IMG/VR virus record: IMGVR_UViG_3300040811_001208
Location: 1-64,000 of that record
DNA: 64,000 nt
Strand: one strand, 5' to 3'
From: a virus
The notes under the pieces were generated by a model. The model was not told the DNA's origin and ran no database searches. It saw only the letters and a program-made list of their open reading frames with translations. This document shows, one piece after another, positions 1-64,000 of the stretch. The position numbers were made by a program, and so were the translations under genes. Each line of letters starts with the position of its first letter. The first letter of the stretch is position 1.

Positions 1-1198
1 TACCTTCGGCAGGAACTTGATTGACGCACATATCACAATCCATTTCCAGATATTCATCTGAGAGTTCCTGGACAAAATTGGCTGCCCAGTCATCATCAAC
101 AATGATCTCAAACAGATCCTTTGCCCTACCGTAATAAAGTTCTGGAACACATTTCATCCCAAACTTATTACAATAATCTTTGACTTGTTGAGTAGAAAAT
201 TCAAATACCTTTCCTTCTGGATTAGTGAAAGTAATACGGTAAATGTATGTGTCAAATTTACCTGGCTCACATCCATAATCATAGCCATTCTGGATATAGG
301 CACCAGTTTTGAGGTAACCCACAGCCTCACCATAAAGTGTGATGCCAGAAGTTAGATTTTCTTCCAAAGATTTTGCAATATCTCCCCACACATCATAAGA
401 ATAAAAATGATTCTGAGTTTTTTTGAGATCACTATTCTTAATCACCTTACGACTGGAATAAACCAAATCATAATGTGTATCAACAATATTTACTCCCAGT
501 CGCTTGAGAAGTTTCTCATACCAACGCAGTGATTTTTTACATAGAACTTTACTCACAACAAATGAAGTTCCATGTAGTTTTTTGGTGATCGAAATGAGAT
601 CGTTTGGGTGGATATTCTCGGCATACTTCTTGAGAGGAGAAGTATCAATGTGGAATCTGAACTGATTATCAATCAGCTTGGTTTCCCGTGCTACCTTCTT
701 TTGGTTTTTTCCTTCTTTAGTACGAAGTTTCAGTGCTTCTCGATTAACATATTTTTCGCAAAGTTGAATATCGAAAATACAATCAAACTCCTGATTTACA
801 TTTTCTTGTGTGATTTCGAAATTCTTTCCTGTGACAATTAAAATCCACTCACAAATAGATTGTACCGGAACAATGTATCCTTCTGATCGTTCTCCACGCA
901 GACGAATGGCGCGAACACGACCTTTTTTATTGAAGAATCCTTTTACTTCTTTGTTTTGGTTTAGAGTTTTGTCCTCAAAAGAATTGCCCCAGGCAAGAAA
1001 CTCTTTATTGATTGCCGATTCTAGAGGAAAATAAACATAAAGAGCACCATCTTTCGCATCAAGACCAGTAATCACATTATTACCGTCGATTGACACACAT
1101 TGAAGACGATCTGCATTCTCATGCTTTCGAATATTATTCAGTTGTACTACCTTGGCAAGGTAGTTATGATTTGCTTTTTCGGAAATTTTGAGAGTCAT
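1..1198 (-). CDS. RNA ligase (OB-fold + nucleotidyltransferase), 3' end cut by window
   Basis: About 399 residues are visible from the ATG at 1198; the reading frame is still open at base 1, so the C-terminus lies outside. Residues 10-110 look like an OB-type nucleic-acid-binding domain (NIRKHENADRLQ, VITGLDAKDGALYVYFP). Residues 204-212 carry the nucleotidyltransferase motif I (KLHGTS, with Lys207 the expected AMP acceptor) and 289-294 YGEAVG a later ligase motif. An N-terminal OB domain followed by the ligase core matches Deinococcus Rnl5-like and phage RNA ligases that seal nicked RNA. The phosphoesterase at 1495 is upstream in the same direction, with one small membrane gene between, suggesting an RNA end-repair group. 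Family call fairly sure; substrate unknown. Confidence 0.8.
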   Translation of the reverse strand, partial: MTLKISEKANHNYLAKVVQLNNIRKHENADRLQCVSIDGNNVITGLDAKDGALYVYFPLESAINKEFLAWGNSFEDKTLNQNKEVKGFFNKKGRVRAIRLRGERSEGYIVPVQSICEWILIVTGKNFEITQENVNQEFDCIFDIQLCEKYVNREALKLRTKEGKNQKKVARETKLIDNQFRFHIDTSPLKKYAENIHPNDLISITKKLHGTSFVVSKVLCKKSLRWYEKLLKRLGVNIVDTHYDLVYSSRKVIKNSDLKKTQNHFYSYDVWGDIAKSLEENLTSGITLYGEAVGYLKTGAYIQNGYDYGCEPGKFDTYIYRITFTNPEGKVFEFSTQQVKDYCNKFGMKCVPELYYGRAKDLFEIIVDDDWAANFVQELSDEYLEMDCDMCVNQVPAEG

Positions 1199-1200
1199 GA

Positions 1201-1416
1201 TCAGTTAGAAGAACTACGAGCACCACCAAAAAGCATCCCAATTAGGACGACAATAACAACACTTTTCCAGAATCCAAGTGCAACACCAAACCACGAAAGT
1301 ACAAGAGAAAGTAACCATGCCTGAAGTCCAATTGCCAATACAGCAATTGCAATGACTCCAATAATAATACCAACAAGTTCTGGAACACTAAGATTGTTAA
1401 AACGATTTCGTGACAT
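1201..1416 (-). CDS. small two-helix membrane protein
   Basis: 71 residues starting MSRNRF. This start is preferred because GGAG lies 7 bases upstream; the frame also opens 33 bases earlier at a GTG without a ribosome site. Two hydrophobic segments (about residues 15-37 and 40-63) are separated by a Trp-rich turn, followed by a short polar tail. No family recognised. It ends two bases before the RNA ligase start, so the two are probably co-transcribed. Confidence 0.6.
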   Translation of the reverse strand: MSRNRFNNLSVPELVGIIIGVIAIAVLAIGLQAWLLSLVLSWFGVALGFWKSVVIVVLIGMLFGGARSSSN

Positions 1417-1439
1417 TTTGAATCTCCGTTTACTCATAG

Positions 1440-1445
1440 ATCGTA
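1440..1445 (-). promoter_or_regulatory. extended -10 promoter (TGCTACGAT)
   Basis: On the minus strand TGC followed by TACGAT lies about 20 bases before the start of the 1201-1416 gene and just after a palindromic terminator-like site. The same TGC-TAnnAT form recurs at other operon heads in this window. Confidence 0.4.
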
Positions 1446-1477
1446 GCACAAAATAAAGAAGGGAACAAGAGATGTTA

Positions 1478-1497
1478 TGACAGTTTCGAAACTGTCA
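1478..1497 (-). terminator. 20-bp perfect palindrome after the phosphoesterase
   Basis: TGACAGTTTCGAAACTGTCA is a perfect 20-base palindrome whose first three bases are the TGA stop of the phosphoesterase gene. A T-rich stretch follows on the minus strand, so a factor-independent terminator is plausible. Its TGACA/TGTCA ends match the first hairpin of the recurrent intergenic module seen at 12691, 13371, 16521 and other sites. Confidence 0.5.
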
Positions 1498-2181
1498 GTA
1501 AAACTTCTTAAGAAGTTTATTGTCAACATCATAAAGACAGAGAAAATTTTCTTCCTCAGGTCCACCGCATCCACCATCAAGAACAATTGAATAATTGTCA
1601 ATATGAACATGATGATAATGACCAGAAACCATCACATAATCATGATGTCTAGGACTTTCCCACCATAAGATTCTCTTATTTTCTGTCCTATAATCTATGG
1701 GACCATAGATCATCAATGCCTTGATCTTTCGATTGATATCCTGTTTTGTCACGAAATGAACATTTTCATAGTCAGGAATTTCAATTTTAGAGCTGAAATA
1801 AGCATGACAGCAGCGATATTCGACATTATGCTTTGATTTGAAGACAATACCATAAGGCATTGAAACCAACCAATTCAATAATTCTTCATCTGAAATTCCA
1901 GCTTCGGAAAATTCTTTTACTGTAGTGTCCAGACCATTATTGAGAAGAACATTGTTTCCTTTCAAATGTCGAATTAGTTTATCTTGGTGGTTTGATTGCA
2001 AAACAATGGCACCAGAATTCCTAACCAGTTCATAAACTTTAACACTGTTAGAATAATCACAACGAGAATCAAAAAGATCCCCCAGCAAAATGACTTTTAA
2101 ATCATGTTCTTGCGCATAATTGAGTGCTTGTTCAAGTTTTCTTGCGTCAGAATGAACATCTCCAATGATTGCATAGCCCAT
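1495..2181 (-). CDS. calcineurin-type metallophosphoesterase
   Basis: 228 residues. The metal-binding pattern of the family is complete in order: D8-H10 (GDVHS), D35 (GDLFDS, 34-39), N64-H65 (the GNHD/E motif reduced to SNHQ), H126 and SGHYHHVH (186-193). The size and the G-D-V-H-S start fit PrpE/PP1-like bacterial and phage phosphatases, including the phosphatase type used in bacterial Pnkp. GGAAAG lies upstream of the ATG. It is followed by a small membrane gene and the RNA ligase, so a role in trimming RNA ends before ligation is possible, but a nucleotide or protein phosphatase role cannot be excluded. Confidence 0.8.
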   Translation of the reverse strand: MGYAIIGDVHSDARKLEQALNYAQEHDLKVILLGDLFDSRCDYSNSVKVYELVRNSGAIVLQSNHQDKLIRHLKGNNVLLNNGLDTTVKEFSEAGISDEELLNWLVSMPYGIVFKSKHNVEYRCCHAYFSSKIEIPDYENVHFVTKQDINRKIKALMIYGPIDYRTENKRILWWESPRHHDYVMVSGHYHHVHIDNYSIVLDGGCGGPEEENFLCLYDVDNKLLKKFY

Positions 2182-2203
2182 TTAACTTTCCATTAACTTT
2201 ATT

Positions 2204-2209
2204 ATTTTA
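2204..2209 (-). promoter_or_regulatory. extended -10 promoter (TGCTAAAAT)
   Basis: TGCTAAAATAAT on the minus strand, about 25 bases before the phosphoesterase ATG and just after the terminator at 2235-2260. It fits a host sigma70-type extended -10; no clear -35 is seen. Confidence 0.4.
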
Positions 2210-2234
2210 GCACAATGAAGCCACGAGCAGGCAT

Positions 2235-2260
2235 AAAAAAGGACACTCCGGGAAGTGTCA
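2235..2260 (-). terminator. rho-independent terminator
   Basis: On the minus strand GACACT, a 6-base loop and AGTGTC are followed by C and six T. It starts inside the TGA stop of the 2258-2863 gene and ends that operon. Confidence 0.75.
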
Positions 2261-2863
2261 CACCAAACTTTTCTTTTTTTCTCTTTTCGATCTAATGTCT
2301 TTGTAAAATATTATTTTTTGATTTTCTCCAGTTGGTTTTACAAACTTTTCTTTCAGTTGTTCGGCATTGTCCCATTTCATCGAAGATGATTTGTGTTCTG
2401 GCAATCCAGCAGTTTTCCCGATTATTTTCCAATTATCAGCCAAATATACGGCACCATTATTACCACCAGCAACAAATGTAATTAAGATCTTCAAATCATC
2501 ACCATATTTTTGTTTCCATGCAGTAGGAGCAATGGCTCTGAGTTGCTTTAGAATTTGAGTTCCCGCATTAGGGATAGATTTTACCATGCAAAATCTCCAG
2601 TTATTGGCAATAGAGTTGAAAATAGAACGATATTGCTCCATACTAACACCCATTTCTATGAGGATATCTTTTGGTGGGGGATAAACAGAAGATCCCAATC
2701 CAATCATTCCCACTGGACGAACGCCAAAACCATCTTCTTCATAAATCAACCAATCTATTCGTCTTCCCACAGAATCAGAAGTAGGAACATAAGAATGATA
2801 GTTTTCAATAATTTCTCTTACTGCGTCTTTTTGTTCTTTTGTTTTTACTTCTTCTAGAAACAT
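2258..2863 (-). CDS. DruA (DUF4338)/Mom-like putative acyltransferase-fold protein
   Basis: 201 residues. The central part (about 33-155) has a pattern I associate with DUF4338/DruA and the GNAT-like Mom group: RRIDWLIYEEDG, VGMIGLGSSVY, NSIANNWRFCMV, IPNAGTQIL, W-KQKYGDDL, ITFVAGGNNGAVYLADNW and IGKTAGLP. In known systems DruA belongs to the Druantia anti-phage complex and Mu Mom modifies adenines in phage DNA; which applies here is open. The ATG overlaps the 3' end of the putative nuclease gene by 10 bases, so the two are translated together. The C-terminus is Lys/Arg rich. Family resemblance is from memory and moderate; function is inferred. Confidence 0.5.
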   Translation of the reverse strand: MFLEEVKTKEQKDAVREIIENYHSYVPTSDSVGRRIDWLIYEEDGFGVRPVGMIGLGSSVYPPPKDILIEMGVSMEQYRSIFNSIANNWRFCMVKSIPNAGTQILKQLRAIAPTAWKQKYGDDLKILITFVAGGNNGAVYLADNWKIIGKTAGLPEHKSSSMKWDNAEQLKEKFVKPTGENQKIIFYKDIRSKREKKKSLV

Positions 2864-3528
2864 TTGTGAATATGGAACATTAAACTGTGGTAACTTGATG
2901 TATATTTTTCTCCAGATCCTTTCATTTGAAGGTGAAATAACTTTTTATTATCTTGTGTTAGAAAATGCAATGTGGTTGGTCTCATAATCCAGTGTCCATT
3001 ATAAACCATAGATTTAATATCGTCAATTGAATATAGATCTTTTTTATTAGTTACTTTTTTGTGCCAAATTAAAGTCTGAACTGGAGTATCGTACATTCCC
3101 CTGGCTAGAATGACATCAAAAATTGCAATTTTATTTTCGTTAAACCAACTTAGGGCAAGGTCATTTAGATCTTGATCAATATCAGATTTTTTCAATCTAT
3201 GTTGCCTGTACTTACCATTACTAACATCAATCCCAGGAATACCAAAAAATTGCATAAACCAATTCTTTAACTTTCCATCAATATTAAAATATTCAAACCA
3301 CTTTGTAGATGATGTAAGATGGCACTGAGTATGTTTTCCTTTTGTCGATTTTAGTGAATATGCTGCACCGTCTGTTAGATTTATAATATCCTGTTTGGTT
3401 TTTGGATTGCCATCAACAACAAAAACTCCAATGCTTGTGTTGTTTAGCCATTCGCATATTTCTTGTTCTTTTTTATGTCCAGAAAGTTTTGCATCTCTAC
3501 CTGCATATATTTTGTTTTCTGTTTGCAT
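2854..3528 (-). CDS. putative PD-(D/E)XK-type endonuclease
   Basis: 224 residues. The N-terminal 70 residues hold an arrangement typical of restriction-enzyme-like nucleases: an acidic helix (HKKEQEICEWLN, E21/E23), then D47 in KTKQDIINL and S58-L-K60 in YSLKSTKGK, that is E, D-x10-SxK. The remaining 150 residues match nothing I recognise. It overlaps the DruA/Mom-like gene downstream by 10 bases. Nuclease assignment rests on motif spacing only and could be wrong. Confidence 0.5.
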   Translation of the reverse strand: MQTENKIYAGRDAKLSGHKKEQEICEWLNNTSIGVFVVDGNPKTKQDIINLTDGAAYSLKSTKGKHTQCHLTSSTKWFEYFNIDGKLKNWFMQFFGIPGIDVSNGKYRQHRLKKSDIDQDLNDLALSWFNENKIAIFDVILARGMYDTPVQTLIWHKKVTNKKDLYSIDDIKSMVYNGHWIMRPTTLHFLTQDNKKLFHLQMKGSGEKYTSSYHSLMFHIHKCF

Positions 3529-3569
3529 GTTTCATGGTTCATAATATCATCTTCTCACTTTTACATTAC

Positions 3570-3590
3570 AAAAAAATGGCCTTGTGGCCA
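3570..3590 (-). terminator. rho-independent terminator
   Basis: Minus-strand TGGCC-ACAA-GGCCA followed by seven T. It ends the small gene at 3599-3754 before the nuclease gene begins. Confidence 0.75.
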
Positions 3591-3598
3591 GGTAAGAA

Positions 3599-3754
3599 TT
3601 ATCCTCGATAGTGTTTAGTCCCATCTACGATATATCCCCATCCTTTCTTATCGAAAAATTTTACACCATTTTCGAGAAAATCTTTTCTTGCCATACGAAG
3701 ATTATCCTCGTATTCTAAAAGCTTTGCTACTTTTTTGATATCAGAAGAATTCAT
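3599..3754 (-). CDS. small unknown protein (51 aa)
   Basis: Reads MNSSDIKKVAKLLEYEDNL onward and ends KHYRG with TAA. It is charged, begins with a helical segment, and has a Gly/Trp-rich middle (KKGWGYIVDG). A TACAAT box lies 23 bases upstream and a terminator directly downstream, so it looks like its own transcription unit. No family recognised. Confidence 0.6.
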   Translation of the reverse strand: MNSSDIKKVAKLLEYEDNLRMARKDFLENGVKFFDKKGWGYIVDGTKHYRG

Positions 3755-3776
3755 GATGGTTTGATGATTCTTTTTG

Positions 3777-3782
3777 ATTGTA
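3777..3782 (-). promoter_or_regulatory. extended -10 promoter (TGCTACAAT)
   Basis: GTGCTACAATC on the minus strand, about 23 bases before the 3754 start. Same extended -10 form as at 1440 and 2204. Confidence 0.45.
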
Positions 3783-3820
3783 GCACATCAATAGTACCTA
3801 TAGTTTACATAGTAGACAGT

Positions 3821-4087
3821 TTACTGATTGTCTGGAACAAATATGGTGTATCTTCCTGTCGCAGCATTTTTGTAAAACTTTCCAGATTTTCCTCCTTTGG
3901 TTCCTCTAATAAATCCACCACTACGAAAATCAGTTCTTGCTTGTGTTGTTTGTCTTTCTTGTTGTTCTTTTTTTCTTTGGGCGGATTCTCTCTTTTCCTT
4001 TTCCAATTCTTTTTGATATTCTTTTGATCCTGGATTGAGATCAAAAGAACCTCTAACTTCGGCCAAAAATTGAGAAAAAGATTTCAT
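3821..4087 (-). CDS. candidate capsid-internal protein with T4-type targeting leader
   Basis: 88 residues. The N-terminus MKSFSQFLAEV closely resembles the capsid targeting leader of T4 internal proteins (MKTYQEFIAEA in IPIII, from memory), and FLAE fits the (L/I)xE cleavage rule of the T4 prohead protease gp21. The rest is highly basic and polar: a Lys/Glu/Gln-rich helix (about 24-50), then SGGFIRGTKGGKSGKFYKN. A shifted frame on the same strand (3805-4044) was rejected because it lacks this leader. A TAAATAAG late-promoter-like motif lies 15 bases upstream. The inferred role is a protein packaged with the DNA and injected. Confidence 0.55.
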   Translation of the reverse strand: MKSFSQFLAEVRGSFDLNPGSKEYQKELEKEKRESAQRKKEQQERQTTQARTDFRSGGFIRGTKGGKSGKFYKNAATGRYTIFVPDNQ

Positions 4088-4100
4088 GGGAGTTTTTTAC

Positions 4101-4490
4101 TTATTTATTTTTTGTCAAGATCTCATAATTCACCAATTTTCCACATTTAAAATGTATGCGACAAACTGGCCAATCTTCCCATTTTCCATCCCATGTCTCT
4201 GGATAAATTTCAATATATTCTGTAATCATATGCGGTCTCACCTTTCCATGAGTTCCATTTGGAATCCACACAAAATTAAACAAACCACCTGCTCTTTCAT
4301 CATAACCATCATCGCCTCCTTTAAGTTCGACAAAATCAACAGTATGAGAATAGTCAATCAAGTATAGGACTCCATCGGGAGAAATCCAATACTCATTCAT
4401 AAGATTTTCGATGCTTTTTGTCTGACATCGAGTATTAGTAAACTCTTCTCCAAGATCATAAGAAGATCTTACAAAATCCATCATTCCCAT
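4101..4490 (-). CDS. unknown phage protein (129 aa)
   Basis: Soluble, aromatic-rich protein with an acidic middle (DGVLYLIDYSHTVDFVELKGGDDG) and a basic tail. It begins about 3 bases after the frameshifted gene's -1 frame stop, so it is in the same operon. No domain recognised. Confidence 0.65.
   Translation of the reverse strand: MGMMDFVRSSYDLGEEFTNTRCQTKSIENLMNEYWISPDGVLYLIDYSHTVDFVELKGGDDGYDERAGGLFNFVWIPNGTHGKVRPHMITEYIEIYPETWDGKWEDWPVCRIHFKCGKLVNYEILTKNK
4102..4109 (-). promoter_or_regulatory. late promoter-like AATAAATA
   Basis: Minus-strand AATAAATA, 15 bases before the ATG at 4087 and inside the 3' end of the gene at 4101-4490. Weaker than the TATAAATA sites. Confidence 0.35.
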
Positions 4491-4492
4491 GT

Positions 4493-4653
4493 CTATTTTT
4501 CTCCAAGTTTTACAATAGGTTCTGCTCCAGACAACTCATCATAAAGCAATTTAGCGAAAATGAGATGTGGTTTTTTTCCCTTGTTTCAATTGCAGAAGAA
4601 GTTGCGACAGTCCACATAATGTCAAGTTGTAGTTTATCAGGAAATTTCTTCAT
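4493..4653 (-). CDS. small protein needing a -1 frameshift at A-AAA-AAC
   Basis: The frame opens at the ATG at 4653 (overlapping the TGA of the upstream gene) as MKKFPDKLQLDIMWTVATSS. In the zero frame it stops at 4510-4512. At about 4571-4577 the frame reads GAA AAA AAC, a perfect slippery heptamer A AAA AAC. Moving to the -1 frame there gives a natural-looking protein of about 53 residues (KPHLIFAKLLYDELSG...), ending at TAG 4493-4495 two bases before the next ATG. It is either programmed -1 frameshifting, a recent one-base deletion, or a sequencing error in the run of seven A. Confidence 0.55.
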
Positions 4654-5234
4654 CAGTCCCACCACCAACAAAGATTTTCTAGAGTGTTAATGAATTGTTC
4701 ATGATAAACAGTGCGACTGGGATTTGGTTTACCGTCTTTCATGTCCTGAAGATACTGAATAATACCACGAACTACTGGAGTGTCTTGGAAGTATTCGTGC
4801 ATTCGATAACAATCAAACTTTTCATTATACTCAATGAAGCCATGAAGTGGTGCCATATTAAGACGGTGGGCACGAATGAATACATCTTCGTCTTTGATGC
4901 CGTGCTTGTTACGAATATCTAGTGGTGTATATTTTTCGCCATCATCATTCTCTTCTTCATCTTTTTCAAAGACAAAATGAAGACCTTCATAATACTTCTC
5001 CAATAACTCTAGATCTGGAGCAACACGAAGTTCTTCAGTCTTCTTCAAATAATACCTCATTCTATTGATGGCACTTTCATCTGTGAGGCGAAAGACGATG
5101 TTGCCGATATAATAATTTACTGGCCCACCATATATGCTTTCAGATAGTCTTTTACGAAATGACAAATGGAGAATCTCAAACCCAGGATCTTCGTTCTCTT
5201 CCATTACTAAACCTTGTGAAATAGTCATAGTCAT
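4653..5234 (-). CDS. unknown acidic protein (193 aa)
   Basis: Soluble protein with an acidic stretch near residue 95 (EKDEEENDDGE) and a Trp-rich C-terminus (CWWWD). The ATG overlaps the stop of the 5231 gene and its TGA overlaps the next ATG, so it is translationally coupled on both sides. No family recognised. Confidence 0.65.
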   Translation of the reverse strand: MTMTISQGLVMEENEDPGFEILHLSFRKRLSESIYGGPVNYYIGNIVFRLTDESAINRMRYYLKKTEELRVAPDLELLEKYYEGLHFVFEKDEEENDDGEKYTPLDIRNKHGIKDEDVFIRAHRLNMAPLHGFIEYNEKFDCYRMHEYFQDTPVVRGIIQYLQDMKDGKPNPSRTVYHEQFINTLENLCWWWD

Positions 5235-5440
5235 TCCCAGGGAGATTTTCTTTCTAAAAGTTTTTTAAGTGATTCTTTCACTTTTGGGTCTGGTGGAGCA
5301 TTGATAATTCTTACTAGTTCATCGTATGCTTCCTTGGAAACATACATTTTTTGTGGCTTTACTCCAAGATGTTTGATACATTTTCTTTCATATCTCCAAT
5401 CTTGGAATTTATGCCATAATGATCTTATGAAATTTATCAT
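5231..5440 (-). CDS. small protein with DUF1778-like C-terminus
   Basis: 69 residues. The C-terminal half (MYVSKEAYDELVRIINAPP, then KESLKKLLERKSPWE) resembles the short 'L..S.eay..l...l..PP.pn..Lk.Ll' proteins common in phages and related to antitoxin-like DUF1778. The N-terminus is basic and Trp-rich. AGAGGAAG precedes the ATG. No toxin partner is visible. Confidence 0.55.
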   Translation of the reverse strand: MINFIRSLWHKFQDWRYERKCIKHLGVKPQKMYVSKEAYDELVRIINAPPDPKVKESLKKLLERKSPWE

Positions 5441-5667
5441 TTTCTTCCTCTAAGATTCCAAGGGTCAAATCCTGGCTGTTTCATTATGTATTGGTCTCTC
5501 ATTTGTATTGATCCAATGTTTAATTCTTCCCAAAAATCTTGTGATCTTATGTGATCATCTAAACGATAATCGGAGTGGTTGATGAGGCGATACCAATACC
5601 AAAAAATCGTGTGTTTGATCGGAGAAAATCCGATTATCCACTTGTTTAAGAACACTGGGAAATCCAT
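5437..5667 (-). CDS. unknown small aromatic protein (76 aa)
   Basis: Rich in Trp, Tyr and Ile (HTIFWYWYRLINHSDYRLDD). Overlaps its downstream neighbour by 4 bases (ATGA) and shares its first base with the stop of the upstream gene. No family recognised. Confidence 0.6.
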   Translation of the reverse strand: MDFPVFLNKWIIGFSPIKHTIFWYWYRLINHSDYRLDDHIRSQDFWEELNIGSIQMRDQYIMKQPGFDPWNLRGRK

Positions 5668-5963
5668 TACTTTAATACCTCATCAGCAGAAACACAATGA
5701 TAATACTCAAGACCTAACTTTTCAACTACAAAATCTTGGAAATCCAACTCATCGCATTCTGGAATATAATATTCCCCATCGCCACCCCTATGAGTAAAAT
5801 TAGCAAGATAATCCTCAAAAACTAGAAGTATTGCCAATGCTCTTGATTCATCATGAGAAGTAGTATGTGTGTGAGGATGCGAAACAATGCGTTTGATACA
5901 AGAAAACAACTCTTCCCTTGTATAAGAAAACGCAGGTTTTTCGGAATTCAAACCATAAGTCAT
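5667..5963 (-). CDS. unknown protein (98 aa)
   Basis: Soluble; mixed alpha/beta by composition, with a His-rich stretch (SHPHTHTTSHDESRA, about 28-42) and an acidic C-terminal half. Overlaps the upstream gene by 4 bases. No family recognised. Confidence 0.6.
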   Translation of the reverse strand: MTYGLNSEKPAFSYTREELFSCIKRIVSHPHTHTTSHDESRALAILLVFEDYLANFTHRGGDGEYYIPECDELDFQDFVVEKLGLEYYHCVSADEVLK

Positions 5964-6217
5964 TTGTATTTCATCTCCGAAATCAAAGAAGTAAAGAAAG
6001 CAACTCTGTCTTTATTGTATTCAATATCTACGCCATAATCCTTACAAAAGTTCTCAAGTTGTCTTTCAGTAGGTGTGGGATAAGCACTACCAAACCTAGC
6101 ATATGTGATGTGTTCAATGAACTCTTGTTTCATAATCTCAAACAGACGCACTTGGTCGTCTTGTGTGAAATCGATCTCACGCTTTGCTTGCTGATGTCCG
6201 TCGAATGTGATTTTCAT
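5960..6217 (-). CDS. unknown protein (85 aa)
   Basis: Soluble protein with a GAGGAACAACA ribosome site before the ATG. Contains FGSAYPTPTERQLENFCKDY. Stop and start overlap with both neighbours. No family recognised. Confidence 0.6.
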   Translation of the reverse strand: MKITFDGHQQAKREIDFTQDDQVRLFEIMKQEFIEHITYARFGSAYPTPTERQLENFCKDYGVDIEYNKDRVAFFTSLISEMKYK

Positions 6218-6399
6218 TGTTGTTCCTCTTTGTTTGGTTGTACCTTTTTATACACAAAATCCATAAGTCCCTGAAATGCTCCCCAGCAAAAGAAAATAAG
6301 GGGAAGGCATAATACTTGTGCCCAAGTCCAAGAAATTACCCCTGTAAGTTTTAGAACCACCAAGGCAACAGAAACAAAATCAACAATACCGTATTTCAT
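6214..6399 (-). CDS. small membrane protein (61 aa)
   Basis: Reads MKYGIVDFVSVALVVLKLTG with two hydrophobic helices and a charged tail (KKVQPNKEEQQ). The start at 6399 is chosen because it follows the leader ACAACCAAACCA, also found before the genes at 12631, 13311 and 16459, and a TATAAT box at 6422-6427. First gene of the 4.1-6.4 kb operon. Confidence 0.6.
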   Translation of the reverse strand: MKYGIVDFVSVALVVLKLTGVISWTWAQVLCLPLIFFCWGAFQGLMDFVYKKVQPNKEEQQ

Positions 6400-6421
6400 T
6401 GGTTTGGTTGTGTATGCAGTC

Positions 6422-6427
6422 ATTATA
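6422..6427 (-). promoter_or_regulatory. -10 promoter TATAAT heading the 6.4-4.1 kb operon
   Basis: CTATAATGAC on the minus strand, followed by a 22-base leader with AACCAAACC and then ATG. The same TATAATGACTnC arrangement occurs at 12653, 13334 and 19486, always directly after a hairpin. Confidence 0.55.
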
Positions 6428-6680
6428 GGGTATCCAGGTCCGTTCTGGTGTGCCTGGTAGACAGTTCTTCAAGTGTCTCCATGTCTTCTAAATCGTGAAT
6501 AAGTTCCCAAAGGTCTCTACAACTAACCACCATCTCGCCACATCCGTGTTCCCTATATTCTTGGAACTCTTCAATCACAAACCGAAGTGCTGTTGCGATG
6601 ACTTTTTCCCTGTCGTTTTTCTTTGGTCGTAGAGTACAACACATTGTTGCCTCTACAATTCTTTCAGCATCAGACATCAT
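6423..6680 (-). CDS. small paralogous-family protein with read-through C-terminus
   Basis: 85 residues from MMSDAERIVE; the ATG shares its G-side with the upstream stop (TAATG). It belongs to a family of small helical proteins in this window (also 7345, 15136, 15315, 17602): 'A..I..A.LR.V...L', then 'DLWELIHDLEDM'. Relatives stop right after the EEIEKL-like end. Here the frame continues 18 residues (ETLEELSTRHTRTDLDTL) through the usual post-gene module and ends inside the next TATAAT box, suggesting loss of the original stop codon. Confidence 0.6.
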   Translation of the reverse strand: MMSDAERIVEATMCCTLRPKKNDREKVIATALRFVIEEFQEYREHGCGEMVVSCRDLWELIHDLEDMETLEELSTRHTRTDLDTL

Positions 6681-7348
6681 TATGAGAAATTGTAATGAAC
6701 TCTTGTGTGGAACTCTTTGAAGCAACTCTTATTAGAAAGTTTCATCATCACAGGAGGAATGTAGTAAGCACATTCGATGAAGAAATCTTCTTTGGATAAA
6801 AACTTCAAACCATATAACATCCAAGTACCAAACTCTTCATGGAACTTCCTTACAGCACGATATTGTTTGGAGTTGATAGGCACATACCTATTTTCCCCAC
6901 TAAAATCATCACCATAAGGTGTTGCTTGGGTCATCATAATACAAGTAGTTTGACCTTCACCAGTGCCGAAGTATTCACCAATCATATACACCCAGTATTC
7001 ATCAACAGGGAATGTATCACGACCATATTTTTCCTCATATTCTTCCATACAAAGATTAGCAAGATTCTGGAAGTTCTCTTTCTTAAGGTCTTCTAGTTGT
7101 TGCTTTAGTTTTTCTTTTTCACTCTTAGCAAGTTCTTTGAGTGCGTCACTGTATTTGTTGATTCCACCAACAGCAGTTTGGATTGCTTTGATTCTTTGAT
7201 CTTCAGTCATCCTTTCCTCCTTTTCAATTTCAGCAAGTTTTCGTAGAGCATCACCATTTTCTTCATAGAGTTTTTCAACTGCTTTAAATGCTACCTCTCT
7301 TCTTGCCGATTCTTCTAGCATCTCATCAAGTGTAGGTTCTTCGGTCAT
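6680..7348 (-). CDS. unknown protein with coiled-coil N-terminal half (222 aa)
   Basis: Residues 1-100 are strongly charged and helical (KLAEIEKEERM, KELAKSEKEKLKQQLEDLKKE), consistent with a coiled coil. Residues 105-222 are mixed alpha/beta with ENRYVPINSKQYRAVRKFH. TGA of this gene's neighbour overlaps its start. No family recognised. Confidence 0.65.
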   Translation of the reverse strand: MTEEPTLDEMLEESARREVAFKAVEKLYEENGDALRKLAEIEKEERMTEDQRIKAIQTAVGGINKYSDALKELAKSEKEKLKQQLEDLKKENFQNLANLCMEEYEEKYGRDTFPVDEYWVYMIGEYFGTGEGQTTCIMMTQATPYGDDFSGENRYVPINSKQYRAVRKFHEEFGTWMLYGLKFLSKEDFFIECAYYIPPVMMKLSNKSCFKEFHTRVHYNFS

Positions 7349-7590
7349 AGTTCATCGTCCTCCAACTCATCAGCAAGACGCAGTATAGCATCTTTTACCC
7401 AGTTCTGTCCTTTGGTGAAATAGTGTTTTTCCATACTCAATTCCCTATCAGGGTTTGGTTCAATGTTTAGTCCTTCTACTACTTCACGAAGAGCAGCAGA
7501 AACGGCAGAGTTATCAAAATAATATGGTCCTGGACCTAACTTAGCATAATACTCATTCATTACTTGTTGTGATCTGGATTTTCTACTCAT
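7345..7590 (-). CDS. small helical family protein (81 aa)
   Basis: Reads MSRKSRSQQVMNEYYAKLG, then VSAALREVVEGLN and ends WVKDAILRLADELEDDEL. The ALREV core and the leucine/acidic tail place it with the small helical family at 6423, 15136, 15315 and 17602. Overlaps both neighbours. Function unknown. Confidence 0.6.
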   Translation of the reverse strand: MSRKSRSQQVMNEYYAKLGPGPYYFDNSAVSAALREVVEGLNIEPNPDRELSMEKHYFTKGQNWVKDAILRLADELEDDEL

Positions 7591-7738
7591 TGTTCAACTC
7601 TTCCAGTTCCTTACATCTATCCATAATACACTTGATGAAATCATCAGCAGTCCAGGTATTCAGTTGTGATTCGATTGGGTCATTTTCATCCCAGGTGATA
7701 GTCAATGAACCATCAGTTTCTTCTATTACATTAATCAT
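7583..7738 (-). CDS. small acidic protein (51 aa)
   Basis: Reads MINVIEETDGSLTITWDEND and ends CKELEELNNE with TAG; the stop overlaps the next ATG. The pattern 'ITWDENDP.E..LN.WT..DF' suggests one short beta unit and a helix. No family recognised. Confidence 0.55.
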   Translation of the reverse strand: MINVIEETDGSLTITWDENDPIESQLNTWTADDFIKCIMDRCKELEELNNE

Positions 7739-7744
7739 CAGTCT

Positions 7745-7940
7745 TTAACCTCCAAAAAAAGTAAATAACCAATACCAGATAATACCAACCATAGCAATAC
7801 TTAATAAGATAACAAATATTGTAGCAGAGATTGCTGGATAAGTTACAAGAAAGTGAATGAGGGTTACAAGTGTTGCTAGGACAAAAGGTTCATAAACAGT
7901 AGATAATTTGCTAATAAATACTAATGTTAAATAACAAAAA
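7745..7940 (-). pseudogene. membrane-protein remnant at the IS607-like insertion
   Basis: The frame ending at 7745 encodes a hydrophobic stretch with two membrane segments (LATLVTLIHFLV and FVILLSIAMVGIIWYWLF, ending TFFGG). No in-frame ATG, GTG or TTG lies at a sensible place before it, and the frame otherwise runs into the recombinase gene on the other strand. I infer that the mobile element removed or separated the 5' end. Confidence 0.45.
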
Positions 7941-7953
7941 TTACTAAATAAAT

Positions 7954-8547
7954 ATGTATGTAACTTTAAGGGAGGCAAAGAAAATACTAGGACTTCATCC
8001 AAACACATTAAGAAAATATGCGGATGATGGAATTATAGAGTCAATAAAGACTCCTTCTGGACAAAGAAGATTTAATGTAGAATCTTTCATAAACCAAAAA
8101 CAAAATACAATACAAACAATTCTTTACTGTAGAGTTTCAAGTGATAAACAAACAGACGATCTCCGAAATCAAAAAGATTATCTCCTCTCAAAGTACCCAG
8201 GAGCAGAGATCATTGCTGATGTCGGCTCTGGACTCAATTTTAAACGAAAAGGTTTGCGTGCCATTCTGGAACGATTATTGCAAGGAGATTCAATCAAACT
8301 TGTGGTTGCCGAGCGTGACCGACTTTGTAGATTCGGATTTGAACTCATCGAATATCTTGTCACTAAAAACGGTGGAGAAATCGTGGTTCTCAATCAAAGT
8401 GAGTATAGCCCAGAAGGAGAACTTGTATCCGACATCTTATCAATCATCCATGTCTTCTCTTGTAGAGTTCATGGGATGCGAAAATATAAAAATCAAATCA
8501 AAGAAGATTCGGATTTACCCAAACCAAACTCAAAGAGAGATTCTTAG
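7954..8547 (+). CDS. tnpA: IS607-type serine recombinase TnpA
   Basis: 197 residues. Residues 1-48 are a MerR-type helix-turn-helix (LREAKKILGLHPNTLRKYADDG, IKTPSGQRRF). Residues 55-180 are a serine-resolvase catalytic domain with YCRVSSDKQTDDLRNQ (nucleophile serine), DVGSGLNFKRKGL, VVAERDRLCRFGFELIEYL and LSIIHVFSCRVHGMR. The DNA-binding domain comes before the catalytic domain, as is usual for IS607 and reversed from classic resolvases. All catalytic motifs look intact. It would move the element without target-site duplication. Confidence 0.9.
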   Translation: MYVTLREAKKILGLHPNTLRKYADDGIIESIKTPSGQRRFNVESFINQKQNTIQTILYCRVSSDKQTDDLRNQKDYLLSKYPGAEIIADVGSGLNFKRKGLRAILERLLQGDSIKLVVAERDRLCRFGFELIEYLVTKNGGEIVVLNQSEYSPEGELVSDILSIIHVFSCRVHGMRKYKNQIKEDSDLPKPNSKRDS

Positions 8548-9628
8548 AAAATGGTTTGGGACTTCTAGGTACACCTACAATAAAACCGTAGATTATCTGA
8601 ATGAGCCAGACACAATCGCTTCGTGGGGATCTATCAAAACCGGAATAATACATTCTTTACCAGATTGGGCAGATAAAACTTCGTATCAAATTAGATCTGT
8701 TGCGATAAGAGATTGTTGTAAATCTTTTTCTGCTTGTAAATTGAAAAATAAAGGAGTTAATCCAAATGATTGGCACAAAGTAAAATATAGAAGCAGAAGA
8801 AAAACAGTGCAGTCAATATATGTTCCAAAGACTGCAATTAAAAAAACAGGAATCTACCCAAAATATTTGGGAGAAATGAAACTTAGTGAAGTGATTCCAG
8901 ATAATATTATGGATTCAAGATTAACTCTAGAAAATGGTAGATATTTTCTAGTGATTCCTTTCAAACAAGAAACAATTCCTTGCGAGAACCAAACAAGAGT
9001 TGTTGCCTTGGATCCAGGAGTCAGGACATTCCAAACTTTCTACAATCCAGAGTTTTCTGGGATGATTGGTGAAGGTGACATGGGAAGAATTGTGAGATTA
9101 TGCTCTCATCTTGATTCTCTTATTTCAAAGAGAGATAAATCAACATCAAAAAGAAAATCTAGAATCAACAAGGCAATCAAGAGAATGAGAAATAAGATCA
9201 AAGATCTTATCGATGAAATACATCATAAAACTGCTAAGTTTTTAGTGGATAACTTTGATATAATACTGTTGCCTTCTTTCGATGTAAGTGAAATGACAAA
9301 ACGAGCAAAAAGAAAAATAAACTCCAAAACAGCTAGATCAATGCTTACTTGGGCTCATTATAGATTTAAATGTTTCTTGAAGTCTAAATGTGAGGAGTTT
9401 AACAAAGTTCTCATAATCGTTAATGAAGCATACACATCAAAAACTGTTTCTTGGAATGGGAAAATTAATTATTCTTTAGGTGGATCCAAAATTATTAGAG
9501 ACAAAGACCATTGTGTTTCTAGAGACATCAATGGTGCCAGAAATATCTGGACGAAAAGCGTCTCAAGAATTCTTGAGACTTTGGGAGATAGCCCCTCAGG
9601 TAGCAATACCTGTGCATTGTTAGCGTAA
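8450..9628 (+). CDS. tnpB: TnpB with degenerate zinc ribbon
   Basis: 392 residues from ATG 8450 (the frame opens at 8141, but its first 103 codons only mirror the recombinase gene). TnpB landmarks: KIRIYPNQTQREILRKWFGT, VVALDPGVRTF (RuvC Asp187), HYRFK, NEAYTSKT and SRDINGARNI (RuvC-III Asp358). The usual zinc ribbon (TSKTCxxCG ... CxxC) is broken: it reads TSKTVSWNG and IIRDKDHC, so at least three of four cysteines are missing. The RuvC-II region reads LLPSFDVSEM with no Glu at the common position. It may be nuclease-weak or decaying, or a repurposed nuclease-dead form. Confidence 0.85.
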   Translation: MSSLVEFMGCENIKIKSKKIRIYPNQTQREILRKWFGTSRYTYNKTVDYLNEPDTIASWGSIKTGIIHSLPDWADKTSYQIRSVAIRDCCKSFSACKLKNKGVNPNDWHKVKYRSRRKTVQSIYVPKTAIKKTGIYPKYLGEMKLSEVIPDNIMDSRLTLENGRYFLVIPFKQETIPCENQTRVVALDPGVRTFQTFYNPEFSGMIGEGDMGRIVRLCSHLDSLISKRDKSTSKRKSRINKAIKRMRNKIKDLIDEIHHKTAKFLVDNFDIILLPSFDVSEMTKRAKRKINSKTARSMLTWAHYRFKCFLKSKCEEFNKVLIIVNEAYTSKTVSWNGKINYSLGGSKIIRDKDHCVSRDINGARNIWTKSVSRILETLGDSPSGSNTCALLA

Positions 9629-9676
9629 GTTAGCAAAATTCTATCGGTAGTGCTAGTGTTGCCTTATGTTGTGGTT

Positions 9677-9838
9677 TCATTGTTCTACACAAACGATTTG
9701 TTGATTATACTGGTCTGCTCTACAGATAGTCACCTTCTTAGAATCCAGTGTTCCTAGTTGGTAAATGATTATACACATCTGCCCGAACAGAATGATAAGT
9801 CCTACTCGTTTCTTTACTCCCTCAAAATACTTATTCAT
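9677..9838 (-). CDS. small single-pass membrane protein (53 aa)
   Basis: Reads MNKYFEGVKKRVGLIILFGQ, with one hydrophobic helix (about 12-28) and a polar C-terminus ending IVCVEQ. GGAGG precedes the ATG and its ATG overlaps the TGA of the upstream gene, fixing the start at 9838. It is the last intact minus-strand gene before the IS607-like insertion. Confidence 0.6.
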   Translation of the reverse strand: MNKYFEGVKKRVGLIILFGQMCIIIYQLGTLDSKKVTICRADQYNQQIVCVEQ

Positions 9839-9984
9839 TTTCCTCCAAGAGAAAATCCACTTTGAGGATGTGCCCAAGGTTCTTTATCCTTTTCAAGTTT
9901 TTCTACTCGTGCCTTGAGTTCAGCATTTTCAATATACAAGTCCTCTAAGATACTTGTGAGGTTATTCCAATTTACACAACCCAT
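9835..9984 (-). CDS. small coiled-coil protein (49 aa)
   Basis: From MGCVNWNNLTSILEDLYIEN to SGFSLGGK. A leucine/Glu/Lys heptad stretch (IENAELKARVEKLEKDKE) predicts a short coiled coil. The start is uncertain: the frame stays open upstream inside the GIY-YIG gene, and insertion of that gene may have changed the 5' end. The 9984 ATG is chosen because it lies just after the GIY-YIG stop. Confidence 0.5.
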   Translation of the reverse strand: MGCVNWNNLTSILEDLYIENAELKARVEKLEKDKEPWAHPQSGFSLGGK

Positions 9985-9997
9985 TTCATAATAACCA

Positions 9998-10783
9998 TTA
10001 TTTTCTGTTATTTTTGTGTAGATGCTTTTCCAGTTTTGCGAGTAGTTCATCTTTTTTAATCTTATTGATAGAACCATCATAGAAGATAAATTCGGTATCG
10101 TCAAGAGATATGTGACACTTCAAAGATTGTACCTGTTCTATCTTTTCGATTGTCCACCCATTTCTCCTTGCTCCTTTTCGATTATAACATAATGAAGCAT
10201 TCATTGTAGCAAAAGATATATTTTTATAATCACAAAATTTTTTAAGTTGCCCAAAAACAATATATTTTTCTCCTGTTGGACTGATTAAAAGATAGATTTT
10301 TGAATTTGGATGAACAAATCCATTAGCAAATCTTTGTTTTGCTTTTTTTCCTATTTTTCTTTTTCTTTCTTCACCACACGGAACTCCATAGAGAGGATGG
10401 TTTTCTCCACTTAATAATTCACTCAAAAGTTTTTTGTGTTTTTTGGAAAGCGGTTTGCCTTTTTTTGCTTCAGTTTGCCGTCTTTTCCATTCTTCACTTC
10501 TTATAACACCAGAAACACCTTCTCCTCCATTGGTTTTATTGTGAAGAATGCCAGTTCCCAAATCTTTTCTACCGAAGACCGCAATCATATAGATTTCGTG
10601 TTTGAATGCTTCCTTTTCAGTAAGATTTTGTTTTAAAAATATTATTCTAGATTTGTCTTTTGGTGGTTTCACTTCATATCTAGATTTATAATATACTCTA
10701 TCGCCATTTCCCTTACCAATATAATAAGGAGTTCTATCTACCCGCAAATATGCGTAGGTATAAAATCTGTATGGGTTTACCAT
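9998..10783 (-). CDS. GIY-YIG homing endonuclease with NUMOD-like motifs
   Basis: 261 residues. The catalytic domain is residues 1-90: YTYAYLR (GIY), PYYIGKG (YIG), the Arg in GDRVY, HEIYMI (Glu) and LHNKTNGGEG. NUMOD3-like DNA-binding segments follow (EEWKRRQTEAKKGKPLSKKH, SGENHPLYG). The C-terminal part (about 160-261) differs from its relative at 14173. The first about 90 residues of the two are nearly identical. It is an accessory selfish gene sitting between small operon genes, with its own late promoter and hairpin leader. Confidence 0.85.
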   Translation of the reverse strand: MVNPYRFYTYAYLRVDRTPYYIGKGNGDRVYYKSRYEVKPPKDKSRIIFLKQNLTEKEAFKHEIYMIAVFGRKDLGTGILHNKTNGGEGVSGVIRSEEWKRRQTEAKKGKPLSKKHKKLLSELLSGENHPLYGVPCGEERKRKIGKKAKQRFANGFVHPNSKIYLLISPTGEKYIVFGQLKKFCDYKNISFATMNASLCYNRKGARRNGWTIEKIEQVQSLKCHISLDDTEFIFYDGSINKIKKDELLAKLEKHLHKNNRK

Positions 10784-10808
10784 TTCTATTCTATATGTAC
10801 GGCATTAT

Positions 10809-10816
10809 TATTTATA
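10809..10816 (-). promoter_or_regulatory. T4-type late promoter TATAAATA
   Basis: Perfect TATAAATA on the minus strand, 26 bases before the GIY-YIG ATG, inside the loop of the leader hairpin. Confidence 0.6.
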
Positions 10817-10827
10817 AAAGTTTATAA

Positions 10828-10853
10828 TAGAAAAGGTGCCCAAAAGAGCACCT
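10828..10853 (-). terminator. rho-independent terminator
   Basis: AGGTGC, loop TCTTTTGG, GCACCT, then TTTTC on the minus strand. Ends the operon whose last gene is 10902-11702. An almost identical hairpin is at 15071-15090. Confidence 0.75.
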
Positions 10854-10893
10854 AATCTTGTCTGTAGAGAATTGCCGTACCTATAGACGATAT

Positions 10894-10901
10894 TATTTAT
10901 A
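10894..10901 (-). promoter_or_regulatory. outer late promoter TATAAATA
   Basis: Perfect TATAAATA immediately after the 10902 stop. Transcripts from here would begin just before the 5' arm of the leader hairpin and run into the terminator. Confidence 0.5.
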
Positions 10902-11702
10902 CTACCTCAACTTATCCCTCATAATCTTCAAACATTTGTTCCACTGATAATCATTAGTATCGTGAGAAGGTGGAATGAATTGGCTATCAATCTTATCCAC
11001 GAGACCATCAATACAAGTTTCCATATCATCCGTAGAGTTAGCACAGAAGACATCACACCACCAATTTTCAATCAACTGATAAAGAGTAGGTGGTTTGTTC
11101 TTCTCTCCCCATTCTTTGATAAGGTCAAGAGAGTTCTTGAAGTTCTTATCATTATCTTCTTCATCAATCTTTCTTTGAAGTTCTTTCCACTTTTCAGTTT
11201 GTTGTGCCTTTACAAATGCTTCTCTCAGGGATTCTGCTGTTTCTTCTGGTGTCTTAGGAGTCAACCAATCCAGTGGGTTTTCATTCTTGTGTTCCTCACA
11301 CCATTTCACACTCTCACGGACAACTTCTTCCATTTCATTATGAACTCGTTCTCCTCGTTCTTGTGCGGTTTCTTTCTTTACCTCAATATGATTGTAGTAA
11401 AGATCTTCAAGCAATCTTTCCGTTTCGGCATCAGTAACCATCACAAGAGTAGGGAAAGAACTCACACCTTTTTTGTGATACCAAGCAAAACAAGTAGCAT
11501 CTTCACCCATAAGACGATAATATGTTGTATCATTATAAGAAACTACGGCATAATCACCTTCTTGTTGAAGAGTCATCTTTGGTTGTGGATAAGCATACTT
11601 GATTTTATCAAATACACTTTTTGTTTCCTCATTCAACTCAACATACTTATCAAGTGTTTTCAACTCGTCAAGTGTAAGTGTTAGTGTAATTTTGTCAGTC
11701 AT
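10902..11702 (-). CDS. unknown acidic protein (266 aa)
   Basis: N-terminus MTDKITLTLTLDELKTLDKY, followed by a mixed region to about 110, a strongly charged helical middle (ETAQERGERVHNEMEEVVRE; EKWKELQRKIDEEDND) and a Trp-rich end (ENWWCDVFCAN). Largest unknown in this operon; overlaps its upstream neighbour by 4 bases. A long opposite-strand open frame over it is a codon-bias shadow. No family recognised. Confidence 0.65.
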   Translation of the reverse strand: MTDKITLTLTLDELKTLDKYVELNEETKSVFDKIKYAYPQPKMTLQQEGDYAVVSYNDTTYYRLMGEDATCFAWYHKKGVSSFPTLVMVTDAETERLLEDLYYNHIEVKKETAQERGERVHNEMEEVVRESVKWCEEHKNENPLDWLTPKTPEETAESLREAFVKAQQTEKWKELQRKIDEEDNDKNFKNSLDLIKEWGEKNKPPTLYQLIENWWCDVFCANSTDDMETCIDGLVDKIDSQFIPPSHDTNDYQWNKCLKIMRDKLR

Positions 11703-11917
11703 TTCAACCTCATTTTATCAATCACATAACTTGCTTGAGTGAGACCATTACTATCAGTAATCTCTGCTTTCGTCATATAAAAAATAAGAGTAGAACCTTC
11801 AGCAAGTTGTTCTTCAATACCTTCCATAGTTCCATACTTTCCAGTTCTCATAGGTTCTGGAATTGAATTGAATGCGTCTTCAATAGTTTTTAGTTGTTCT
11901 TGTGTAAGTTTAGTCAT
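11699..11917 (-). CDS. small unknown protein (72 aa)
   Basis: Reads MTKLTQEQLKTIEDAFNSIP and ends SYVIDKMRLK. The start resembles the 'LT.eqL..I..ai' openings of many small phage proteins. Four-base overlaps at both ends. Function unknown. Confidence 0.6.
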   Translation of the reverse strand: MTKLTQEQLKTIEDAFNSIPEPMRTGKYGTMEGIEEQLAEGSTLIFYMTKAEITDSNGLTQASYVIDKMRLK

Positions 11918-12132
11918 TTTCCTCCATCATTCCAAGGATACACATAATCCACTTCAATAGATTCTAAAAGTGTGCGGGCAAAGGTAATCTCACCATAATC
12001 AGAACCATCTTCAAAAATATCCCAGTTATGGTGTGGATATTCATAATCTGGATTTAGATTATAACAAGTTGGTTGTTCTGCGTAATTTTTGAGAACTTTG
12101 ATGAGATGTTGGAACTTTTCAGTGTCAGTCAT
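11914..12132 (-). CDS. small unknown protein (72 aa)
   Basis: Reads MTDTEKFQHLIKVLKNYAEQ, with an aromatic/acidic middle (NPDYEYPHHNWDIFEDGSDY) and the end YPWNDGGK. Overlaps its neighbours. No family recognised. Confidence 0.6.
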   Translation of the reverse strand: MTDTEKFQHLIKVLKNYAEQPTCYNLNPDYEYPHHNWDIFEDGSDYGEITFARTLLESIEVDYVYPWNDGGK

Positions 12133-12227
12133 CAGAAATACTTCATCCTAATTTTGCCATCAACGAGGTGTTCATCATAATCCAAGTTGCCATCATAAAT
12201 CATCTTAAGATAAGTTTTCTCAGTCAC
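12132..12227 (-). CDS. mini-protein with GTG start (31 aa)
   Basis: GTG at 12227 preceded by GAGG at six bases; reads MTEKTYLKMIYDGNLDYDEH and ends KIRMKYF. Its TGA overlaps the ATG of the 12132 gene (TGATG), as for real genes in this operon. Too short for family assignment. Confidence 0.5.
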   Translation of the reverse strand: MTEKTYLKMIYDGNLDYDEHLVDGKIRMKYF

Positions 12228-12236
12228 AATATCCCT

Positions 12237-12374
12237 CTATAACTCAACAACAGAAGCATATTGGAGATACAGAGAGTATTCATACTCGTTGAAATTGATT
12301 GATGGAATGAGACCTTTGTAAGATTGAAGAGATTTGATAATCAGTTTTTCTGCTTGATAATGGTCGTCAGGCAT
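12237..12374 (-). CDS. small unknown protein (45 aa)
   Basis: Reads MPDDHYQAEKLIIKSLQSYK and ends YLQYASVVEL with TAG. The ATG overlaps the TGA of the 12374 gene. Helical and Tyr-rich. No family recognised. Confidence 0.55.
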   Translation of the reverse strand: MPDDHYQAEKLIIKSLQSYKGLIPSINFNEYEYSLYLQYASVVEL

Positions 12375-12631
12375 CAGTCGTCCCACCCATCAAAATATTC
12401 AGTAAAAATACCAAATGCTAAACTAAATCTCTGTTGTTGTAAATCTACACTCATAAGAGAACTACCAAAGAAAGAAAACAAGATGTTGATACCACCAGAA
12501 GAATGAACGATACAACCAGGATTTGTATAACTCACGAAGAGTATTGCTCGATTCTTGATGATACCAAACTGCCAGGTGTGGTCTACTTCATCACCTTGGA
12601 AAATTAGTTTGTCGTGCTGGAAGAGTTTCAT
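12374..12631 (-). CDS. unknown small beta-rich protein (85 aa)
   Basis: Start at 12631 (MKLFQHDKLIFQGDEVDHTW), directly after the leader AAGCAACCAACCG and a TATAAT box. The frame opens 72 bases further upstream, but that part crosses the promoter. Alternating hydrophobic/polar residues suggest a beta fold. First gene of the 12.6-10.9 kb operon. Confidence 0.6.
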   Translation of the reverse strand: MKLFQHDKLIFQGDEVDHTWQFGIIKNRAILFVSYTNPGCIVHSSGGINILFSFFGSSLMSVDLQQQRFSLAFGIFTEYFDGWDD

Positions 12632-12652
12632 CGGTTGGTTGCTTATGAAGTC

Positions 12653-12658
12653 ATTATA
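12653..12658 (-). promoter_or_regulatory. -10 promoter TATAAT
   Basis: CGTATAATGACTTC on the minus strand, about 21 bases before the ATG at 12631. A nearly identical 30-base stretch, from the TATAAT through the AACCAAACC-type leader, is repeated at 13312-13341. Confidence 0.55.
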
Positions 12659-12664
12659 CGACAT

Positions 12665-12709
12665 CACAGGGACACTTGGAGCATCCCTGTGACAGTTCTT
12701 CAAGTGTTA
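12665..12709 (-). terminator. intergenic module: small hairpin plus CACAGGGA/TCCCTGTG stem
   Basis: After the TAA of the 12707 gene comes CACTTGAAGAACTGTCAC, then an 8-bp stem CACAGGGA...TCCCTGTG. There is no T run, so termination is less certain than at the other sites. Confidence 0.45.
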
Positions 12710-13036
12710 CATGAGGTTTAGCAATTCCTTTTCTTCATCAGTCAAACGAGCAATCAGTTCTCGTCTTTTTTGTTCTTTGATTTCTTTTTGTTTTTCTCTC
12801 TCAACCATCTCATCCAAAATACCATTCATCGTCCCAAAATCATAATCCCCAGTATCCCAAGTGGATTCACCTTTGTTATCAATGAAAGTAGATTGTTTAT
12901 AGTTATTGCCATCATCATACCAATCACAATAGAGAGTGATGTAATAACCTCCATCTGCTTGACGAAAGGTTGCTCCACGAGGAGAAACTCTTTGTGCTTT
13001 GGTGAGAAAGTCCAGTAGTTCAGTTGCGGTAATCAT
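12707..13036 (-). CDS. unknown protein (109 aa)
   Basis: Start MITATELLDFLTKAQ at 13036, overlapping the upstream TGA (TGATG). The middle is beta-like and aromatic (DGGYYITLYCDWYDDGNNY); the C-terminus is a charged helix (EMVEREKQKEIKEQKRRELI) ending EKELLNLM. No family recognised. Confidence 0.6.
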   Translation of the reverse strand: MITATELLDFLTKAQRVSPRGATFRQADGGYYITLYCDWYDDGNNYKQSTFIDNKGESTWDTGDYDFGTMNGILDEMVEREKQKEIKEQKRRELIARLTDEEKELLNLM

Positions 13037-13311
13037 CAGTAAGTCCAAGGAAGAGTTTTCAGTTCATCATCAGTAAATTGAACTCCATCATCAAGTCGTG
13101 CTTTATTCTTATACAAATACCACTGCTTGAAGTTGGTAATATAACCCCGCAAATCACCATCCTTATCTACAAAATACACAAGGACATCACAATACTTGTT
13201 TCTGTCCCAAGTGAGGATGGTGCATTTGCGGATATGTACTTTTTCAAATTCAAAATCACCAAGTCCAGCGATAGGATAATCGGTGTAGGCATCAAGCATT
13301 TGAGGTGTCAT
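13036..13311 (-). CDS. unknown protein (91 aa)
   Basis: Reads MTPQMLDAYTDYPIAGLGDF, with a beta-rich core (ILTWDRNKYCDVLVYFVDKD) and the end LKTLPWTY. First gene after the promoter at 13334. No family recognised. Confidence 0.6.
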   Translation of the reverse strand: MTPQMLDAYTDYPIAGLGDFEFEKVHIRKCTILTWDRNKYCDVLVYFVDKDGDLRGYITNFKQWYLYKNKARLDDGVQFTDDELKTLPWTY

Positions 13312-13333
13312 CGGTTTGGTTGCTTATGAAGTC

Positions 13334-13339
13334 ATTATA
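13334..13339 (-). promoter_or_regulatory. -10 promoter TATAAT
   Basis: CGTATAATGACTTC on the minus strand, followed by AAGCAACCAAACCG and ATG. It duplicates the 12653 site almost base for base. Confidence 0.5.
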
Positions 13340-13388
13340 CGATCAAACACACCCAACCACAAGGAGGAGTGTGCCAGTTCATCAAGTG

Positions 13389-13592
13389 TCAGTCAAAATA
13401 ATCTCCATCAAATAAGTTATCATAATTGTTGAGTGCCTGATAAAACCACCAAGCATCTTCTTCAACATCAATCAATCTATGCTGACACACCCATTTTGTA
13501 TAATATCTTTCAGGGAACATTAGAATATACCAACAATCAAAAGCACTTCTCCAAGTGCGTCTGTTATTCCAGAGGGTTTTGAGTTTATTCAT
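13389..13592 (-). CDS. small aromatic protein (67 aa)
   Basis: Reads MNKLKTLWNNRRTWRSAFDC and ends NNYDNLFDGDYFD. Rich in Trp and Tyr. The ATG at 13592 overlaps the upstream stop; a TTG three bases earlier is the less likely start. No family recognised. Confidence 0.6.
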   Translation of the reverse strand: MNKLKTLWNNRRTWRSAFDCWYILMFPERYYTKWVCQHRLIDVEEDAWWFYQALNNYDNLFDGDYFD

Positions 13593-14154
13593 CAATCCAC
13601 CTGAACCCCAAAAGTTGTTTCATAAAGAAACGAGCAATCATATTTGGTTTAGTCGCCATATAATACTTGAAATATCTTCCATTACCAAAGGTATAATAAC
13701 CTTCGTGGTTGTTTCCTTGTTTGATTACAAAAGAGGTTTCATAAGAACCAGCACTCAATCCAATTCCAGAACTAAATGTTAGTTTGGGTCTGAATTCCCC
13801 ATTCTTCTTCGCATACTCAAAGTTATCAAAAATACCAGCAAACTTTGCGTTGTAATGATACTCTGCGGTTTGTTTGGATACATCAAACTTTCTCTTGGTC
13901 TTTACCAAAAGTTCATCAATCTTCTCATCAAACTCCTGTGTGATTTCTTCAATACTCCTGCGTGGTGCTAGGAATGTTAGTTCTTCTGGTTCTTGTGGAA
14001 TAGTAAAATACTCACTCAAATAATAGTTCTCATCATTTGGGTCATCTGGGTCATAACATCCAACAAAACGAATACTATCAAGAACATTTTTTACATCCTT
14101 GAGTGTTTTGATTTTATCTACATTCAAACGATAATTTTTTCTATTATTAGTCAT
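13585..14154 (-). CDS. unknown protein (189 aa)
   Basis: Begins with a basic segment (MTNNRKNYRLNVDKIKTLKD), then an acidic loop (CYDPDDPNDENYY), a helical segment with EEITQEFDEKIDELL, and a Gly/aromatic C-terminal half (FSSGIGLSAGSYETSFVI). Sits just downstream of the second GIY-YIG gene and overlaps the next gene. No family recognised. Confidence 0.6.
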   Translation of the reverse strand: MTNNRKNYRLNVDKIKTLKDVKNVLDSIRFVGCYDPDDPNDENYYLSEYFTIPQEPEELTFLAPRRSIEEITQEFDEKIDELLVKTKRKFDVSKQTAEYHYNAKFAGIFDNFEYAKKNGEFRPKLTFSSGIGLSAGSYETSFVIKQGNNHEGYYTFGNGRYFKYYMATKPNMIARFFMKQLLGFRWIDE

Positions 14155-14172
14155 AAAGTTAATACATAAAAT

Positions 14173-15030
14173 TTATAGTGTTTTTGATTTTCTTATTAGT
14201 TTCCCACGACCAGGAACCCAACCTTCACCAGGACATTCTACAGCACGAATACAATTTCCGCAACCATCATTCCACCACTTTTTCCCAACACTTGCTTTAC
14301 TTTGTCTGGTTTTACTTTCTACACTCATCCCAAGAACCCAACCTTCACCAGGACATTCTGTTGAAAGTTTATTATTCCCACAACCATCATTCCACCACTT
14401 TTTATCTTTATTACCAACGGCACATTTTTCTTTGTGCTCTTCCGTCATCCCAAGAACCCAACCTTCACCAGGACATTCTGTTGAAAGTTTATTATTTCCA
14501 CAACCATCATTCCACCATTTTTTCCCATAAGCAGGATGATTTTCACCAAACTTTACCTTCTTCTTATTCATTTCTACATCCATCCCAAGAACCCATCCTT
14601 CTCCAGGACATTCTATAGAACGAACTACATTACCACATCCATCATTCCACCATTTTTTACCATAAACAAAAGAGTTTTCACCTAATTTACCATAATTTGG
14701 ATTATTTTCACCTATATTTGCTTCACTTAATTTTTTTCTAGTTTCTTCACTTGGATTAGAATTTCCATCACCTCCGTCAGTTCTATTGTGGAGAATACCA
14801 GTTCCCAAATCTTTTCTTCCAAAAACAGCAATCATATAGATTTCGTGTTTGAATGCTTCTTCTTCAGTTAGGTTCTGTTTGAGAAAGATTATTCTTGATT
14901 TATCTTTTGGAGGTTTTACTTCACTCTTTTTCTTTATATACAATCTATTTTTAGTTCCTTTTCCTATGTAATAAGGAGTTCCATCTTCACGCAGATATGC
15001 GTAAGTATAAAACCTATTAGGATTTACCAT
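14173..15030 (-). CDS. GIY-YIG endonuclease with four zinc-finger-like repeats
   Basis: 285 residues. Residues 1-90 are the same GIY-YIG nuclease as at 9998 (YTYAYLR, PYYIGKG, HEIYMIAVFGRKDLGTG). The rest holds four copies of a 25-30 residue unit, KKWWNDGCGN then five or six residues and ECPGEGWVLGM. Two conserved cysteines per unit, with Trp and Gly, suggest a metal-binding or NUMOD-like DNA-recognition array. The shared nuclease with a wholly different recognition half is typical of homing endonucleases changing target. Confidence 0.85.
   Translation of the reverse strand: MVNPNRFYTYAYLREDGTPYYIGKGTKNRLYIKKKSEVKPPKDKSRIIFLKQNLTEEEAFKHEIYMIAVFGRKDLGTGILHNRTDGGDGNSNPSEETRKKLSEANIGENNPNYGKLGENSFVYGKKWWNDGCGNVVRSIECPGEGWVLGMDVEMNKKKVKFGENHPAYGKKWWNDGCGNNKLSTECPGEGWVLGMTEEHKEKCAVGNKDKKWWNDGCGNNKLSTECPGEGWVLGMSVESKTRQSKASVGKKWWNDGCGNCIRAVECPGEGWVPGRGKLIRKSKTL
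14203..14655 (-). repeat. four tandem about 120-bp repeats coding the WWNDGCGN units
   Basis: Copies near 14203, 14328, 14448 and 14586 share long stretches such as the code for ECPGEGWVLGM. The two middle copies are almost identical across more than 70 bases, so the array looks recently expanded. Confidence 0.8.
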
Positions 15031-15055
15031 TTCTATTCTATTAAGACCGCATTAC

Positions 15056-15063
15056 TATTTATA
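15056..15063 (-). promoter_or_regulatory. T4-type late promoter TATAAATA
   Basis: Perfect match, 26 bases before the GIY-YIG ATG at 15030. A second, weaker AATAAATA lies at 15130-15137, outside the hairpin. Confidence 0.6.
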
Positions 15064-15064
15064 A

Positions 15065-15090
15065 TAGAAAAGGTGCCCATAAGAGCACCT
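15065..15090 (-). terminator. rho-independent terminator
   Basis: AGGTGC-TCTTATGG-GCACCT followed by TTTTC on the minus strand; near copy of the 10828-10853 terminator. Ends the long 16.5-15.1 kb operon. Confidence 0.75.
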
Positions 15091-15135
15091 AATCTGTCCG
15101 TAGAGAATTGCGGTCTTAACAGACACTTATATTTA

Positions 15136-15318
15136 TTAGAGTTTTTCAATCTCCTCACATAATTCTAACACATCAGCACACATAATCACACCAGGAGACA
15201 CTTGAAGAACATTAATCACCTCACGAAGAATACCAGTAAGGTGGAAGGCAGGGTCGTGTGCTTCGTCATCATAATAAGCAGATAATACTTTATCTGCTTT
15301 GGTTTTTATGTCAGTCAT
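15136..15318 (-). CDS. small helical family protein (60 aa)
   Basis: MTDIKTKADKVLSAYYDDEA, then LTGILREVINVL and the end ADVLELCEEIEKL. Member of the small paralogous family in this window, with a central LREV and a final LxLxEEIExL helix. Overlaps the next member at 15315, so two paralogues sit in tandem. Confidence 0.65.
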   Translation of the reverse strand: MTDIKTKADKVLSAYYDDEAHDPAFHLTGILREVINVLQVSPGVIMCADVLELCEEIEKL

Positions 15319-15503
15319 AGTTCCTCCAGTTCCTCAATAATGTCTACTAATTCTCTAAACACACACCAGGAAGGTTCATCACCATACCATTCACTAAACT
15401 GATTATTCAATTCACGGATAGCAGCAACAACTCCATCCTTTGGAAAGTTGTAAGTGTCCTCTGCTTCGTATGCGTCCATAATGCTTTTTGCTCGGTCAGT
15501 CAT
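15315..15503 (-). CDS. small helical family protein (62 aa)
   Basis: MTDRAKSIMDAYEAEDTYNF, then AAIRELNNQF and the end FRELVDIIEELEEL. Paralogue of 15136 and 17602. The ATG overlaps the stop of the 15500 gene (ATGA). Function unknown. Confidence 0.65.
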   Translation of the reverse strand: MTDRAKSIMDAYEAEDTYNFPKDGVVAAIRELNNQFSEWYGDEPSWCVFRELVDIIEELEEL

Positions 15504-15667
15504 CGTATTCCAGTATCAAAGAGTTTTCTCAATTCATTATAAATCAAAATCAAATCTTTGTCTGTATGTAAATGACCGACATCTTTTGCTCCTCGTAGAA
15601 ATTCATAAAGTTCTTTTGCTTGTTGCTCTGTGAATTCAATTTTATAACTGATTTGTTTTTCAATCAT
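15500..15667 (-). CDS. small unknown protein (55 aa)
   Basis: MIEKQISYKIEFTEQQAKEL to LRKLFDTGIR. A helix-rich regulator-like sequence with no signal or membrane segment. Stop overlaps the 15503 ATG and its own ATG overlaps the upstream TGA, so it is surely part of the operon. Confidence 0.6.
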   Translation of the reverse strand: MIEKQISYKIEFTEQQAKELYEFLRGAKDVGHLHTDKDLILIYNELRKLFDTGIR

Positions 15668-15830
15668 TTTCAGTCTCCATCAAACTTACATAAGGAGCAG
15701 TTTCCCAACCACTCCATTCAACCAACTTCCAGTCGGCACCCATCCACTGTTCTGCTTCTGGTAGCTTATACCGATACTGAAAATCTGGACGGCACATCGG
15801 TCCATTATCAACAATTCTCATTTCAATCAT
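15660..15830 (-). CDS. small Trp-rich protein (56 aa)
   Basis: Start at 15830 (MIEMRIVDNGPMCRPDFQYR), right after the upstream TAA. Pattern RIVDNGPMCRPDFQYRYK then WKLVEWSGWETAPYVSL. The frame opens further upstream but would overlap the neighbouring gene. No family recognised. Confidence 0.6.
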   Translation of the reverse strand: MIEMRIVDNGPMCRPDFQYRYKLPEAEQWMGADWKLVEWSGWETAPYVSLMETEND

Positions 15831-15831
15831 T

Positions 15832-16029
15832 TTAAATACCTGCGTCGGCATCAATTGTGTATTCTGGAGTGTCTGTGATAATCTCCACATTCATATTATA
15901 CATAATACTCTCAATTTTTCTCAATACCCTCTCTCTGGATTCTTTGGTAGTGTTGCCATAGTTAACAACATTCAAAGAATGTGATAGAGCATCTAGGATA
16001 ACATAACAATCAACTGCTGATAACTTCAT
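15832..16029 (-). CDS. small unknown protein (65 aa)
   Basis: MKLSAVDCYVILDALSHSLN onward, with RERVLRKIESIMYNMNVEII. Looks like one helical domain. Overlaps the upstream gene by 4 bases. No family recognised. Confidence 0.6.
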   Translation of the reverse strand: MKLSAVDCYVILDALSHSLNVVNYGNTTKESRERVLRKIESIMYNMNVEIITDTPEYTIDADAGI

Positions 16030-16256
16030 TTTCCTAAAAAATCCTCCAGTTTAGGAATTTCCCCACAATAAGAATTTACTTCTGTTGGACTTCTACCTTT
16101 GAAAGTAATACGACACTCCATAGATTTGTCGTAAGTTTTTTGATACAAACTTTGCTTCTGCATATCAGTATAGAAATATCCAAACATCAAACCAATAATG
16201 CTAGCAAATCCAACCATAATACACAGAGCAATTAGTGCTTCTTCATTTAGTTTCAT
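16026..16256 (-). CDS. small membrane protein (76 aa)
   Basis: Start at 16256 (MKLNEEALIALCIMVGFASI) overlapping the upstream TGA. One membrane helix (about 8-28), then a polar domain with two cysteines (SMECRITFKG, VNSYCGEIPKLEDF). No family recognised. Confidence 0.6.
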   Translation of the reverse strand: MKLNEEALIALCIMVGFASIIGLMFGYFYTDMQKQSLYQKTYDKSMECRITFKGRSPTEVNSYCGEIPKLEDFLGK

Positions 16257-16459
16257 TTGTTTTCTCCACAATCAACTTCAAGGTATTCTACAACAGGTTT
16301 CCTCAAAACATAGAAAATGCGTTTTTGTGCTTCTTCAAATGTGGAATACCAACCATCATAACCAAACATATTCATCCAAAACAATCCAAACCATTTCTCT
16401 TGCGGATAGTATCTGGTTGAGTATTTGTCTGTAACTTTTTTAATTCGGTAGTTTTTCAT
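16253..16459 (-). CDS. small basic aromatic protein (68 aa)
   Basis: MKNYRIKKVTDKYSTRYYPQ, then KWFGLFWMNMFGYDGWYSTF and EEAQKRIFYVL. The 'YYPQEKWFGLFWMNM...F.T.EEA' pattern is seen in small phage proteins of unknown role. Leader ACAACCAAACCT precedes the ATG; operon head. Confidence 0.6.
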   Translation of the reverse strand: MKNYRIKKVTDKYSTRYYPQEKWFGLFWMNMFGYDGWYSTFEEAQKRIFYVLRKPVVEYLEVDCGENK

Positions 16460-16481
16460 AGGTTTGGTTGTTTATAGAAAT

Positions 16482-16487
16482 ATCATA
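16482..16487 (-). promoter_or_regulatory. -10 promoter TATGAT
   Basis: GGTATGATATTTC on the minus strand, about 23 bases before the ATG at 16459 and directly after the terminator at 16493-16518. Confidence 0.4.
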
Positions 16488-16490
16488 CCA

Positions 16491-16518
16491 GAAAGGGCAC
16501 CTGTTTTCAAGTGCCCTT
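16491..16518 (-). terminator. hairpin terminator
   Basis: Stem AAGGGCAC / GTGCCCTT with a 10-base loop on the minus strand, followed by TC. Preceded by ACTTGACGAACTGG, the recurrent post-gene sequence. Confidence 0.6.
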
Positions 16519-16537
16519 GTTCCAGTTCGTCAAGTGG

Positions 16538-16720
16538 TCAAATAGGATAAGGTTGCTGTGGGTCTCGTGTCCACAATTTCTGGTAGGTTAACCACTTTTC
16601 TTGATGTGGTGTCATTTCAGCAAACCAGTGCATCCCATCTTCTGAAATTGCGTCAAGATAGTGGATTTGTGTTCTTGGACAAATAGTTCTTGTCACTTGT
16701 ATGAATTTTACTTTTTCCAT
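16538..16720 (-). CDS. small unknown protein (60 aa)
   Basis: MEKVKFIQVTRTICPRTQIH onward, ending DPQQPYPI. GGAG lies 7 bases before the ATG at 16720. Beta-like with SEDGMHWFAEMTPHQEKWL. No family recognised. Confidence 0.6.
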   Translation of the reverse strand: MEKVKFIQVTRTICPRTQIHYLDAISEDGMHWFAEMTPHQEKWLTYQKLWTRDPQQPYPI

Positions 16721-16722
16721 AG

Positions 16723-16830
16723 TCAAACTCCGTCTGGTAGATTTCCTGTTAAAGTAAGAATAAGAGCAATAATATTAATGATAGCAAATCCTACTGGTAA
16801 TGCCCATTCTATCTCTTCTGGGTCATTCAT
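16723..16830 (-). CDS. very small membrane protein (35 aa)
   Basis: MNDPEEIEWALPVGFAIINI then IALILTLTGNLPDGV. A single hydrophobic helix after an acidic N-terminus. It fills the space between two overlapping operon genes, which supports it; no strong ribosome site. Confidence 0.5.
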   Translation of the reverse strand: MNDPEEIEWALPVGFAIINIIALILTLTGNLPDGV

Positions 16831-16832
16831 AA

Positions 16833-17123
16833 TCAATTACACATAGGAAAATAAGCAGGACCATGAAGTTCTCCATCTGGTCCCAGATAAGACCAATCAC
16901 CTTTTTCTACATCCCACCAACAGTCTTTGGGATAATCATTGTGAGCATCATAGTATTTTCTCACAGCATCCCACTGTTCTGGAGACCAGTTCTTCCAGTT
17001 ACTCATCTTATCAGCAAGGAAATGATTTTCAATCTTTCGTTTGATGATAGCATCAGTAGTGGTGTTGTAAATCTCAATCACATCAGAATGATTGAGATGT
17101 AGGGTCCAAACTCGTTCAGTCAT
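16833..17123 (-). CDS. unknown protein (96 aa)
   Basis: Third of three consecutive ATGs chosen (17123), because GGAG lies 7 bases upstream. Reads MTERVWTLHLNHSDVIEIYN. Trp-rich second half (KNWSPEQWDAVRKYYDAHND, CWWDVEKGDWSYLGPDGE). No family recognised. Confidence 0.6.
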   Translation of the reverse strand: MTERVWTLHLNHSDVIEIYNTTTDAIIKRKIENHFLADKMSNWKNWSPEQWDAVRKYYDAHNDYPKDCWWDVEKGDWSYLGPDGELHGPAYFPMCN

Positions 17124-17286
17124 CATCATTCTCCTTTTGATAATCCCATTTCAAGTTGTGAGTAATCATTTTGAAAGCACCATCAAGAGTTGTTGCGTGT
17201 CCATCATAAATCCAATCACCTACCTGAATAGTATAATATGCCAAGGAACCTTCTGCGGTGTAATCACGGATACTAATTTCAGTCAT
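17116..17286 (-). CDS. small unknown protein (56 aa)
   Basis: MTEISIRDYTAEGSLAYYTI onward, ending WDYQKENDDD. GGGAG lies 8 bases before this ATG; earlier ATG would be too close. Same DDD-stop/ATG overlap as the upstream gene, suggesting ancestral duplication of the junction. Confidence 0.6.
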   Translation of the reverse strand: MTEISIRDYTAEGSLAYYTIQVGDWIYDGHATTLDGAFKMITHNLKWDYQKENDDD

Positions 17287-17605
17287 CGTCATTCTCCCAG
17301 AAAACTTTCCATTCTTCCTTGTCCTCATCGGTCATATCTTCAACTTCAAAACCACTCACATTCAATCGAGCAAGACCAAAATCTCTAATGATTAGATTTG
17401 CTACATCATTTGCCAGATAATCACCAAAATCTGCTGAACTTCTCAAGTCAGTATATGGTTGAGCAGCAGGATTGAACTTCACACAAAATGTGATTTTATA
17501 TCCTTCAACACAATCTTTTGACTTACGCAGTGCCTCTTTGCGTTCTTCAATTTGTTTTTCAAGTTGTTGAAGTTCTTTGTAGGTGAGGTTGGTGATGTTA
17601 GTCAT
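17279..17605 (-). CDS. unknown protein (108 aa)
   Basis: Begins with a charged helix (LTYKELQQLEKQIEERKEAL), followed by a beta-like domain (YKITFCVKFNPAAQPYTDL, ANLIIRDFGLARLNVSGFEV) and an acidic tail. Overlaps both neighbours. No family recognised. Confidence 0.6.
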   Translation of the reverse strand: MTNITNLTYKELQQLEKQIEERKEALRKSKDCVEGYKITFCVKFNPAAQPYTDLRSSADFGDYLANDVANLIIRDFGLARLNVSGFEVEDMTDEDKEEWKVFWENDDD

Positions 17606-17814
17606 AGATTCTCCACCTCCTCAGCAAGTTCATAAACAGCACGAGCATCAAGTACCCAATCTTCTACACCTTCTTCTGCACAACACTGATAGTATTGGAG
17701 TTGCTCCACAACCTCACGGAGAATAAAAGCAATCAACTTCTGCCTGTCGCCTTTTTGCGGTCGCAGGGAGAGTTCCATTGTCTTATCAAGGAGTTCTTGT
17801 GCTTTAATAGTCAT
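17602..17814 (-). CDS. small helical family protein (70 aa)
   Basis: MTIKAQELLDKTMELSLRPQ, then FILREVVEQLQYYQCCAE and the end DARAVYELAEEVENL. Clear member of the small paralogous family. Start 17814 chosen for the ATGA overlap with the upstream gene; an ATG two codons earlier is possible. Confidence 0.65.
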   Translation of the reverse strand: MTIKAQELLDKTMELSLRPQKGDRQKLIAFILREVVEQLQYYQCCAEEGVEDWVLDARAVYELAEEVENL

Positions 17815-18008
17815 CCCCATACCTCTAGGTATTCTTCGAGAGTGAAGTTCTCATCAATAGATGCTTCTTCTAATAGTTCTTCATAAGATAATGTTTTAAT
17901 CATTTCAAAATACTGTTCTGGAGTTGGGTCTTCATCTGGGTCGAAGTCATCGTGACAGAGAAATGAATACTCATTATAGAGTGCTTTGATCAATTTAGAA
18001 TAAGCCAT
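17811..18008 (-). CDS. small acidic protein (65 aa)
   Basis: MAYSKLIKALYNEYSFLCHD then FDPDEDPTPEQYFEMIKTLS. Very acidic and helical. Overlaps both neighbours. No family recognised. Confidence 0.6.
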   Translation of the reverse strand: MAYSKLIKALYNEYSFLCHDDFDPDEDPTPEQYFEMIKTLSYEELLEEASIDENFTLEEYLEVWG

Positions 18009-18298
18009 TCTTTATCTCTGTATGCTTTCAGGTTCCGTGGTGATGAAGTAATCATATCAAATCTAATTTGAAACCACTTCCAACGAAATGAAAATCCACA
18101 TAAAGACCTACTACCAAAACTAATCAATAGCATTGGGAAGATTTCAGTGGCAGGGTAGTCGTCCCATTGGATACAAATATCAAATAGAGCAAACTTTGGA
18201 TAGTATGAGAGCACTTGTAGGTATCCCTCCCAACCAAAATCTTCATATTGTGCGATATCAAAAATTTTCACTAGACCCCATCTCCAGTTTCTTGCCAT
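17990..18298 (-). CDS. unknown aromatic protein (102 aa)
   Basis: MARNWRWGLVKIFDIAQYED; middle DICIQWDDYPATEIFPMLLI; end SFRWKWFQIRFDM and KEWLILN. The aromatic beta pattern recalls the gene at 19530 and the two may be distant relatives. Overlaps the upstream gene by 28 bases. Confidence 0.6.
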   Translation of the reverse strand: MARNWRWGLVKIFDIAQYEDFGWEGYLQVLSYYPKFALFDICIQWDDYPATEIFPMLLISFGSRSLCGFSFRWKWFQIRFDMITSSPRNLKAYRDKEWLILN

Positions 18299-18585
18299 TC
18301 GTGGATAGGATTATACTTGTTCTCCACTTCTTTCACCCGCAATAGGAAACTATCTTCCCCGTGGTCTCCACTATACAAATAGTCCACAGCACGCATAATC
18401 TCTGCCATCTTACGCAGTTTGGGTAGTTGTGCTTCAAGGTAATCAATCACATCAGGATCAAAGTTATACCTATCACCATATTCATTTACTGTATTGTTAG
18501 CAGCAATCTCTTGCTCCAACTCATCAGCAAATTGTGCTACCTTGTAGTAATCATAACCGCAGTCACAGAAGTGCCCACCCGACAT
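18271..18585 (-). CDS. unknown protein (104 aa)
   Basis: N-terminus MSGGHFCDCGYDYYKVAQFA (Cys/Tyr-rich, possible metal site), then helical. The pattern 'SGGHF.Y..Y' followed by an ADELEQEI helix is common in small phage and bacterial proteins of unknown role. ATG overlaps a TAA stop in the frame of the previous gene. Confidence 0.6.
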   Translation of the reverse strand: MSGGHFCDCGYDYYKVAQFADELEQEIAANNTVNEYGDRYNFDPDVIDYLEAQLPKLRKMAEIMRAVDYLYSGDHGEDSFLLRVKEVENKYNPIHEWQETGDGV

Positions 18586-18650
18586 TATCGTGCCTCCAAT
18601 TCTTCATAAGCAAACTCAACTTGTTGCCATGCCAATTTTTCTCGCGCTCT

Positions 18651-18950
18651 CTAACTTTCAATAGAAGATTTGGCAATAAGTGGCCATTCTTCTTTGGAAC
18701 CTTGCCACCAATCTTTATAATCTTTAGGCATTACACTGGAGAGTTCTTCATCATATCGTTGAAGACGAGCGAGTTCTGATTTAATCGTCAAAAGATTGTC
18801 ATGGAGTTCTTTGTTAAAATCATACTGTTCAGACAAACTTTCTATATTATTGTCTGTATAATTAGTTTCTTCTCGGATCTCCCAAGACAATTCTTCCATG
18901 TATGCTGCAGTGTCATCCATAAAGTATTCAAGAGTTTGAAGTAAATTCAT
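18651..18950 (-). CDS. unknown helical protein (99 aa) with in-frame amber stop
   Basis: MNLLQTLEYFMDDTAAYMEE onward, mostly charged helix, ending AKSSIES at a TAG (18651-18653). Past the TAG the frame continues 21 codons (RAREKLAWQQVEFAYEELEA...) to a TAA at 18585-18587 that overlaps the next ATG (TAATG). The overlap style of the whole operon suggests the gene originally ended there. Either a nonsense mutation or amber read-through. Confidence 0.65.
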   Translation of the reverse strand: MNLLQTLEYFMDDTAAYMEELSWEIREETNYTDNNIESLSEQYDFNKELHDNLLTIKSELARLQRYDEELSSVMPKDYKDWWQGSKEEWPLIAKSSIES

Positions 18951-19123
18951 TCTTCCTCAAATCCACCAATACCAATATCTACAAAGGTAGAACCATCAAC
19001 ATCTTCAAAGAGTTGGAAGTCAAAATCACCTCCATAGAAGTGATACTTGTGTCCATCTGCAATCCTTACTTCTTGATCAAGTGGAAACTCTTTGAGTTTT
19101 TCAATCCATTCAGCAACAGTCAT
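18947..19123 (-). CDS. small unknown protein (58 aa)
   Basis: MTVAEWIEKLKEFPLDQEVR then IADGHKYHFYGGDFDF and the acidic end GIGGFEEE. The 'tVaewiekLk.fp.d.eV' opening is common in small phage proteins that begin with this helix-strand unit. Overlaps both neighbours. Confidence 0.65.
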   Translation of the reverse strand: MTVAEWIEKLKEFPLDQEVRIADGHKYHFYGGDFDFQLFEDVDGSTFVDIGIGGFEEE

Positions 19124-19305
19124 TTGAATTGCTCCAATACATCAATGAAATGTTGAATACAATCTTGAGGAATATGAATGGTTTGGTATTCTGGTCCATT
19201 ACCATCACGCACACTCACAGTTCCATACTCATCGGGGGAGAACTCAAAACACCATCCATATTCATCGTGGTGAATTTTGATTTCTTTGGTGATAGTGTAG
19301 GTCAT
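19120..19305 (-). CDS. small beta-rich protein (61 aa)
   Basis: MTYTITKEIKIHHDEYGWCF then EFSPDEYGTVSVRDGNGPEY and IPQDCIQHFIDVLEQFK. Beta strands followed by one C-terminal helix. Overlaps neighbours. No family recognised. Confidence 0.6.
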   Translation of the reverse strand: MTYTITKEIKIHHDEYGWCFEFSPDEYGTVSVRDGNGPEYQTIHIPQDCIQHFIDVLEQFK

Positions 19306-19472
19306 CGGATGTAAAGATGTTTCTTATTGATAATCATATGATCCAGAACCTGTGCAAGTTTCTGTTCATAAGTGGGATTGTTGTGTTTCAAACACTCCAC
19401 ATAAGCATCGTGGAGACGAGCATAAAGATCTTCCCAGTGGGTTTTGTCAATCGGTTTGATCATGAGATTCAT
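19302..19472 (-). CDS. small unknown protein (56 aa)
   Basis: Start at 19472 (MNLMIKPIDKTHWEDLYARL), 14 bases after a TATAAT box; earlier in-frame starts would lie inside the promoter. Helical; ends INKKHLYIR. Head of the 19.5-16.5 kb operon. Confidence 0.6.
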   Translation of the reverse strand: MNLMIKPIDKTHWEDLYARLHDAYVECLKHNNPTYEQKLAQVLDHMIINKKHLYIR

Positions 19473-19485
19473 TTGAACTAAAGTC

Positions 19486-19491
19486 ATTATA
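19486..19491 (-). promoter_or_regulatory. extended -10 promoter TGCTATAATG
   Basis: TTTTTGCTATAATGAC on the minus strand: the T run of the preceding terminator leads straight into TGC-TATAAT. Confidence 0.6.
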
Positions 19492-19493
19492 GC

Positions 19494-19522
19494 AAAAAGG
19501 CACTCCACCACAAGATGGAGTG
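19494..19522 (-). terminator. rho-independent terminator
   Basis: CACTCCA, loop, TGGAGTG, then CC and five T on the minus strand. Ends the operon whose last gene is 19530-19790. Confidence 0.75.
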
Positions 19523-19529
19523 TGATAGT

Positions 19530-19790
19530 TCATTCAGTGTCAGCCCATTCCCAAGAACGAGTGGCAAGATCAAAATCAAATCCAAACTTATAAGCCCAAA
19601 ACAAGATACTAAAGAAACCATTAGATCCAAAATTGATCTGAAGAAATGGCCAACATGGAGAATCATTCCAACTGACTGATCCTTGGAATAGACTCCAATA
19701 ATATTTTTTGATTTTTAGATTGCAAATCTGGATGCAAAATTCAGTACCAAAAGATTTTCTTTTCTTTGTACGAATTAAATCAAACTGCAT
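19530..19790 (-). CDS. unknown aromatic protein (86 aa)
   Basis: Start at 19790 (MQFDLIRTKKRKSFGTEFCI) preceded by GGAAG. Aromatic beta pattern (YYWSLFQGSVSWNDSPCWPF, LQINFGSNGFFSILFWAYKF) like the gene at 17990. Ends EWADTE. No family recognised. Confidence 0.6.
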   Translation of the reverse strand: MQFDLIRTKKRKSFGTEFCIQICNLKIKKYYWSLFQGSVSWNDSPCWPFLQINFGSNGFFSILFWAYKFGFDFDLATRSWEWADTE

Positions 19791-20331
19791 TTTTCTTCCC
19801 ATGAATAGGACAATCAGCATTGACCCACTTGCGGTCATCAGGCATTTCTTGGTTATCCATGCGAGGACATCTACAGCCTCGTTTTACTGCCTCAACAGAA
19901 CCAGGAACAAGACCACCCCAGGGCATCATAGCATCCATCTCTTCATCCGTGTAATTTAGATTGTCTGGATTTTCGAGACGAGATAGTTTTGCCTTTAAAT
20001 CACGAATTTCATCTTCAAGAGCACGAGCATCATCATCAGTATAATATTGCTTATCCTGAAGGTCATATTCTTCCATAAGTTTCTCTATGTCTTCTTTCTT
20101 GTTAAAATCACCGAAAGCAATTCCACAAGCACCATCCATAATGCTATACTCATCAAAATCAATAGCACGAAGAAAACTCTTGAACAAAGAGAAGTATTGA
20201 TGAATGTTTAGATCTTGTGCTGGTGCCTCGATTGTGATGGAATGTTCATCGAGTAGTCCCGGAAATGTTTGGCTATATTGTGGAGGAGTATCGTTGATAA
20301 AAGTGAACTTTACTTTTGCTGAGTAGGTCAT
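19780..20331 (-). CDS. unknown protein with C-terminal Cys/His motif (183 aa)
   Basis: N-terminal beta-rich domain, a helical coil (DDDARALEDEIRDLKAKLSR, about 95-118) and a C-terminal motif GSVEAVKRGCRCPRMDN...WVNADCPIHG. The latter 'GS..A...GC.CP..DN......W.....CP.H' is a recurrent metal-binding tail of phage proteins. Overlaps its neighbours by 4 and 11 bases. Role unknown. Confidence 0.65.
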   Translation of the reverse strand: MTYSAKVKFTFINDTPPQYSQTFPGLLDEHSITIEAPAQDLNIHQYFSLFKSFLRAIDFDEYSIMDGACGIAFGDFNKKEDIEKLMEEYDLQDKQYYTDDDARALEDEIRDLKAKLSRLENPDNLNYTDEEMDAMMPWGGLVPGSVEAVKRGCRCPRMDNQEMPDDRKWVNADCPIHGKKNAV

Positions 20332-20804
20332 TGGATTACAGATTTAATGTAGTCGAAGTCTTCTTGTGATGTTGGGATCTCAAACTGATGATACATTCGC
20401 TTGAGAATACTTTCGGGAATGAACTTTCCTTCTCGGTGTTTGTTTCTTTCCAATGCTTCTTCAAGAGAGATCTGGAAATAAACAATTCCTCTTTTGTAAT
20501 AAGAAGGAATCTTTGCAAGTTTTTTCTTTCTGGTTTTAACCGTCAAATTTGTTTGGTCAAAAATAATGTCCTTCCCTTTATCTTTTGCCATATTGAGTTG
20601 AAGTTCCAGTTCTCGTGTGGCATCAGAAATTACATCGTCAAAAATCTCATTGTAGGTGAGATTCAATCGTTGTGCTTCCTTTTCGATATAGTCATCAGTA
20701 GACAACACAACAGCATTAGACCAATATGGGATCTTTAGTAGTCGTTTGACATAAGTGGATTTGCCCGATGTGGGAATTCCTGCCAACATCACAAGTTCTG
20801 CCAT
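20328..20804 (-). CDS. polynucleotide kinase-like P-loop protein
   Basis: 158 residues. Walker A GIPTSGKST (9-17), STDD (35-38), FDQTNLT (82-88) and NKHRE (121-125) follow the pattern of the T4 Pnkp kinase domain and related AAA/zeta-like kinases. There is no phosphatase domain. Start is preceded by a TATAAT promoter and the gene heads the 20.8-19.5 kb operon. Likely phosphorylates 5' ends of RNA or DNA, possibly with the ligase at 1-1198; another small-molecule kinase role remains possible. Confidence 0.75.
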   Translation of the reverse strand: MAELVMLAGIPTSGKSTYVKRLLKIPYWSNAVVLSTDDYIEKEAQRLNLTYNEIFDDVISDATRELELQLNMAKDKGKDIIFDQTNLTVKTRKKKLAKIPSYYKRGIVYFQISLEEALERNKHREGKFIPESILKRMYHQFEIPTSQEDFDYIKSVIQ

Positions 20805-20825
20805 GATTTTGGTTCAACTGTTGGT

Positions 20826-20831
20826 ATTATA
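20826..20831 (-). promoter_or_regulatory. -10 promoter TATAAT
   Basis: TTGTATAATACC on the minus strand, 21 bases before the kinase ATG, immediately after a terminator T run. Confidence 0.5.
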
Positions 20832-20833
20832 CA

Positions 20834-20858
20834 AGAAAAAGGACACCAGTAGGTGTCC
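20834..20858 (-). terminator. rho-independent terminator
   Basis: GGACACC-TACT-GGTGTCC followed by TTTTTC on the minus strand, after the stop of 20881-21282. Confidence 0.8.
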
Positions 20859-20880
20859 TCATGTGCCAGTTGTTAGGGTG

Positions 20881-21282
20881 TCACTTCTGGATATCAAAAG
20901 TAGGAACTGGTGCTCCGCCGTTACTTGGAATCATATATACCGTGCGGTTAGAATCTTTCTCGCCCTCAGTAATCCACAAGTACTGAAGATAAGCAGGATT
21001 ATCCTTGAGACTTTCGCCAATAATAGAGTTTGCTTTTGCAACACCCTGGGCGCGAATAATTTCTGCTTCGGCAAGTTGTTGAGCCGAATCTTTCTTTGCT
21101 TGTGCCTCAAGCACTGCTACTTGACGAGTATATTCTGCCTCCAATAGTTGTCCTTTCCCATTTAATGTTTTCGTATAAACTCCATATTGGGGAAGACCAA
21201 AAGCAAGGCCAGCAACCACAATCACACCAGCAAAAACAATAATGGCAACGCCAGAGTCAATAAATCCGTTTTGTTTGTTCAT
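20881..21282 (-). CDS. SPFH/prohibitin-like membrane protein (133 aa)
   Basis: A hydrophobic helix (about 10-30, SGVAIIVFAGVIVVAGLAFG), then an Ala/Glu/Gln-rich helix (EYTRQVAVLEAQAKKDSAQQ, LAEAEIIRAQGVAKANSIIG) and LWITEGEK...VYMIPSN. The latter parts match the C-terminal half of band-7/prohibitin proteins; the SPFH beta domain is absent, so this is a shortened form. Probably sits in the inner membrane. Role in infection unknown. Confidence 0.6.
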   Translation of the reverse strand: MNKQNGFIDSGVAIIVFAGVIVVAGLAFGLPQYGVYTKTLNGKGQLLEAEYTRQVAVLEAQAKKDSAQQLAEAEIIRAQGVAKANSIIGESLKDNPAYLQYLWITEGEKDSNRTVYMIPSNGGAPVPTFDIQK

Positions 21283-21401
21283 TTGTCATTCTCCAAGGTA
21301 GATTTCAATAGTTCATCAACAGTGCGTCGAGCACGATAGTTTAGGATAATGTCCATCACGCAGTATCCAAAGGCAAATCCTGCCATAATAGTAGTAATCA
21401 T
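21279..21401 (-). CDS. very small membrane protein (40 aa)
   Basis: MITTIMAGFAFGYCVMDIIL then NYRARRTVDELLKSTLENDK. One membrane helix and a charged tail; ATGA overlaps with the genes on both sides argue that it is real. Confidence 0.55.
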   Translation of the reverse strand: MITTIMAGFAFGYCVMDIILNYRARRTVDELLKSTLENDK

Positions 21402-21667
21402 TTTAAACTCTCAACTTGATTAAGAATAGTTTCGACATCTTCTCTGGTAAGATACCCAAGAACATCATCAGTAATGGGAGTATCATAGCAGATTTCCCAT
21501 TCTTCTTCTGTTCCTTTGAGAACAGCAATCTCATAAAGACCATCAGAGCCACCATAAGAATATGGAGTCATAATGACACTTGTACCATAGCCGTTTTCAA
21601 AAAAGTTAACTGCCTGGACACCATCCCAATCAGGATGTGGCTCAAACTCAAGATCAGAAAATTTCAT
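21398..21667 (-). CDS. unknown protein (89 aa)
   Basis: Start at 21667 (MKFSDLEFEPHPDWDGVQAV) overlapping the upstream stop by 14 bases. Beta-rich (NGYGTSVIMTPYSYGGSDGL, YEIAVLKGTEEEWEICYDTP) with a C-terminal helix; looks like a small conserved phage protein. Function unknown. Confidence 0.6.
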   Translation of the reverse strand: MKFSDLEFEPHPDWDGVQAVNFFENGYGTSVIMTPYSYGGSDGLYEIAVLKGTEEEWEICYDTPITDDVLGYLTREDVETILNQVESLK

Positions 21668-21884
21668 TTTTGTCCCAACGGTCTTGCCAGAGTTCAACAA
21701 AGCGTGCCCTCAGATTTTCAATCGTATCATACCGCTGAATGATCGGATTGTCAAGTGGTAGGTCATTAAATCCAGAATCATAAGGAGAAACTAGGTGATA
21801 GCACTCCAGTGCATGAACCAGAAGTTCGATCATAACCTCATGTTCTACCTCAGTCAACTGAACAGTAATGTCGTTTGTGTCCAT
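21654..21884 (-). CDS. small acidic helical protein (76 aa)
   Basis: MDTNDITVQLTEVEHEVMIE then LLVHALECYHLVSPYDSGFN and LRARFVELWQDRWDKNEIF. First gene after the promoter at 21911. No family recognised. Confidence 0.6.
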   Translation of the reverse strand: MDTNDITVQLTEVEHEVMIELLVHALECYHLVSPYDSGFNDLPLDNPIIQRYDTIENLRARFVELWQDRWDKNEIF

Positions 21885-21910
21885 TCCAAAGATTGGTTGT
21901 GTACCAGATC

Positions 21911-21916
21911 ATTATA
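21911..21916 (-). promoter_or_regulatory. -10 promoter TATAAT
   Basis: CTTATAATGATC on the minus strand, about 27 bases before the ATG at 21884; leader contains ACACAACCAATC, close to the leaders of other operon heads. Confidence 0.5.
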
Positions 21917-21965
21917 AGAGACTCAGATCAGAACCAAGGTCTGGAGTGGACAGTTTTAGAATTGG

Positions 21966-22133
21966 TCAGGAGTAGTCTCCAATCTGATTTTTTGTTTTCA
22001 TTTCTTTAATTTCTTTTGCTTTGTCCAGAAGACGATCAAGATTTGCAATTAAAAGATCCAAACGATCTTCTGTCTTTCCCATCAATGCCTCGTCAATTCT
22101 TTCAAATGCAGCTTTAGTTTGTGTGGTGATCAT
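21966..22133 (-). CDS. small helical protein (55 aa)
   Basis: MITTQTKAAFERIDEALMGK then LDLLIANLDRLLDKAKEIKE. A charged, probably coiled-coil protein. Its ATG overlaps the stop of the deformylase gene, so it is co-translated with it. Confidence 0.6.
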   Translation of the reverse strand: MITTQTKAAFERIDEALMGKTEDRLDLLIANLDRLLDKAKEIKEMKTKNQIGDYS

Positions 22134-22552
22134 GCAATGAGTTCTCCATACAAGTGCAAGATCTCATGTTGAATGATTCGTGCAGTGAGTCCACTATACT
22201 TCTCAAAATGTGGCTTACCATCTAAGTCACGATACTTAACACTAAGGCTTTCTGGACGAGAGATCATTTTAAAAATATCAGGACAAGATAGACACCCTTC
22301 TTCCATCTCTACTTGTTCTTCTGATACTTTTGTGATAACAGGATTAATCATAACAATTGGTTCTCCATGATGATCAACAACGATAATGTGCTTGAGAACT
22401 CCAATCTGAACCGCAGACAATCCGACTCCATTGGCTGCCCTCATAGTTTCAATCATATCTAGTGCAAGAGAACGAATAGAATCATCGACATTTGCTACTC
22501 GTTTCGACTTCCTGCGAAGTAATTTATTTTCTGATGTGAGGATTTGTAACAT
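22130..22552 (-). CDS. def: peptide deformylase
   Basis: 140 residues with all three family motifs: GVGLSAVQ (42-49, motif 1 GxGLAAxQ with A to S), EGCLS (85-89) and QHEILH (128-133, HExxH metal site). It ends only seven residues after the metal site and so lacks the C-terminal helix of cellular enzymes, as phage deformylases do. Removes formyl groups from new proteins; in cyanophages it is thought to help mature photosystem proteins such as D1. A late-promoter-like ATAAATAG lies 21 bases upstream. Confidence 0.93.
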   Translation of the reverse strand: MLQILTSENKLLRRKSKRVANVDDSIRSLALDMIETMRAANGVGLSAVQIGVLKHIIVVDHHGEPIVMINPVITKVSEEQVEMEEGCLSCPDIFKMISRPESLSVKYRDLDGKPHFEKYSGLTARIIQHEILHLYGELIA

Positions 22553-22572
22553 GGCTTTTCTCCACCAATCTA

Positions 22573-22580
22573 CTATTTAT
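22573..22580 (-). promoter_or_regulatory. late promoter-like ATAAATAG
   Basis: Minus-strand ATAAATAG, 21 bases before the deformylase ATG, at the 3' end of the helicase gene. Confidence 0.45.
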
Positions 22581-23806
22581 TTCTTGATCTCTGCCACAGC
22601 CAACTTACCCTGCTCAAATACAGAATCAACAATAGTCTGAACATTGCGCGATGCAACATCAGTATTCTTATTGTAAACAGGACAGATCACAAGACCTTCT
22701 GGTTTCAGATAAGTCGAAAGATCACCAGGAATTACTGTTCCGTTTCTCATGCCAGCAGCATCATCAGGATGGAGACGCAGTGTACGACCGATATTCTGTA
22801 GCATCGAAACTGTATCCATCGAGCGCATAAAACACACAGAATCGAGACAAGAAATTGATATCCCTTCTCCCAATATGCTGTAGTTCATAACAACAAACTT
22901 CTTAGAATCATTCTTTCCCCATGTATTCAAAATCTGAAAGAACTTCTCGCGAGTCACTGGTTTCCCATCACAATAAGCACCATACTGAGATGTAATATGC
23001 AGCAAAGAATATCCACGATCCTTAAGTTCTTCCTGGAAACTGGATTCAGAAAGAAGAGCCATCATATTCTTGGTTGATTTCACGGCAACAAGCATCTTGT
23101 TGACTTGCTCTTCGTCAATAATTTCCAGAAGATGCTTACAGTCTCGTTCTGCAACATTATCAGTAACTGCTTCCAGATACTTTGTGATAACTCTTGGTTT
23201 TGTGATATAACCACCTTTGATCAGTTCTGGTGCAGGAACATTAGAAATGATCTTCCCATAAACATCAACATCATTCATTCCTGGTTTTGAAGCAACAGCA
23301 CTGGTTTTAGGAGTTGCAGTAAAGAAGAAACAACGATCAGACCTTTCTGATGCAGTTTTGACATGCTCATGAAAAGATCTTTTTACTGAATTATGTGCTT
23401 CATCTAGTATGTAAGTATTGACATGAATACCTGATTCTTGGATACGACGAAGTGAATTATAAGTACAGAAAATTAGTTTATGATGGTTCTTATGAATCTC
23501 CGTCCAGTCTTGAATGTTCTTGACTTTTGTGGTATGATAGTGGGACACTTTTCCAGAGTGTACATGAAGTACACGAGCGTTCTTGATGTGCTCTAGATAC
23601 TCAGAACTGAGTTGACAAGCAAGAAGAATTCTTGGTGCAACAACACAAACTGTTTGTGGTTGTGTCTTTTCAAACTCTCTTATGGTATCGGCAATACCCA
23701 CCATCGTCTTTCCACCACCAGTAGGGTAGGTAACGATACCAACATTGTTGTGCTGGAGATCGAAAACAGTTTTGGCTTGATGAGGACGAAGTTCCATGAG
23801 AATCAT
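22577..23806 (-). CDS. SF2 DEAH-type helicase (UvsW/type III restriction-like)
   Basis: 409 residues. Q-motif-like MELRPHQAKT, Walker A PTGGGKT (28-34), DEAH (135-138), TATPK (163-167) and motif VI QNIGRTLR (337-344) give a complete two-lobed SF2 helicase. It is close in size and motif form to phage helicases related to T4 UvsW, which unwinds branched DNA and R-loops. The start may be at 23797 (three codons in), as both ATGs lack a good ribosome site. Alone after a strong terminator; preceded by a TATGAT box. Confidence 0.85.
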   Translation of the reverse strand: MILMELRPHQAKTVFDLQHNNVGIVTYPTGGGKTMVGIADTIREFEKTQPQTVCVVAPRILLACQLSSEYLEHIKNARVLHVHSGKVSHYHTTKVKNIQDWTEIHKNHHKLIFCTYNSLRRIQESGIHVNTYILDEAHNSVKRSFHEHVKTASERSDRCFFFTATPKTSAVASKPGMNDVDVYGKIISNVPAPELIKGGYITKPRVITKYLEAVTDNVAERDCKHLLEIIDEEQVNKMLVAVKSTKNMMALLSESSFQEELKDRGYSLLHITSQYGAYCDGKPVTREKFFQILNTWGKNDSKKFVVMNYSILGEGISISCLDSVCFMRSMDTVSMLQNIGRTLRLHPDDAAGMRNGTVIPGDLSTYLKPEGLVICPVYNKNTDVASRNVQTIVDSVFEQGKLAVAEIKK

Positions 23807-23819
23807 TGATTATGAAATA

Positions 23820-23825
23820 ATCATA
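23820..23825 (-). promoter_or_regulatory. -10 promoter TATGAT
   Basis: CTGTATGATTATT on the minus strand, 13 bases before the helicase ATG. Confidence 0.4.
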
Positions 23826-23827
23826 CA

Positions 23828-23858
23828 GCAAAACAAGACCCTTGTCTAGGGGTCTTGT
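23828..23858 (-). terminator. rho-independent terminator
   Basis: Nine-bp stem ACAAGACCC / GGGTCTTGT with an 8-base loop, then TTTTG on the minus strand. Confidence 0.7.
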
Positions 23859-24059
23859 GACAGTTATTGAAGTGTATACTAGATCTTTATAATTCTTAAG
23901 GTAGTTAATAACCTTAACTGGTTCCCTTCGGGAACTTTCCTTCGGAAACTATCTAGATTTATTTTCTTTCTTTAGGTCTTTATCTTTATTAGTAATTATT
24001 AATTACTAGAGTGATCTTCATCGGTGACAAAGCTAGTCTACAGACATCAGAGACCCTTG
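23859..24059. other. non-coding stretch with four small inverted repeats
   Basis: No credible gene. Inverted repeats: TTAAGGT/ACCTTAA (23896-23917), GTTCCC-TTC-GGGAAC (23921-23935), TTTCC-TTC-GGAAA (23936-23948) and AGTAATTATTAATTACT (23991-24007). The second and third share the TTCCnTTCGG core and stand side by side. The rest is AT-rich with T/C-rich tracts. It could be a structured RNA leader, a regulatory site or a replication start; nothing decides this. Confidence 0.5.
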
Positions 24060-24494
24060 TCAACCCCCATCTAGAAATGTTATGAATTCCTGATAAAGAA
24101 TTGATTCCTGTTCTTCTGCCTCGATCTCATGAGGTTGGTTGACATAATCAAGACCATCGATTATAATTCCATTCCAGTACCTCTTCGAGTGCCTGATCTT
24201 TAGCTTCCCTTGACAAAACTGATAAACATGGTATAATTCATGAAGCAGTGTCCCAATGTAGTCGTCAATCTCCAGTGTCTTCTCTAGTTCAATCAAAAAA
24301 CTTCTAGGATTTTCTCCACATTCCTCATAAGGAGAAATGTCACAATAACCATAAACACCATCTTCCGTTAGATCCTTATGATCGATAATAATTTCTAGGT
24401 CGTAATCCAGAAAATACTTCTCAGAAAACCAGTTCACAATTGTCTCACAAAGATTTTCACGCCTTTTCCCGTTTTCAATTTCAAGTTCCAGCAT
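24060..24494 (-). CDS. putative zinc metallopeptidase-like protein (SprT-like)
   Basis: 144 residues. HELYH (85-89) inside IGTLLHELYHVYQF is a zincin active-site helix, followed about 30 residues later by Glu-rich HEIEAEEQES that could give a third ligand. Sequence before it is beta-rich and acidic. Resembles SprT-like small phage proteins. Start ATG at 24494; an overlapping frame from 24688 was rejected. Peptidase activity is inferred from the motif alone. Confidence 0.6.
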   Translation of the reverse strand: MLELEIENGKRRENLCETIVNWFSEKYFLDYDLEIIIDHKDLTEDGVYGYCDISPYEECGENPRSFLIELEKTLEIDDYIGTLLHELYHVYQFCQGKLKIRHSKRYWNGIIIDGLDYVNQPHEIEAEEQESILYQEFITFLDGG

Positions 24495-24684
24495 GAGAAA
24501 AAATGATGTACGACAGCCGAGTAAACCAGTGCATAAACCAAATGAATGATCCGATGAATAAGATTCTGTCTAGTGTACTGAACTCCATTCTGATGTGGTT
24601 TGGTCTTGTGTATTATGATCTTAGGCTCCCAGGCTCGGATCAAGGTCTTATGATGGACAGTTTTGGTTTTGTCACAGATGACCA
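24495..24684 (-). other. gap with only a doubtful short membrane ORF
   Basis: A 35-codon minus-strand frame (24603 to about 24496; MEFSTLDRILFIGSFIWFMH, ending SHAGT) could encode a small membrane protein, but it has no ribosome site. A longer frame (24434-24688) would overlap the zincin gene by 60 bases and has unusual composition. I see no solid feature here. Confidence 0.25.
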
Positions 24685-25020
24685 TCAAAATAATTTAATC
24701 ACCATCATCAACTCCAACACACAGTATATAATCCATCCTTTCCACTTAGGTATATTATCTAATGTGATTGCATTATTGTAAAAAACAACATTTGCCAAAT
24801 GATAATCATATTCTCCATAATCAGCTTCTAGCCAATCATAATCGTGTATAATAGCAGAATACTTTATGTCATAAGGAGAAACAAACCACCAAAAAAAGGA
24901 AGGCACCGAACCCAAATCAGATTGAAATCCTCTGGGCAAGAACCTTCCATCAGGTAATTTATAATTTTCAGTTAGCTTTACTCTTTGTGGTTTTACATAC
25001 ACAAAGCTTGGTAGGTTCAT
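24685..25020 (-). CDS. DUF1353-like phage protein
   Basis: 111 residues. The pattern LPDGRFLPRGFQSDLGSVPS then IHDYDW with a following YHLAN helix matches the small phage DUF1353 family (FxTDlaSvP... HD.ly). A C-terminal hydrophobic helix (WKGWIIYCVLELMMVI) may be membrane-associated. DUF1353 genes usually sit with tail or lysis genes. Exact role unknown. Overlaps the upstream gene by 4 bases. Confidence 0.65.
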   Translation of the reverse strand: MNLPSFVYVKPQRVKLTENYKLPDGRFLPRGFQSDLGSVPSFFWWFVSPYDIKYSAIIHDYDWLEADYGEYDYHLANVVFYNNAITLDNIPKWKGWIIYCVLELMMVIKLF

Positions 25021-25955
25021 CCTTCCAGAACATCTATAAATTCTTGTGGTAAATCACATGATTTAGCAACACTGATTATAGACTGCAATACAGTAACATC
25101 AACCAAAGACATTTTTACTAGTTCTCCCCAGATGATTTTGAAAGTTCCATATTTCCCATTCTTGACTTCAAAGAATGCCGCAGGGAATGCAGAAGCAATC
25201 AATGGATTTATGGTATTTGCATGAGTAATAAAATCTTTCATTTCTTTTGATTGCAATACCAAACTTTCAAATGTTTCCCAATCTGGATTTTGTACTGTAA
25301 TTGCACTACCATCGAGTATATGTGATAAGGTTTCCTTTATGATACCAATAAACTCTTCAGGTAAATTGCAAGATTGTGCAACTCCAATAATAGATTCGAT
25401 TATATTAACATCTACTGGAGAAATTTTAATGAGTTCATTCCAGACAGTATTGAAACTGTTGTATTTCCCGCCCTTTGTCTCAAAAAATGCCGCAGGGAAT
25501 GTTGAAGCAACCAAAGGATTTTTTGTAGAGGCAACAGAAATAAAATCTTTTATCTCCTTTGATTGAAGAATAATTGCTTCAAATGTATCCCAATCTGGTA
25601 GTTTTGCAATATCTTCTGGAAGTAGCTCACCAGAATCATAAGGTGCCTCATCAATATGATTCTCTAGGATGACATAAGTTCTTTTTGCCCTATACCAAAT
25701 GGCCTTATGAGTTTCTGGGTCGTAGTCGTTTTTAATAATGACCGGATTTCCATCGACATCTAGTACTGGTTCTCCATTTTCATCAAACTCTTGAGTATGT
25801 GGTTGAGGAACATTAATTGGGCCTACCCAACCAAGTTGAAGAAGTTGTTTATCAGTTAAAAGTTTCAGGTCAGTTCTTACTGTACCGTCATCAAATCTCC
25901 AACGGTCAGGAAGTTCTTGTGGATGACCACCTCTTGGGGTACTATATAATTTCAT
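25017..25955 (-). CDS. tail-fibre-assembly-like protein with internal duplication
   Basis: 312 residues. N-terminal domain (1-115) starts MKLYSTPRGGHPQELPDRWR and has TDLKLLTDKQLLQLGWVGP, as in small fibre-associated phage proteins; the gene at 34767 is a paralogue (YSPPNGTFPQEVP). The C-terminal unit, about 90 residues, is present twice (about 129-215 and 228-312): PDW(D/E)TFE, then QSKE(I/M)KDFI, FPAAFFE and GKY. The 34767 paralogue has one unit. It follows the C-lectin-like gene at 26367 and the DUF6165-like gene, so it probably serves fibre or adhesin assembly. Confidence 0.6.
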   Translation of the reverse strand: MKLYSTPRGGHPQELPDRWRFDDGTVRTDLKLLTDKQLLQLGWVGPINVPQPHTQEFDENGEPVLDVDGNPVIIKNDYDPETHKAIWYRAKRTYVILENHIDEAPYDSGELLPEDIAKLPDWDTFEAIILQSKEIKDFISVASTKNPLVASTFPAAFFETKGGKYNSFNTVWNELIKISPVDVNIIESIIGVAQSCNLPEEFIGIIKETLSHILDGSAITVQNPDWETFESLVLQSKEMKDFITHANTINPLIASAFPAAFFEVKNGKYGTFKIIWGELVKMSLVDVTVLQSIISVAKSCDLPQEFIDVLEG

Positions 25956-25972
25956 TTTTATGCTCTTTTTGA

Positions 25973-25980
25973 CTATTTAT
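25973..25980 (-). promoter_or_regulatory. late promoter-like ATAAATAG
   Basis: Minus-strand ATAAATAG, 18 bases before the ATG at 25955. Confidence 0.5.
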
Positions 25981-26332
25981 GTAATTTCACTTCACTATAA
26001 GTGGAGTTTGTTTTTTCATTGATTTGTTTTTTGATTCTTGCTCTTTTATCATTTGTAATATAAACCGCTCTTGCAAGTTCAATAAATGTTGATGAGAAAT
26101 CTTGTTGTTTTTCGAGTTCTCTTAGTTCATCTTCAATCACCCATAATTTTTGATTGACTTCTTTGAGTGATTGAAGGTCTTGTTCATTGTAAACCTTATG
26201 TTCTTTTGCGATGTTTGTGAGGTCGGTGAGTTCTTTGGTGATATAAGGATTATTAGAGTATTGTGATTTGATTTGGAGTATGGTGATTTTATCGAGTAGT
26301 TCACCGACTGATATTGGAGTTGTGATTATCAT
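25973..26332 (-). CDS. DUF6165-like helical protein (119 aa)
   Basis: Start at 26332 (MIITTPISVGELLDKITILQ). The opening 'ittPvSvGElLDKItILeiK' is that of DUF6165 proteins, which often sit near glycosyltransferase genes. The rest is helical with KEVNQKLWVIEDELRELEKQ. It lies directly after a variable C-lectin-like gene; by size and helical content an Avd-like role was considered but the sequence fits DUF6165 better. Confidence 0.6.
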   Translation of the reverse strand: MIITTPISVGELLDKITILQIKSQYSNNPYITKELTDLTNIAKEHKVYNEQDLQSLKEVNQKLWVIEDELRELEKQQDFSSTFIELARAVYITNDKRARIKKQINEKTNSTYSEVKLHK

Positions 26333-26366
26333 TTTGGGACAAAATACAAGTAACAAAGTACAAAGT

Positions 26367-26849
26367 TCAATAGGTTACACACCGGAAGGCACGGACACAG
26401 CGGGTGTTCGTCTTAGTGCTGCCGCCCGCAGTGCCATAATTATAGTCAACGAAGCACGCAATCGTAGCATTAAACTCCGTAGAAGACCAATAAGTGGCGC
26501 CGGAGAAGGAGTCCCAGTTTGCTCTACAACAATATCCTGGGTTTTGGAGTTGTGTTACAGAAGGAACAAACCAGTCACTGGGATTAAACCCAGCAGAAAT
26601 CATTGCAGAACATAAGGTTGGCCAATCACAAACACAACACCTATCATCAACGAGTTCTGTTGTAGTTCCGTTCCAGGTAGCACTCACTTGAGTTGATGCA
26701 GGAGCAACAATCCAGGCAGTTCCTCCTGCCTTACAAATAATTGCACTTTTATCTGGTAGTACAGTTCCTACAGGACAAGATTTTATAAGTGAACTCAATG
26801 AATCTGGTGATGCTACCCACCAATCTGCTGGCCCAATCGTAATTCCCAT
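26367..26849 (-). CDS. C-type-lectin-like variable protein A (candidate DGR target)
   Basis: 160 residues. Like its paralogues at 32042 and 35422: N-terminus IGPxxWW, a core with Cys pairs, SDWFVPS.TQLQ, RANWDSFS, YWSSTEFNAT and the end CVRAFRCVTY. The C-terminal half has the Trp/Gly layout of C-type-lectin or formylglycine-enzyme-like folds used by DGR variable proteins. Between TGG TCT TCT and the final CVRAF block, codons differ from paralogues only at positions 1-2. Most different of the three: it has extra changes before the Trp. Presumably a displayed ligand-binding tip of a tail fibre. Confidence 0.75.
   Translation of the reverse strand: MGITIGPADWWVASPDSLSSLIKSCPVGTVLPDKSAIICKAGGTAWIVAPASTQVSATWNGTTTELVDDRCCVCDWPTLCSAMISAGFNPSDWFVPSVTQLQNPGYCCRANWDSFSGATYWSSTEFNATIACFVDYNYGTAGGSTKTNTRCVRAFRCVTY
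26394..26501 (-). repeat. variable region A (108 bp)
   Basis: Aligned with 32069-32176 and 35449-35556 without gaps. From the TAT-TGG block to the stop-side block the third codon bases are conserved, while positions 1 and 2 take all four bases. In this copy the last variable codons are AAC ... CGC ... GTC. Confidence 0.75.
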
Positions 26850-26873
26850 ATGTCTACTTAAAGTCTTTATAAA

Positions 26874-26881
26874 CTATTTAG
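26874..26881 (-). promoter_or_regulatory. late promoter-like CTAAATAG
   Basis: Minus-strand CTAAATAG, 25 bases before the ATG at 26849. The same motif lies before other virion genes here. Confidence 0.55.
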
Positions 26882-26882
26882 T

Positions 26883-27350
26883 CTAAACAAAGTTCATATT
26901 CACATTCACTCTACACTTATCGTCACTGCAGGTAGTGCTACAATGAAGTCTAGAACCATCAAATAATAACAAACGATTTCTAATGGACTCCACTTCTATC
27001 GTATCTTCTAAAATCGTAAGACCATTATTGGTATTCAAGTAATAAATCGCACCAATGTTTTCATAGTCGTAATCAATATGATTACTATGTTTCTCTACTT
27101 TTTCTGTAGAAGGATATAGATTTGCTTTGATTCTTATAATCTTCGATGGACTTAACCTCTCCAATAAGACATCAAAAATCTCATAAGATTCAAACAAGTG
27201 AGTAAAATAATAAGAAGAAGTAATCTTTAAGTTCTCCTGAAGATTGGACACATTAGGTGTCAGGTTCCAGGAGAACTCACTGTTTAAGATTGAGTTTTTA
27301 ATCTTTAGAAACTCATCTTCTTCCAAAAAGTCATCAAAAATCTCAAACAT
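26883..27350 (-). CDS. 2OG-Fe(II) oxygenase-like protein
   Basis: 155 residues from MFEIFDDFLEEDEF. HSNHIDYDYENIGAIYYLN gives the HxD pair, LLLFDGSRLHCS the distal His, and CRVNVNMNF the 2-oxoglutarate-binding Arg; double-strand beta-helix fold of prolyl-4-hydroxylase type. Substrate could be a protein or sugar. Last gene of the modification cassette before variable gene A. Start chosen at the ATG near the upstream stop. Confidence 0.75.
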   Translation of the reverse strand: MFEIFDDFLEEDEFLKIKNSILNSEFSWNLTPNVSNLQENLKITSSYYFTHLFESYEIFDVLLERLSPSKIIRIKANLYPSTEKVEKHSNHIDYDYENIGAIYYLNTNNGLTILEDTIEVESIRNRLLLFDGSRLHCSTTCSDDKCRVNVNMNFV

Positions 27351-28326
27351 AACGACCAACTTTTGCGGATACCTCTTGTATCTTTTTTACTACGGCAGTT
27401 TCTTCTTTTTTTCCTTCAATACGACTGACGATTTCTTTATAGGCATTTTCCATTTCTTCATCAGTAAACATAATCCTTTCTTCATTGAGTCTTGTGGCAA
27501 GGGAACTATCCATACTACAAATTCTCATTGGAGCAGGATGAAACTCACAATCTCGTTCAATGATATGAAAATCTTCTGGGTATGAAACATTATTCTTATG
27601 AGTGCCAGCAATGAGAACTGATGCCCTCTGTCCTACTGCCTTTGCAAAGTGCTGACCACAAGTATCACAACCGATAAAGTAATCTGCTGTTTTGATGATA
27701 CCAATCCATTCTCTCATATTGGGGTCTGGTTGTGGTTTATATGAAACACCATCGTGGTATTCGTGTGCTCCCATATAAATCACATTATAAGACTTAGAGA
27801 GTTTATTTACTAAACTTTCATAAAACTTCTGTGGGAATGAACGAAATGATGGGTCAAATACTCCCATAGGACACTTATTTGCAGTGCTACCATAAGGTTG
27901 AATCACAATCGTCTTTTGCTTCTTTTGAAGTTCTTTGACTTCGTGGATGATTTGGTGTCCTTTGATTTCTTCGAACTGTGAAAGTTTAAAGTATTCTTTT
28001 GGTAGGTTCTCATAATCTTTAGAACCATTGATTTCCTGGTGAAATGCCTGAATCAGGTTGATTTCGCCACGATAATATTCTGGGAGACGGTAAGGTTCTG
28101 GTGTAATGACTCTATCGGCATCCCAGAAATACTTTTCAAAAGTTCCTTTGGTTTCTGGGTTGAATGTTCTACCTTGTAGTTGTGGAAGTCCCCAGGAAAG
28201 AAAATCCCAACCGTGAATCATTACATAAAACTCTTCATCTTTATGTTTCTCTGCAAAGTATAGAAGTGCAGGAAGTGCAGTCATTGCTCTTCCAATACCA
28301 CCATCAATCGTAATAACTGTTTTCAT
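27343..28326 (-). CDS. GT9-like (heptosyltransferase-type) glycosyltransferase
   Basis: 327 residues. N-terminus MKTVITIDGGIGRAMTALPA resembles the GT-B acceptor lobe of GT9 enzymes (GxGD.l...PAL); the second lobe has IVIQPYGST, VIYMGAHEYHDG and FIGCDTCGQHFAKAVG, the latter matching the GT9 'DTG..H.AAA.G' nucleotide-sugar loop. Likely transfers a sugar to a surface glycan or a virion protein. Overlaps the next glycosyltransferase by 4 bases. Confidence 0.75.
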   Translation of the reverse strand: MKTVITIDGGIGRAMTALPALLYFAEKHKDEEFYVMIHGWDFLSWGLPQLQGRTFNPETKGTFEKYFWDADRVITPEPYRLPEYYRGEINLIQAFHQEINGSKDYENLPKEYFKLSQFEEIKGHQIIHEVKELQKKQKTIVIQPYGSTANKCPMGVFDPSFRSFPQKFYESLVNKLSKSYNVIYMGAHEYHDGVSYKPQPDPNMREWIGIIKTADYFIGCDTCGQHFAKAVGQRASVLIAGTHKNNVSYPEDFHIIERDCEFHPAPMRICSMDSSLATRLNEERIMFTDEEMENAYKEIVSRIEGKKEETAVVKKIQEVSAKVGRYV

Positions 28327-29135
28327 TTGTATAGCATCCTTTGTTTATCAATCTTTGTATAGTGCTTCCACCAATATCTCCAATCTATGTATGGGTCTTC
28401 TTCAAGGCGTCCTTGTAGATGTAAAGTCAGCGATGAAATAGGATTGATTCGCATTACATCAGTTTCCCATATCTTGCAAATGGTGTTTCCTTCGTGTATT
28501 GTATCATTCTTATCGCCAGTTCCATCCCATTCTTGGTATTGAGTTGCAAGTGTTTCAAATAAGTTCCAATAAGTTCTAAAAATCATTGGAGAAGTCATAA
28601 AACTATAAGTTGTAAACCATCCTGTTCTCCAATGACGATATTTACCTCTCATTATCAGTTCTGGTGATAGATGCTTTGCCTCATAATCTTCTGGTGAATC
28701 CCATAAGAATAAACATAACTGTTTTTCTATAGGATACTTTTGTTGTAAGAATATAAACTCATCCAGTGCTTCTTTCAGTGCAGTGGGACAATGTAAGTAA
28801 TCATCTTCTATAGAATACACCAAATCTACATTACTATCTCTACATAACTCAAACTGTTTGAGTGCAGTATAGTGATGTCCTGTTCCATCTAACTTCACAA
28901 ACTCATAAGAATGTTTGGACTGTTTGAATAATGAATGCAACTGATTTAATGTTTCTTGTGATGAGTTGTCATCTAATACCTTAAAATGAATCGTATGAGA
29001 TAGCACCTGATTTGAGGCATTCACCAATGATGTAACACAACCTAAAAGTAACTCTGCTTTGGACACTGAAATGAACCGTGGAAACTTTGATACATTACCA
29101 CGGTCACAGGTTCTTAGGATAATCTCCAATCTCAT
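28323..29135 (-). CDS. GT-A family glycosyltransferase
   Basis: 270 residues. LEIILRTCDRGN at the start, FKVLDDNSSQETL and VYSIEDDYLHCP give the nucleotide-sugar and DxD-type metal site (EDDY, about 111-114) of GT2-like enzymes. Trp/Tyr-rich C-terminus. Part of a five-gene cassette of sugar, sulfate and hydroxyl transfer. Confidence 0.75.
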   Translation of the reverse strand: MRLEIILRTCDRGNVSKFPRFISVSKAELLLGCVTSLVNASNQVLSHTIHFKVLDDNSSQETLNQLHSLFKQSKHSYEFVKLDGTGHHYTALKQFELCRDSNVDLVYSIEDDYLHCPTALKEALDEFIFLQQKYPIEKQLCLFLWDSPEDYEAKHLSPELIMRGKYRHWRTGWFTTYSFMTSPMIFRTYWNLFETLATQYQEWDGTGDKNDTIHEGNTICKIWETDVMRINPISSLTLHLQGRLEEDPYIDWRYWWKHYTKIDKQRMLYK

Positions 29136-29950
29136 CGGTATTGTTGTTGTGGAACTGCAATAAGTCCTTGTGATTGATTATAAGGTTTCCAAAACTCCAT
29201 TCTCATTTGTTGATACTTCTGTTTGATTTCTTCTGGGATATAATACTTACAATCTTCATAATAGACAACTGGTTTAATCTTATGGAGATTTGGAACACCA
29301 GATTTTAGGTCAAACTTTGGATTCTCATAATCCAGTTGGTTGAAATCGTGTTTATAATAATCTTTTCCAATGAACTCATAAATATCCTTCATTGTCTTTT
29401 CTGGGAACTTACAGAGTGATCCATACTCAACAAAGTGTATCATCTCTGGGTTCTTTGCCATTCCTTCTTTTAATGAAGTATAATGTGGAATGATGGAACG
29501 ATTATAAATCTCATCACTTCGCTCAAAGATATTCTGGGAATATGTGAAATCATTGATTTGTTTATAATATAATGGATTATGAGTCCATAACTTTTCAAAT
29601 GAATTGATAATCTCATCAATGTTTCTTACACAACACAAGACCTTTGTAGTTGGGAAAACTTGTTTAAGTAATGAAGTATTACGAGTCCAACTCCTTGAGG
29701 TATCAAAGATTGTGGATTGTGATTGTTGAGAATAATAACCTTCAAATAAACTTTGAATAGTATTGATGCGTCTTTCTTCATTGATGTTGGGACTATTCTC
29801 ACATTCACTTAATACTCTTATGGTGTCTTCTACAATCATCGATAGTGGAGAAGACACATCTGCATAAAAATCTGGGTTTTGTCTTAATATCGAAGACAAA
29901 AGAGTAGACCCAGACCTAGGGAGTCCGCTGATAAAAAAATAGTTTTTCAT
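29132..29950 (-). CDS. sulfotransferase
   Basis: 272 residues. SGLPRSGSTLLSSIL (8-22) is the 5'-phosphosulfate-binding loop; VLCCVRNIDEIINSF (about 103-117) the 3'-phosphate-binding motif with Arg and Ser. Uses PAPS to sulfate a hydroxyl group. In this cassette the acceptor may be a glycan, or a Tyr on a fibre. Overlaps the glycosyltransferase gene by 4 bases. Confidence 0.85.
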   Translation of the reverse strand: MKNYFFISGLPRSGSTLLSSILRQNPDFYADVSSPLSMIVEDTIRVLSECENSPNINEERRINTIQSLFEGYYSQQSQSTIFDTSRSWTRNTSLLKQVFPTTKVLCCVRNIDEIINSFEKLWTHNPLYYKQINDFTYSQNIFERSDEIYNRSIIPHYTSLKEGMAKNPEMIHFVEYGSLCKFPEKTMKDIYEFIGKDYYKHDFNQLDYENPKFDLKSGVPNLHKIKPVVYYEDCKYYIPEEIKQKYQQMRMEFWKPYNQSQGLIAVPQQQYR

Positions 29951-29951
29951 T

Positions 29952-30551
29952 TCAATTTTGTTGACTTGGAAGAACCATTAGATTGAATGAAATAGAAATC
30001 CGCTCATCATCGTGGTGGTTGGTTTCTACTGAATGTGGGATGTATGATGGGAAAAGAAGAATAGAACCTTCTTCTGGTTCAATCCGCATCATTTCTCCGG
30101 TAAACTGGTTCTTTTCTTTGACAAGTTGGCAACCACCCCAGAGACGATTGAGACCTGGATTGGAAAGAACAAGTTTACCACTTTCTGGTGGTGCCTTAAG
30201 ATAGAAAACACCTGATAGAATCTCTCCGTGAACGTGTTCACTATTCATACATTCCCTGGAGTCATTGAAGTTGACCCAGGCGTGAGTGAGAAAGATATTA
30301 TTTTCAATGAAGTTCAGGTCTTGTACTGCCTGAATCGCCATCTCACAAACATATTGGAAGAGAGGTCGAAGTTCTGCTTCGCCTTGTAGTGTAAATGGTG
30401 ACTGATAACCAGCGATATTTGATTTATGTTCTCCTTGTGGATTCTTTTCTTTGAAGTTTCTTACGCAGGAAAGGAAAGAATCCTTATGTTGTTCAAAGTC
30501 AGGGTAAACCGACATCCATACTGGAGTGGAAAAGATTGGTAGTAGTTCCAT
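29952..30551 (-). CDS. 2OG-Fe(II) oxygenase (phage TIGR02466 type)
   Basis: 199 residues. LLPIFSTPVW at the start, SEHVHGEILSGVFYLKAP, LLFPSYIPHSVE and ERISISFNL match the family PF13759/TIGR02466 common in cyanophages. Metal ligands are in EHVHGE and the distal His in PHSV, with Arg for 2-oxoglutarate. Probably hydroxylates a protein or small molecule. A CATAAATA late promoter lies 42 bases upstream. Confidence 0.85.
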   Translation of the reverse strand: MELLPIFSTPVWMSVYPDFEQHKDSFLSCVRNFKEKNPQGEHKSNIAGYQSPFTLQGEAELRPLFQYVCEMAIQAVQDLNFIENNIFLTHAWVNFNDSRECMNSEHVHGEILSGVFYLKAPPESGKLVLSNPGLNRLWGGCQLVKEKNQFTGEMMRIEPEEGSILLFPSYIPHSVETNHHDDERISISFNLMVLPSQQN

Positions 30552-30592
30552 AGTGTATTTCAGGTTTGTTGTTTATTCTATGTCATTAAGGG

Positions 30593-30600
30593 TATTTATG
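30593..30600 (-). promoter_or_regulatory. late promoter-like CATAAATA
   Basis: Minus-strand CATAAATA in the 107-base gap between the TnpB gene and the oxygenase gene; it would drive the modification cassette late. Confidence 0.55.
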
Positions 30601-30658
30601 CAAGACTTGTCTCTAGAGTAAACTTGTAGTCTCGTGGAAAGTTTTTTACGATATTGAA

Positions 30659-31843
30659 CTACCGCGATGCTAAAGACATCGCGGATTCCTTCTTCACCGG
30701 AGTTTGCCTACAAGTAGGTCTTACATCTCCTCCAAAGGCAGTAACGCTAGTTCCTAACGCCATTAAATTCTTTGCTGCGTTTATATCTCTATCGTGAGTA
30801 GTTCCACAAGCATCACAAGTCCATTCTCTTATGTTTAATGGAAGTGAAGACTGGATAGTACCACAAGAACTACAAGTCTTGCTTGAAGGATAGAACCTGT
30901 CAACTTGTATTAGTTCTCTTCCATACATAGTTGCTTTGTATTTTAGAAAAGTCAAGAACTGGTACCATCCTTGTTGAGATATTGCGCGAGCAAGTTTTCT
31001 ATTCTTTACCATACCGGAAACATTTAAATCCTCAAGAACAATAACTTGGTTTTCGTTAATGATTCTTGTAGACAACTTATGTTGGAAATCTTCCCGGATG
31101 TTGACAATCTTTTCTTGCTGTCTTGCGACTTTTATTCTTGCTTTATTTTTGTTTTTAGAACCATTTTTCTTTTTAGAATGTTTCTTTTGTAGTTTCTTTA
31201 GTTTATTATAATGAGGTTTCAAGTCAGGCATCTTGACTTTTTCGCCAGTAGATAATGTAGCAAAGGTTTCAATGCCCAAGTCTATTCCAAGAACTTTGTC
31301 GCAAAGTGGTAAGGTGTAGTTATTTGGGTCGTCAACCAAAATAGAAATAAACCACTTTCCAGAAGAAGTTAAAGAAATAGTAATAGAACTAATGTCTTCA
31401 CTTGGTAGTTGTCTACTCCAACGAATGTTTAACTTTTTCTTGGATTTCGCAATAAAGATTTCTCCATTTTTGTAAGAGAAACCTGCTTTGGTTAAGGTAA
31501 TAGAGTTTCTATTACTCTTCTTCTTAAATCTAGGGAAACCAACTTTCTGGTTCTTCTTCAATCCCCTAAAGAAGTTATTGTATGCTTCTTGGAGGTTTTG
31601 AAGAGATTGTTGAAGAGCAACAGAAGAAACCTCATTCAACCAACTAGTTTCTTCTTCTTTCTTGAGGTTAGTTAAAAGGGAAGAAGTTTCACTATAAGAA
31701 ACCGACTTTTGATTTGTAGTCCATTCCTTAATGCGTAAAGCAAGAAAGTGGTTATAGACAAACCTGCTACAACCCATAGTCTTCCGCAGAAGAACTTCTT
31801 GGGATGGAGAAGGATAAAATCTATAACGAAATGCTCTATACAT
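30659..31843 (-). CDS. tnpB: TnpB, RNA-guided nuclease, apparently intact
   Basis: 394 residues. MYRAFRYRFYPSPSQEVLLR, RuvC-I GIDLGIETFA (D188), RuvC-II VLEDLNVSGM (E271), zinc ribbon CSSCG/CDACG (C324, C327, C343, C346) and RuvC-III DRDINAAKN (D353), then GTSVTAFGGDVRP. All catalytic and zinc residues are present, unlike the TnpB at 8450. The 3' end overlaps a strong hairpin, as expected for the right-end guide RNA. A CTAAATA motif lies about 30 bases before the ATG. Confidence 0.92.
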   Translation of the reverse strand: MYRAFRYRFYPSPSQEVLLRKTMGCSRFVYNHFLALRIKEWTTNQKSVSYSETSSLLTNLKKEEETSWLNEVSSVALQQSLQNLQEAYNNFFRGLKKNQKVGFPRFKKKSNRNSITLTKAGFSYKNGEIFIAKSKKKLNIRWSRQLPSEDISSITISLTSSGKWFISILVDDPNNYTLPLCDKVLGIDLGIETFATLSTGEKVKMPDLKPHYNKLKKLQKKHSKKKNGSKNKNKARIKVARQQEKIVNIREDFQHKLSTRIINENQVIVLEDLNVSGMVKNRKLARAISQQGWYQFLTFLKYKATMYGRELIQVDRFYPSSKTCSSCGTIQSSLPLNIREWTCDACGTTHDRDINAAKNLMALGTSVTAFGGDVRPTCRQTPVKKESAMSLASR

Positions 31844-31873
31844 TCTTATGTGGAATGCGATTGACTACATAAG

Positions 31874-31880
31874 TATTTAG
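31874..31880 (-). promoter_or_regulatory. late promoter-like CTAAATA before tnpB
   Basis: Minus-strand CTAAATA about 30 bases before the tnpB start; same form as the virion-gene promoters. Confidence 0.4.
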
Positions 31881-32041
31881 TAAAGTTTGTTCCTTACATC
31901 CGCGAAACAAAAGACTTTGCGGTTTTACGGAACGCAGATAAAAACTCTTTTAATCAGTTCACTCACATCTCTATAGATTTTCAGTTCTTCTACCATATTA
32001 AAAAAATCCGTTTACAAAGTACAAGTAACAAAGTACAAAGG

Positions 32042-32512
32042 TCAATAAGTCACACACCGGAAGGCACGGAAACAGAAGGTGCCCGCCTTACCGCTGGTGC
32101 TCGCAGAGCCATTAGTATAGCGAACGAAGCACGCACACGTAGCATTAACCTCCGTAGAAGACCAATAGTTGGTGGCGGAGAAGGAGTCCCAGTTGGTTCT
32201 ACAAACATATCCTGGGTTTTGGAGTTGTGATACTGAAGGAACAAACCAGTCTCCTGGATTAAAACCACAATTAATCAGTTGAGTTTCTAGTCCACTCCAC
32301 TCATAAACACAACACTTATCACCAACTTCTGTTGAGTTATATTGTCCTCCTGCCCATTGAGAACCTACTTGAGTGCAAGATGGTGCCACGATCCAGGCAG
32401 TTCCTCCTTCCTTACAGATGATTGTGGAACCATCAGGAAGATAAGTTCCTTCTGGGCACGCTGAAACTAGATTTGCTTGCCACCAAGGTGTTGGTCCAAT
32501 AATTAATCCCAT
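32042..32512 (-). CDS. C-type-lectin-like variable protein B (candidate DGR target)
   Basis: 156 residues; MGLIIGPTPWWQANLVSACP, then VAPSCTQVGSQWAGGQYNST, GDWFVPSVSQLQ and RTNWDSFSATNYWSSTEVN, ending CFRAFRCVTY. Outside the variable part it is very close to protein C (35422). Within the variable part (32069-32176) it differs from both paralogues almost only at first and second codon bases. Directly downstream of the 725-residue fibre gene, so it is probably the fibre's tip or adhesin. Confidence 0.78.
   Translation of the reverse strand: MGLIIGPTPWWQANLVSACPEGTYLPDGSTIICKEGGTAWIVAPSCTQVGSQWAGGQYNSTEVGDKCCVYEWSGLETQLINCGFNPGDWFVPSVSQLQNPGYVCRTNWDSFSATNYWSSTEVNATCACFVRYTNGSASTSGKAGTFCFRAFRCVTY
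32069..32176 (-). repeat. variable region B (108 bp)
   Basis: Same segment as variable regions A and C. Example columns (A/B/C): GAC/CGC/AAC, CGC/TTC/TAC, ACT/TCT/AGT, ACT/GGT/AAT. Confidence 0.75.
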
Positions 32513-32531
32513 ATTCTTTACCGTTTTTTAT

Positions 32532-32539
32532 CTATTTAG
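32532..32539 (-). promoter_or_regulatory. late promoter-like CTAAATAG
   Basis: Minus-strand CTAAATAG, 20 bases before the variable gene B start, just before the fibre gene's stop in coordinate order. Confidence 0.55.
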
Positions 32540-32541
32540 TT

Positions 32542-34719
32542 CTAAGAAAGTGTAACAATACCTGTTCTAATAACCCCATCAGTTCCTTTGACTCTTATGG
32601 TTAATGTAGTATTATTAGTAAGTTCAAAACTCATTGTTGAATTATTTGTTGGACTTGATGTGCTCCCAAGACCAACAGTGGTTATTCCAGTTATATTTGC
32701 ATTACCACGAACATCTAATGTTGATGTTGGAACTGATGTTCCTACTCCAACATTGCCTGATGGAGAAACTTCAAATGCAGTTTCTATGGTTCTGGTTCCC
32801 GTTGCATTAGTGGAAAGACCAGTAAATCTATTGATTCTAAAAAGACTGCTGTTGTCATTAACAACAGTTACAAGTTGTCCACCATTTAGTGGTTGGTCTA
32901 GTTCACCTTGGAATAATATAGAACCTCTTGTTGGGGCATAAGTGCTGACTCCAGGAGTGATTGGTTCTATATTGACTGACGTAGAAGATTGTCTATTGAA
33001 GTCTAATTGTTCACTAAAAGTAATTCTATCACGGATTAGAACATTTCCAGTTGCATTTGTATTACTTCTAATATGAAAATCACTTTCTGGATTTGTGATT
33101 CCAATACCAACTCTACCACTTTGTGTTACATCAATTGCCGGAACTGAACTACCACTAAAATACTTATAACCACCAACACTGAATATATTTCCTGTTGGGT
33201 CATTGGTTATTGCAAATAGTGATGCCGGGAATAAAGAAACACCATCAGTAGAAATACCAGCAGGACTATCAAAACTGATTGCTCCACCTGCAAAAGTAAC
33301 GGTTTCTATGCCAACCTGATACTCAAAGTTATTATAATGGTTAATATCAATCTGTTCTGTTGCGGTAGAACCAGCAGAAGTGACCCTTAGGTTTCCATTT
33401 ACTTGTAACTTTGCTTGCGGATTCGTCGTTCCAATACCAGCATTACCTGATGCACTTGCCTCAAAGATTGGTTTGCGGTTTAGGTCATTGACTCTAAAGA
33501 TACTACTTGAAAGATTGTTTGAAATACTAAAGATTTGAGTTCCTCTATCAGTTTGGGCAGTCCCCACTGGAGCTTCAAAACTTAGAGCACCCTTATCACT
33601 AAACTTTGGAACAATACTGACATATTCTGTTGTTGTAGAGAATGGTGCTCTTACACTCAGTCTTCCATAAAGTTCATTATAAACAGAACTATTGGCAGTA
33701 GTGATTGATGTGCCAACTCTTAGAGCACCATAAGTTGTGACAATACCAAGAGGACTTACACTGAATAGATTACGATTTTCAAATGAAGCAATTGAAAGAT
33801 TGTCATAGTTTGCATAACGATAAACCGAGAATGCACTTTCACTTTGATTATTAGAAACAGAGAATAACTGGTTTCCTCCGTAGTTTGCGATTTCTAATAA
33901 ACCATTATCCCTAGAAACCGCAGAGATTTCCATTTTTTCTGTTGATGCTGCACCAACAGAAGAACCAATCGTAACTTTTGGATTAAATGCACCAGAAGCA
34001 GAAACAACAAAGTCGGTTCCAATATCAAGTGCTTGTGAGCCTGATGCTTGTTGTATTGTGAGTTTTGAGTTTGCTGATGCTTTTGTGGTTCCAATACCAA
34101 CATTTTTAGAAAGAACTACATTACCTGTATCATAAACAGCAAAAGCAGAAGTTCCATCATTATCATTAATAACATAAAGTTCTCCAGATTCTGCTGGTTC
34201 TGTTGTGACACTGAAGAGATGGTCTGTATTGATTCCACTTTGAAATACCAAAGAACCACCATTTGATTCATAGTGTTTCGCAGTGATTTGAGTGGTTGAT
34301 GCTGCACCAGTGACAAGAAAGTTGACAAGTGGTGTTTTCAATATTGGAGTATCTATAGAACTTTCTACAGAAACTTGCCGTATTGTTGTAACTCCACTAT
34401 TAGATACTGATAATAAAGGGAGTGCATCACTATCACTAATGACATAAACCAAATCTGGATTCCCAGAATCTGGTTCATTTGTGATTGAAAATATTAGATT
34501 ATCTGTGGTTGGTTCAAAATCTTCTTTTCGATATACTAAAGAACCACCATTACTTGTGGTGTGAAGTGCAACAATATTATCGCCAATAGTTGACCCAACA
34601 GAGGTGATTTTTACATCTCCGGTTATGTCAAGAGTTGTCGTTGGATTTGTGGTTCCAATGCCAATCTTACTATCCTTCAGTACAAAATCTTTGCCAAATC
34701 TAACTCTGTTCTTAGGCAT
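32542..34719 (-). CDS. tail fibre protein (725 aa)
   Basis: N-terminus MPKNRVRFGKDFVLKDSKIG is the same virion-attachment leader as in the 288-residue fibre at 35950. At least five 'GIGTTxPxxxLxVxG' segments are spaced along the chain (KIGIGTTNPTTTLDITG, NAGIGTTNPQAKLQVNG, NVGVGTSVPTSTLDVRG), typical of cyanophage fibres. Between them are repeats with LFSV/FSISN phrases. Beta-rich trimeric shaft expected. Followed directly by variable gene B. Confidence 0.8.
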   Translation of the reverse strand: MPKNRVRFGKDFVLKDSKIGIGTTNPTTTLDITGDVKITSVGSTIGDNIVALHTTSNGGSLVYRKEDFEPTTDNLIFSITNEPDSGNPDLVYVISDSDALPLLSVSNSGVTTIRQVSVESSIDTPILKTPLVNFLVTGAASTTQITAKHYESNGGSLVFQSGINTDHLFSVTTEPAESGELYVINDNDGTSAFAVYDTGNVVLSKNVGIGTTKASANSKLTIQQASGSQALDIGTDFVVSASGAFNPKVTIGSSVGAASTEKMEISAVSRDNGLLEIANYGGNQLFSVSNNQSESAFSVYRYANYDNLSIASFENRNLFSVSPLGIVTTYGALRVGTSITTANSSVYNELYGRLSVRAPFSTTTEYVSIVPKFSDKGALSFEAPVGTAQTDRGTQIFSISNNLSSSIFRVNDLNRKPIFEASASGNAGIGTTNPQAKLQVNGNLRVTSAGSTATEQIDINHYNNFEYQVGIETVTFAGGAISFDSPAGISTDGVSLFPASLFAITNDPTGNIFSVGGYKYFSGSSVPAIDVTQSGRVGIGITNPESDFHIRSNTNATGNVLIRDRITFSEQLDFNRQSSTSVNIEPITPGVSTYAPTRGSILFQGELDQPLNGGQLVTVVNDNSSLFRINRFTGLSTNATGTRTIETAFEVSPSGNVGVGTSVPTSTLDVRGNANITGITTVGLGSTSSPTNNSTMSFELTNNTTLTIRVKGTDGVIRTGIVTLS

Positions 34720-34746
34720 TGCTATTGTTATACACTTCCTTTTTTA

Positions 34747-34753
34747 TATTTAG
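34747..34753 (-). promoter_or_regulatory. late promoter-like CTAAATA
   Basis: Minus-strand CTAAATATAA, 28 bases before the fibre ATG at 34719. Confidence 0.5.
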
Positions 34754-34766
34754 GTTTAATTCCAAC

Positions 34767-35354
34767 CTAAATGAGATTGATAAAATCTTGTGGTAGATGG
34801 TGAGATATAGCTTGTTTTTTGATGTAGTTAATGGTGGTCTTTGTTACCTTCATCTTTGTTTTAATAAGATTCCAACACGCCTGGAAATCTGCATAGTTTC
34901 CTTTTTCGCATTCCAAGAATGTTGTTGGGAAAGAAAGTGCTGCTATTGGAATCACTGCTATGGAGTTAGCAATAATGGTATTCAGTGGCTCATAAGAAAG
35001 GAACTTTTCCTTGAATGCTCCCCATTCTGGAGTTGGTTGTGGTTCTGGTGGGGTAGTTTCTTTATTTAATATTGTTTCTGCTTCGTCGGTTTTGTTTTTT
35101 ATGATGAAGTTTCTATGAGTTTCACTCCACTCCCAGTATTCTGTTTCTGGGTCAAAGTCACCTTCGATTACATTTCCTTCTTCATCGGTATGAGTTCCCA
35201 CTGGCATTTCATATGGGCCAGTAAAGCCAAATGCGATTAACTCTTCGTGGGATAGTTCTGGTAGGTCAGTTCTTATGACTTTATCTGCACCTCTATAATA
35301 AGATGGAACTTCTTGTGGAAATGTTCCGTTTGGTGGACTGTAAAGTGGTTTCAT
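34767..35354 (-). CDS. tail-fibre-assembly-like protein (195 aa)
   Basis: MKPLYSPPNGTFPQEVPSYY, TDLPELSHEELIAFGFTGPY and a C-terminal unit (PEWGAFKEKFLS to LPQDFINLI). Same two-part design as the 312-residue protein at 25017 but with a single C-terminal unit. Lies between variable gene C and the 725-residue fibre gene, so fibre folding or adhesin attachment is a reasonable guess. Confidence 0.6.
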   Translation of the reverse strand: MKPLYSPPNGTFPQEVPSYYRGADKVIRTDLPELSHEELIAFGFTGPYEMPVGTHTDEEGNVIEGDFDPETEYWEWSETHRNFIIKNKTDEAETILNKETTPPEPQPTPEWGAFKEKFLSYEPLNTIIANSIAVIPIAALSFPTTFLECEKGNYADFQACWNLIKTKMKVTKTTINYIKKQAISHHLPQDFINLI

Positions 35355-35421
35355 AGTTCTTATGGGGGTTTATTAGTGAAGAAAAATCCGTTTACAAAAT
35401 ACAAGGTACAAAGTACAAAGT

Positions 35422-35925
35422 TCAATAAGTCACACACCGGAAGGCACGGACACAGTAGGTGCCCGACTTATTGGTGCTGAACGCACTGCCATTAGTATAG
35501 TTAACGAGGCACGCACCCGTAGCATTAAACTCCGTAGAAGACCAATAGTAGGTGGCGGAGAAGGAGTCCCAGTTTGCTCGACATTGATATCCCAGTTGAA
35601 GTTGGGACAATGAGGGAACAAACCAATCACTTGGTGTAAATCCTGCATTTGTTAATGCTGTTTGTAATCCACTCCATTCACTAACACAGCACTTATTGCC
35701 AACTGCCGTTGAGTTATATTGTCCTCCTGCCCATTGAGAACCTACTTGTGTACAAGATGGTGCAACAAGAATCGCAACACCATTAGTGGCACACATAATC
35801 GTAGAACCATCAGTTAAAGTTCCGCCAAGACCATCACTATTCAAGGTTGCCTTTACCTTACAGTTGATTAATGCATCTGGGCTATCTTTCCACCACCAGT
35901 TTGTTGGGCCGACATATACTGTCAT
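35422..35925 (-). CDS. C-type-lectin-like variable protein C (candidate DGR target)
   Basis: 167 residues. MTVYVGPTNWWWKDSPDALI, then CTQVGSQWAGGQYNSTAVGN, SDWFVPSLSQLQ, RANWDSFSATYYWSSTEFN and the end CVRAFRCVTY. Differs from protein B by a short insertion near the N-terminus. Directly downstream of the 288-residue fibre gene, repeating the fibre-then-lectin order seen for gene B. Confidence 0.78.
   Translation of the reverse strand: MTVYVGPTNWWWKDSPDALINCKVKATLNSDGLGGTLTDGSTIMCATNGVAILVAPSCTQVGSQWAGGQYNSTAVGNKCCVSEWSGLQTALTNAGFTPSDWFVPSLSQLQLGYQCRANWDSFSATYYWSSTEFNATGACLVNYTNGSAFSTNKSGTYCVRAFRCVTY
35449..35556 (-). repeat. variable region C (108 bp)
   Basis: Third copy of the variable segment. 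The block on its stop side (CGT GCC TTC CGG TGT GTG ACT TAT TGA) is identical to copy B and nearly so in A, a candidate for the conserved DGR priming site (IMH). Confidence 0.75.
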
Positions 35926-35949
35926 TTTATTAAAACTTTGACTTTATCT

Positions 35950-36816
35950 TTATTTATTTATCGAATACCTAGAAACCTTAATAGTTGCTGGGTCTGCACT
36001 TGACATAAGAACCTGAAGTATGCAGTTACCACCAGATATAACAGTTTCGAACTCACCGAGATAATCATTTGTTACCACTGTTCCATATTCAATCAATGAT
36101 GCAACAGAATCATTATGAATCACAAGAACATCACTTGCCTGATAATCGGTTCCTTGTGTGATTTGGACTTGAAATCTCGATGACCGATAAGAAGATGTAG
36201 AGAAACTATCAATCGTTGTTGCTGCTGTTGTTGATACTTCAGTAACTGTAACATCAATACCAAGGTCTTCTACTTGCAGTTTTGATGTTGCTACTGTTGT
36301 TCCAATACCAAGATTTCCACCAATAGTAGCACTATTAGTAATATCAAAACTATTTGCGGAAAAGTTGTCAAATACTAGGTCATCTTGAACATAAAGGTCA
36401 CCACCAACATAAAGGTCACCAGTGCTAGTAACGATACCTGCAAAGGTAGAAACACCAGTGACATAAAGACCAGTGGTAGTTGTAAATCCTAGTGAGGAAA
36501 CACCAGAAACACCAAGAGTAGTTGCACTGACAGAAGAAAGAGTAGAACCACCAGAAACACTAAGACCAGTGACAGTTGTGAAACCTAATGTGGAAACACC
36601 AGAAACGACAAGATTGGTTATATCCGCAGAAGATAAGCTAGAAACACCATCAACATTTAGAGTTTCGATGTCAACACTAGAAGTAAAAGTAGAAGCACCA
36701 GAAACTCTAAGTTCACCACCAACATCCAACAAAGCCTGTGGGTCTGCTGTATTGATTCCAACTTTATTGTCTTTGAGGACAAAGTTATTGGAAAATCTAA
36801 TGCGGTTATCAGCCAT
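35950..36816 (-). CDS. tail fibre protein (288 aa)
   Basis: MADNRIRFSNNFVLKDNKVG leader, then GINTADPQALLDVGGELRVS, and short repeats with 'VSGVSTLGFTTVTGLSV' phrases. The C-terminal about 100 residues (IDSFSTSSYRSSRFQVQIT, VLVIHND, LGEFETVISGGN) form a domain also found, interrupted, in the 980-residue protein at 37309. Short version of a cyanophage fibre; followed by variable gene C. Confidence 0.75.
   Translation of the reverse strand: MADNRIRFSNNFVLKDNKVGINTADPQALLDVGGELRVSGASTFTSSVDIETLNVDGVSSLSSADITNLVVSGVSTLGFTTVTGLSVSGGSTLSSVSATTLGVSGVSSLGFTTTTGLYVTGVSTFAGIVTSTGDLYVGGDLYVQDDLVFDNFSANSFDITNSATIGGNLGIGTTVATSKLQVEDLGIDVTVTEVSTTAATTIDSFSTSSYRSSRFQVQITQGTDYQASDVLVIHNDSVASLIEYGTVVTNDYLGEFETVISGGNCILQVLMSSADPATIKVSRYSINK
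35951..35961 (-). promoter_or_regulatory. late promoter-like ATAAATAAATA
   Basis: Two overlapping ATAAATA units on the minus strand, 26 bases before the ATG of variable gene C. Confidence 0.5.
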
Positions 36817-36839
36817 TTCTTGGTGCTCTCTCTATTTTA

Positions 36840-36847
36840 CTATTTAG
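36840..36847 (-). promoter_or_regulatory. late promoter-like CTAAATAG
   Basis: Minus-strand CTAAATAG, 24 bases before the ATG at 36816, overlapping the stop of the 41-residue gene. Confidence 0.55.
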
Positions 36848-36969
36848 TTCGAAGTGGTTGCCAAAGAGACTTTAACGGTTTCTGCATTTTCGGTCACAAG
36901 AACCTTATATGATGATGGACTACTCACTTTTACAGTATAAACCTGATTTCCTGTAAGTATTACTTTCAT
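36844..36969 (-). CDS. very small virion-region protein (41 aa)
   Basis: MKVILTGNQVYTVKVSSPSS, then YKVLVTENAETVKVSLATTS and N-stop. Purely beta-like composition, no Trp or Cys. It starts within two bases of the upstream stop, between two structural genes, so it is likely translated. Could be a minor fibre or baseplate piece. Confidence 0.55.
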   Translation of the reverse strand: MKVILTGNQVYTVKVSSPSSYKVLVTENAETVKVSLATTSN

Positions 36970-36970
36970 T

Positions 36971-37309
36971 TTAGGTTGGTAGGGTAGCAGAACCATTCAC
37001 AAGAGCATTGCCTTCTGTATTTTTGATTCTTGTTCCATCAGGCGCAACCAGGAATATATCATAATAATGTCTACCTGGAGTTAATGTGGCAGTGATTGTC
37101 CTTGATAAATCCAAATCGAGAACTCCAGTAGTAGTATTCAACGAAGTTGTAAAAGCATAACCAGTTGTTGCTCCTGGATGTTTCTTTAATGTAGCGAGAG
37201 CAGTATAGTTTGCTAGTGACGCAATGGATTCGTCTGGATTTCTAATGGTATAAGAAGCAGAGAAGTCCGCACCTTGTTCTATTGTAATATTAACTACATT
37301 AACTGCCAT
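36971..37309 (-). CDS. small virion-region protein (112 aa)
   Basis: MAVNVVNITIEQGADFSASY then IRNPDESIASLANYTALATL and ITATLTPGRHYYDIFLVAPD. The pattern 'i.iEqGadfs..y.i....g...nLtgyt' is that of small beta-sandwich proteins found beside phage tail fibres. Shares its first base with the stop of the 980-residue gene. Confidence 0.65.
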   Translation of the reverse strand: MAVNVVNITIEQGADFSASYTIRNPDESIASLANYTALATLKKHPGATTGYAFTTSLNTTTGVLDLDLSRTITATLTPGRHYYDIFLVAPDGTRIKNTEGNALVNGSATLPT

Positions 37310-40251
37310 TAGAGTTCAGTTCCCTTTCTGGTGAGTTTGACTGTATTATGTGCATAAGTAGGAGTAAACTTCAATCTTGCATTTCCTCCACTGATGTCTG
37401 CACTATATTCACCAAGAGATTCAAGATTTGCAATACCAGCATATTCAATAATAGATGCATCAGTAGAAGCAGAACCAACAGATTGAAGAAGCATTACATC
37501 ACTGACCTGGAAACTTTCAATCAATGATGTAGTAGTAAAACTAAATCCAGTTCCAACTGTTGTGTCATAGATTGATTGTAAGTCAGCATTATTAATCGTA
37601 AGAGTTTCTCCTACTTCATAGCCAGAACCACTATTAGTAATAGAAACAGAAGAAACACTACCACCAATATATGCATCTGGGTTGGATGTAATATCATATC
37701 CAAGTGTAATATAGTCAGTTCCGGCAGAATCTTTTGTGAGTCTAAAGGTATTGGAATCTATTGGGTCAATGTAATAAACAGTGGTTCCACCATAACCAGG
37801 CCCAGATTCTAGATTGAAACTAGAATCATAACCAATCACACTAGTCAGTGCAGCACCAGTTAGTGGAGAAATCGTTGGACTATCAATCGTAAATGATGGA
37901 TTGGTTGTATAACCAAGACCAGTTGTGGCAGTTACAGAATAAATCCCAAGACCAACAGTGCTTCCAACTCCAGGAGTTGTAACAGTTGTAGTGACTGGCA
38001 TATCAGCAGAAGTATAACCATAACCAGAGTTATTGACTTCAATACTGGTTAAGACAACATTAGTAACTGTTGCAGCAGCACCAGAACCACCACCTCCAAT
38101 GAAACCAATAGCTGGTTTTGATGTTCCAAATCCTGCACCAGGAGATAAGACACTAATATTGGTTACAATCATTTGAGTGATTGTGATTGCTGCACCAACA
38201 CCAGTATCATCATCAGTTACTGTTACTATTGGCGGAACAGTATAACCAGAACCAACATTTGTAATATCAATATCAGTTATTCTACCAGAACCATCTATAG
38301 AACCAAGAACCATAGTCGCAGTAACTCCACCAAGCGGTGGTGGTGCGACCGTTATGACAGTTCCTGCTCCATATCCTATTCCCCCAGTGATTTGTATTCC
38401 GGCATCACTAATGCCAAGACCAACTCTTGTGACTGGAGTAGAAGTTGGAGTTTGGTCGTAAGTGACAGTTGGTGATGATGTATAGGCAGAACCAGGATTA
38501 GTCACAGTGAATGTAGAAATACCAAAACCAACATAACCAGTGGCAGTGACTCCATTTCCAACAGGAGAACTATAGGTCACTGTTGGTGCAATATTGGTGA
38601 CAATGCCAGAAGTGTTTAAGGTGACATTTGTAACTTTCATCGAAACATCAGTTACAATCGAAGTGCTACCAATGCCAACACCTGGAACTGGATTTCCTCC
38701 AATAATGGGAGAATCAACAGTGATGCTTGGAACTGTAGTAAATCCTGCGCCAGAAGTTGTGATTCCTATTGAAGTAAGTTTTGATTGCTCATAATCAGTA
38801 GGAGATAAAGTTGTATCCAACGAAACACTATATCCTGTTGGAATACCAGCAATACTATTGGAAGTAGTAAAGATTCCACCAAATGATTGAGTGATTGGAT
38901 ATGCAGGTGCAGTTACTGTGATTGTTGCTTCTGCTCCAGTTCCAATACCAGAAGAGATGAGAACTACATTTTCATAAGTTCCTGGCGAATAGTTAAGTCC
39001 AGCATTAAGACCAGAAACGGATGGAGTGCCAAGATTCAGTTGATTATTTGTGGTTACCTGAAGATTATATCTTGCGCTACGATATTGCGAAGTATTAAAA
39101 GAATCAATAACAATCTCATTTGTTGATGTCGTCGTTACAATTCCAGGTGCTTCTGCAAAACTTTGTGCAATAATCTGGTCGGCACGAATCGTTCCACTAA
39201 CATCCAAAGAATATTCAGGTTGAGTGCCGATTCCAAGTCTTACAGAAGATGGATTATAATAAAGTCCATTGGAGTCTACATAAAGACTTGAGAAACTATC
39301 AGTTGTTGATGAGAAACCAATATAATACAGTTGATTGTTGGTTGCTTCTATTGTTGCAACTGATTGTGCTATTCCAACTGGAGCATCTTGTCCTACAACT
39401 CCCCAAGTTGGTGGACTAGTGCCATTAGAAAGTAATGCTTCTCCAGGTTGTCCAGGATTGTCAAGGTAATCATAAACCAATCCATAAAACCTAGATGAAC
39501 CAAAAACATCTAGTTTATATGCTGGTAATGTAGAACCGATACCAACATTACCATTTAATGTTTTTACGACAGTAGATGCAGCACCTACATTTAGATTGTT
39601 AATGAAACTATTGTTTACTGTACTAATACCGGAATAAGAAGTAGTTGCAGTAATAAATCCAACAACTGCAGTATTAACTCCTATTTGACCTGATACATTT
39701 ACATTACCAAATACATCAAGTTTTTGTGTGGGGAGAGTAGAACCAATACCAATATTACCACTTCTAAATACAACTCCTGTTGCTCCCCTTAAGAATCCAG
39801 TTCCTGGGTCGTGATATGGAATCTCATACGCATTTCCAGGTGCAACCAAATCGGTAACTTGGATTCTTACGGTTGCAACACCTGTTTGGTCTTCTGGGTT
39901 TCCCCCAACAAAGTCAACAGTAACACCAGCGCCAACAAAGTTAAATACATTAAAACTGTTGGCAAGACCTACCTGAACATCATTATTAAAAACAGTAAAT
40001 GAACCAGGACTCAATCCACCAACAACAAGCGATGTAGAAGGCAACCAATATCTCTTTCCTGTTTCTCCGCCAACATTAATCAAAAGATATTGATTTCCTG
40101 GAGGAGCAGGATTGGCAGAAACCGCAGAAGGCCCAACAAGTGGGTCACCTAAATCAGGTTCGGCTTGTTCTAATCCAAGAAACTCGTAGCGGTCACTTGT
40201 GATTCCTGATTGAGGAGTCTTCTTGACTCTTCCAGAGATTATTTTTGCCAT
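37309..40251 (-). CDS. large tail fibre/structural protein (980 aa) with repeat insertion
   Basis: N-terminal attachment domain (1-110), then three or more 'GIGSTLPxxKLDVFG' segments (about 165-370). From about 377 comes the domain that ends the 288-residue fibre (IDSFNTSQYRSARYNLQVTT), but it is broken after about residue 404 by some 500 residues of 'tnxGsGYtxxPtVTv' repeats and resumes at about 914 (FQVSDVMLL, LGEYSADISGGN, VKLTRKG). Likely a long fibre or collar/baseplate spike. Confidence 0.75.
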   Translation of the reverse strand: MAKIISGRVKKTPQSGITSDRYEFLGLEQAEPDLGDPLVGPSAVSANPAPPGNQYLLINVGGETGKRYWLPSTSLVVGGLSPGSFTVFNNDVQVGLANSFNVFNFVGAGVTVDFVGGNPEDQTGVATVRIQVTDLVAPGNAYEIPYHDPGTGFLRGATGVVFRSGNIGIGSTLPTQKLDVFGNVNVSGQIGVNTAVVGFITATTSYSGISTVNNSFINNLNVGAASTVVKTLNGNVGIGSTLPAYKLDVFGSSRFYGLVYDYLDNPGQPGEALLSNGTSPPTWGVVGQDAPVGIAQSVATIEATNNQLYYIGFSSTTDSFSSLYVDSNGLYYNPSSVRLGIGTQPEYSLDVSGTIRADQIIAQSFAEAPGIVTTTSTNEIVIDSFNTSQYRSARYNLQVTTNNQLNLGTPSVSGLNAGLNYSPGTYENVVLISSGIGTGAEATITVTAPAYPITQSFGGIFTTSNSIAGIPTGYSVSLDTTLSPTDYEQSKLTSIGITTSGAGFTTVPSITVDSPIIGGNPVPGVGIGSTSIVTDVSMKVTNVTLNTSGIVTNIAPTVTYSSPVGNGVTATGYVGFGISTFTVTNPGSAYTSSPTVTYDQTPTSTPVTRVGLGISDAGIQITGGIGYGAGTVITVAPPPLGGVTATMVLGSIDGSGRITDIDITNVGSGYTVPPIVTVTDDDTGVGAAITITQMIVTNISVLSPGAGFGTSKPAIGFIGGGGSGAAATVTNVVLTSIEVNNSGYGYTSADMPVTTTVTTPGVGSTVGLGIYSVTATTGLGYTTNPSFTIDSPTISPLTGAALTSVIGYDSSFNLESGPGYGGTTVYYIDPIDSNTFRLTKDSAGTDYITLGYDITSNPDAYIGGSVSSVSITNSGSGYEVGETLTINNADLQSIYDTTVGTGFSFTTTSLIESFQVSDVMLLQSVGSASTDASIIEYAGIANLESLGEYSADISGGNARLKFTPTYAHNTVKLTRKGTEL

Positions 40252-40255
40252 TTAC

Positions 40256-40606
40256 TTACTGTTTTGCGGTTTCTAGGATACTCAATACAATATTCAACTC
40301 ATTATCAGCACTTGCCTGAACTTTGATGATGTCATTAGTCTCAAGTGCTAATCTTCCATCAGGAACTAGACTTACACTATCATTTGGTGGAACATAAGCA
40401 CCATTTGCAAACTTATAATCAGTTGGTGTTTCTCCAGGGCGAGAATGTAGTGCGGTGACTTGTGATGTGGTATCACTAGTCAAATTGGTAACTTGTGCTA
40501 ATAGTACAATAGCAGAAACACCAACAGGACAAGTGTAAATACCAACACTACTTGTGGTGATTGTTTTTCTTATTGTCTTAAAACTATTAAGTGCTACTGC
40601 TGCCAT
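40256..40606 (-). CDS. conserved small virion protein (116 aa)
   Basis: MAAVALNSFKTIRKTITTSS, then VGIYTCPVGVSAIVLLAQVT and FANGAYVPPNDSVSLVPDGR. An all-beta, single-domain protein of the sort repeatedly found between cyanophage fibre genes. Lies tightly between two fibre genes (4 and 2 bases). Exact place in the virion unknown. Confidence 0.65.
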   Translation of the reverse strand: MAAVALNSFKTIRKTITTSSVGIYTCPVGVSAIVLLAQVTNLTSDTTSQVTALHSRPGETPTDYKFANGAYVPPNDSVSLVPDGRLALETNDIIKVQASADNELNIVLSILETAKQ

Positions 40607-40608
40607 TT

Positions 40609-43600
40609 TTAGTTACCTAGTGCGATGATAAGTGGGGTTACTGTATTTAATATACTTTGGCTGAATGCTCTACCGGAAATAGTACCAGTCAGCTGATTGA
40701 TTGTTAGGTCATCACCAATCTTAAAGTTTCCTGCCTGGTCTGTGCTGGTATAAACAACTTCACCACCATTGAGTTTGACAACTTCATTTTCTTGTATTAC
40801 AACACCACCGAGAGCAGGTTTTGCGAGATTGATGTCATTTCCAGAACCAACCCACTCAAAAGAATGTGATGATGTAATCTGGAGACTTAAACGATTGAAA
40901 TAAACTGTAGTTCCGGCACTTACTGTATTATTTAGATTTGTATTAAGAGTGACGGTTGAGATTCCAGAGCTTGGTAGGGTTGCAGATTCTATTGTATAAT
41001 AGATTGGCGCAAGATTTAATGTTGCGGTTGCTGTAACTCCAGCACCAGTTGGGCCTGCAATCGTGATTTGTGGATTGTCACTTAATCTATACTGGCTGCC
41101 AGCACTGATGATATCAATAGATGATACTTGACCAAAGGCATTAATCGTTGCAACTGCTTCTGCCCTGATTCCGGTTGGGCCAGTTGGGGAATCGATAGTT
41201 ACTGTTGGTGCCTGAGTATAACCAAATCCACCATTGTCAACAGTAATACTTTCTATTGAATAATAAAGCTCACCAAAGTGTAAGGTTTGTCCATCATAAG
41301 GTCTCAAGTTTCCAATACCTGATACTTCAATGACTGATTGTTCTGCTGGTGCATCTACATTTGCAACTCCGGTGTAATGATAGATTGATTTGGTATTATA
41401 ATCACCAACACCATCACTCATCAGTCCATAAGTACCGAACGAAGAGTTAGAGTTTGTAATATCACATTGTCCACCAGAACCAGTAAAGATTGCGATATCA
41501 TCACAAATCGTAAAGATAGAAACTAACTGCGAGTATGCTCCATTAGTAATCGAAACTCCAATACCACCTTGATTATATTGAGTATAAGAGTCAACGCTCA
41601 TTGTACCAGTTACCCCAATATCATCTTGGTCTCCTGGTTCTGCCTCAAATCCATCAACTTTCATTCCAATACTTCCAGGAACAAAGTTAGTGCAGTTTCT
41701 AATGTATGGGCCTTGTGTGATAGGCCCAACACCTGGAGAATATGGTGGGAATACAACGCCACCACCTTCATAAGTATGTGGAATCGTAGAAACACCAGTA
41801 TTAACAACAAATGTGGTTCCAGTTCCAATCACTTCTGTAACTTTGAAATCATATCCAAGATTTCCTGTTGGATATAAAGTAGTGGTTCCTGCTCCACTGG
41901 TGCAAGAAAACTCTAGGTCGTGGAGTCTTACGAACTGACCGACCTTAACAACAGCACCTGGAGCAGTGATTGTTGTGATTCCTGTTGTGTTATCATAAGA
42001 AGCAGTAGTAACACCAATGGCACGATTGACCACAAATCCACCACCAACATAGTTATGTGCAATAGTAGAGATTCCAGTGTTGATAACAAATGAACCATCA
42101 TTATTGACTGATTCTACATCAAACTGATAACCATAAGCACCTGATGGATACCTTTGAGTGCCAATAGAACCACCAGAAGTACAATCAAAGAGTAGGTCTC
42201 TAACTTCTACAATATCTCCTGGTTTGACTGATAATGTTGGAGCAAGTATTGTTGTTTCGCCAGAAGTGTTATCGTAGACAGCACTTGTAACTCCAACAAC
42301 AGTAGTGAATCCAATGCCAGAGTTTCCTGGGAATGATGTATTGATTCCTGCTCCAAGAATAGAAAGTCCTTGGTCTAGGATTGTGGTTACGACTCCAACA
42401 CAAGAGTAAATTGCAGAAACAACATTAGCGCAAGAACCAATGTCTTCATTGGAACCAGTTGCTACATCTACCTGCATCGCAAGGTCTTTGACCTGACTAT
42501 ATTGTGTCTGATAATTTCCAGTCCAGGAGACATTGTTGATACAAGAACGAGCAATGCCTGCTGCATAGTTTAGAGCATCAATGGTTGCTTCTTTTACACT
42601 ATAACCATTTGTGTCGGTTCCAGTGATATGAAGAAGTGAACCAGCATCATCAAAATAAGATCTACCAGCACCAACACACTTGAGATTTCCACCTCTTGTA
42701 ATGTCGTGTATAACTGCTTTCATTACATCTTTAATGTCATCACTACAGTTAACTGGAGCAATAGGACTACCAGAACCATCAACAACTACAAATGCTGGAT
42801 TCTTATAGTCGGTGCTTGTTAGATAACCAACAGTTTCTGCTGCGATAAAATCTAGATTATAACGAATCATTCTTGCGGCATCAAAGAACCTATCTGTAGA
42901 TACACCTGCAAGTGGTTGTAGTGCTACGATTGCAGCACCGTCAGTCATATTAGGACCAATAAAACTTAAGTCAGTAATATGGCAACTATTGTTTACATAA
43001 AATAGATCTCTATCAACATACTTTGGAGTTACGACGCAGTTACGAAGTTCTGTTCCCTCAACCGCAACTCTCCTGGAGAGATAGATTGGATTTTCTTCGA
43101 CATAAACTCCGGGAAAAACTTTAATCGTATCTCCAGGGAATGCAATAGCCGCTGCTGCCTTGATGGTTCTCTTTGAGTCGCTTTCGGTGAGTCCACTATT
43201 AGTATCGCTACCGTTTTGAGTTACGAAGATTGTCTTACCGATTGGGAAGTAAGAATCAATATTAACTACGCCCTTTCCTTGTGCCTGGGTTGATGACAAC
43301 CTAACACCAATACCTGCTGTAATTTGAGTGACGATTCCAGCAAGTGCTTCGCCGCTTCCAAGATATGTAAGAGCATCAACTGTAGTTGCAGTTACTGTTT
43401 CTGCTACTGATACATTTGTTGCTGTGACGAATCCAACAGTTGCAGTGCCAGATACATTAATGTCTGCTGCAGTAACAAATCCAACAGTTGCTGTGGTTCC
43501 AACACTAATACTACCAGATACATTGATATTTCCACCAACATCAAGTCTTTCTGTTGGAATTGTCGAACCAATACCAAGATTTCCTGGATTTGAAACAAAG

Positions 43601-44775
43601 ACTAACTCACTCTTTGCAATTCCAATCGGTTGGAATCCAGAGTCTTCTGCGAATGTTGGATAATAAGTAGTTGTTGTACTTATGTTTTGGATTGCAGTAT
43701 TTGATGCCGCAGACCAGTTTGGAGGTAAACCAGAACCTCTAGAGACTAATACCTCACCATCAAGTCCAGCATAAAACTCTCTTGTGATGTTGATGGTGGT
43801 TTCTATTGGAGTACCAAATCTATTATGATTTGGCAATATACCAACAGAGTTAATACCAACAGAAATAACTACTGTTCCTGGATTGATATCAGTTCCTGCA
43901 TCATCAACAAAATCGGAAACCTCAATACCAGTTGTATCAATACCACTAATAATACTCCTATCAGTACCAGAAAGAATACCAACCCTTGAAGTCAGTTGTC
44001 CACCTTGAAGATATACTGGGCCACCAAATAATACAGTTCCTCTAACATCAAGATCATAATTTGGTTGATTAGTTTTAATACCAACTTGGCCATCATTGTC
44101 GATAATGAATGATGTAGAATCTGGGTTTGCGTTATCTTCGACTCTTAGTGCATTACCAGAACCAGTTTGTGTGATTCTTACTAGATCATCAGAAGTAGAA
44201 CCAGAGAATATACCAGAACTAAAAGTGCTAACTCCACTAACAGTCAATTGAGTTACTGATGCAATGCCACCAATAACATTAATTGCTGTGGTTGCTGTAG
44301 CAGCGTTGACTGCATCTGGGGTAGTCCAAACTGGGGGAAGATTATTTCCCCTTGATACGAGTACTTGTCCGGATTCTCCAGAATTTTTATATCTTAAAAA
44401 TGTAAATGTAGTTGTCGCAACACCAGAAGAATTTGTGTGATTTGGAAGGATTGATAGTGAACTGCTCCCAATCGCAGTAATTCTGGTATTATTTTGAATA
44501 TATGTTCCTGTTAGGTAATCACCTACTAGAAGACTACCTGTATCAATTCCGGATATTGTAGTTAAAGAGGTATTGGATGCAATACCTATAGTAGTCTTTA
44601 CAAAAGAATTGTCCGATGGAACATAAATGCCACCAGATAGCGATAAGTTTCCACCAACAGACAAAAGGTAATCTGGGGTTGTGGTTCCAATACCAACAGA
44701 TTGCCCTTCTGTATAGATTAAATTTTCTGCAACTTCAATACCATGACGAACAACAAAATTCTTCTGAATTGCCAT
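40609..44775 (-). CDS. large tail fibre protein (1388 aa)
   Basis: MAIQKNFVVRHGIEVAENLI leader, 'VGIGTTTPDYLLSVGG' and more such units; a pectin-lyase-like beta-helix start near residue 505-560 (GKTIFVTQNGSDTNSGL, FPGDTIKVFPGVYVEE); paired long repeats with TILAPTLSVKPGDIVEVRDL / TITAPGAVVKVGQFVRLHDL; a GYTQAPTVTI repeat; and the C-terminus AGNFKIGDDLTINQLTG, common to cyanophage fibres. AGGGAG ribosome site and CTAAATA promoter upstream. Probably a main receptor-binding or collar fibre. Confidence 0.8.
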   Translation of the reverse strand: MAIQKNFVVRHGIEVAENLIYTEGQSVGIGTTTPDYLLSVGGNLSLSGGIYVPSDNSFVKTTIGIASNTSLTTISGIDTGSLLVGDYLTGTYIQNNTRITAIGSSSLSILPNHTNSSGVATTTFTFLRYKNSGESGQVLVSRGNNLPPVWTTPDAVNAATATTAINVIGGIASVTQLTVSGVSTFSSGIFSGSTSDDLVRITQTGSGNALRVEDNANPDSTSFIIDNDGQVGIKTNQPNYDLDVRGTVLFGGPVYLQGGQLTSRVGILSGTDRSIISGIDTTGIEVSDFVDDAGTDINPGTVVISVGINSVGILPNHNRFGTPIETTINITREFYAGLDGEVLVSRGSGLPPNWSAASNTAIQNISTTTTYYPTFAEDSGFQPIGIAKSELVFVSNPGNLGIGSTIPTERLDVGGNINVSGSISVGTTATVGFVTAADINVSGTATVGFVTATNVSVAETVTATTVDALTYLGSGEALAGIVTQITAGIGVRLSSTQAQGKGVVNIDSYFPIGKTIFVTQNGSDTNSGLTESDSKRTIKAAAAIAFPGDTIKVFPGVYVEENPIYLSRRVAVEGTELRNCVVTPKYVDRDLFYVNNSCHITDLSFIGPNMTDGAAIVALQPLAGVSTDRFFDAARMIRYNLDFIAAETVGYLTSTDYKNPAFVVVDGSGSPIAPVNCSDDIKDVMKAVIHDITRGGNLKCVGAGRSYFDDAGSLLHITGTDTNGYSVKEATIDALNYAAGIARSCINNVSWTGNYQTQYSQVKDLAMQVDVATGSNEDIGSCANVVSAIYSCVGVVTTILDQGLSILGAGINTSFPGNSGIGFTTVVGVTSAVYDNTSGETTILAPTLSVKPGDIVEVRDLLFDCTSGGSIGTQRYPSGAYGYQFDVESVNNDGSFVINTGISTIAHNYVGGGFVVNRAIGVTTASYDNTTGITTITAPGAVVKVGQFVRLHDLEFSCTSGAGTTTLYPTGNLGYDFKVTEVIGTGTTFVVNTGVSTIPHTYEGGGVVFPPYSPGVGPITQGPYIRNCTNFVPGSIGMKVDGFEAEPGDQDDIGVTGTMSVDSYTQYNQGGIGVSITNGAYSQLVSIFTICDDIAIFTGSGGQCDITNSNSSFGTYGLMSDGVGDYNTKSIYHYTGVANVDAPAEQSVIEVSGIGNLRPYDGQTLHFGELYYSIESITVDNGGFGYTQAPTVTIDSPTGPTGIRAEAVATINAFGQVSSIDIISAGSQYRLSDNPQITIAGPTGAGVTATATLNLAPIYYTIESATLPSSGISTVTLNTNLNNTVSAGTTVYFNRLSLQITSSHSFEWVGSGNDINLAKPALGGVVIQENEVVKLNGGEVVYTSTDQAGNFKIGDDLTINQLTGTISGRAFSQSILNTVTPLIIALGN

Positions 44776-44812
44776 TTGTCTCCCTAGAGGTTCACTTTCC
44801 CCTCTTTTCTAT

Positions 44813-44819
44813 TATTTAG
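44813..44819 (-). promoter_or_regulatory. late promoter-like CTAAATA
   Basis: Minus-strand CTAAATAATAG, 38 bases before the ATG at 44775; AGGGAG ribosome site lies between. Confidence 0.55.
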
Positions 44820-44823
44820 TAAA

Positions 44824-46209
44824 TTAACAAGGCCATCCCGAAGGTCTACATGACCAAGCGAATTTACTGCCACAATTTAGAGATCTTTGGGCAGCTATTC
44901 CAAATCTTTTTCCCTGTCTGATGGCAAGATTGACAATTTCACAATCACTAAAACCACATCTTCTAGCACGATCTACCGCATTAAGTCCCAATACAACTCC
45001 AGAGGGATCTCCTAAAGTATCAATAAAATATGCTAAATCCTGTTCTCCTCGAATCCTACAAGTAGGAGTCGGCGGTGGCGGTGGTGGTGGTGGTGGTGGT
45101 GGTGGAGGAGGAGCACTTCGGGTTGTAACTTTCCAATCCGCACTAGTATTTCCTACTGTCAGGTTAGTAGATACTGAACTACTATAAGAACTAGAAGATG
45201 TCAGTCTAAGTCTTATTTTGTCATTATTGATAATTTCAATTGGAGAATCAGTAAAACTCTTGACTATAGAACCATTTCTTTCCACTTCATAAGTTGAAGA
45301 AGAATTTGACAATGTAACAGGAAGATCAGAATTTAAACTTAAATCAGAAATAGTAATTTGATCACTGTTATAATTTCTACTCAATTGTCTACTACCTCGA
45401 TCCGAAAAATCTTCAGGAGTAAATGTAACATCAAGATTTTCTATTTCTGTTGTTACACTCCAAGTAGTACTATAAGTTCCAACTTGAAGCTCCACATTCG
45501 TAGATGTTTTAAATAAATTTGAAGATGTTGTTTCTAATCTTATGGAATTCCCATTAGTAATGGAATGTGATGATCCATAATTTGTTCCATTAACAATAAT
45601 AAAACCAATTCCGGAAATGATACTAGAATCAAAAGAAATTCCAGGTTCCAACCCAGATATTATAATTTCATTACTTTGTATTACTGTACTTGTTGTTGTA
45701 GAACCTATCTCCACAAAAGAAAAAGGAGTTGGAGTTTCGTCAATTGGTCTGGTCTTAACAATCCAATCTTGAGTTGTTTTTCCGACCGAAACTAAAGTAA
45801 TGTGGGTTTTATTGAAATCAGTCTTTAATGCTTTTGCAGTAACTAATGACAAATTAATTGATTGATTATTAGTTACAAAATCATTTATTTCATTAAAACC
45901 AAGACCAGGTTGAAATCTAGAATTTATTTCCGAATATTCATCAAAACTTGCTTGATTTATATTATTGTTGTCAAAAGTAACTGTTTGTCCATTATCAAAA
46001 ACATTAGAAATCAAAGAGTATGAAGAACCAATACTTACTCTTATTGGAAGTGGAGATTTTATTCCAGTAATTTTTGCATAACCAGCACGATATTCAACAC
46101 CAGGCTCAACATCATATAAGTCGATCCAATCAAATGGATCTGGAATTTCTATGATTGGCGGTTTATAGGCATATTCTGATGCGTTTCCAAATCCTCCAAG
46201 TATTGGCAT
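44824..46209 (-). CDS. structural protein with Ig-like repeats, polyproline linker and Cys-rich tip (461 aa)
   Basis: Residues 1-360 hold three or four beta-sandwich-like repeats ending 'vG..t..W.VtTR' (TTQDWIVKTRP, YSTTWSVTTE, TSADWKVTTRS). A run of 14 prolines (about 369-382) then joins a C-terminal domain with six cysteines (CRIRGEQDLAYFIDTLGD, SFNC... GWPC). The proline run is coded by GGT/GGC/GGA-type triplets on the plus strand. Six bases from the 1821-residue gene. Looks like an extended fibre with a small tip domain. Confidence 0.7.
   Translation of the reverse strand: MPILGGFGNASEYAYKPPIIEIPDPFDWIDLYDVEPGVEYRAGYAKITGIKSPLPIRVSIGSSYSLISNVFDNGQTVTFDNNNINQASFDEYSEINSRFQPGLGFNEINDFVTNNQSINLSLVTAKALKTDFNKTHITLVSVGKTTQDWIVKTRPIDETPTPFSFVEIGSTTTSTVIQSNEIIISGLEPGISFDSSIISGIGFIIVNGTNYGSSHSITNGNSIRLETTSSNLFKTSTNVELQVGTYSTTWSVTTEIENLDVTFTPEDFSDRGSRQLSRNYNSDQITISDLSLNSDLPVTLSNSSSTYEVERNGSIVKSFTDSPIEIINNDKIRLRLTSSSSYSSSVSTNLTVGNTSADWKVTTRSAPPPPPPPPPPPPPPTPTCRIRGEQDLAYFIDTLGDPSGVVLGLNAVDRARRCGFSDCEIVNLAIRQGKRFGIAAQRSLNCGSKFAWSCRPSGWPC
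45071..45109. repeat. GGT/GGC triplet microsatellite (polyproline)
   Basis: About 13 in-frame GGN triplets on the plus strand, ten or so being GGT in a row, coding the proline run in the 461-residue protein. Length change would keep the frame and only alter linker length. Confidence 0.85.
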
Positions 46210-46215
46210 TTTCTC

Positions 46216-49200
46216 TTATGCGTAATTTGACTGCGAAGCAAGAACCGTAAATGTGGAATCTGCGGTTTTTATGATCACATATGTATAACTATCTATGCTA
46301 TTTGCACTACCAAAAGTTGGAGCAAAGCCACCATACCATTTTGGAATTATTGTAGTACCATCAATTTTTATTTGATTGTTATAATATGCAGTAGCTCCAT
46401 TGGTAGCTAAGAAAGCAACTGTAATCGAATCTCCGACCACAAGAATATTGTTTAGGGTTGTGCCATCAGAATGTCCTGTAAAATTCAGAGTCCAATTTTT
46501 AGAAACATTTTTTGTATAATAGTAAACATTGTTGTCCCCCAAATAAATTGGAATATCGATTGCATTTCCTCCGCCATCTAATAGAGGCCAATCGTCTGTA
46601 ACTATAGTTGCCTTTTCGATGATCTCTGTTACATTAAGTAATCCATTGATATAAGTTTTTCCTTCCACTTTCAATTTGATATCAGAAGAAACCACACTAG
46701 TTCCAATACCAACATTATTCAAATAATATGCAGTATTAATTCCGACTGAACCAACAAAAGGATCAACTTCGCTCCAAACGGAATCTAAATTGGTCAAATT
46801 ACTACCGTCCCCATAAAAAGTCCCAGTCCAAATACCAACATAATGCCCATCACCATTTTGAATTGGTCCAAACTTTCTCCACTCATTACTAGAGGTATAG
46901 ACCCACCCAAGATAGCCACCATCAGAAGGCTGAGAATAGTATTCGACATCACCAGAGTTTCCTGCAATAGAAGGAGTAGAAATTCCTACAGTATATTTCC
47001 TAGAAATGGTTGCATTTCCCTGTAGGTATATTGAATTTGCCTCAATTCCACGAGAGGAATTGGAAGTAATCTTGTCGTTGAAAACTACTGGGCCATTAAA
47101 CTCTGAGACATTGTTTCCATCTTTTCCTCCTTCGACTTTAATCGAACGAGTCACATTAACATTTTCGGTATTTACAATATTGATTGCGGCAGCAGTTCCA
47201 GTCTCAACAAAAATTTCTTCGCCGCGAACAGATGGGACAGGCGCATCAAATACATCTTCTTGTCCAGTAGCAGAACTTACACGCTTGTTTCCAATATAGA
47301 AGTCTCCATCATTATTCATTCCAGTGTAGACATTAATGCCACCATCAACCTTAAATGATTGTGATAGTAACTCTTCTTGTTCTGTAATTTGTCGGTCTTG
47401 GCGATCTGGGAATGCATTAGAGTAGTTACCAGGGCCAAATCCGACATATTCAAAAGTATGACCAGAAGCACGAAGAATGGAGTGCCTACGGAATTCAATT
47501 GGATATGGATGTATTTTTCTAACAACAGAACCAGAGACATGAGAAGAATTGCGAGTTCCAAGTAATCCTCTGAAAACAGAAACTGGATTTCCATCGACAG
47601 TTTCATTAATTCTTAGGATCTCATCGTCAATTTGGATGTAATCTCCAATTTTTAGTCCAGTAGAATCAATGGAGGTGATAGAAACTGATGTTCCTGTTGT
47701 TGTAATTCCTGCTGATGTAGTTGCAGTAATTCCCGCATATTGTTCAATTATTCTTTGTTCTTCTCTGCCGGTGTTACCCCCACCTCTAGAAGAATATCCA
47801 TAAGGATGAACTACAATTGTTCCAGTAGTTGCCGGAGAAGAATTGTTTGTTCCAACATTTAAATCAATTGAGGTTAGAGAATTTACTTTGGAAATCAAGA
47901 AATCTCCATTATACAATGCTGAAGTTGCTCCATCTACTTTTACTTTATCTGATACGGAAAATCCATGAGCGACAGAGAAAGTAACAGTCGCTATTCCAGA
48001 TACATTGTTGTAAGTAAATGCACTAGCCGTGAGCGATTTGCCAGTTAGGTACGCATTTGTTCCTGAAGTTACAGTAACACCAATACCCAAAGTAGATGGT
48101 ATAGTGATAGAACCAGCAGAAGAAACTTGAACAGATTTACTAGTTGATATTCCGGTGATTCTATATAAGTCATTATATTGAGAATAAGACTCATCAATAA
48201 TTCCGGACAGAGAAATGACTTCATTTGTATGATCATAAATTGATGCTACCGTAACAGTTCCTGGTACATGTCCAGAAGTTGTGGCAACACCAACGACAGT
48301 CAGCACATCTCCTACTTGATACGCACTACCACCATCAATAATTTCAATATTAGTAATTTGACCAGATGGATTGATTTTAATGACAGCAGAAGCTCCTTCG
48401 CCGGAACCTCCTGTCAATTCAGCATTGTATAATGTTTCTATTGTTCCAGTAGTTCCATATGCAGAACCTGAAGTAGTAATAGAAAGATCAGTAATTGGAT
48501 TTAATCCATGATCTATATCTGTGTGGAATGTGTGCGCAATTCCGGTTGGATCACTGACAATGTAAGTAATACCAAATCCAACTTTATTTTCGGATAAAAA
48601 TTCATCCAAAGTTTCTTTTGTTATGCTCTTTTGTGGATCATTAACCACCACTTGACCGATTGGATCGGCAATAGCAAAACTTTGGGTTTGTTCGGGATCC
48701 GAGACAACATTATCTCGGTCAAGTTGTGGATATAAGTACTGAACTGGCTGAGATAGTCTTATGTCTTCAAATGGAGCAACATTAGGAGTATTTGAAGAAT
48801 TAATAACAGCTAAATGATAAATGCCGTCCTGTTTATTTTGGACATATTCTTGTACTTGTTCCGTTCGGTATACAATATATGTTCCAGGAAGTTTTTTCCG
48901 ATTATAATAAGGAAGTGAAGTATTTCTTATTGAAGTGTTATCAACAAAGGTTCCTGGATTGTTTGTTAGTGAATATGTAAATTGTTTTCTGCTTGGAATT
49001 GTAGATATTGTATAGATTCCATTGTAACCTGATGTTGATAATCCAGTGATATTATTTGTACTTAATACATTTAATACTTCTACTTGAGAACCAACAGAAA
49101 GATGATGGGGCAATTCTGTTTCTATGGTTGCAACAGACCCATTCCAAGATGCATTAGATATGAATCTTGTACTTCTGAGTTGAGAAGAATTGTCTAGTGT

Positions 49201-51681
49201 TTTTGTTGTATTATCTGGACTATATTGGTAGTCAATTTCATTATCACTTTCAACAATTGAAGTAGAATCTTGGATAATATAACCATCAAGTGGTGGTCTT
49301 GCTTTTATGGGAGAATCATTTGGAATGACATATCTAAACTTATAGAGTGTATCTTCTAGGTTTCGTGTATCTGGGATTCTTGTAAAATATGTTCTTGGAC
49401 TTACGGAGACACCAGACGAAGATACTGCGGTATAAATTGCATTACCAGAATTAACTCCTAGATACCATTGGTTATTTGTCGAATCATATTGGATAGGATG
49501 TCCAATATTTCCAGAAGATTTATCGGAAACTCTACTGACTACTTTTAGGTTTGCTGTTTTCTGGGTGAAAATGTCTATGGCAGAGGAGAAAGAACTTCCA
49601 TTTTTTGCATCATTCAAGGAAGTCGCAAGTCTTATTTGTGTATTAGTAAGTCCAGTTGCGGTAGAATTTGTGATGACATAATAAACAGAATTATGATCTA
49701 ATCCATCAGGCAATTCGCCGGTTTCGCTGATAATTCTTACTGTCTCTCCATTAATAAATTCATGTGGAGAACTTAAGGTAATAGTATTTGCCACAATGTT
49801 ATTTGTGGTTCCACTTAATTTTGCGACATCATATTCTTTCTGGTATGTTGTATTGCTCGAACCATCCATCACAATGGTCGCAGAATATGTGGTTGATATA
49901 CCAGAACTTGTTAGAATAACATTCAGTTGATCATTCTGTTTGGCACCAATTCTATAGCCATCAATAACACTAACTGGTCTTACATTTTCATTGATTTGAT
50001 TATAGAGATAGAGTCTTGTGCTATTTCCAACACTCAATGTCTTGGCGATATCAATAGCATCAAATTCAATTGTAATTTCTGATGATGTTATTTCTTTTGG
50101 TGGTATAATATGACTGATATATCCTAGGTCATCACGAATGAATTTATCGTCTCGAAATCCCCTAGAAACCAATGATTTTGCACCAAAGTTTGAGTTTGAG
50201 TTGGTGATGGACATATCGCCACCACTAACTGCCTCAAAATGTTGTGCATATCCAATGGCAAATATAGATACACATTGGATAAATGCATTATTGCTTGCCT
50301 TGATGTGGTAAGTCTCATAAGAGGGTTTATACCGGGCAAGAGAATCAGAATAGATATTGGCAACATTAGTTGTGTCAATATACTTTCCGGTGGTTGGATC
50401 GTATTTTACAAAAGCATTGTTATCTTTCTGTAATGAAATGCCAGTAAACTGAGCCACCACCATGCTCTTAAATCCGTTTACAACACTTCCATCTGCATGG
50501 AGACCACACAGACCATAAACAGACCTTAGAGAACAATTGAAGATATAAGGAGATGCTGAGGTAACAGTATCGACAACAATGTTCAGTGTGCCTTGTCCGA
50601 TGATGGAATCAATACCAGTTGGAGGAGCAGCAGAAGTTGCATACTTGATTTCTGTTCCGCTAACAACTTCCTTAACAACATATTGGCCATTAAAGGTGCT
50701 GATGCCAACTCCATTGATACGAATTGGAGTATCAACATCAAGACCAGAAACATCTTCTGCAAATGATACAGTAATTTCTGTTCTGTCGCCACCACCAAGA
50801 CCATCACCAGCACGAATACTTGTGATTCCTACTTCTTGGCCACGAGAACCAACGATACGATATTCGTCGATTTTTGGTTCTATGTCTACGACATTTGGAT
50901 AATCTGGTGAAATTGGTCTTCCACTTGAATTGCCGAAAGCAAGACCAATTTTTTGGTAATAGATGTCTAGATCGGTTCTATCAGTAGAATAAGTATTGAA
51001 GGCATCATTGATTTCTACTGGATTGACGCCATCAGCATATTCAAATGTTGTTAGTTTATTATGTGAAAAATTTGGGACAAATGTGTTGTTGGTGTAGTCT
51101 TTATAGCACACACCATTTGGATTTGCATCAAAGATTGACATTTGCCATAAGTAGCAGGCACCAGTCAATCTAAAAATGGCAGATCTTTCTATATTGTCGT
51201 TTTCTGGATCTGGTACATATTTGGGTCTTATTTTCGTCTTGCGCAAGTCTTGTCCGACCAGAGAAATTCCTTTCGGGAGAAAAATTCCACCGTGGACTGA
51301 ATTGAATTTATAAAGAACATTATTGTCTGATGTAATATCGAAGTTTGTCTGTAAATCAAACTCATAAAAATCACTTGAAGTTGTTCCATCTCTTTTTAGG
51401 AATGTAGATCCTGTGAGTGGGACCCATCCTGGTCTATTGTCGATTATATGTTCTCCTGGGTATAGGAGAATTGTGGTGTTTGCGAATGTATCGTTATTGA
51501 ATCCAGGTCTATAGGAAAACTTGACACTTTCTAGGATCGCTCTCTGGAGACTCAAAAATGGTCGAAGAGCACTGGTACCGTCGTTTTCAATCGAATCAGT
51601 GGCATCTAATGCATTCGGATTAACATGGATCAAGGTCCCTCTGAGGGACCTCATGAAATTTTCTAAACGACTTAATCCCAT
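46216..51681 (-). CDS. very large baseplate/tail structural protein (1821 aa)
   Basis: N-terminal part has RGTLIHVNPNALDATDSIEN, then FLSLQRAILESVKFSY and ILLYPGEHIIDNRPGWVPLT, a pectin-lyase-like beta-helix opening. The middle (about 1080-1200) has 'SGSAYGTTGTIE ... ISGGSAYQVGDVLTV' repeats. The C-terminal part has 'VGINTAYYLNNVGIGTSV' and ends in a beta domain (WTLNFTGHSDGTTLNNILVV). Such proteins are the largest virion proteins of cyanomyoviruses, probably baseplate-attached fibres. No T4 gene name can be given safely. Confidence 0.75.
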   Translation of the reverse strand: MGLSRLENFMRSLRGTLIHVNPNALDATDSIENDGTSALRPFLSLQRAILESVKFSYRPGFNNDTFANTTILLYPGEHIIDNRPGWVPLTGSTFLKRDGTTSSDFYEFDLQTNFDITSDNNVLYKFNSVHGGIFLPKGISLVGQDLRKTKIRPKYVPDPENDNIERSAIFRLTGACYLWQMSIFDANPNGVCYKDYTNNTFVPNFSHNKLTTFEYADGVNPVEINDAFNTYSTDRTDLDIYYQKIGLAFGNSSGRPISPDYPNVVDIEPKIDEYRIVGSRGQEVGITSIRAGDGLGGGDRTEITVSFAEDVSGLDVDTPIRINGVGISTFNGQYVVKEVVSGTEIKYATSAAPPTGIDSIIGQGTLNIVVDTVTSASPYIFNCSLRSVYGLCGLHADGSVVNGFKSMVVAQFTGISLQKDNNAFVKYDPTTGKYIDTTNVANIYSDSLARYKPSYETYHIKASNNAFIQCVSIFAIGYAQHFEAVSGGDMSITNSNSNFGAKSLVSRGFRDDKFIRDDLGYISHIIPPKEITSSEITIEFDAIDIAKTLSVGNSTRLYLYNQINENVRPVSVIDGYRIGAKQNDQLNVILTSSGISTTYSATIVMDGSSNTTYQKEYDVAKLSGTTNNIVANTITLSSPHEFINGETVRIISETGELPDGLDHNSVYYVITNSTATGLTNTQIRLATSLNDAKNGSSFSSAIDIFTQKTANLKVVSRVSDKSSGNIGHPIQYDSTNNQWYLGVNSGNAIYTAVSSSGVSVSPRTYFTRIPDTRNLEDTLYKFRYVIPNDSPIKARPPLDGYIIQDSTSIVESDNEIDYQYSPDNTTKTLDNSSQLRSTRFISNASWNGSVATIETELPHHLSVGSQVEVLNVLSTNNITGLSTSGYNGIYTISTIPSRKQFTYSLTNNPGTFVDNTSIRNTSLPYYNRKKLPGTYIVYRTEQVQEYVQNKQDGIYHLAVINSSNTPNVAPFEDIRLSQPVQYLYPQLDRDNVVSDPEQTQSFAIADPIGQVVVNDPQKSITKETLDEFLSENKVGFGITYIVSDPTGIAHTFHTDIDHGLNPITDLSITTSGSAYGTTGTIETLYNAELTGGSGEGASAVIKINPSGQITNIEIIDGGSAYQVGDVLTVVGVATTSGHVPGTVTVASIYDHTNEVISLSGIIDESYSQYNDLYRITGISTSKSVQVSSAGSITIPSTLGIGVTVTSGTNAYLTGKSLTASAFTYNNVSGIATVTFSVAHGFSVSDKVKVDGATSALYNGDFLISKVNSLTSIDLNVGTNNSSPATTGTIVVHPYGYSSRGGGNTGREEQRIIEQYAGITATTSAGITTTGTSVSITSIDSTGLKIGDYIQIDDEILRINETVDGNPVSVFRGLLGTRNSSHVSGSVVRKIHPYPIEFRRHSILRASGHTFEYVGFGPGNYSNAFPDRQDRQITEQEELLSQSFKVDGGINVYTGMNNDGDFYIGNKRVSSATGQEDVFDAPVPSVRGEEIFVETGTAAAINIVNTENVNVTRSIKVEGGKDGNNVSEFNGPVVFNDKITSNSSRGIEANSIYLQGNATISRKYTVGISTPSIAGNSGDVEYYSQPSDGGYLGWVYTSSNEWRKFGPIQNGDGHYVGIWTGTFYGDGSNLTNLDSVWSEVDPFVGSVGINTAYYLNNVGIGTSVVSSDIKLKVEGKTYINGLLNVTEIIEKATIVTDDWPLLDGGGNAIDIPIYLGDNNVYYYTKNVSKNWTLNFTGHSDGTTLNNILVVGDSITVAFLATNGATAYYNNQIKIDGTTIIPKWYGGFAPTFGSANSIDSYTYVIIKTADSTFTVLASQSNYA

Positions 51682-51710
51682 CTTATTATCGCAATAAGTT
51701 CTTTATTACT

Positions 51711-51717
51711 TATTTAG
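51711..51717 (-). promoter_or_regulatory. late promoter-like CTAAATA
   Basis: Minus-strand CTAAATAAG, 30 bases before the ATG at 51681 and just after the terminator at 51723-51745. Confidence 0.55.
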
Positions 51718-51722
51718 ACATA

Positions 51723-51746
51723 AAAAAGACCCCTAACTAGAGGGGC
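51723..51746 (-). terminator. rho-independent terminator
   Basis: CCCCT-CTAGTT-AGGGG, then TCTTTTTT on the minus strand. Separates the small-gene cluster (52.8-51.7 kb) from the large structural gene. Confidence 0.8.
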
Positions 51747-51807
51747 GAAGTAAAGAAACAAGAACAAAAAGCAAAAATAAGATTCCAGAAAGTTCTAAAT
51801 TGTCCAT
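51733..51807 (-). CDS. possible 24-aa membrane peptide
   Basis: MDNLELSGILFLLFVLVSLL then RPSS-stop. One hydrophobic helix; the stop lies within the terminator stem. No ribosome site, so it is only a possibility. Confidence 0.3.
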   Translation of the reverse strand: MDNLELSGILFLLFVLVSLLRPSS

Positions 51808-51816
51808 AAGAACTTA

Positions 51817-51954
51817 TTATTTGTCTCTACTTTTTATATAGTTCACTGTGTTCTTTGCGGCAATGATGGCATCATCCATAGTTAGATTCTGACCAGATTC
51901 TTGCTTAATAATAGGTCTAGAAGAATCACAGACAGTCCATCGCCACTGCCGCAT
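51817..51954 (-). CDS. small unknown protein (45 aa)
   Basis: MRQWRWTVCDSSRPIIKQES then MDDAIIAAKNTVNYIKSRDK. A strand and a C-terminal helix. It fits the spacing between two neighbours in the small-gene cluster. No family recognised. Confidence 0.5.
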   Translation of the reverse strand: MRQWRWTVCDSSRPIIKQESGQNLTMDDAIIAAKNTVNYIKSRDK

Positions 51955-51958
51955 AGAT

Positions 51959-52129
51959 TCACAAAACCAGATCGTTATCTTCATGTTTAAAGTGCTCCAA
52001 CTCGATCCAATTTAGTAGTGCATTGAATTCTGAACGCTTTTCTTCGGAAAAATTATTTCCTTTAGAGAAAAGATAAAAATCTATTGCTTCGATTGCATTC
52101 TTGCGATCTTTTTGTGAAATTAATGACAT
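51959..52129 (-). CDS. small helical protein (56 aa)
   Basis: Start at 52129 (MSLISQKDRKNAIEAIDFYL). Helical and charged, ending HEDNDLVL. Follows the 52134 gene by 4 bases. No family recognised. Confidence 0.55.
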   Translation of the reverse strand: MSLISQKDRKNAIEAIDFYLFSKGNNFSEEKRSEFNALLNWIELEHFKHEDNDLVL

Positions 52130-52133
52130 AAGA

Positions 52134-52403
52134 TTAATCAACAGGTAACATTTCTGGATTTTCTAGCTCAACCTCGAACATAAGAGGATGACATTCTTCC
52201 AAAATTAAATATTGAGAAGAAAGATAAAGATCTTCTGCATCAAACCTCCTTTCTTCGTCTGCTAGTTTGATGAGTTCCATGTCAGTAATGGAATCATCTG
52301 GCAATTCATCAAATGTAAAGGGAACTTGATTGATGAAATACATGAGAACAATTTGGGTTCCTTTGTTGTACCAAACATATTTTGCGTCTATTCTGTATTC
52401 CAT
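52134..52403 (-). CDS. unknown acidic protein (89 aa)
   Basis: MEYRIDAKYVWYNKGTQIVL, then YFINQVPFTFDELPDDSITD and an acidic C-terminus ending ENPEMLPVD. A perfect TATAAATA lies 26 bases upstream, so it is expressed late. No family recognised. Confidence 0.6.
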   Translation of the reverse strand: MEYRIDAKYVWYNKGTQIVLMYFINQVPFTFDELPDDSITDMELIKLADEERRFDAEDLYLSSQYLILEECHPLMFEVELENPEMLPVD

Positions 52404-52427
52404 GAGAATAGCTCCCTTTACTTTTGG

Positions 52428-52631
52428 TTATTTATAAGTTGGTTCGTTGTATTTCAGATATTCGAAGAAAGTCAATTTCATTTCTTTTGTGCTCATACCA
52501 CAATGCTTTGCTGCTTGTGGTAGATTCATTTTAGAGAAAAACAAACCTTCATTTGCTTCCTTTACATTTTCTGGTGTTGTTTTAATGGGTTCTTCTTTGA
52601 GTGCTTTGTAGTTGATACGATGAGGAGTCAT
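52428..52631 (-). CDS. small protein with helix-turn-helix-like segment (67 aa)
   Basis: MTPHRINYKALKEEPIKTTP, ENVKEANEGLFFSKMNLPQA and AKHCGMSTKEMKLTFFEYLK. 'LPQAAKHCGMSTKEMKLTFFEY' looks like a short HTH, a form I recall from conserved small cyanophage proteins. Overlaps the upstream gene by 4 bases. A DNA-binding role is possible but not shown. Confidence 0.6.
   Translation of the reverse strand: MTPHRINYKALKEEPIKTTPENVKEANEGLFFSKMNLPQAAKHCGMSTKEMKLTFFEYLKYNEPTYK
52429..52436 (-). promoter_or_regulatory. T4-type late promoter TATAAATA
   Basis: Perfect minus-strand TATAAATA, 26 bases before the ATG at 52403. Confidence 0.65.
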
Positions 52632-52810
52632 AGGGGATTTGAGTAAGAAAGAGTGTCTTCGTCCACTGTGGCACGGACAAATTCTAGCACATTCATAAAC
52701 TCTTCTACTGTGTCGCAGGTCACTTGTTTTTTTGTCCCTTCACTTGAATACAAATATACGGTTCGTTTGGTAGGATCCACTACACATCTTGATAGATATT
52801 CTTCTTCCAT
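52628..52810 (-). CDS. small conserved phage protein (60 aa)
   Basis: MEEEYLSRCVVDPTKRTVYL, then YSSEGTKKQVTCDTVEEFMN and VLEFVRATVDEDTLSYSNPL. Two short strands and a helix. First gene after the sigma70-type promoter at 52834. No function known. Confidence 0.6.
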   Translation of the reverse strand: MEEEYLSRCVVDPTKRTVYLYSSEGTKKQVTCDTVEEFMNVLEFVRATVDEDTLSYSNPL

Positions 52811-52833
52811 GCTTTCTTTGCGTTTTGCTCCTT

Positions 52834-52863
52834 ATTGTAGCATGGGATGGGGGTGGGCGTCAA
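52834..52863 (-). promoter_or_regulatory. sigma70-type promoter TTGACG-18-TACAAT
   Basis: Minus-strand TTGACG, 18-base C-rich spacer ending TGC, then TACAAT; 24 bases before the ATG at 52810. The only site here with a recognisable -35. Overlaps the 3' end of the propeller gene, so the small-gene cluster is likely expressed early by host polymerase. Confidence 0.65.
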
Positions 52864-54101
52864 GTAAATTTATTTGTATAATAAACTTTGTCTCCAATGA
52901 AAAAGAAAAATCTATCTTTAAATCCTATGACTGCTGGCCCTTCATTGGTAAGTTGAGTTTGTCTAGCTGAAATTGCCTGCCCTGTTGTAGTATCATATAA
53001 TAAAATTGCTCCACTATCACCCCAAGCAGCGATTTTATCTCCATAAGAAGCACAACGAAGAATATGAGAGTCCAAATCCCTAGTATGAAAAGTTTGTAAT
53101 ATTTGATTAGATAAATTAATTTCTGTCACACTCCCGTTATAAAAAGCAATAGTTGAGTATTTAGTTTTGTCGGCATAATTTGAATCTGCCGTTGATATTG
53201 TAGCAGTTGCTATTAAAGAATTTCCCCCACCACCAAGAGATCCTCTGTCTTCTAATGGATCTCCAGTTACAAATCCACTATAAGGAATATAATAATCATT
53301 TAGTGTCTCCCAACTAGACCCATTATTTATTGTGAAATAACTTTTACTTGGTTTGACAATTGCACCTTGATTGGGAAGCATAGCAACTCCCCAGACGGGA
53401 GAACCGGAAATAGTAGTAGAAGAAGATTCGAGTATAGTCCAGTCTTCTTCATTGCTGTTTCCTGCGCTTGGAAGATTCATGTAATTCCATGTATTTCCTC
53501 CATCGGTAGTTATTGATGCAACTGGACCATGTTGACCGCTACTAGTGCTATTAGTAAATACCACAAAATTAGAAGTACCAGATGCGCCCGGAGTTCCAGT
53601 GAAACTAGCAAGAGATCTAAACAAACTTCCCCCACTTGCCCCATTAAAAAAGTCATGAGTCATAGTAAAAGTATTCCAAGTTTCTCCATCATCTGTGGAT
53701 CTAATTCCTTCAAGCGTTGATCCGGAAATATACCTAACTCCAACCCAGGTGTTATTACCACCATACGCTATTCTATATTGTGGCTGCGACCCTTGATAAA
53801 CTTGATTCCAAGTAAATCCATCTGTACTTCTATAAATTCTACTTCCAGCTGACCTGCAAATAGAAGTTGGACTCGATTGTGTCTGTCCACCTGCTGTTGG
53901 AAGTGTTGCTTCTTTTAGAATAACCCCAAAAGGCAAGGAGACATAATCTTTTAACTCACTTGCTTCTAATTTATAATTACTTCCTCCCCTGTTAACCAAA
54001 AGTAAATCAGTATCTTCTATTGCCATGATGTCTTGTGCCTCTACTTTGTAATTTGTATTATTTCTATCAACTAAAAATAAATCAGTATCTTGTATTGCCA
54101 T
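52860..54101 (-). CDS. virion-region beta-propeller protein with Asp-box repeats (413 aa)
   Basis: A tandem leader (TDLFLVDRNNTNYKVEAQDI and TDLLLVNRGGSNYKLEASEL) is followed by a propeller with Asp-box motifs: SxDGFTW, STDDGETW, TTDGGNTW and INNGSSW. Asp-box propellers include sialidases and many phage fibre tips; catalytic sialidase residues are not evident, so binding rather than cleavage is suggested. 2 bases from the upstream 104-residue gene. Confidence 0.75.
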   Translation of the reverse strand: MAIQDTDLFLVDRNNTNYKVEAQDIMAIEDTDLLLVNRGGSNYKLEASELKDYVSLPFGVILKEATLPTAGGQTQSSPTSICRSAGSRIYRSTDGFTWNQVYQGSQPQYRIAYGGNNTWVGVRYISGSTLEGIRSTDDGETWNTFTMTHDFFNGASGGSLFRSLASFTGTPGASGTSNFVVFTNSTSSGQHGPVASITTDGGNTWNYMNLPSAGNSNEEDWTILESSSTTISGSPVWGVAMLPNQGAIVKPSKSYFTINNGSSWETLNDYYIPYSGFVTGDPLEDRGSLGGGGNSLIATATISTADSNYADKTKYSTIAFYNGSVTEINLSNQILQTFHTRDLDSHILRCASYGDKIAAWGDSGAILLYDTTTGQAISARQTQLTNEGPAVIGFKDRFFFFIGDKVYYTNKFT

Positions 54102-54103
54102 GA

Positions 54104-54418
54104 TTATGGTAAAGAAGGTAGGGAATTTATGTTAATGGTATAGTTTATTCTATTATTAGCATCATCATAAGTAACAGTGATGCCAGTTTGGATACCAGCA
54201 TTTATGGCAGCACCTACGGCATCTTGTGCCCTCTCATCAGTGTAATAGAGATTTGTCCCCTCAGATACTTTGCCTGTATTCAAGTCAATCGTGGAGCCAT
54301 CACCAAGAGCATTATAAATTTCTTCAAAGTTAGAATTGATCTTTATCGCACCAGTCAATAAACTATCACCAGTATTATCATTTGGTGTAGTTCCGGTTCC
54401 TATGCCTTGATATGCCAT
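54104..54418 (-). CDS. small fibre-associated protein (104 aa)
   Basis: MAYQGIGTGTTPNDNTGDSL, then LTGAIKINSNFEEIYNALGD and LYYTDERAQDAVGAAINAGI. The 'GtTPNDgTGDsL..ga.KiN.NF.ElY' and 'LYyTdeRa' phrases recur in cyanophage tail proteins as leaders of fibres; here it stands alone. Confidence 0.7.
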   Translation of the reverse strand: MAYQGIGTGTTPNDNTGDSLLTGAIKINSNFEEIYNALGDGSTIDLNTGKVSEGTNLYYTDERAQDAVGAAINAGIQTGITVTYDDANNRINYTININSLPSLP

Positions 54419-54435
54419 TTCTAATACTTTTACAA

Positions 54436-54443
54436 CTATTTAG
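54436..54443 (-). promoter_or_regulatory. late promoter-like CTAAATAG
   Basis: Minus-strand CTAAATAG, 18 bases before the ATG at 54418; overlaps the TAG stop of the 84-residue gene. Confidence 0.55.
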
Positions 54444-54690
54444 TTTCGGCCATAATCAAATAATAGCACTCAATCGGTAAATTACCATAAGACTGTAAAC
54501 GAACTTCTTTGACATCTACAGTCTTCACAATAATATCCTGAGGTGCCCCACAAGGAGTTAATGATACAGTAATTGTTTTTGGATTGACTGTTCCTTCCCA
54601 TTCTTCTGGGAGCTGAATTGAAGTATTATTAAATACTTTTCCTCGTGCAATAACTAGATTTTCGATGTTCGTGTAAAGTGTGTTTTTCAT
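54436..54690 (-). CDS. small virion-region protein (84 aa)
   Basis: IQLPEEWEGTVNPKTITVSL then TPCGAPQDIIVKTVDVKEVR. This matches the C-terminal domain of the 305-residue protein at 56103 (VLPEYWRGLVDPETITVNLTP). It is therefore a stand-alone copy of that domain. Overlaps the upstream gene by 4 bases. Confidence 0.65.
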   Translation of the reverse strand: MKNTLYTNIENLVIARGKVFNNTSIQLPEEWEGTVNPKTITVSLTPCGAPQDIIVKTVDVKEVRLQSYGNLPIECYYLIMAETK

Positions 54691-56102
54691 ATAGAGTCTT
54701 GGGCGTTAATATAACCAATTAAACTATTATATCTATCCACCTCTTCGTTCTCTCCACCTATTGACTGTCTCAATCCCCATATTTGTAGTGCATATTTATT
54801 TCTTTCTTCTCTTAGTGCATTAGCCGCATTAAGTTTGTCTGTTGTCGATAAAGAAGATTCTGCGGAATCTCTTGTTGCTTCTGCAGTAGAAATTGTAGTA
54901 TTCAGAGGACTACATCCACTTTGACTTATTGCCGAATATACTTGACTTGCAACAAGAGCAGGATTATATGATGCTATTGATATACTTCTAGTATCTCCTT
55001 TAGATGCAGGATCACCTAAAGCATCAACTGGCTCATCAGTAAATCCAATTTTATAATAAATCTTTCCTGCGCCAACTTTAGGTTCTTTAATGGTTTCACC
55101 TTTTTTCTCGGTTCCCTCTAATTCTGGTTTCCACTCTTGAGTCTCTGGCGGTTTTCCACTATTATCCACTTCAATTTTATATCCTTTTCCTAAAGTAGAA
55201 GAATTCATAATACCGATTGTCTCTGGGGAAAATGGATTTTTTGTGAATTTTACAGAATACTTAAATCTTTCTTGTAGTGCCTGTTCATCATCTGGGTCAG
55301 TCACAATAGTAAAAGTAACATAAGAACCATCACTTTCTGGCAATGATGTAAATCCTACAGTATTATTTTGTAATATTATAGTAGAAACTTCAAGTGCTGT
55401 TGTTGCAATTCCAGTTATTGTTTCGATTTCTGTAGAGTAAATTGTTGTCGATCCAAAGCCAACAATAGTATTATAGTCTCCCGAAAATAATCCTTCTTTA
55501 CCGGAAATTACAAGATTAGTTGGTTCATATTCTTGTATTAATTCATCAGAAATTTGAGAAACAATGGCGAGTTCGGTTGATCCTGCTCCAACTACTCCAA
55601 TGAATTCACCTATGGTGGTATCACCAATATCCTTTAAGTATCTTTGGTCATAATATTTTAGGCCATAAAGATTGTCACTTTGATTTCCAGTTCCAATAAC
55701 TACAGTTCCTGCAGCATATGTTGTAATTCCACCAGAAGAGTCTAAGTGAGTAATACTTGTTGCATAACCAACATCGCCAAGTTGATCTACTTCTAATGAA
55801 AAATCATAGCTAATTGGAGAACCTCCCCCACCAGAAGTTGAGAATCCAGTTATTTTCCAAAACAAATCTGTTCTACACCCAGAATCAATTCTTGCTTGGT
55901 ATGCATCCTTCACTGCTTGAATCGTATTATTTGTAGAATTAATATCACCAAATAAGTCGCTATCAATAGCAATAATTCCATTATCATATAATTCTTTTTC
56001 TGCATCCGTTAAAAGAATTTGAGTTTTAAAATGATTGATATTATTAACTTTTTGAATTGCTTTATTTCTAGAGTCTCTTACTAAATCATCAGATAGTGCC
56101 AT
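54687..56102 (-). CDS. virion structural protein (471 aa)
   Basis: Long helical N-terminus (SRNKAIQKVNNINHFKTQIL, about 1-80) and C-terminus (ISTAEATRDSAESSLSTTDK, about 400-471) bracket a beta-rich middle (VDQLGDVGYATSITHLDSSG, VGAGSTELAIVSQI, IVGFGSTTIYSTEIETITGI). Lies between needle/hub genes and the propeller gene. Role not recognised; perhaps a baseplate-wedge or collar component. Confidence 0.65.
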   Translation of the reverse strand: MALSDDLVRDSRNKAIQKVNNINHFKTQILLTDAEKELYDNGIIAIDSDLFGDINSTNNTIQAVKDAYQARIDSGCRTDLFWKITGFSTSGGGGSPISYDFSLEVDQLGDVGYATSITHLDSSGGITTYAAGTVVIGTGNQSDNLYGLKYYDQRYLKDIGDTTIGEFIGVVGAGSTELAIVSQISDELIQEYEPTNLVISGKEGLFSGDYNTIVGFGSTTIYSTEIETITGIATTALEVSTIILQNNTVGFTSLPESDGSYVTFTIVTDPDDEQALQERFKYSVKFTKNPFSPETIGIMNSSTLGKGYKIEVDNSGKPPETQEWKPELEGTEKKGETIKEPKVGAGKIYYKIGFTDEPVDALGDPASKGDTRSISIASYNPALVASQVYSAISQSGCSPLNTTISTAEATRDSAESSLSTTDKLNAANALREERNKYALQIWGLRQSIGGENEEVDRYNSLIGYINAQDSI

Positions 56103-57020
56103 TTATTTTGTCCTCATTTCTTTTCCTTCATACTCAACTTCGAGATCTGGAACATCTTTTCTTTTGCCATAAACAACATAACTACAATTTATCAATCCAC
56201 CAGAGTTATTTTGTATATTTATTCTGGTTCCCCATTCGATTGATTTTACAAACAACTCTTGGTAGCATTCATGTGGAGTTAAATTGACAGTTATTGTTTC
56301 TGGATCTACTAATCCTCTCCAATATTCCGGTAATACAATAACATTATTATTCTTTAATTTTCCTCTGTAGTATACGCCAATCTCTGGGCCTTCAATGCAG
56401 GCATGAACCAATCGATGATTGGGCTTTGTTGGATGTGGGATATCAAATTCTTTCCAAGCCTGGACATTAATTGTTCCCCTCAAAGAAACATTATTACAAA
56501 CTAAACTACCATCGACAATGAGATTTCCGTTGATAACCTTATTTCCATTATCAACTGTCGCTCCAGAAACAGATTCTCTACCGTTTCTTGCCTCTGCTCC
56601 ACTTTCTGCGACTACTCCAGTAAGAACTTTATCGCCATTCCAGGTATATCTTCCAGTTCCTGCTAGAGATTCTGTTCTAATATTAATAAATGTATCATTG
56701 ACAATATTGATAACAATGGAATTTACAGAAATTCCTACCTTACCAGCAATATCACCAAGCATCACATCAACTTGAGTCGGAGAAAATCCTTTTGATGATA
56801 CCTTAAAGATTGAAGGAGGTATTGTGATTGCATCAGTATTCGTACACCTAGCAACCATCAGGTTTGCTTCTGCACTAGGATATGATGTTGGGTCACCAAC
56901 AATCATTGGGCCTTCAATGAATGCAGATCCTCTAATTTCTGTTGGGCCTATTCCAAGTCCAACTGGATTTCCAAGTCCAACAAATAATCTTTTTCCTACG
57001 AATAAATCAGGTACTTTCAT
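56103..57020 (-). CDS. virion structural protein (305 aa)
   Basis: KVPDLFVGKRLFVGLGNPVG start; Gly/Asn-rich beta-like middle (VSGATVDNGNKVINGNLIVD, about 160-185); C-terminal domain HACIEGPEIGVYYRGKLKNN and LPEYWRGLVDPETITVNLTP, a form common at the ends of cyanophage fibre proteins and shared with the gene at 54436. Four-base overlap with the needle-like gene. Confidence 0.7.
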   Translation of the reverse strand: MKVPDLFVGKRLFVGLGNPVGLGIGPTEIRGSAFIEGPMIVGDPTSYPSAEANLMVARCTNTDAITIPPSIFKVSSKGFSPTQVDVMLGDIAGKVGISVNSIVINIVNDTFINIRTESLAGTGRYTWNGDKVLTGVVAESGAEARNGRESVSGATVDNGNKVINGNLIVDGSLVCNNVSLRGTINVQAWKEFDIPHPTKPNHRLVHACIEGPEIGVYYRGKLKNNNVIVLPEYWRGLVDPETITVNLTPHECYQELFVKSIEWGTRINIQNNSGGLINCSYVVYGKRKDVPDLEVEYEGKEMRTK

Positions 57021-57595
57021 CTATTTTGTGTTTCGTTTTTATAGGGAATTCCACCAGAAGACTTTGATCCATTAAGACTTGTTGCTCCATCTGCAGCATC
57101 AATCAATCCTCCGTAAATATTTAATATTCCTTTCCCTATCAAATTGACAGTATTTTCGGAAAAAAGTTTTGTTGATACTTTTGAGCTGATGCTGATGCTT
57201 TGTGCATCCATAATAATCTTTTCATTTGCACTCAAGTCTATGACTCCATTTTTTCCATCACCACCAGTTGCTTTTAGATTGATATTTTCTCCTTCAATTC
57301 TTACTCTTCCGCTTGCCTTGATAACAACATCACCACTAACTGCCTCAAAATAAATTCCGGGAATTCCACTAGGAACATTATCTCCTGCCTTTACCTGAAA
57401 TGCTCCTGGAGATCTACAAACAGTTCCATATTTCAAATGCGTGTCTCCAGTAGAACTCATCGCAATGTAATGCTTTGAGTGTGCTCCACTTCTTGCTAAA
57501 AAAGAAAATAAATTATTTCGATCATCAATGTGACCAAACTTTATTTCTCCGTCTTTGTTTCCATATCTTATGGTATGGTAATTTTCTCTTGTCAT
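57017..57595 (-). CDS. needle-like beta-helical baseplate protein (192 aa)
   Basis: After HYIAMSSTGDTHLKYGTVC comes a series of short strands typical of a beta-helix prism: GDVVIKASGRVRIEGENINL, KATGG, GVIDLSANEKIIMDAQSISI. It looks like the C-terminal needle part of T4 gp5, but as a separate gene, immediately downstream of the OB-fold hub gene. Probably forms the membrane-piercing spike. Confidence 0.65.
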   Translation of the reverse strand: MTRENYHTIRYGNKDGEIKFGHIDDRNNLFSFLARSGAHSKHYIAMSSTGDTHLKYGTVCRSPGAFQVKAGDNVPSGIPGIYFEAVSGDVVIKASGRVRIEGENINLKATGGDGKNGVIDLSANEKIIMDAQSISISSKVSTKLFSENTVNLIGKGILNIYGGLIDAADGATSLNGSKSSGGIPYKNETQNR

Positions 57596-59934
57596 TATTG
57601 TGGTACTCTAAAGAATGTTGTTTGTGGAACTTTTCCAACACAATCGACAACAGAAATAATTTGATCCTGTATTTCTGCTTCTTTATATCGGTCTTCCGAC
57701 ACTCTATCTATACAGAACCTTGGAATCAGCTTGGCATTATTTCCTGTTTCGCTTTCGATATAAATTCTAGGAATGTCTTTAAATCCTTCACCAAAAGAAG
57801 TAATTTTAATACTTTCTAGAGCACCAAATGCACCAAACTTCGGAACTACAACTGCTCCATTATCTGGTGTAATGACTATCTTATCATTTTCGGTATATCC
57901 AAATCCGGCATTTTCGATTTCAAGTCCACAAAGATACAAAATAACAGGATATTGTCCAGTACCAAGTGATGGATAATCTCCACGAGCAAGAGCACTTGGT
58001 ATTTGAACTGGTGCTGTTATTGCTCCATAATTATTGACAACATAATCAGTACCTCCTGGGATGACCTCATTTCCTAATTCTGTTGAGGTTCTAGTTGGAA
58101 GTCTTATTGTATCGCCAGGAATAAGATTAACAGTATCACCAGGAATATAAGGAATATCATAAGTTCCGTCAGGGTGCTTCACTGTCGTATTATCTGCTGG
58201 TGCCCACACTCTGCCATCACCGCCACGATCACCATCAGGACTTGAGATATAATCAATTCCAGGATCTGTTATTATTACTGATACAACTCCTTTTGTTGTT
58301 GCGTTTGTGGTGCCATTTCCAGCAAAAGTTTCATCTCCTGTATCACCCAAAACTGCTCTTCCTGTTGCACCTCTTCCTTTACCACAAGCATCATAAAATC
58401 TAACAAAAGGTGCATTTGTATAACCAGAACCAAAAGAAGTTAGATCAACTCCCAGTATTTGGCCTGTGGCACTCACAATCGCATTTCCGGCAGCGCCACT
58501 TCCCCCTCCCCCAAAAAATTCTACTGTGGGAGGCCCACATAAGATCGCATCGACATTACAATTATTAGCAAATACATCACTGAAATCTAAATCAAAATCA
58601 AAATTATCTGGGTTTATTGCTTCGGATACACTACTTGCATAAGATTTAATTTTATCAACTAATGAATTTACATCAAAAGAAGCCAATCCAGTAGAACCAG
58701 CGCCATCCCAAATATTCCATTCTTTTACTTGTGGACAATCTGGCTTTTCTTCGCAAGAAAGAAAAGAAAGTAAATCTACAATAAAATTAATAATGTCACC
58801 AACAATATCGAATGCGCCAAGGAGCACTTTTATTGGTGCAAGTATTGCATTTAGAGCGGATGTAATCAACCCAATTAACTTGCCAAGTAATCCGCCAAGC
58901 ATATTCTCAACTGCACATAGCGGAACATTGATAAATCTATCAACAGCGGCAAGTAAAAACTTACCAATCATTTTGAGAAGATTGCTAATAATCTTTCTAA
59001 AGAGACAGGCAATTAAATCATTTGCCGTATCCATTTTTTCCTTGAATTCGGCTCTCTGATTGGGAAAAAGTAAATAATATAAATCTTTTGCAGTATTATT
59101 AATTTTATTAGTTACAAATTTTTGTATTTCAGTGATGACCCACTTGACGCCCCCAGATATAAATTTTGCAGCATCATTTATCGCATTATTGATAAAATTT
59201 TCAACATCTTGTATTCCTTTAGTAACAGTTTGTCTCCAACTGTTAATTTGCTTTCTTACTGCTTCAATTTTTTGTATTAAATTTCTAATCTTAATTTGAA
59301 CTTCACTTAAAGGTATTCTGTCGCATTGCGAAGGAACTGCCAAAGATGTATTTTCTTCATCTCCTGCTTCTTGGTCTGCGGTATTATTTTCTAATGGTGT
59401 GTTTGAGGTATTGGACTCAATAGTAGAAGAGTTTCCTCCCTGTCCAGATCCAGGAACCTGGGGAGAACCGCCAGGAGCAATTGCATAATAAGGAATTAGT
59501 TGGTCAATCTGAAAAGCAGTTATCGGATCAAATCCTTTTTTCTGATTTCTCTCTAAAACTGTTTGCTCATTATTTCCGATGCATCCAAGAATTAATGGCT
59601 CATTGCCATCAATTCCGTCTTTATAAATTCCAAATACAACAGAACCTTGCCTTAGATTTGATGTTTGATAGCTAGAAGCGTGACCAGAACCAGCAGTAAC
59701 AGGATAAAGAACTTCACATAACTCAAGTTTATCATCACTGAGTTTTTCTTTTACATCTGTATGTTTTCCAAAGATTCTAACTTTATATCTCGATCCCCAT
59801 CCAGGTAGTTCGTCAATACTTGACCACTTTTCTGCTTTTTGGTTCCCTTTCCAAGATTCGTCAGATACAATAACCCCTGTCCACCAATATGTTCCTGCTC
59901 CTATTGATTCTGAATTGAAAAGATTATTCGTCAT
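57595..59934 (-). CDS. gp5: gp5-like OB-fold baseplate hub protein (779 aa)
   Basis: Residues 10-135 form a gp5/VgrG-type OB domain: TYWWTGVIVSD, GSRYKVRIFGKHTD, CEVLYPVTAGSGHASSYQTS, RQGSVVFGIYKDG, LILGCIGNN. Then a disordered Ser/Asn linker (about 150-195), a long helical segment (about 210-400) and a C-terminal half with GSGYTNAPFVRF, GFGYTENDKIVI and 'GEGFKDIPRIYIES' repeats. T4 gp5 also has a lysozyme domain; here it is missing and is instead found in the gene at 61241. Overlaps its neighbours by 1 and 4 bases. Confidence 0.7.
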   Translation of the reverse strand: MTNNLFNSESIGAGTYWWTGVIVSDESWKGNQKAEKWSSIDELPGWGSRYKVRIFGKHTDVKEKLSDDKLELCEVLYPVTAGSGHASSYQTSNLRQGSVVFGIYKDGIDGNEPLILGCIGNNEQTVLERNQKKGFDPITAFQIDQLIPYYAIAPGGSPQVPGSGQGGNSSTIESNTSNTPLENNTADQEAGDEENTSLAVPSQCDRIPLSEVQIKIRNLIQKIEAVRKQINSWRQTVTKGIQDVENFINNAINDAAKFISGGVKWVITEIQKFVTNKINNTAKDLYYLLFPNQRAEFKEKMDTANDLIACLFRKIISNLLKMIGKFLLAAVDRFINVPLCAVENMLGGLLGKLIGLITSALNAILAPIKVLLGAFDIVGDIINFIVDLLSFLSCEEKPDCPQVKEWNIWDGAGSTGLASFDVNSLVDKIKSYASSVSEAINPDNFDFDLDFSDVFANNCNVDAILCGPPTVEFFGGGGSGAAGNAIVSATGQILGVDLTSFGSGYTNAPFVRFYDACGKGRGATGRAVLGDTGDETFAGNGTTNATTKGVVSVIITDPGIDYISSPDGDRGGDGRVWAPADNTTVKHPDGTYDIPYIPGDTVNLIPGDTIRLPTRTSTELGNEVIPGGTDYVVNNYGAITAPVQIPSALARGDYPSLGTGQYPVILYLCGLEIENAGFGYTENDKIVITPDNGAVVVPKFGAFGALESIKITSFGEGFKDIPRIYIESETGNNAKLIPRFCIDRVSEDRYKEAEIQDQIISVVDCVGKVPQTTFFRVPQ

Positions 59935-61241
59935 CTTTTAAATGGTTTCCTACCATAAGAATCTCTTACCAAAGTCAATTGAGTATATGTGCTACCACGA
60001 GCATCCAATTGTTGAATAAGACTTGCTATCATATATATACCACTATTTTTGCCACTGACTACCTGTGTCCTATCACTACTCAATTCTGGGAAATCGCAGT
60101 AGATCAAATCGCCAGCACGATGTGAATAATCTCCTGCTATTACAATATTCAGAACAATTGTGAAAAGTTGATTATAGCGACTGGCTGCTTGTGCTGTGAT
60201 TTCATCGACATTATAATCTTGTTTCTTTGATTTGTCTTTATCAATTGGTTGCATGATTCCAACTGGTTGCATCTTACTGATGATTCTAGTTGGTTTCCCG
60301 GCAATATCTTTTGGGAGAATTGGAAGATTATTTCCTGCTAAGTTTATTCCTTCTTTTCCTTCATCTTCATAAGTTATTTCTTTTTGTTTATATTCTGTTG
60401 TATAATAGTCATAAGTCTTAACCTTAGACCCATAAGCACCAATTGCCATTTTTTGTTGGACATCAATGTTAATGACTGGAGTTGCTTCTAGTATTTTCCC
60501 ATCATAACCTACTGGAAGTTCGGTGGTATTATTGTAAATGTATTTCTTATATCCTCTATTTTCATCAAGAAGTTTTTCAATCGATTTGAACTTGAACCCA
60601 TCGTGGGTCTCAAAGAAAAAGAATCCGGCGGAGGCAGCAGTGCTTCCTACTGGAATACTTCTTTTTCCTAACCAAGTGCATTTATAAAATGGTTTTTCTG
60701 TATGTCCGATAAAGGAGTATTCATTTTCTGTATCTTCAATATCAATATCTTTTTCTGTTTTTAAGAAATTCTTAAGTATAGTATCTACTGATGTTGATAT
60801 TTTCCCATCAAATCTCTCGTCAACTCTTGTTTCTACTAATTCATTTGTGAAAAATTCTTTAGTCACAAGGTCAATCACAAACACCATATTCTGGGTATGC
60901 TCCATTTTATTTCTGATTCTTCCAATATATAAAGATTTCTCATCGGAAAAACGAAGTTGATTTCCATAACCATCTTCCATGTGGAGTTCTACTTTTTCTC
61001 CTCCACACATATCAAGTCCTTCGATCAGTCCAACATACTTACCATCACTTTCGATTGAATATCCAGTATCTGCAATGATTGCCGTTGCTTTGACTTGATT
61101 TTCTAGGATGCTTTCATAATAATGTAAGTTGACGAATATACCCTCTTTCTGTGGTATATCCGCAAACTTGTCATTTCTGTTAGAATAGATCCTAAACTTT
61201 GTGACATTAAAATCATTTACTGCCTGATTGTTTAATCCCAT
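59931..61241 (-). CDS. baseplate hub protein, gp27/gpD-like (436 aa)
   Basis: FRIYSNRNDKFADIPQKEGI, VNLHYYESILENQVKATAII, and ...CGGEKVELHMEDG resemble the beta-barrel domains of phage hub proteins (T4 gp27, P2 gpD). Later: DTILKNFLKTEKDIDIEDTE, GFFFFETHDGFKFKSIEKLL, AGDLIYCDFPEL, as in such hub proteins. It sits just before the OB-fold hub gene and just after the tail lysozyme gene, as hub genes do. Assignment by pattern and context only. Confidence 0.65.
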   Translation of the reverse strand: MGLNNQAVNDFNVTKFRIYSNRNDKFADIPQKEGIFVNLHYYESILENQVKATAIIADTGYSIESDGKYVGLIEGLDMCGGEKVELHMEDGYGNQLRFSDEKSLYIGRIRNKMEHTQNMVFVIDLVTKEFFTNELVETRVDERFDGKISTSVDTILKNFLKTEKDIDIEDTENEYSFIGHTEKPFYKCTWLGKRSIPVGSTAASAGFFFFETHDGFKFKSIEKLLDENRGYKKYIYNNTTELPVGYDGKILEATPVINIDVQQKMAIGAYGSKVKTYDYYTTEYKQKEITYEDEGKEGINLAGNNLPILPKDIAGKPTRIISKMQPVGIMQPIDKDKSKKQDYNVDEITAQAASRYNQLFTIVLNIVIAGDYSHRAGDLIYCDFPELSSDRTQVVSGKNSGIYMIASLIQQLDARGSTYTQLTLVRDSYGRKPFKR

Positions 61242-64000
61242 TATCCGATACTTAGTGCTGCTGTTGTGGGAGTTGATTGTGTATTATCTATGATCGTGGA
61301 AGATCCAGTTCTTCCCATAGTGACTGGGATTGTTTTTTCCACAATTACTCTTTGTATCATAATAGTAGAAGACTTTGATGGATTATAATATTCAGCATAA
61401 TTTTGAAGAACTCGCAATGCTCCTTTGTAGTTTGATTTGTTAAGAGAATCCAAAAATCCAGGATAATTTTCCTCTAGTGCCGCAGTAGTATCAGCGTCTA
61501 GGACAAATTCTGGTCCTTTTTCTCCAAGAATTGCTCTTGTAAGTCCTCTAACTTTTCCCCCATCTTCAAAAGCTACATGTACATGGTGATAATGATTTCC
61601 AGGATCTATTGGAGGAACTTGCTTTCCGTTTTTAATACTAAACCCAAGAGGAGTATAAATTATCTCCTTTGCGGTCTTTCCATATTTTTTTACTAATTCT
61701 TGTGCGAGTTTTAATTGTTCCGGTGTTCCCTTTCCCACAGCATCATTAGAAAAATCCATTGCTCTTCCAGAACCGTGGTATCCAGGGTCTCCCGGTCTAA
61801 CATGCGAGTACAATGGAACTCCAAAACTTTCTGCAAGTTTTCTTACTTCTTCTAGATTTCCTTGTTCGTCGCCCAATGGAACAAATCCACCAGTAGTAGT
61901 TGGCTTATAAACTGTAATCTTAGGAGCAGATGATACTTTTTGTGCTGACCCAAGATACCTTTTGTATGCTCCAGTTTTATATACAGTCCAAGCACCAAAC
62001 CCTTGGCTTTTTTTGATTAATCTTGCCGCATGTGCATTAGTGACAGGATCCTTAAGTTGTGCATCATTGCTAATACCAAATTGCTTTCTTCTTTCTGGTC
62101 CCAAATTGCCAATCATATTAATTTGCCACAATCCATATGAATTATCAGGAGGTTTTCTATTATGTGCATTAGAATTACCACCAGACTCTGCCATAGCAAT
62201 AGCAGCCATAATAACAGCATCCGAATCGCTAAATCCAGCACCTTTGGCCAATCCAACTAATTGCTCCATACTTAATTGTCCACGAGCAATTGTTCCTACG
62301 GCAACTTCTCCAGTTGCTGTACCATCCATTTCCGGAACACCACCAGAATCATAAATGCCTTGTTTGTTTAACTGTTGGCGAATTGCCTGTAAGGTATTAG
62401 AAACTTTGCTATTGACCATTGTCTGTAGTGTCTTGGCAATTCGTTCTCCTATTTTTATACCAACATTTTCATTGGTTGATAATGTCCTAGGAATCATACC
62501 ACCACCGGCAAGACCAATAATTTGTCTCTGTATATTACTAATAGAAGCAGTGGTTTCCGAATCTATTGCACTTTGAATGAGGTAACCAAGTCCTATTCCG
62601 AATTTTTTGAATACTCTGTTATCTATCCTTTGTCCCATGTCGGAATCTATAGCAGAGCCCATTAATTCGCCAATCAATGGTATTTTCTTATATTCTTTTG
62701 AAGAAGTTTCTAATACCCCCAATGGATTCTTTTGTCTTGGATCAGTTGTAGTCGGAAATAGTTTCTCGATTTGTTTCTTGCCGCCAATGTCCTTGCCAGG
62801 AATTGATTTTTGTGGTTGAATTTTTGGTGGCTTGGATCTTACTTTTCTTATTGTCCTCTTTACTGCACCACCAACTTTTTTTCCTCCTCTAGTAACTTGA
62901 CCGCCTTTTGCTTTTGCCTTGAGCTTGTCATCGCCGATAAGACTATCATAAAGTGCTCCACCCACAAGATCGCCAACAATACCACCAAGAATAGTTCCAG
63001 CAAATGGAAAGGGAACAAAAGTTCCAAGTGCAGATCCGATTGTGGATCCTAATGCCTTTGCTGCTGCTCTTCCCGGCTTCTCCTTGAAGATAACTGTGCT
63101 AATAATAAAGTCAACTAGTCCACCAATGATGGGAATCTTTCCAAGTGCTTTTCCTGCAAATCTTCCAGTGAGTCTTCCAGCTGTTTTTCCAGTTAGACCT
63201 TTGTAACTTCTCTTTCCAAACTTTTCTACATATGCTTTTTCTCCATATCTTTCTAAGAATCTTGCCTGAGATCTTTTACTTACTTTTTTTCCTGTTTGTT
63301 TATCAACACCAAGTCGTTCTCTTTTTCCGTCACCAAAATCCATTCCACCGCCAGTGGCAGCAAGACCAGCAATAATGGCAAGATTTGCGAAGGTATTGAA
63401 TTGTTTATTGAACTCATCAAACTTTTTCTCTAGGTCTTCTCCTCCAACAGTCTTGGCGATTTCTTTGATCTTATCTTGTGCCTTATATCCAGCACCTATA
63501 AAATCAACTATTCCATTTAAAATGTTACCAGTGAGCTTTTCAAAAAACTCAAATGCCGGTACTAGTAATTTGGTGAACTTAAGTATTTCTGGAATGTGCT
63601 TCCCAAACTTAACAAATGCAGATCCAAGTAGAGTATAGAAAAGAAACTGCCGGATTCTATCTAAGAATCCCATCTTGGGAAATGGAGTTGCTTTAATTCC
63701 TGGTAAATTTCTTTCTTTCTTTTTTTCTAATCTTAATTCTTTCTCTTCTCTCTTTTTATTTTCGTCTTGTTTCTTGTTATTTTCTTGTTCTTTCTTTCTC
63801 AGTACGCGACCTTTTGCGATCAACTTTTGGATTTTTTTGACATCTTTATCAATCTGAATCAATTCTGACAGTATTGATTTCTTTTCCTCGTTTCCTGGAT
63901 TTGCAGCTGGTTGGACATCAGTTTCTGTTCTTGTGCTACCAGAAACTGTGGCTCCTGTTGCTACTGGAGCAGTACTAGTAGATGTGGATCTTCCAAAGAA
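61241..64000 (-). CDS. tail-associated lysozyme/peptidase (tape-measure or hub-like), 5' end cut
   Basis: At least 919 residues; the frame is open to base 64000, so the true start lies outside. Order: Ser/Thr-rich start, Lys/Glu-rich coiled coil (about 47-100), hydrophobic helices and Gly/Ala-rich segments (GRFAGKALGKIPIIGGLVDF), then a lysozyme-like (SLT) domain (about 570-680: MAESGGNSNAHN, DNSYGLWQINMIG, AWTVYKTGAYKRYLG), then a domain like M15/DacB peptidases (about 707-813: SHVRPGDPGYHGSGRAMDFS, NHYHHVHVAF). Such proteins cut peptidoglycan at injection. Confidence 0.75.
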   Translation of the reverse strand, partial: FFGRSTSTSTAPVATGATVSGSTRTETDVQPAANPGNEEKKSILSELIQIDKDVKKIQKLIAKGRVLRKKEQENNKKQDENKKREEKELRLEKKKERNLPGIKATPFPKMGFLDRIRQFLFYTLLGSAFVKFGKHIPEILKFTKLLVPAFEFFEKLTGNILNGIVDFIGAGYKAQDKIKEIAKTVGGEDLEKKFDEFNKQFNTFANLAIIAGLAATGGGMDFGDGKRERLGVDKQTGKKVSKRSQARFLERYGEKAYVEKFGKRSYKGLTGKTAGRLTGRFAGKALGKIPIIGGLVDFIISTVIFKEKPGRAAAKALGSTIGSALGTFVPFPFAGTILGGIVGDLVGGALYDSLIGDDKLKAKAKGGQVTRGGKKVGGAVKRTIRKVRSKPPKIQPQKSIPGKDIGGKKQIEKLFPTTTDPRQKNPLGVLETSSKEYKKIPLIGELMGSAIDSDMGQRIDNRVFKKFGIGLGYLIQSAIDSETTASISNIQRQIIGLAGGGMIPRTLSTNENVGIKIGERIAKTLQTMVNSKVSNTLQAIRQQLNKQGIYDSGGVPEMDGTATGEVAVGTIARGQLSMEQLVGLAKGAGFSDSDAVIMAAIAMAESGGNSNAHNRKPPDNSYGLWQINMIGNLGPERRKQFGISNDAQLKDPVTNAHAARLIKKSQGFGAWTVYKTGAYKRYLGSAQKVSSAPKITVYKPTTTGGFVPLGDEQGNLEEVRKLAESFGVPLYSHVRPGDPGYHGSGRAMDFSNDAVGKGTPEQLKLAQELVKKYGKTAKEIIYTPLGFSIKNGKQVPPIDPGNHYHHVHVAFEDGGKVRGLTRAILGEKGPEFVLDADTTAALEENYPGFLDSLNKSNYKGALRVLQNYAEYYNPSKSSTIMIQRVIVEKTIPVTMGRTGSSTIIDNTQSTPTTAALSIG

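Follow-up and report, generated by a model that had tools for sequence, protein, structure and literature searches.

The question raised by this locus is whether three paralogous lectin-like genes in a T4-like phage are the targets of a diversity-generating retroelement (DGR) and, if they are, what became of the reverse transcriptase (RT) and template repeat (TR) that would have diversified them. Descriptions of DGRs usually concern complete cassettes. The DNA analysed, hereafter the window, is a stretch of 64,000 nucleotides, positions 1–64,000 of IMG/VR record IMGVR_UViG_3300040811_001208, whose full length is 71,954 bp; this 72-kb record is a fragment, and the complete genome is probably larger than 170 kb. 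Judged by its sequence, the phage is T4-like and a relative of the cyanomyoviruses, and the best hits of a baseplate-region protein to Synechococcus and Prochlorococcus phages are 39–46% identical. The relatives (labelled G001, G002 and so on) are IMG/VR metagenome contigs, several of which end inside a variable segment (VR) or TR; G002 (also L003) is IMGVR_UViG_3300032294_003113.

Open reading frames were found where the original prediction had placed the three genes, at 26367, 32042 and 35422, and all three lie on the minus strand. Gene A (26367..26849, 160 aa) encodes an Lcl/C-type-lectin-like variable protein, gene B (32042..32512, 156 aa) is the copy adjoining the lost cassette described below, and gene C occupies 35422..35925 (167 aa). 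Their VRs, at 26382..26510 in A (129 nt), 32057..32185 in B and 35437..35565 in C, also minus strand, are homologous to the TR of an intact relative. When the codons were aligned with the stop codon as anchor, 15 variable codons were seen between TGG TCT TCT ACG GAG and CGT GCC TTC CGG, with changes in bases 1 and 2 only and the third base fixed in 15/15, which reproduces the pattern first described. Over the 37 VR codons, the differences per pair at codon positions 1/2/3 are 9/8/0, 9/7/0 and 12/7/0, as against 42/30/52, 27/20/41 and 29/23/35 over the 92–97 codons upstream of the VR in the same genes. Third-base differences upstream therefore affect 38–54% of codons (52/97, 41/94 and 35/92 for the three pairs); pooled, there are none among the VRs vs 128 in 283 pairwise codons upstream, and the Fisher P for the difference in rate ranges from 2e-10 to 1e-6. 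The homogenised segment is longer than had been proposed: it starts slightly further 5′, at about codon −51 (AAC TGG GAC TCC TTC TCC), and ends 3′ at CGG, and in its additional 5′ part codon −43 (ACT/AAC/TAC) breaks the third-base rule with one change. Past CGG, the first third-base changes appear two to three codons on, just beyond the end of TR/VR identity in an intact relative. Outside these three VRs the window contains no copy of the anchor blocks, and neither it nor its continuation yielded a further TR-like copy.

The predicted C-type-lectin-like fold with a C-terminal VR agrees with the profile and structure comparisons. A and C match the Lcl_C profile at E 5e-5 and 2e-5, respectively, both under its curated cut-off, and an AlphaFold2 model of C (pLDDT 88) has as its best PDB match the C-terminal domain of Legionella Lcl (8q4e, E 1e-6), with the Bacteroides ovatus pilin 4eps also matched (E 6e-3). 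Both share the fold family of the targets, but they are bacterial proteins from other contexts, unlike the phage targets, and the likeness is one of fold. From this fold, from the fibre-like neighbours of the genes and from what proteins of this kind are known to do, the targets are probably located at the tips of the tail fibres or close by, where they would bind the host surface.

A complete DGR is present in relatives of this phage. The gene order in G002 is two adjacent targets, avd, TR, RT and a 2OG-oxygenase gene, with a third target further on, and this layout matches that of the window. The G002 Avd scores 63 bits against the Pfam bAvd profile, over the cut-off of 40, and 59.6 bits (E 3e-16) against NCBIfam DivGenRetAVD, under the cut-off of 80; the G002 RT carries the IGNLTSQ and YLDD motifs. 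Every TR/VR mismatch in G002 falls at a TR adenine (50/50 over three VRs), and when the variable columns of the window are laid on this TR, 25/28 coincide with its adenines (Fisher P = 3e-13). The window VRs also show fourteen fixed differences from the G002 TR at non-A positions, which shows that their template was a TR of their own that is no longer present. Further intact cassettes were found in G014, G023, G024, G026 and G017, with A-biased mismatches of 17/20 in G014, 22/24 in G023, 18/19 in G026 and 11/11 in G017, whose contig begins inside the TR. The conserved stop-side block that had been proposed as a candidate IMH was recovered where TR/VR identity ends: in G002 the 3′ anchor is CGTGCCTTCCGG, followed by T in the VR or A in the TR, and the same T/A switch is seen in G023 and G026. 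Several related phages share the anchor blocks TATTGGTCTTCTACGGAG and CGTGCCTTCCGG letter for letter. From the complete A-only DGR in a syntenic relative, the variable columns lying on TR adenines and the Lcl/C-type-lectin model, we conclude that the identification of A, B and C as DGR targets is strongly supported.

The earlier report that the window holds no RT or TR extends to the rest of the record: RVT_1 has no match anywhere in the 71,954-bp fragment, window included, its last 8 kb contain neither TR nor RT, and nothing TR-like was found besides the three VRs. A search for the missing parts yielded a full DGR in relatives and, in this record, avd alone, as a split, truncated remnant rather than a complete gene. 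This remnant lies between B and the 2OG gene, all of it on the minus strand, and the absence of the RT is explained by the wrecked cassette there. The 5′ piece of avd (MVEELKIYRDVSELIKRVFI, 31938..31996) ends at TTTAT; it is followed by an IS200/IS605-type TnpB element (30654..31937), then by a 3′ continuation of avd (IVKNFPRDYKFTLET, 30608..30653), after which the rest of avd, the TR and the RT are absent. Next come the leader of the 2OG gene (beginning CTTGCATAAATACC, 30552..30607), common to G004 and forming the right side of the deletion, and the 2OG-Fe(II) oxygenase gene itself (29952..30551; PF13759, E 7e-22), which follows the RT in intact relatives. With the element taken as CTGCG...TTCAA, the two avd flanks rejoin in frame (RVFI|IVKNFPR) to give MVEELKIYRDVSELIKRVFIIVKNFPRDYKFTLET, a 38-aa reading frame 71–79% identical to five Avd sequences of the family, and the bAvd HMM independently matches the second piece (30599–30679, E 0.001). 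We had considered the reading SLA* after the avd remnant as an RT tail and dropped it, as in G004 this stretch (CTTGCATAAATACC) serves as the leader of the 2OG gene; a sequence similar to CTTGCATAAATACC also stands directly after a target gene in G010. An Rfam search gave no hits.

The tnpB gene (30659..31843) encodes a 394-aa RNA-guided nuclease (NF040570, PF07282, PF01385) that scores 366 bits against NF040570 guided_TnpB, for which the cut-off is 100, and its catalytic-looking motifs are, judged by eye, intact. No tnpA was recognised among the listed open reading frames near it; tnpB-only elements exist. The element ends (CTGCG... and ...TTCAA, with no target duplication) are placed from this one copy with the flank rejoining as guide, and neither the nearest phage proteins (about 49% identical) nor a Microcoleus relative (46%) settles them.

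The same slot is damaged in other members of the family. G001 has an in-frame avd(1–61)::RT(285–343) fusion of 125 aa, G005 an avd stub of 15 codons, G029 avd(1–42) and then the 2OG gene, and G015, a contig of 243 kb, a frameshifted avd and no RT anywhere on the contig; in G004 and G010, a target directly precedes the 2OG gene. Four relatives with different lesions in the same slot indicate that loss is recurrent and that the targets persist. In a 2OG tree, G015, with its broken cassette, is paired with G014, whose cassette is intact, and the broken G029 falls in a group with G023, G024 and G026, all intact (support 100/99 in both cases); this tree has few rows and does not separate the clade of the window, and the count of losses rests on the lesion types. 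Third-base differences among the VRs of RT-less genomes with at least two targets number 0/37 in the window, 2 in G005, 3 in G001, 3–7 in G003 and 17–24 in G004 and G010. The higher numbers in the other RT-less genomes are expected if overwriting stops, and the lack of third-base decay in the window implies that the loss is recent or that diversification is supplied in trans.

The reading that we prefer, with a probability of roughly 0.87, is that A, B and C belong to a cyanophage DGR as its variable proteins and that the native cassette of this DGR was lost through a TnpB insertion in avd and a deletion, leaving the targets as frozen variants. By analogy with Bordetella phage BPP-1, mutagenic retrohoming would have acted on A, B and C: the RT, with Avd, would have made cDNA from one TR RNA with errors at its adenines, and this cDNA would have taken the place of the 3′ ends of the three lectin-like genes, making non-adenine positions alike in the three and A-templated positions random. 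A TnpB-bearing IS200/IS605-type element would have entered avd after TTTAT, and a deletion running up to the 2OG leader would have taken the 3′ portion of avd together with the TR and RT; either event could have come first. Diversification would then have stopped in this phage, apparently recently, with the targets retained. The original prediction is accordingly supported in part: it stands for the targets, which in this genome form an orphaned set rather than parts of a demonstrated working DGR. Its own refuting condition, that neither RT nor template exists, holds for this record, but a destroyed cassette is visible as the cause. The avd remnant, the TnpB insertion and the heptamer arrays described below come in addition to what it had noted.

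The main rival remains that the targets are still diversified, either by a second RT and TR encoded where the genome has not been sequenced, or by Avd, TR and RT supplied in trans by a co-infecting DGR-positive relative, and we regard this as rather unlikely. An active DGR would also give fresh VRs free of third-base decay, the 72 kb recovered from a genome probably exceeding 170 kb leaves room for a second RT and TR, and the anchors TATTGGTCTTCTACGGAG and CGTGCCTTCCGG are shared identically among related phages; moreover, BPP-1 lacking avd-TR-RT was complemented in trans by a plasmid (PMC3240598). Yet the RT is missing both from the 72 kb here and from the 243-kb G015 contig with its broken avd, the only close TR found, that of G002, is not the template given its 14 fixed non-A differences, and no exact window-type VR/TR block is present in the IMG/VR and GTDB contigs searched.

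Another possibility concerns the cause of the loss rather than its outcome: the TnpB guide, copying the right flank within avd, would direct cutting of avd-intact DNA at TTTAT, the element would spread by repair into DGR-positive relatives, and the flanking deletion would be a by-product. The insertion lies precisely in avd after a T-rich motif, without target duplication and with the frame restored on joining, and work on ISDra2 has shown both that the IS200/IS605 element inserts 3′ of a fixed motif and that TnpB cleaves the empty site, with intron-like homing proposed (PMC8612924). However, the motif and guide are deduced from one copy, the guide region differs in related phages, and four other lesions in the family lack TnpB, so that a TnpB driver, while possible, is not needed; we consider it improbable. 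An explanation with no retroelement at all, in which gene conversion homogenised the three copies and the 15 codons diverged under diversifying amino-acid selection, draws on the ability of multi-copy receptor-binding genes to convert and diversify, but it predicts neither a fixed third base at all 15 codons, nor variable columns on the TR adenines of another genome, nor an avd remnant beside B. The overlap of the variable columns with adenines and the intact DGR in a syntenic relative already contradict it, and we give it next to no weight against loss of the native cassette.

The target sites themselves carry an additional feature. Directly 3′ of each stop codon lie four NNYTTGW heptamers in register (minus strand: 26339..26366 after A, 32014..32041 after B and 35394..35421 after C, where period 7 has P 0.001); the window has this pattern at these three sites and nowhere else, and none of 100 shuffles produced it. 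A heptamer array stands behind most targets of the cyanophage family, intact and orphaned, although it matches VR freshness imperfectly, since the fresh VRs of G002 VP1 and G017 are followed by one to two heptamers only. The window VRs are followed by no GC-rich hairpin or cruciform with a stem above chance, and such a hairpin is absent after the VR in intact G002, G014, G023 and G026 too. Aeromonas and Bacteroides phage RTs led to other DGRs, and in 32 non-redundant flanks taken after their VRs the 7-bp period reaches z 13 relative to dinucleotide shuffles and z 12.4 relative to random windows drawn from the same loci, compared with z 2.3 after the TR. Similarity was the sole criterion for thinning these flanks, and many of them belong to a single RT clade, which makes them less than fully independent. 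A spacing of 7 between consecutive T[CT]TG motifs occurs 23 times in the flanks vs 0.26 expected per random set, and in most of the 32 the known hairpin is also present, 3′ of the repeats. In the cyanophage family the array alone is in the place of the hairpin, and elsewhere it is mostly between the VR and the hairpin. A literature search for DGRs with heptamer-type repeats found no paper, which is weak evidence of novelty, and we judge the chances evenly balanced that the array is an undescribed, general DGR target-site element. It might be read by Avd, the RT or a host protein and mark the site of cDNA integration; if functional, it would be a second cis element in DGR target recognition.

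Compared with the BPP-1 DGR (mtd, avd, TR, brt), the cyanophage family has the order target-avd-TR-RT, the C-terminal VR, A-only mutagenesis, the conserved 3′ anchor and the C-type-lectin-like target in common, but BPP-1 has one target where the family has several, and a GC-rich 8-bp hairpin after the VR, which our analysis recovered in BPP-1, where the family has the 7-bp repeat array. The TnpB element resembles ISDra2-type IS200/IS605 elements in its OrfB and Cas12f-like TNB domains and in lying just after a short motif with no target duplication, but its apparent motif is TTTAT rather than TTGAT and no TnpA was seen. Lectin-fold DGR targets are of a known kind, and RT-less DGR fragments with A-biased VRs have been noted in Nanoarchaeota, where they were read as fossils or as remotely diversified (PMC4372165); there the cause of the missing RT is not known, whereas here an avd remnant, an insertion and several lesions are visible. 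As far as we searched the literature, what is new is that T4-like cyanophages have lost the cassette repeatedly, and in a readable way, while retaining the targets, that one of these losses involves a TnpB insertion in avd, and that the target sites lack the hairpin and are flanked by heptamers. Orphaned targets of this sort would be missed by RT-centred surveys, and repeated loss in one syntenic slot, with the targets kept, offers a direct way to study what hypermutation costs and what becomes of variants once they are frozen.

In the three lectin-like targets, all encoded on the minus strand, 7-bp tandem repeats begin immediately after the variable repeat (VR) or the stop codon (window positions 26339-26366 after A, 32014-32041 after B and 35394-35421 after C), as they do in the flanks of loci L162-L244. 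In the cyanophage family of the window, these repeats occur without the usual hairpin, which in other DGRs they mostly precede. Period 7 stood out after the VR at z = 13 in 32 flanks that were thinned by similarity and come in many cases from one RT clade, and the control, the sequence following the template repeat (TR), gave z = 2.3. Family contigs (G006, G009, G010, G016 and G017) often stop within or next to the VR of a target or a TR, which would fit assemblies being disrupted by the repeated and variable VR sequence.

In G001, a relative with a damaged cassette, avd (1-61) is fused in frame to RT (285-343) at L060 7741-8097, and a predicted ORF of 125 aa remains open across the fusion. 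The large phage contigs G018 (249,820 bp), G019 and G022 carry one to four distant target homologues each, and a search of these contigs for RT and avd found neither; the homologues are possibly older orphan target families.

Between the window targets lies a cluster (26883-30551; counterpart at 4146-5843 of L003, from a relative with a complete DGR) that includes genes for a 2OG-Fe oxygenase and a sulfotransferase. Two more of its genes, for which Pfam gave no match, were labelled putative glycosyltransferase-like. The relatives' version additionally includes a NodU-type carbamoyltransferase, and the cluster perhaps serves surface glycan or fibre modification.
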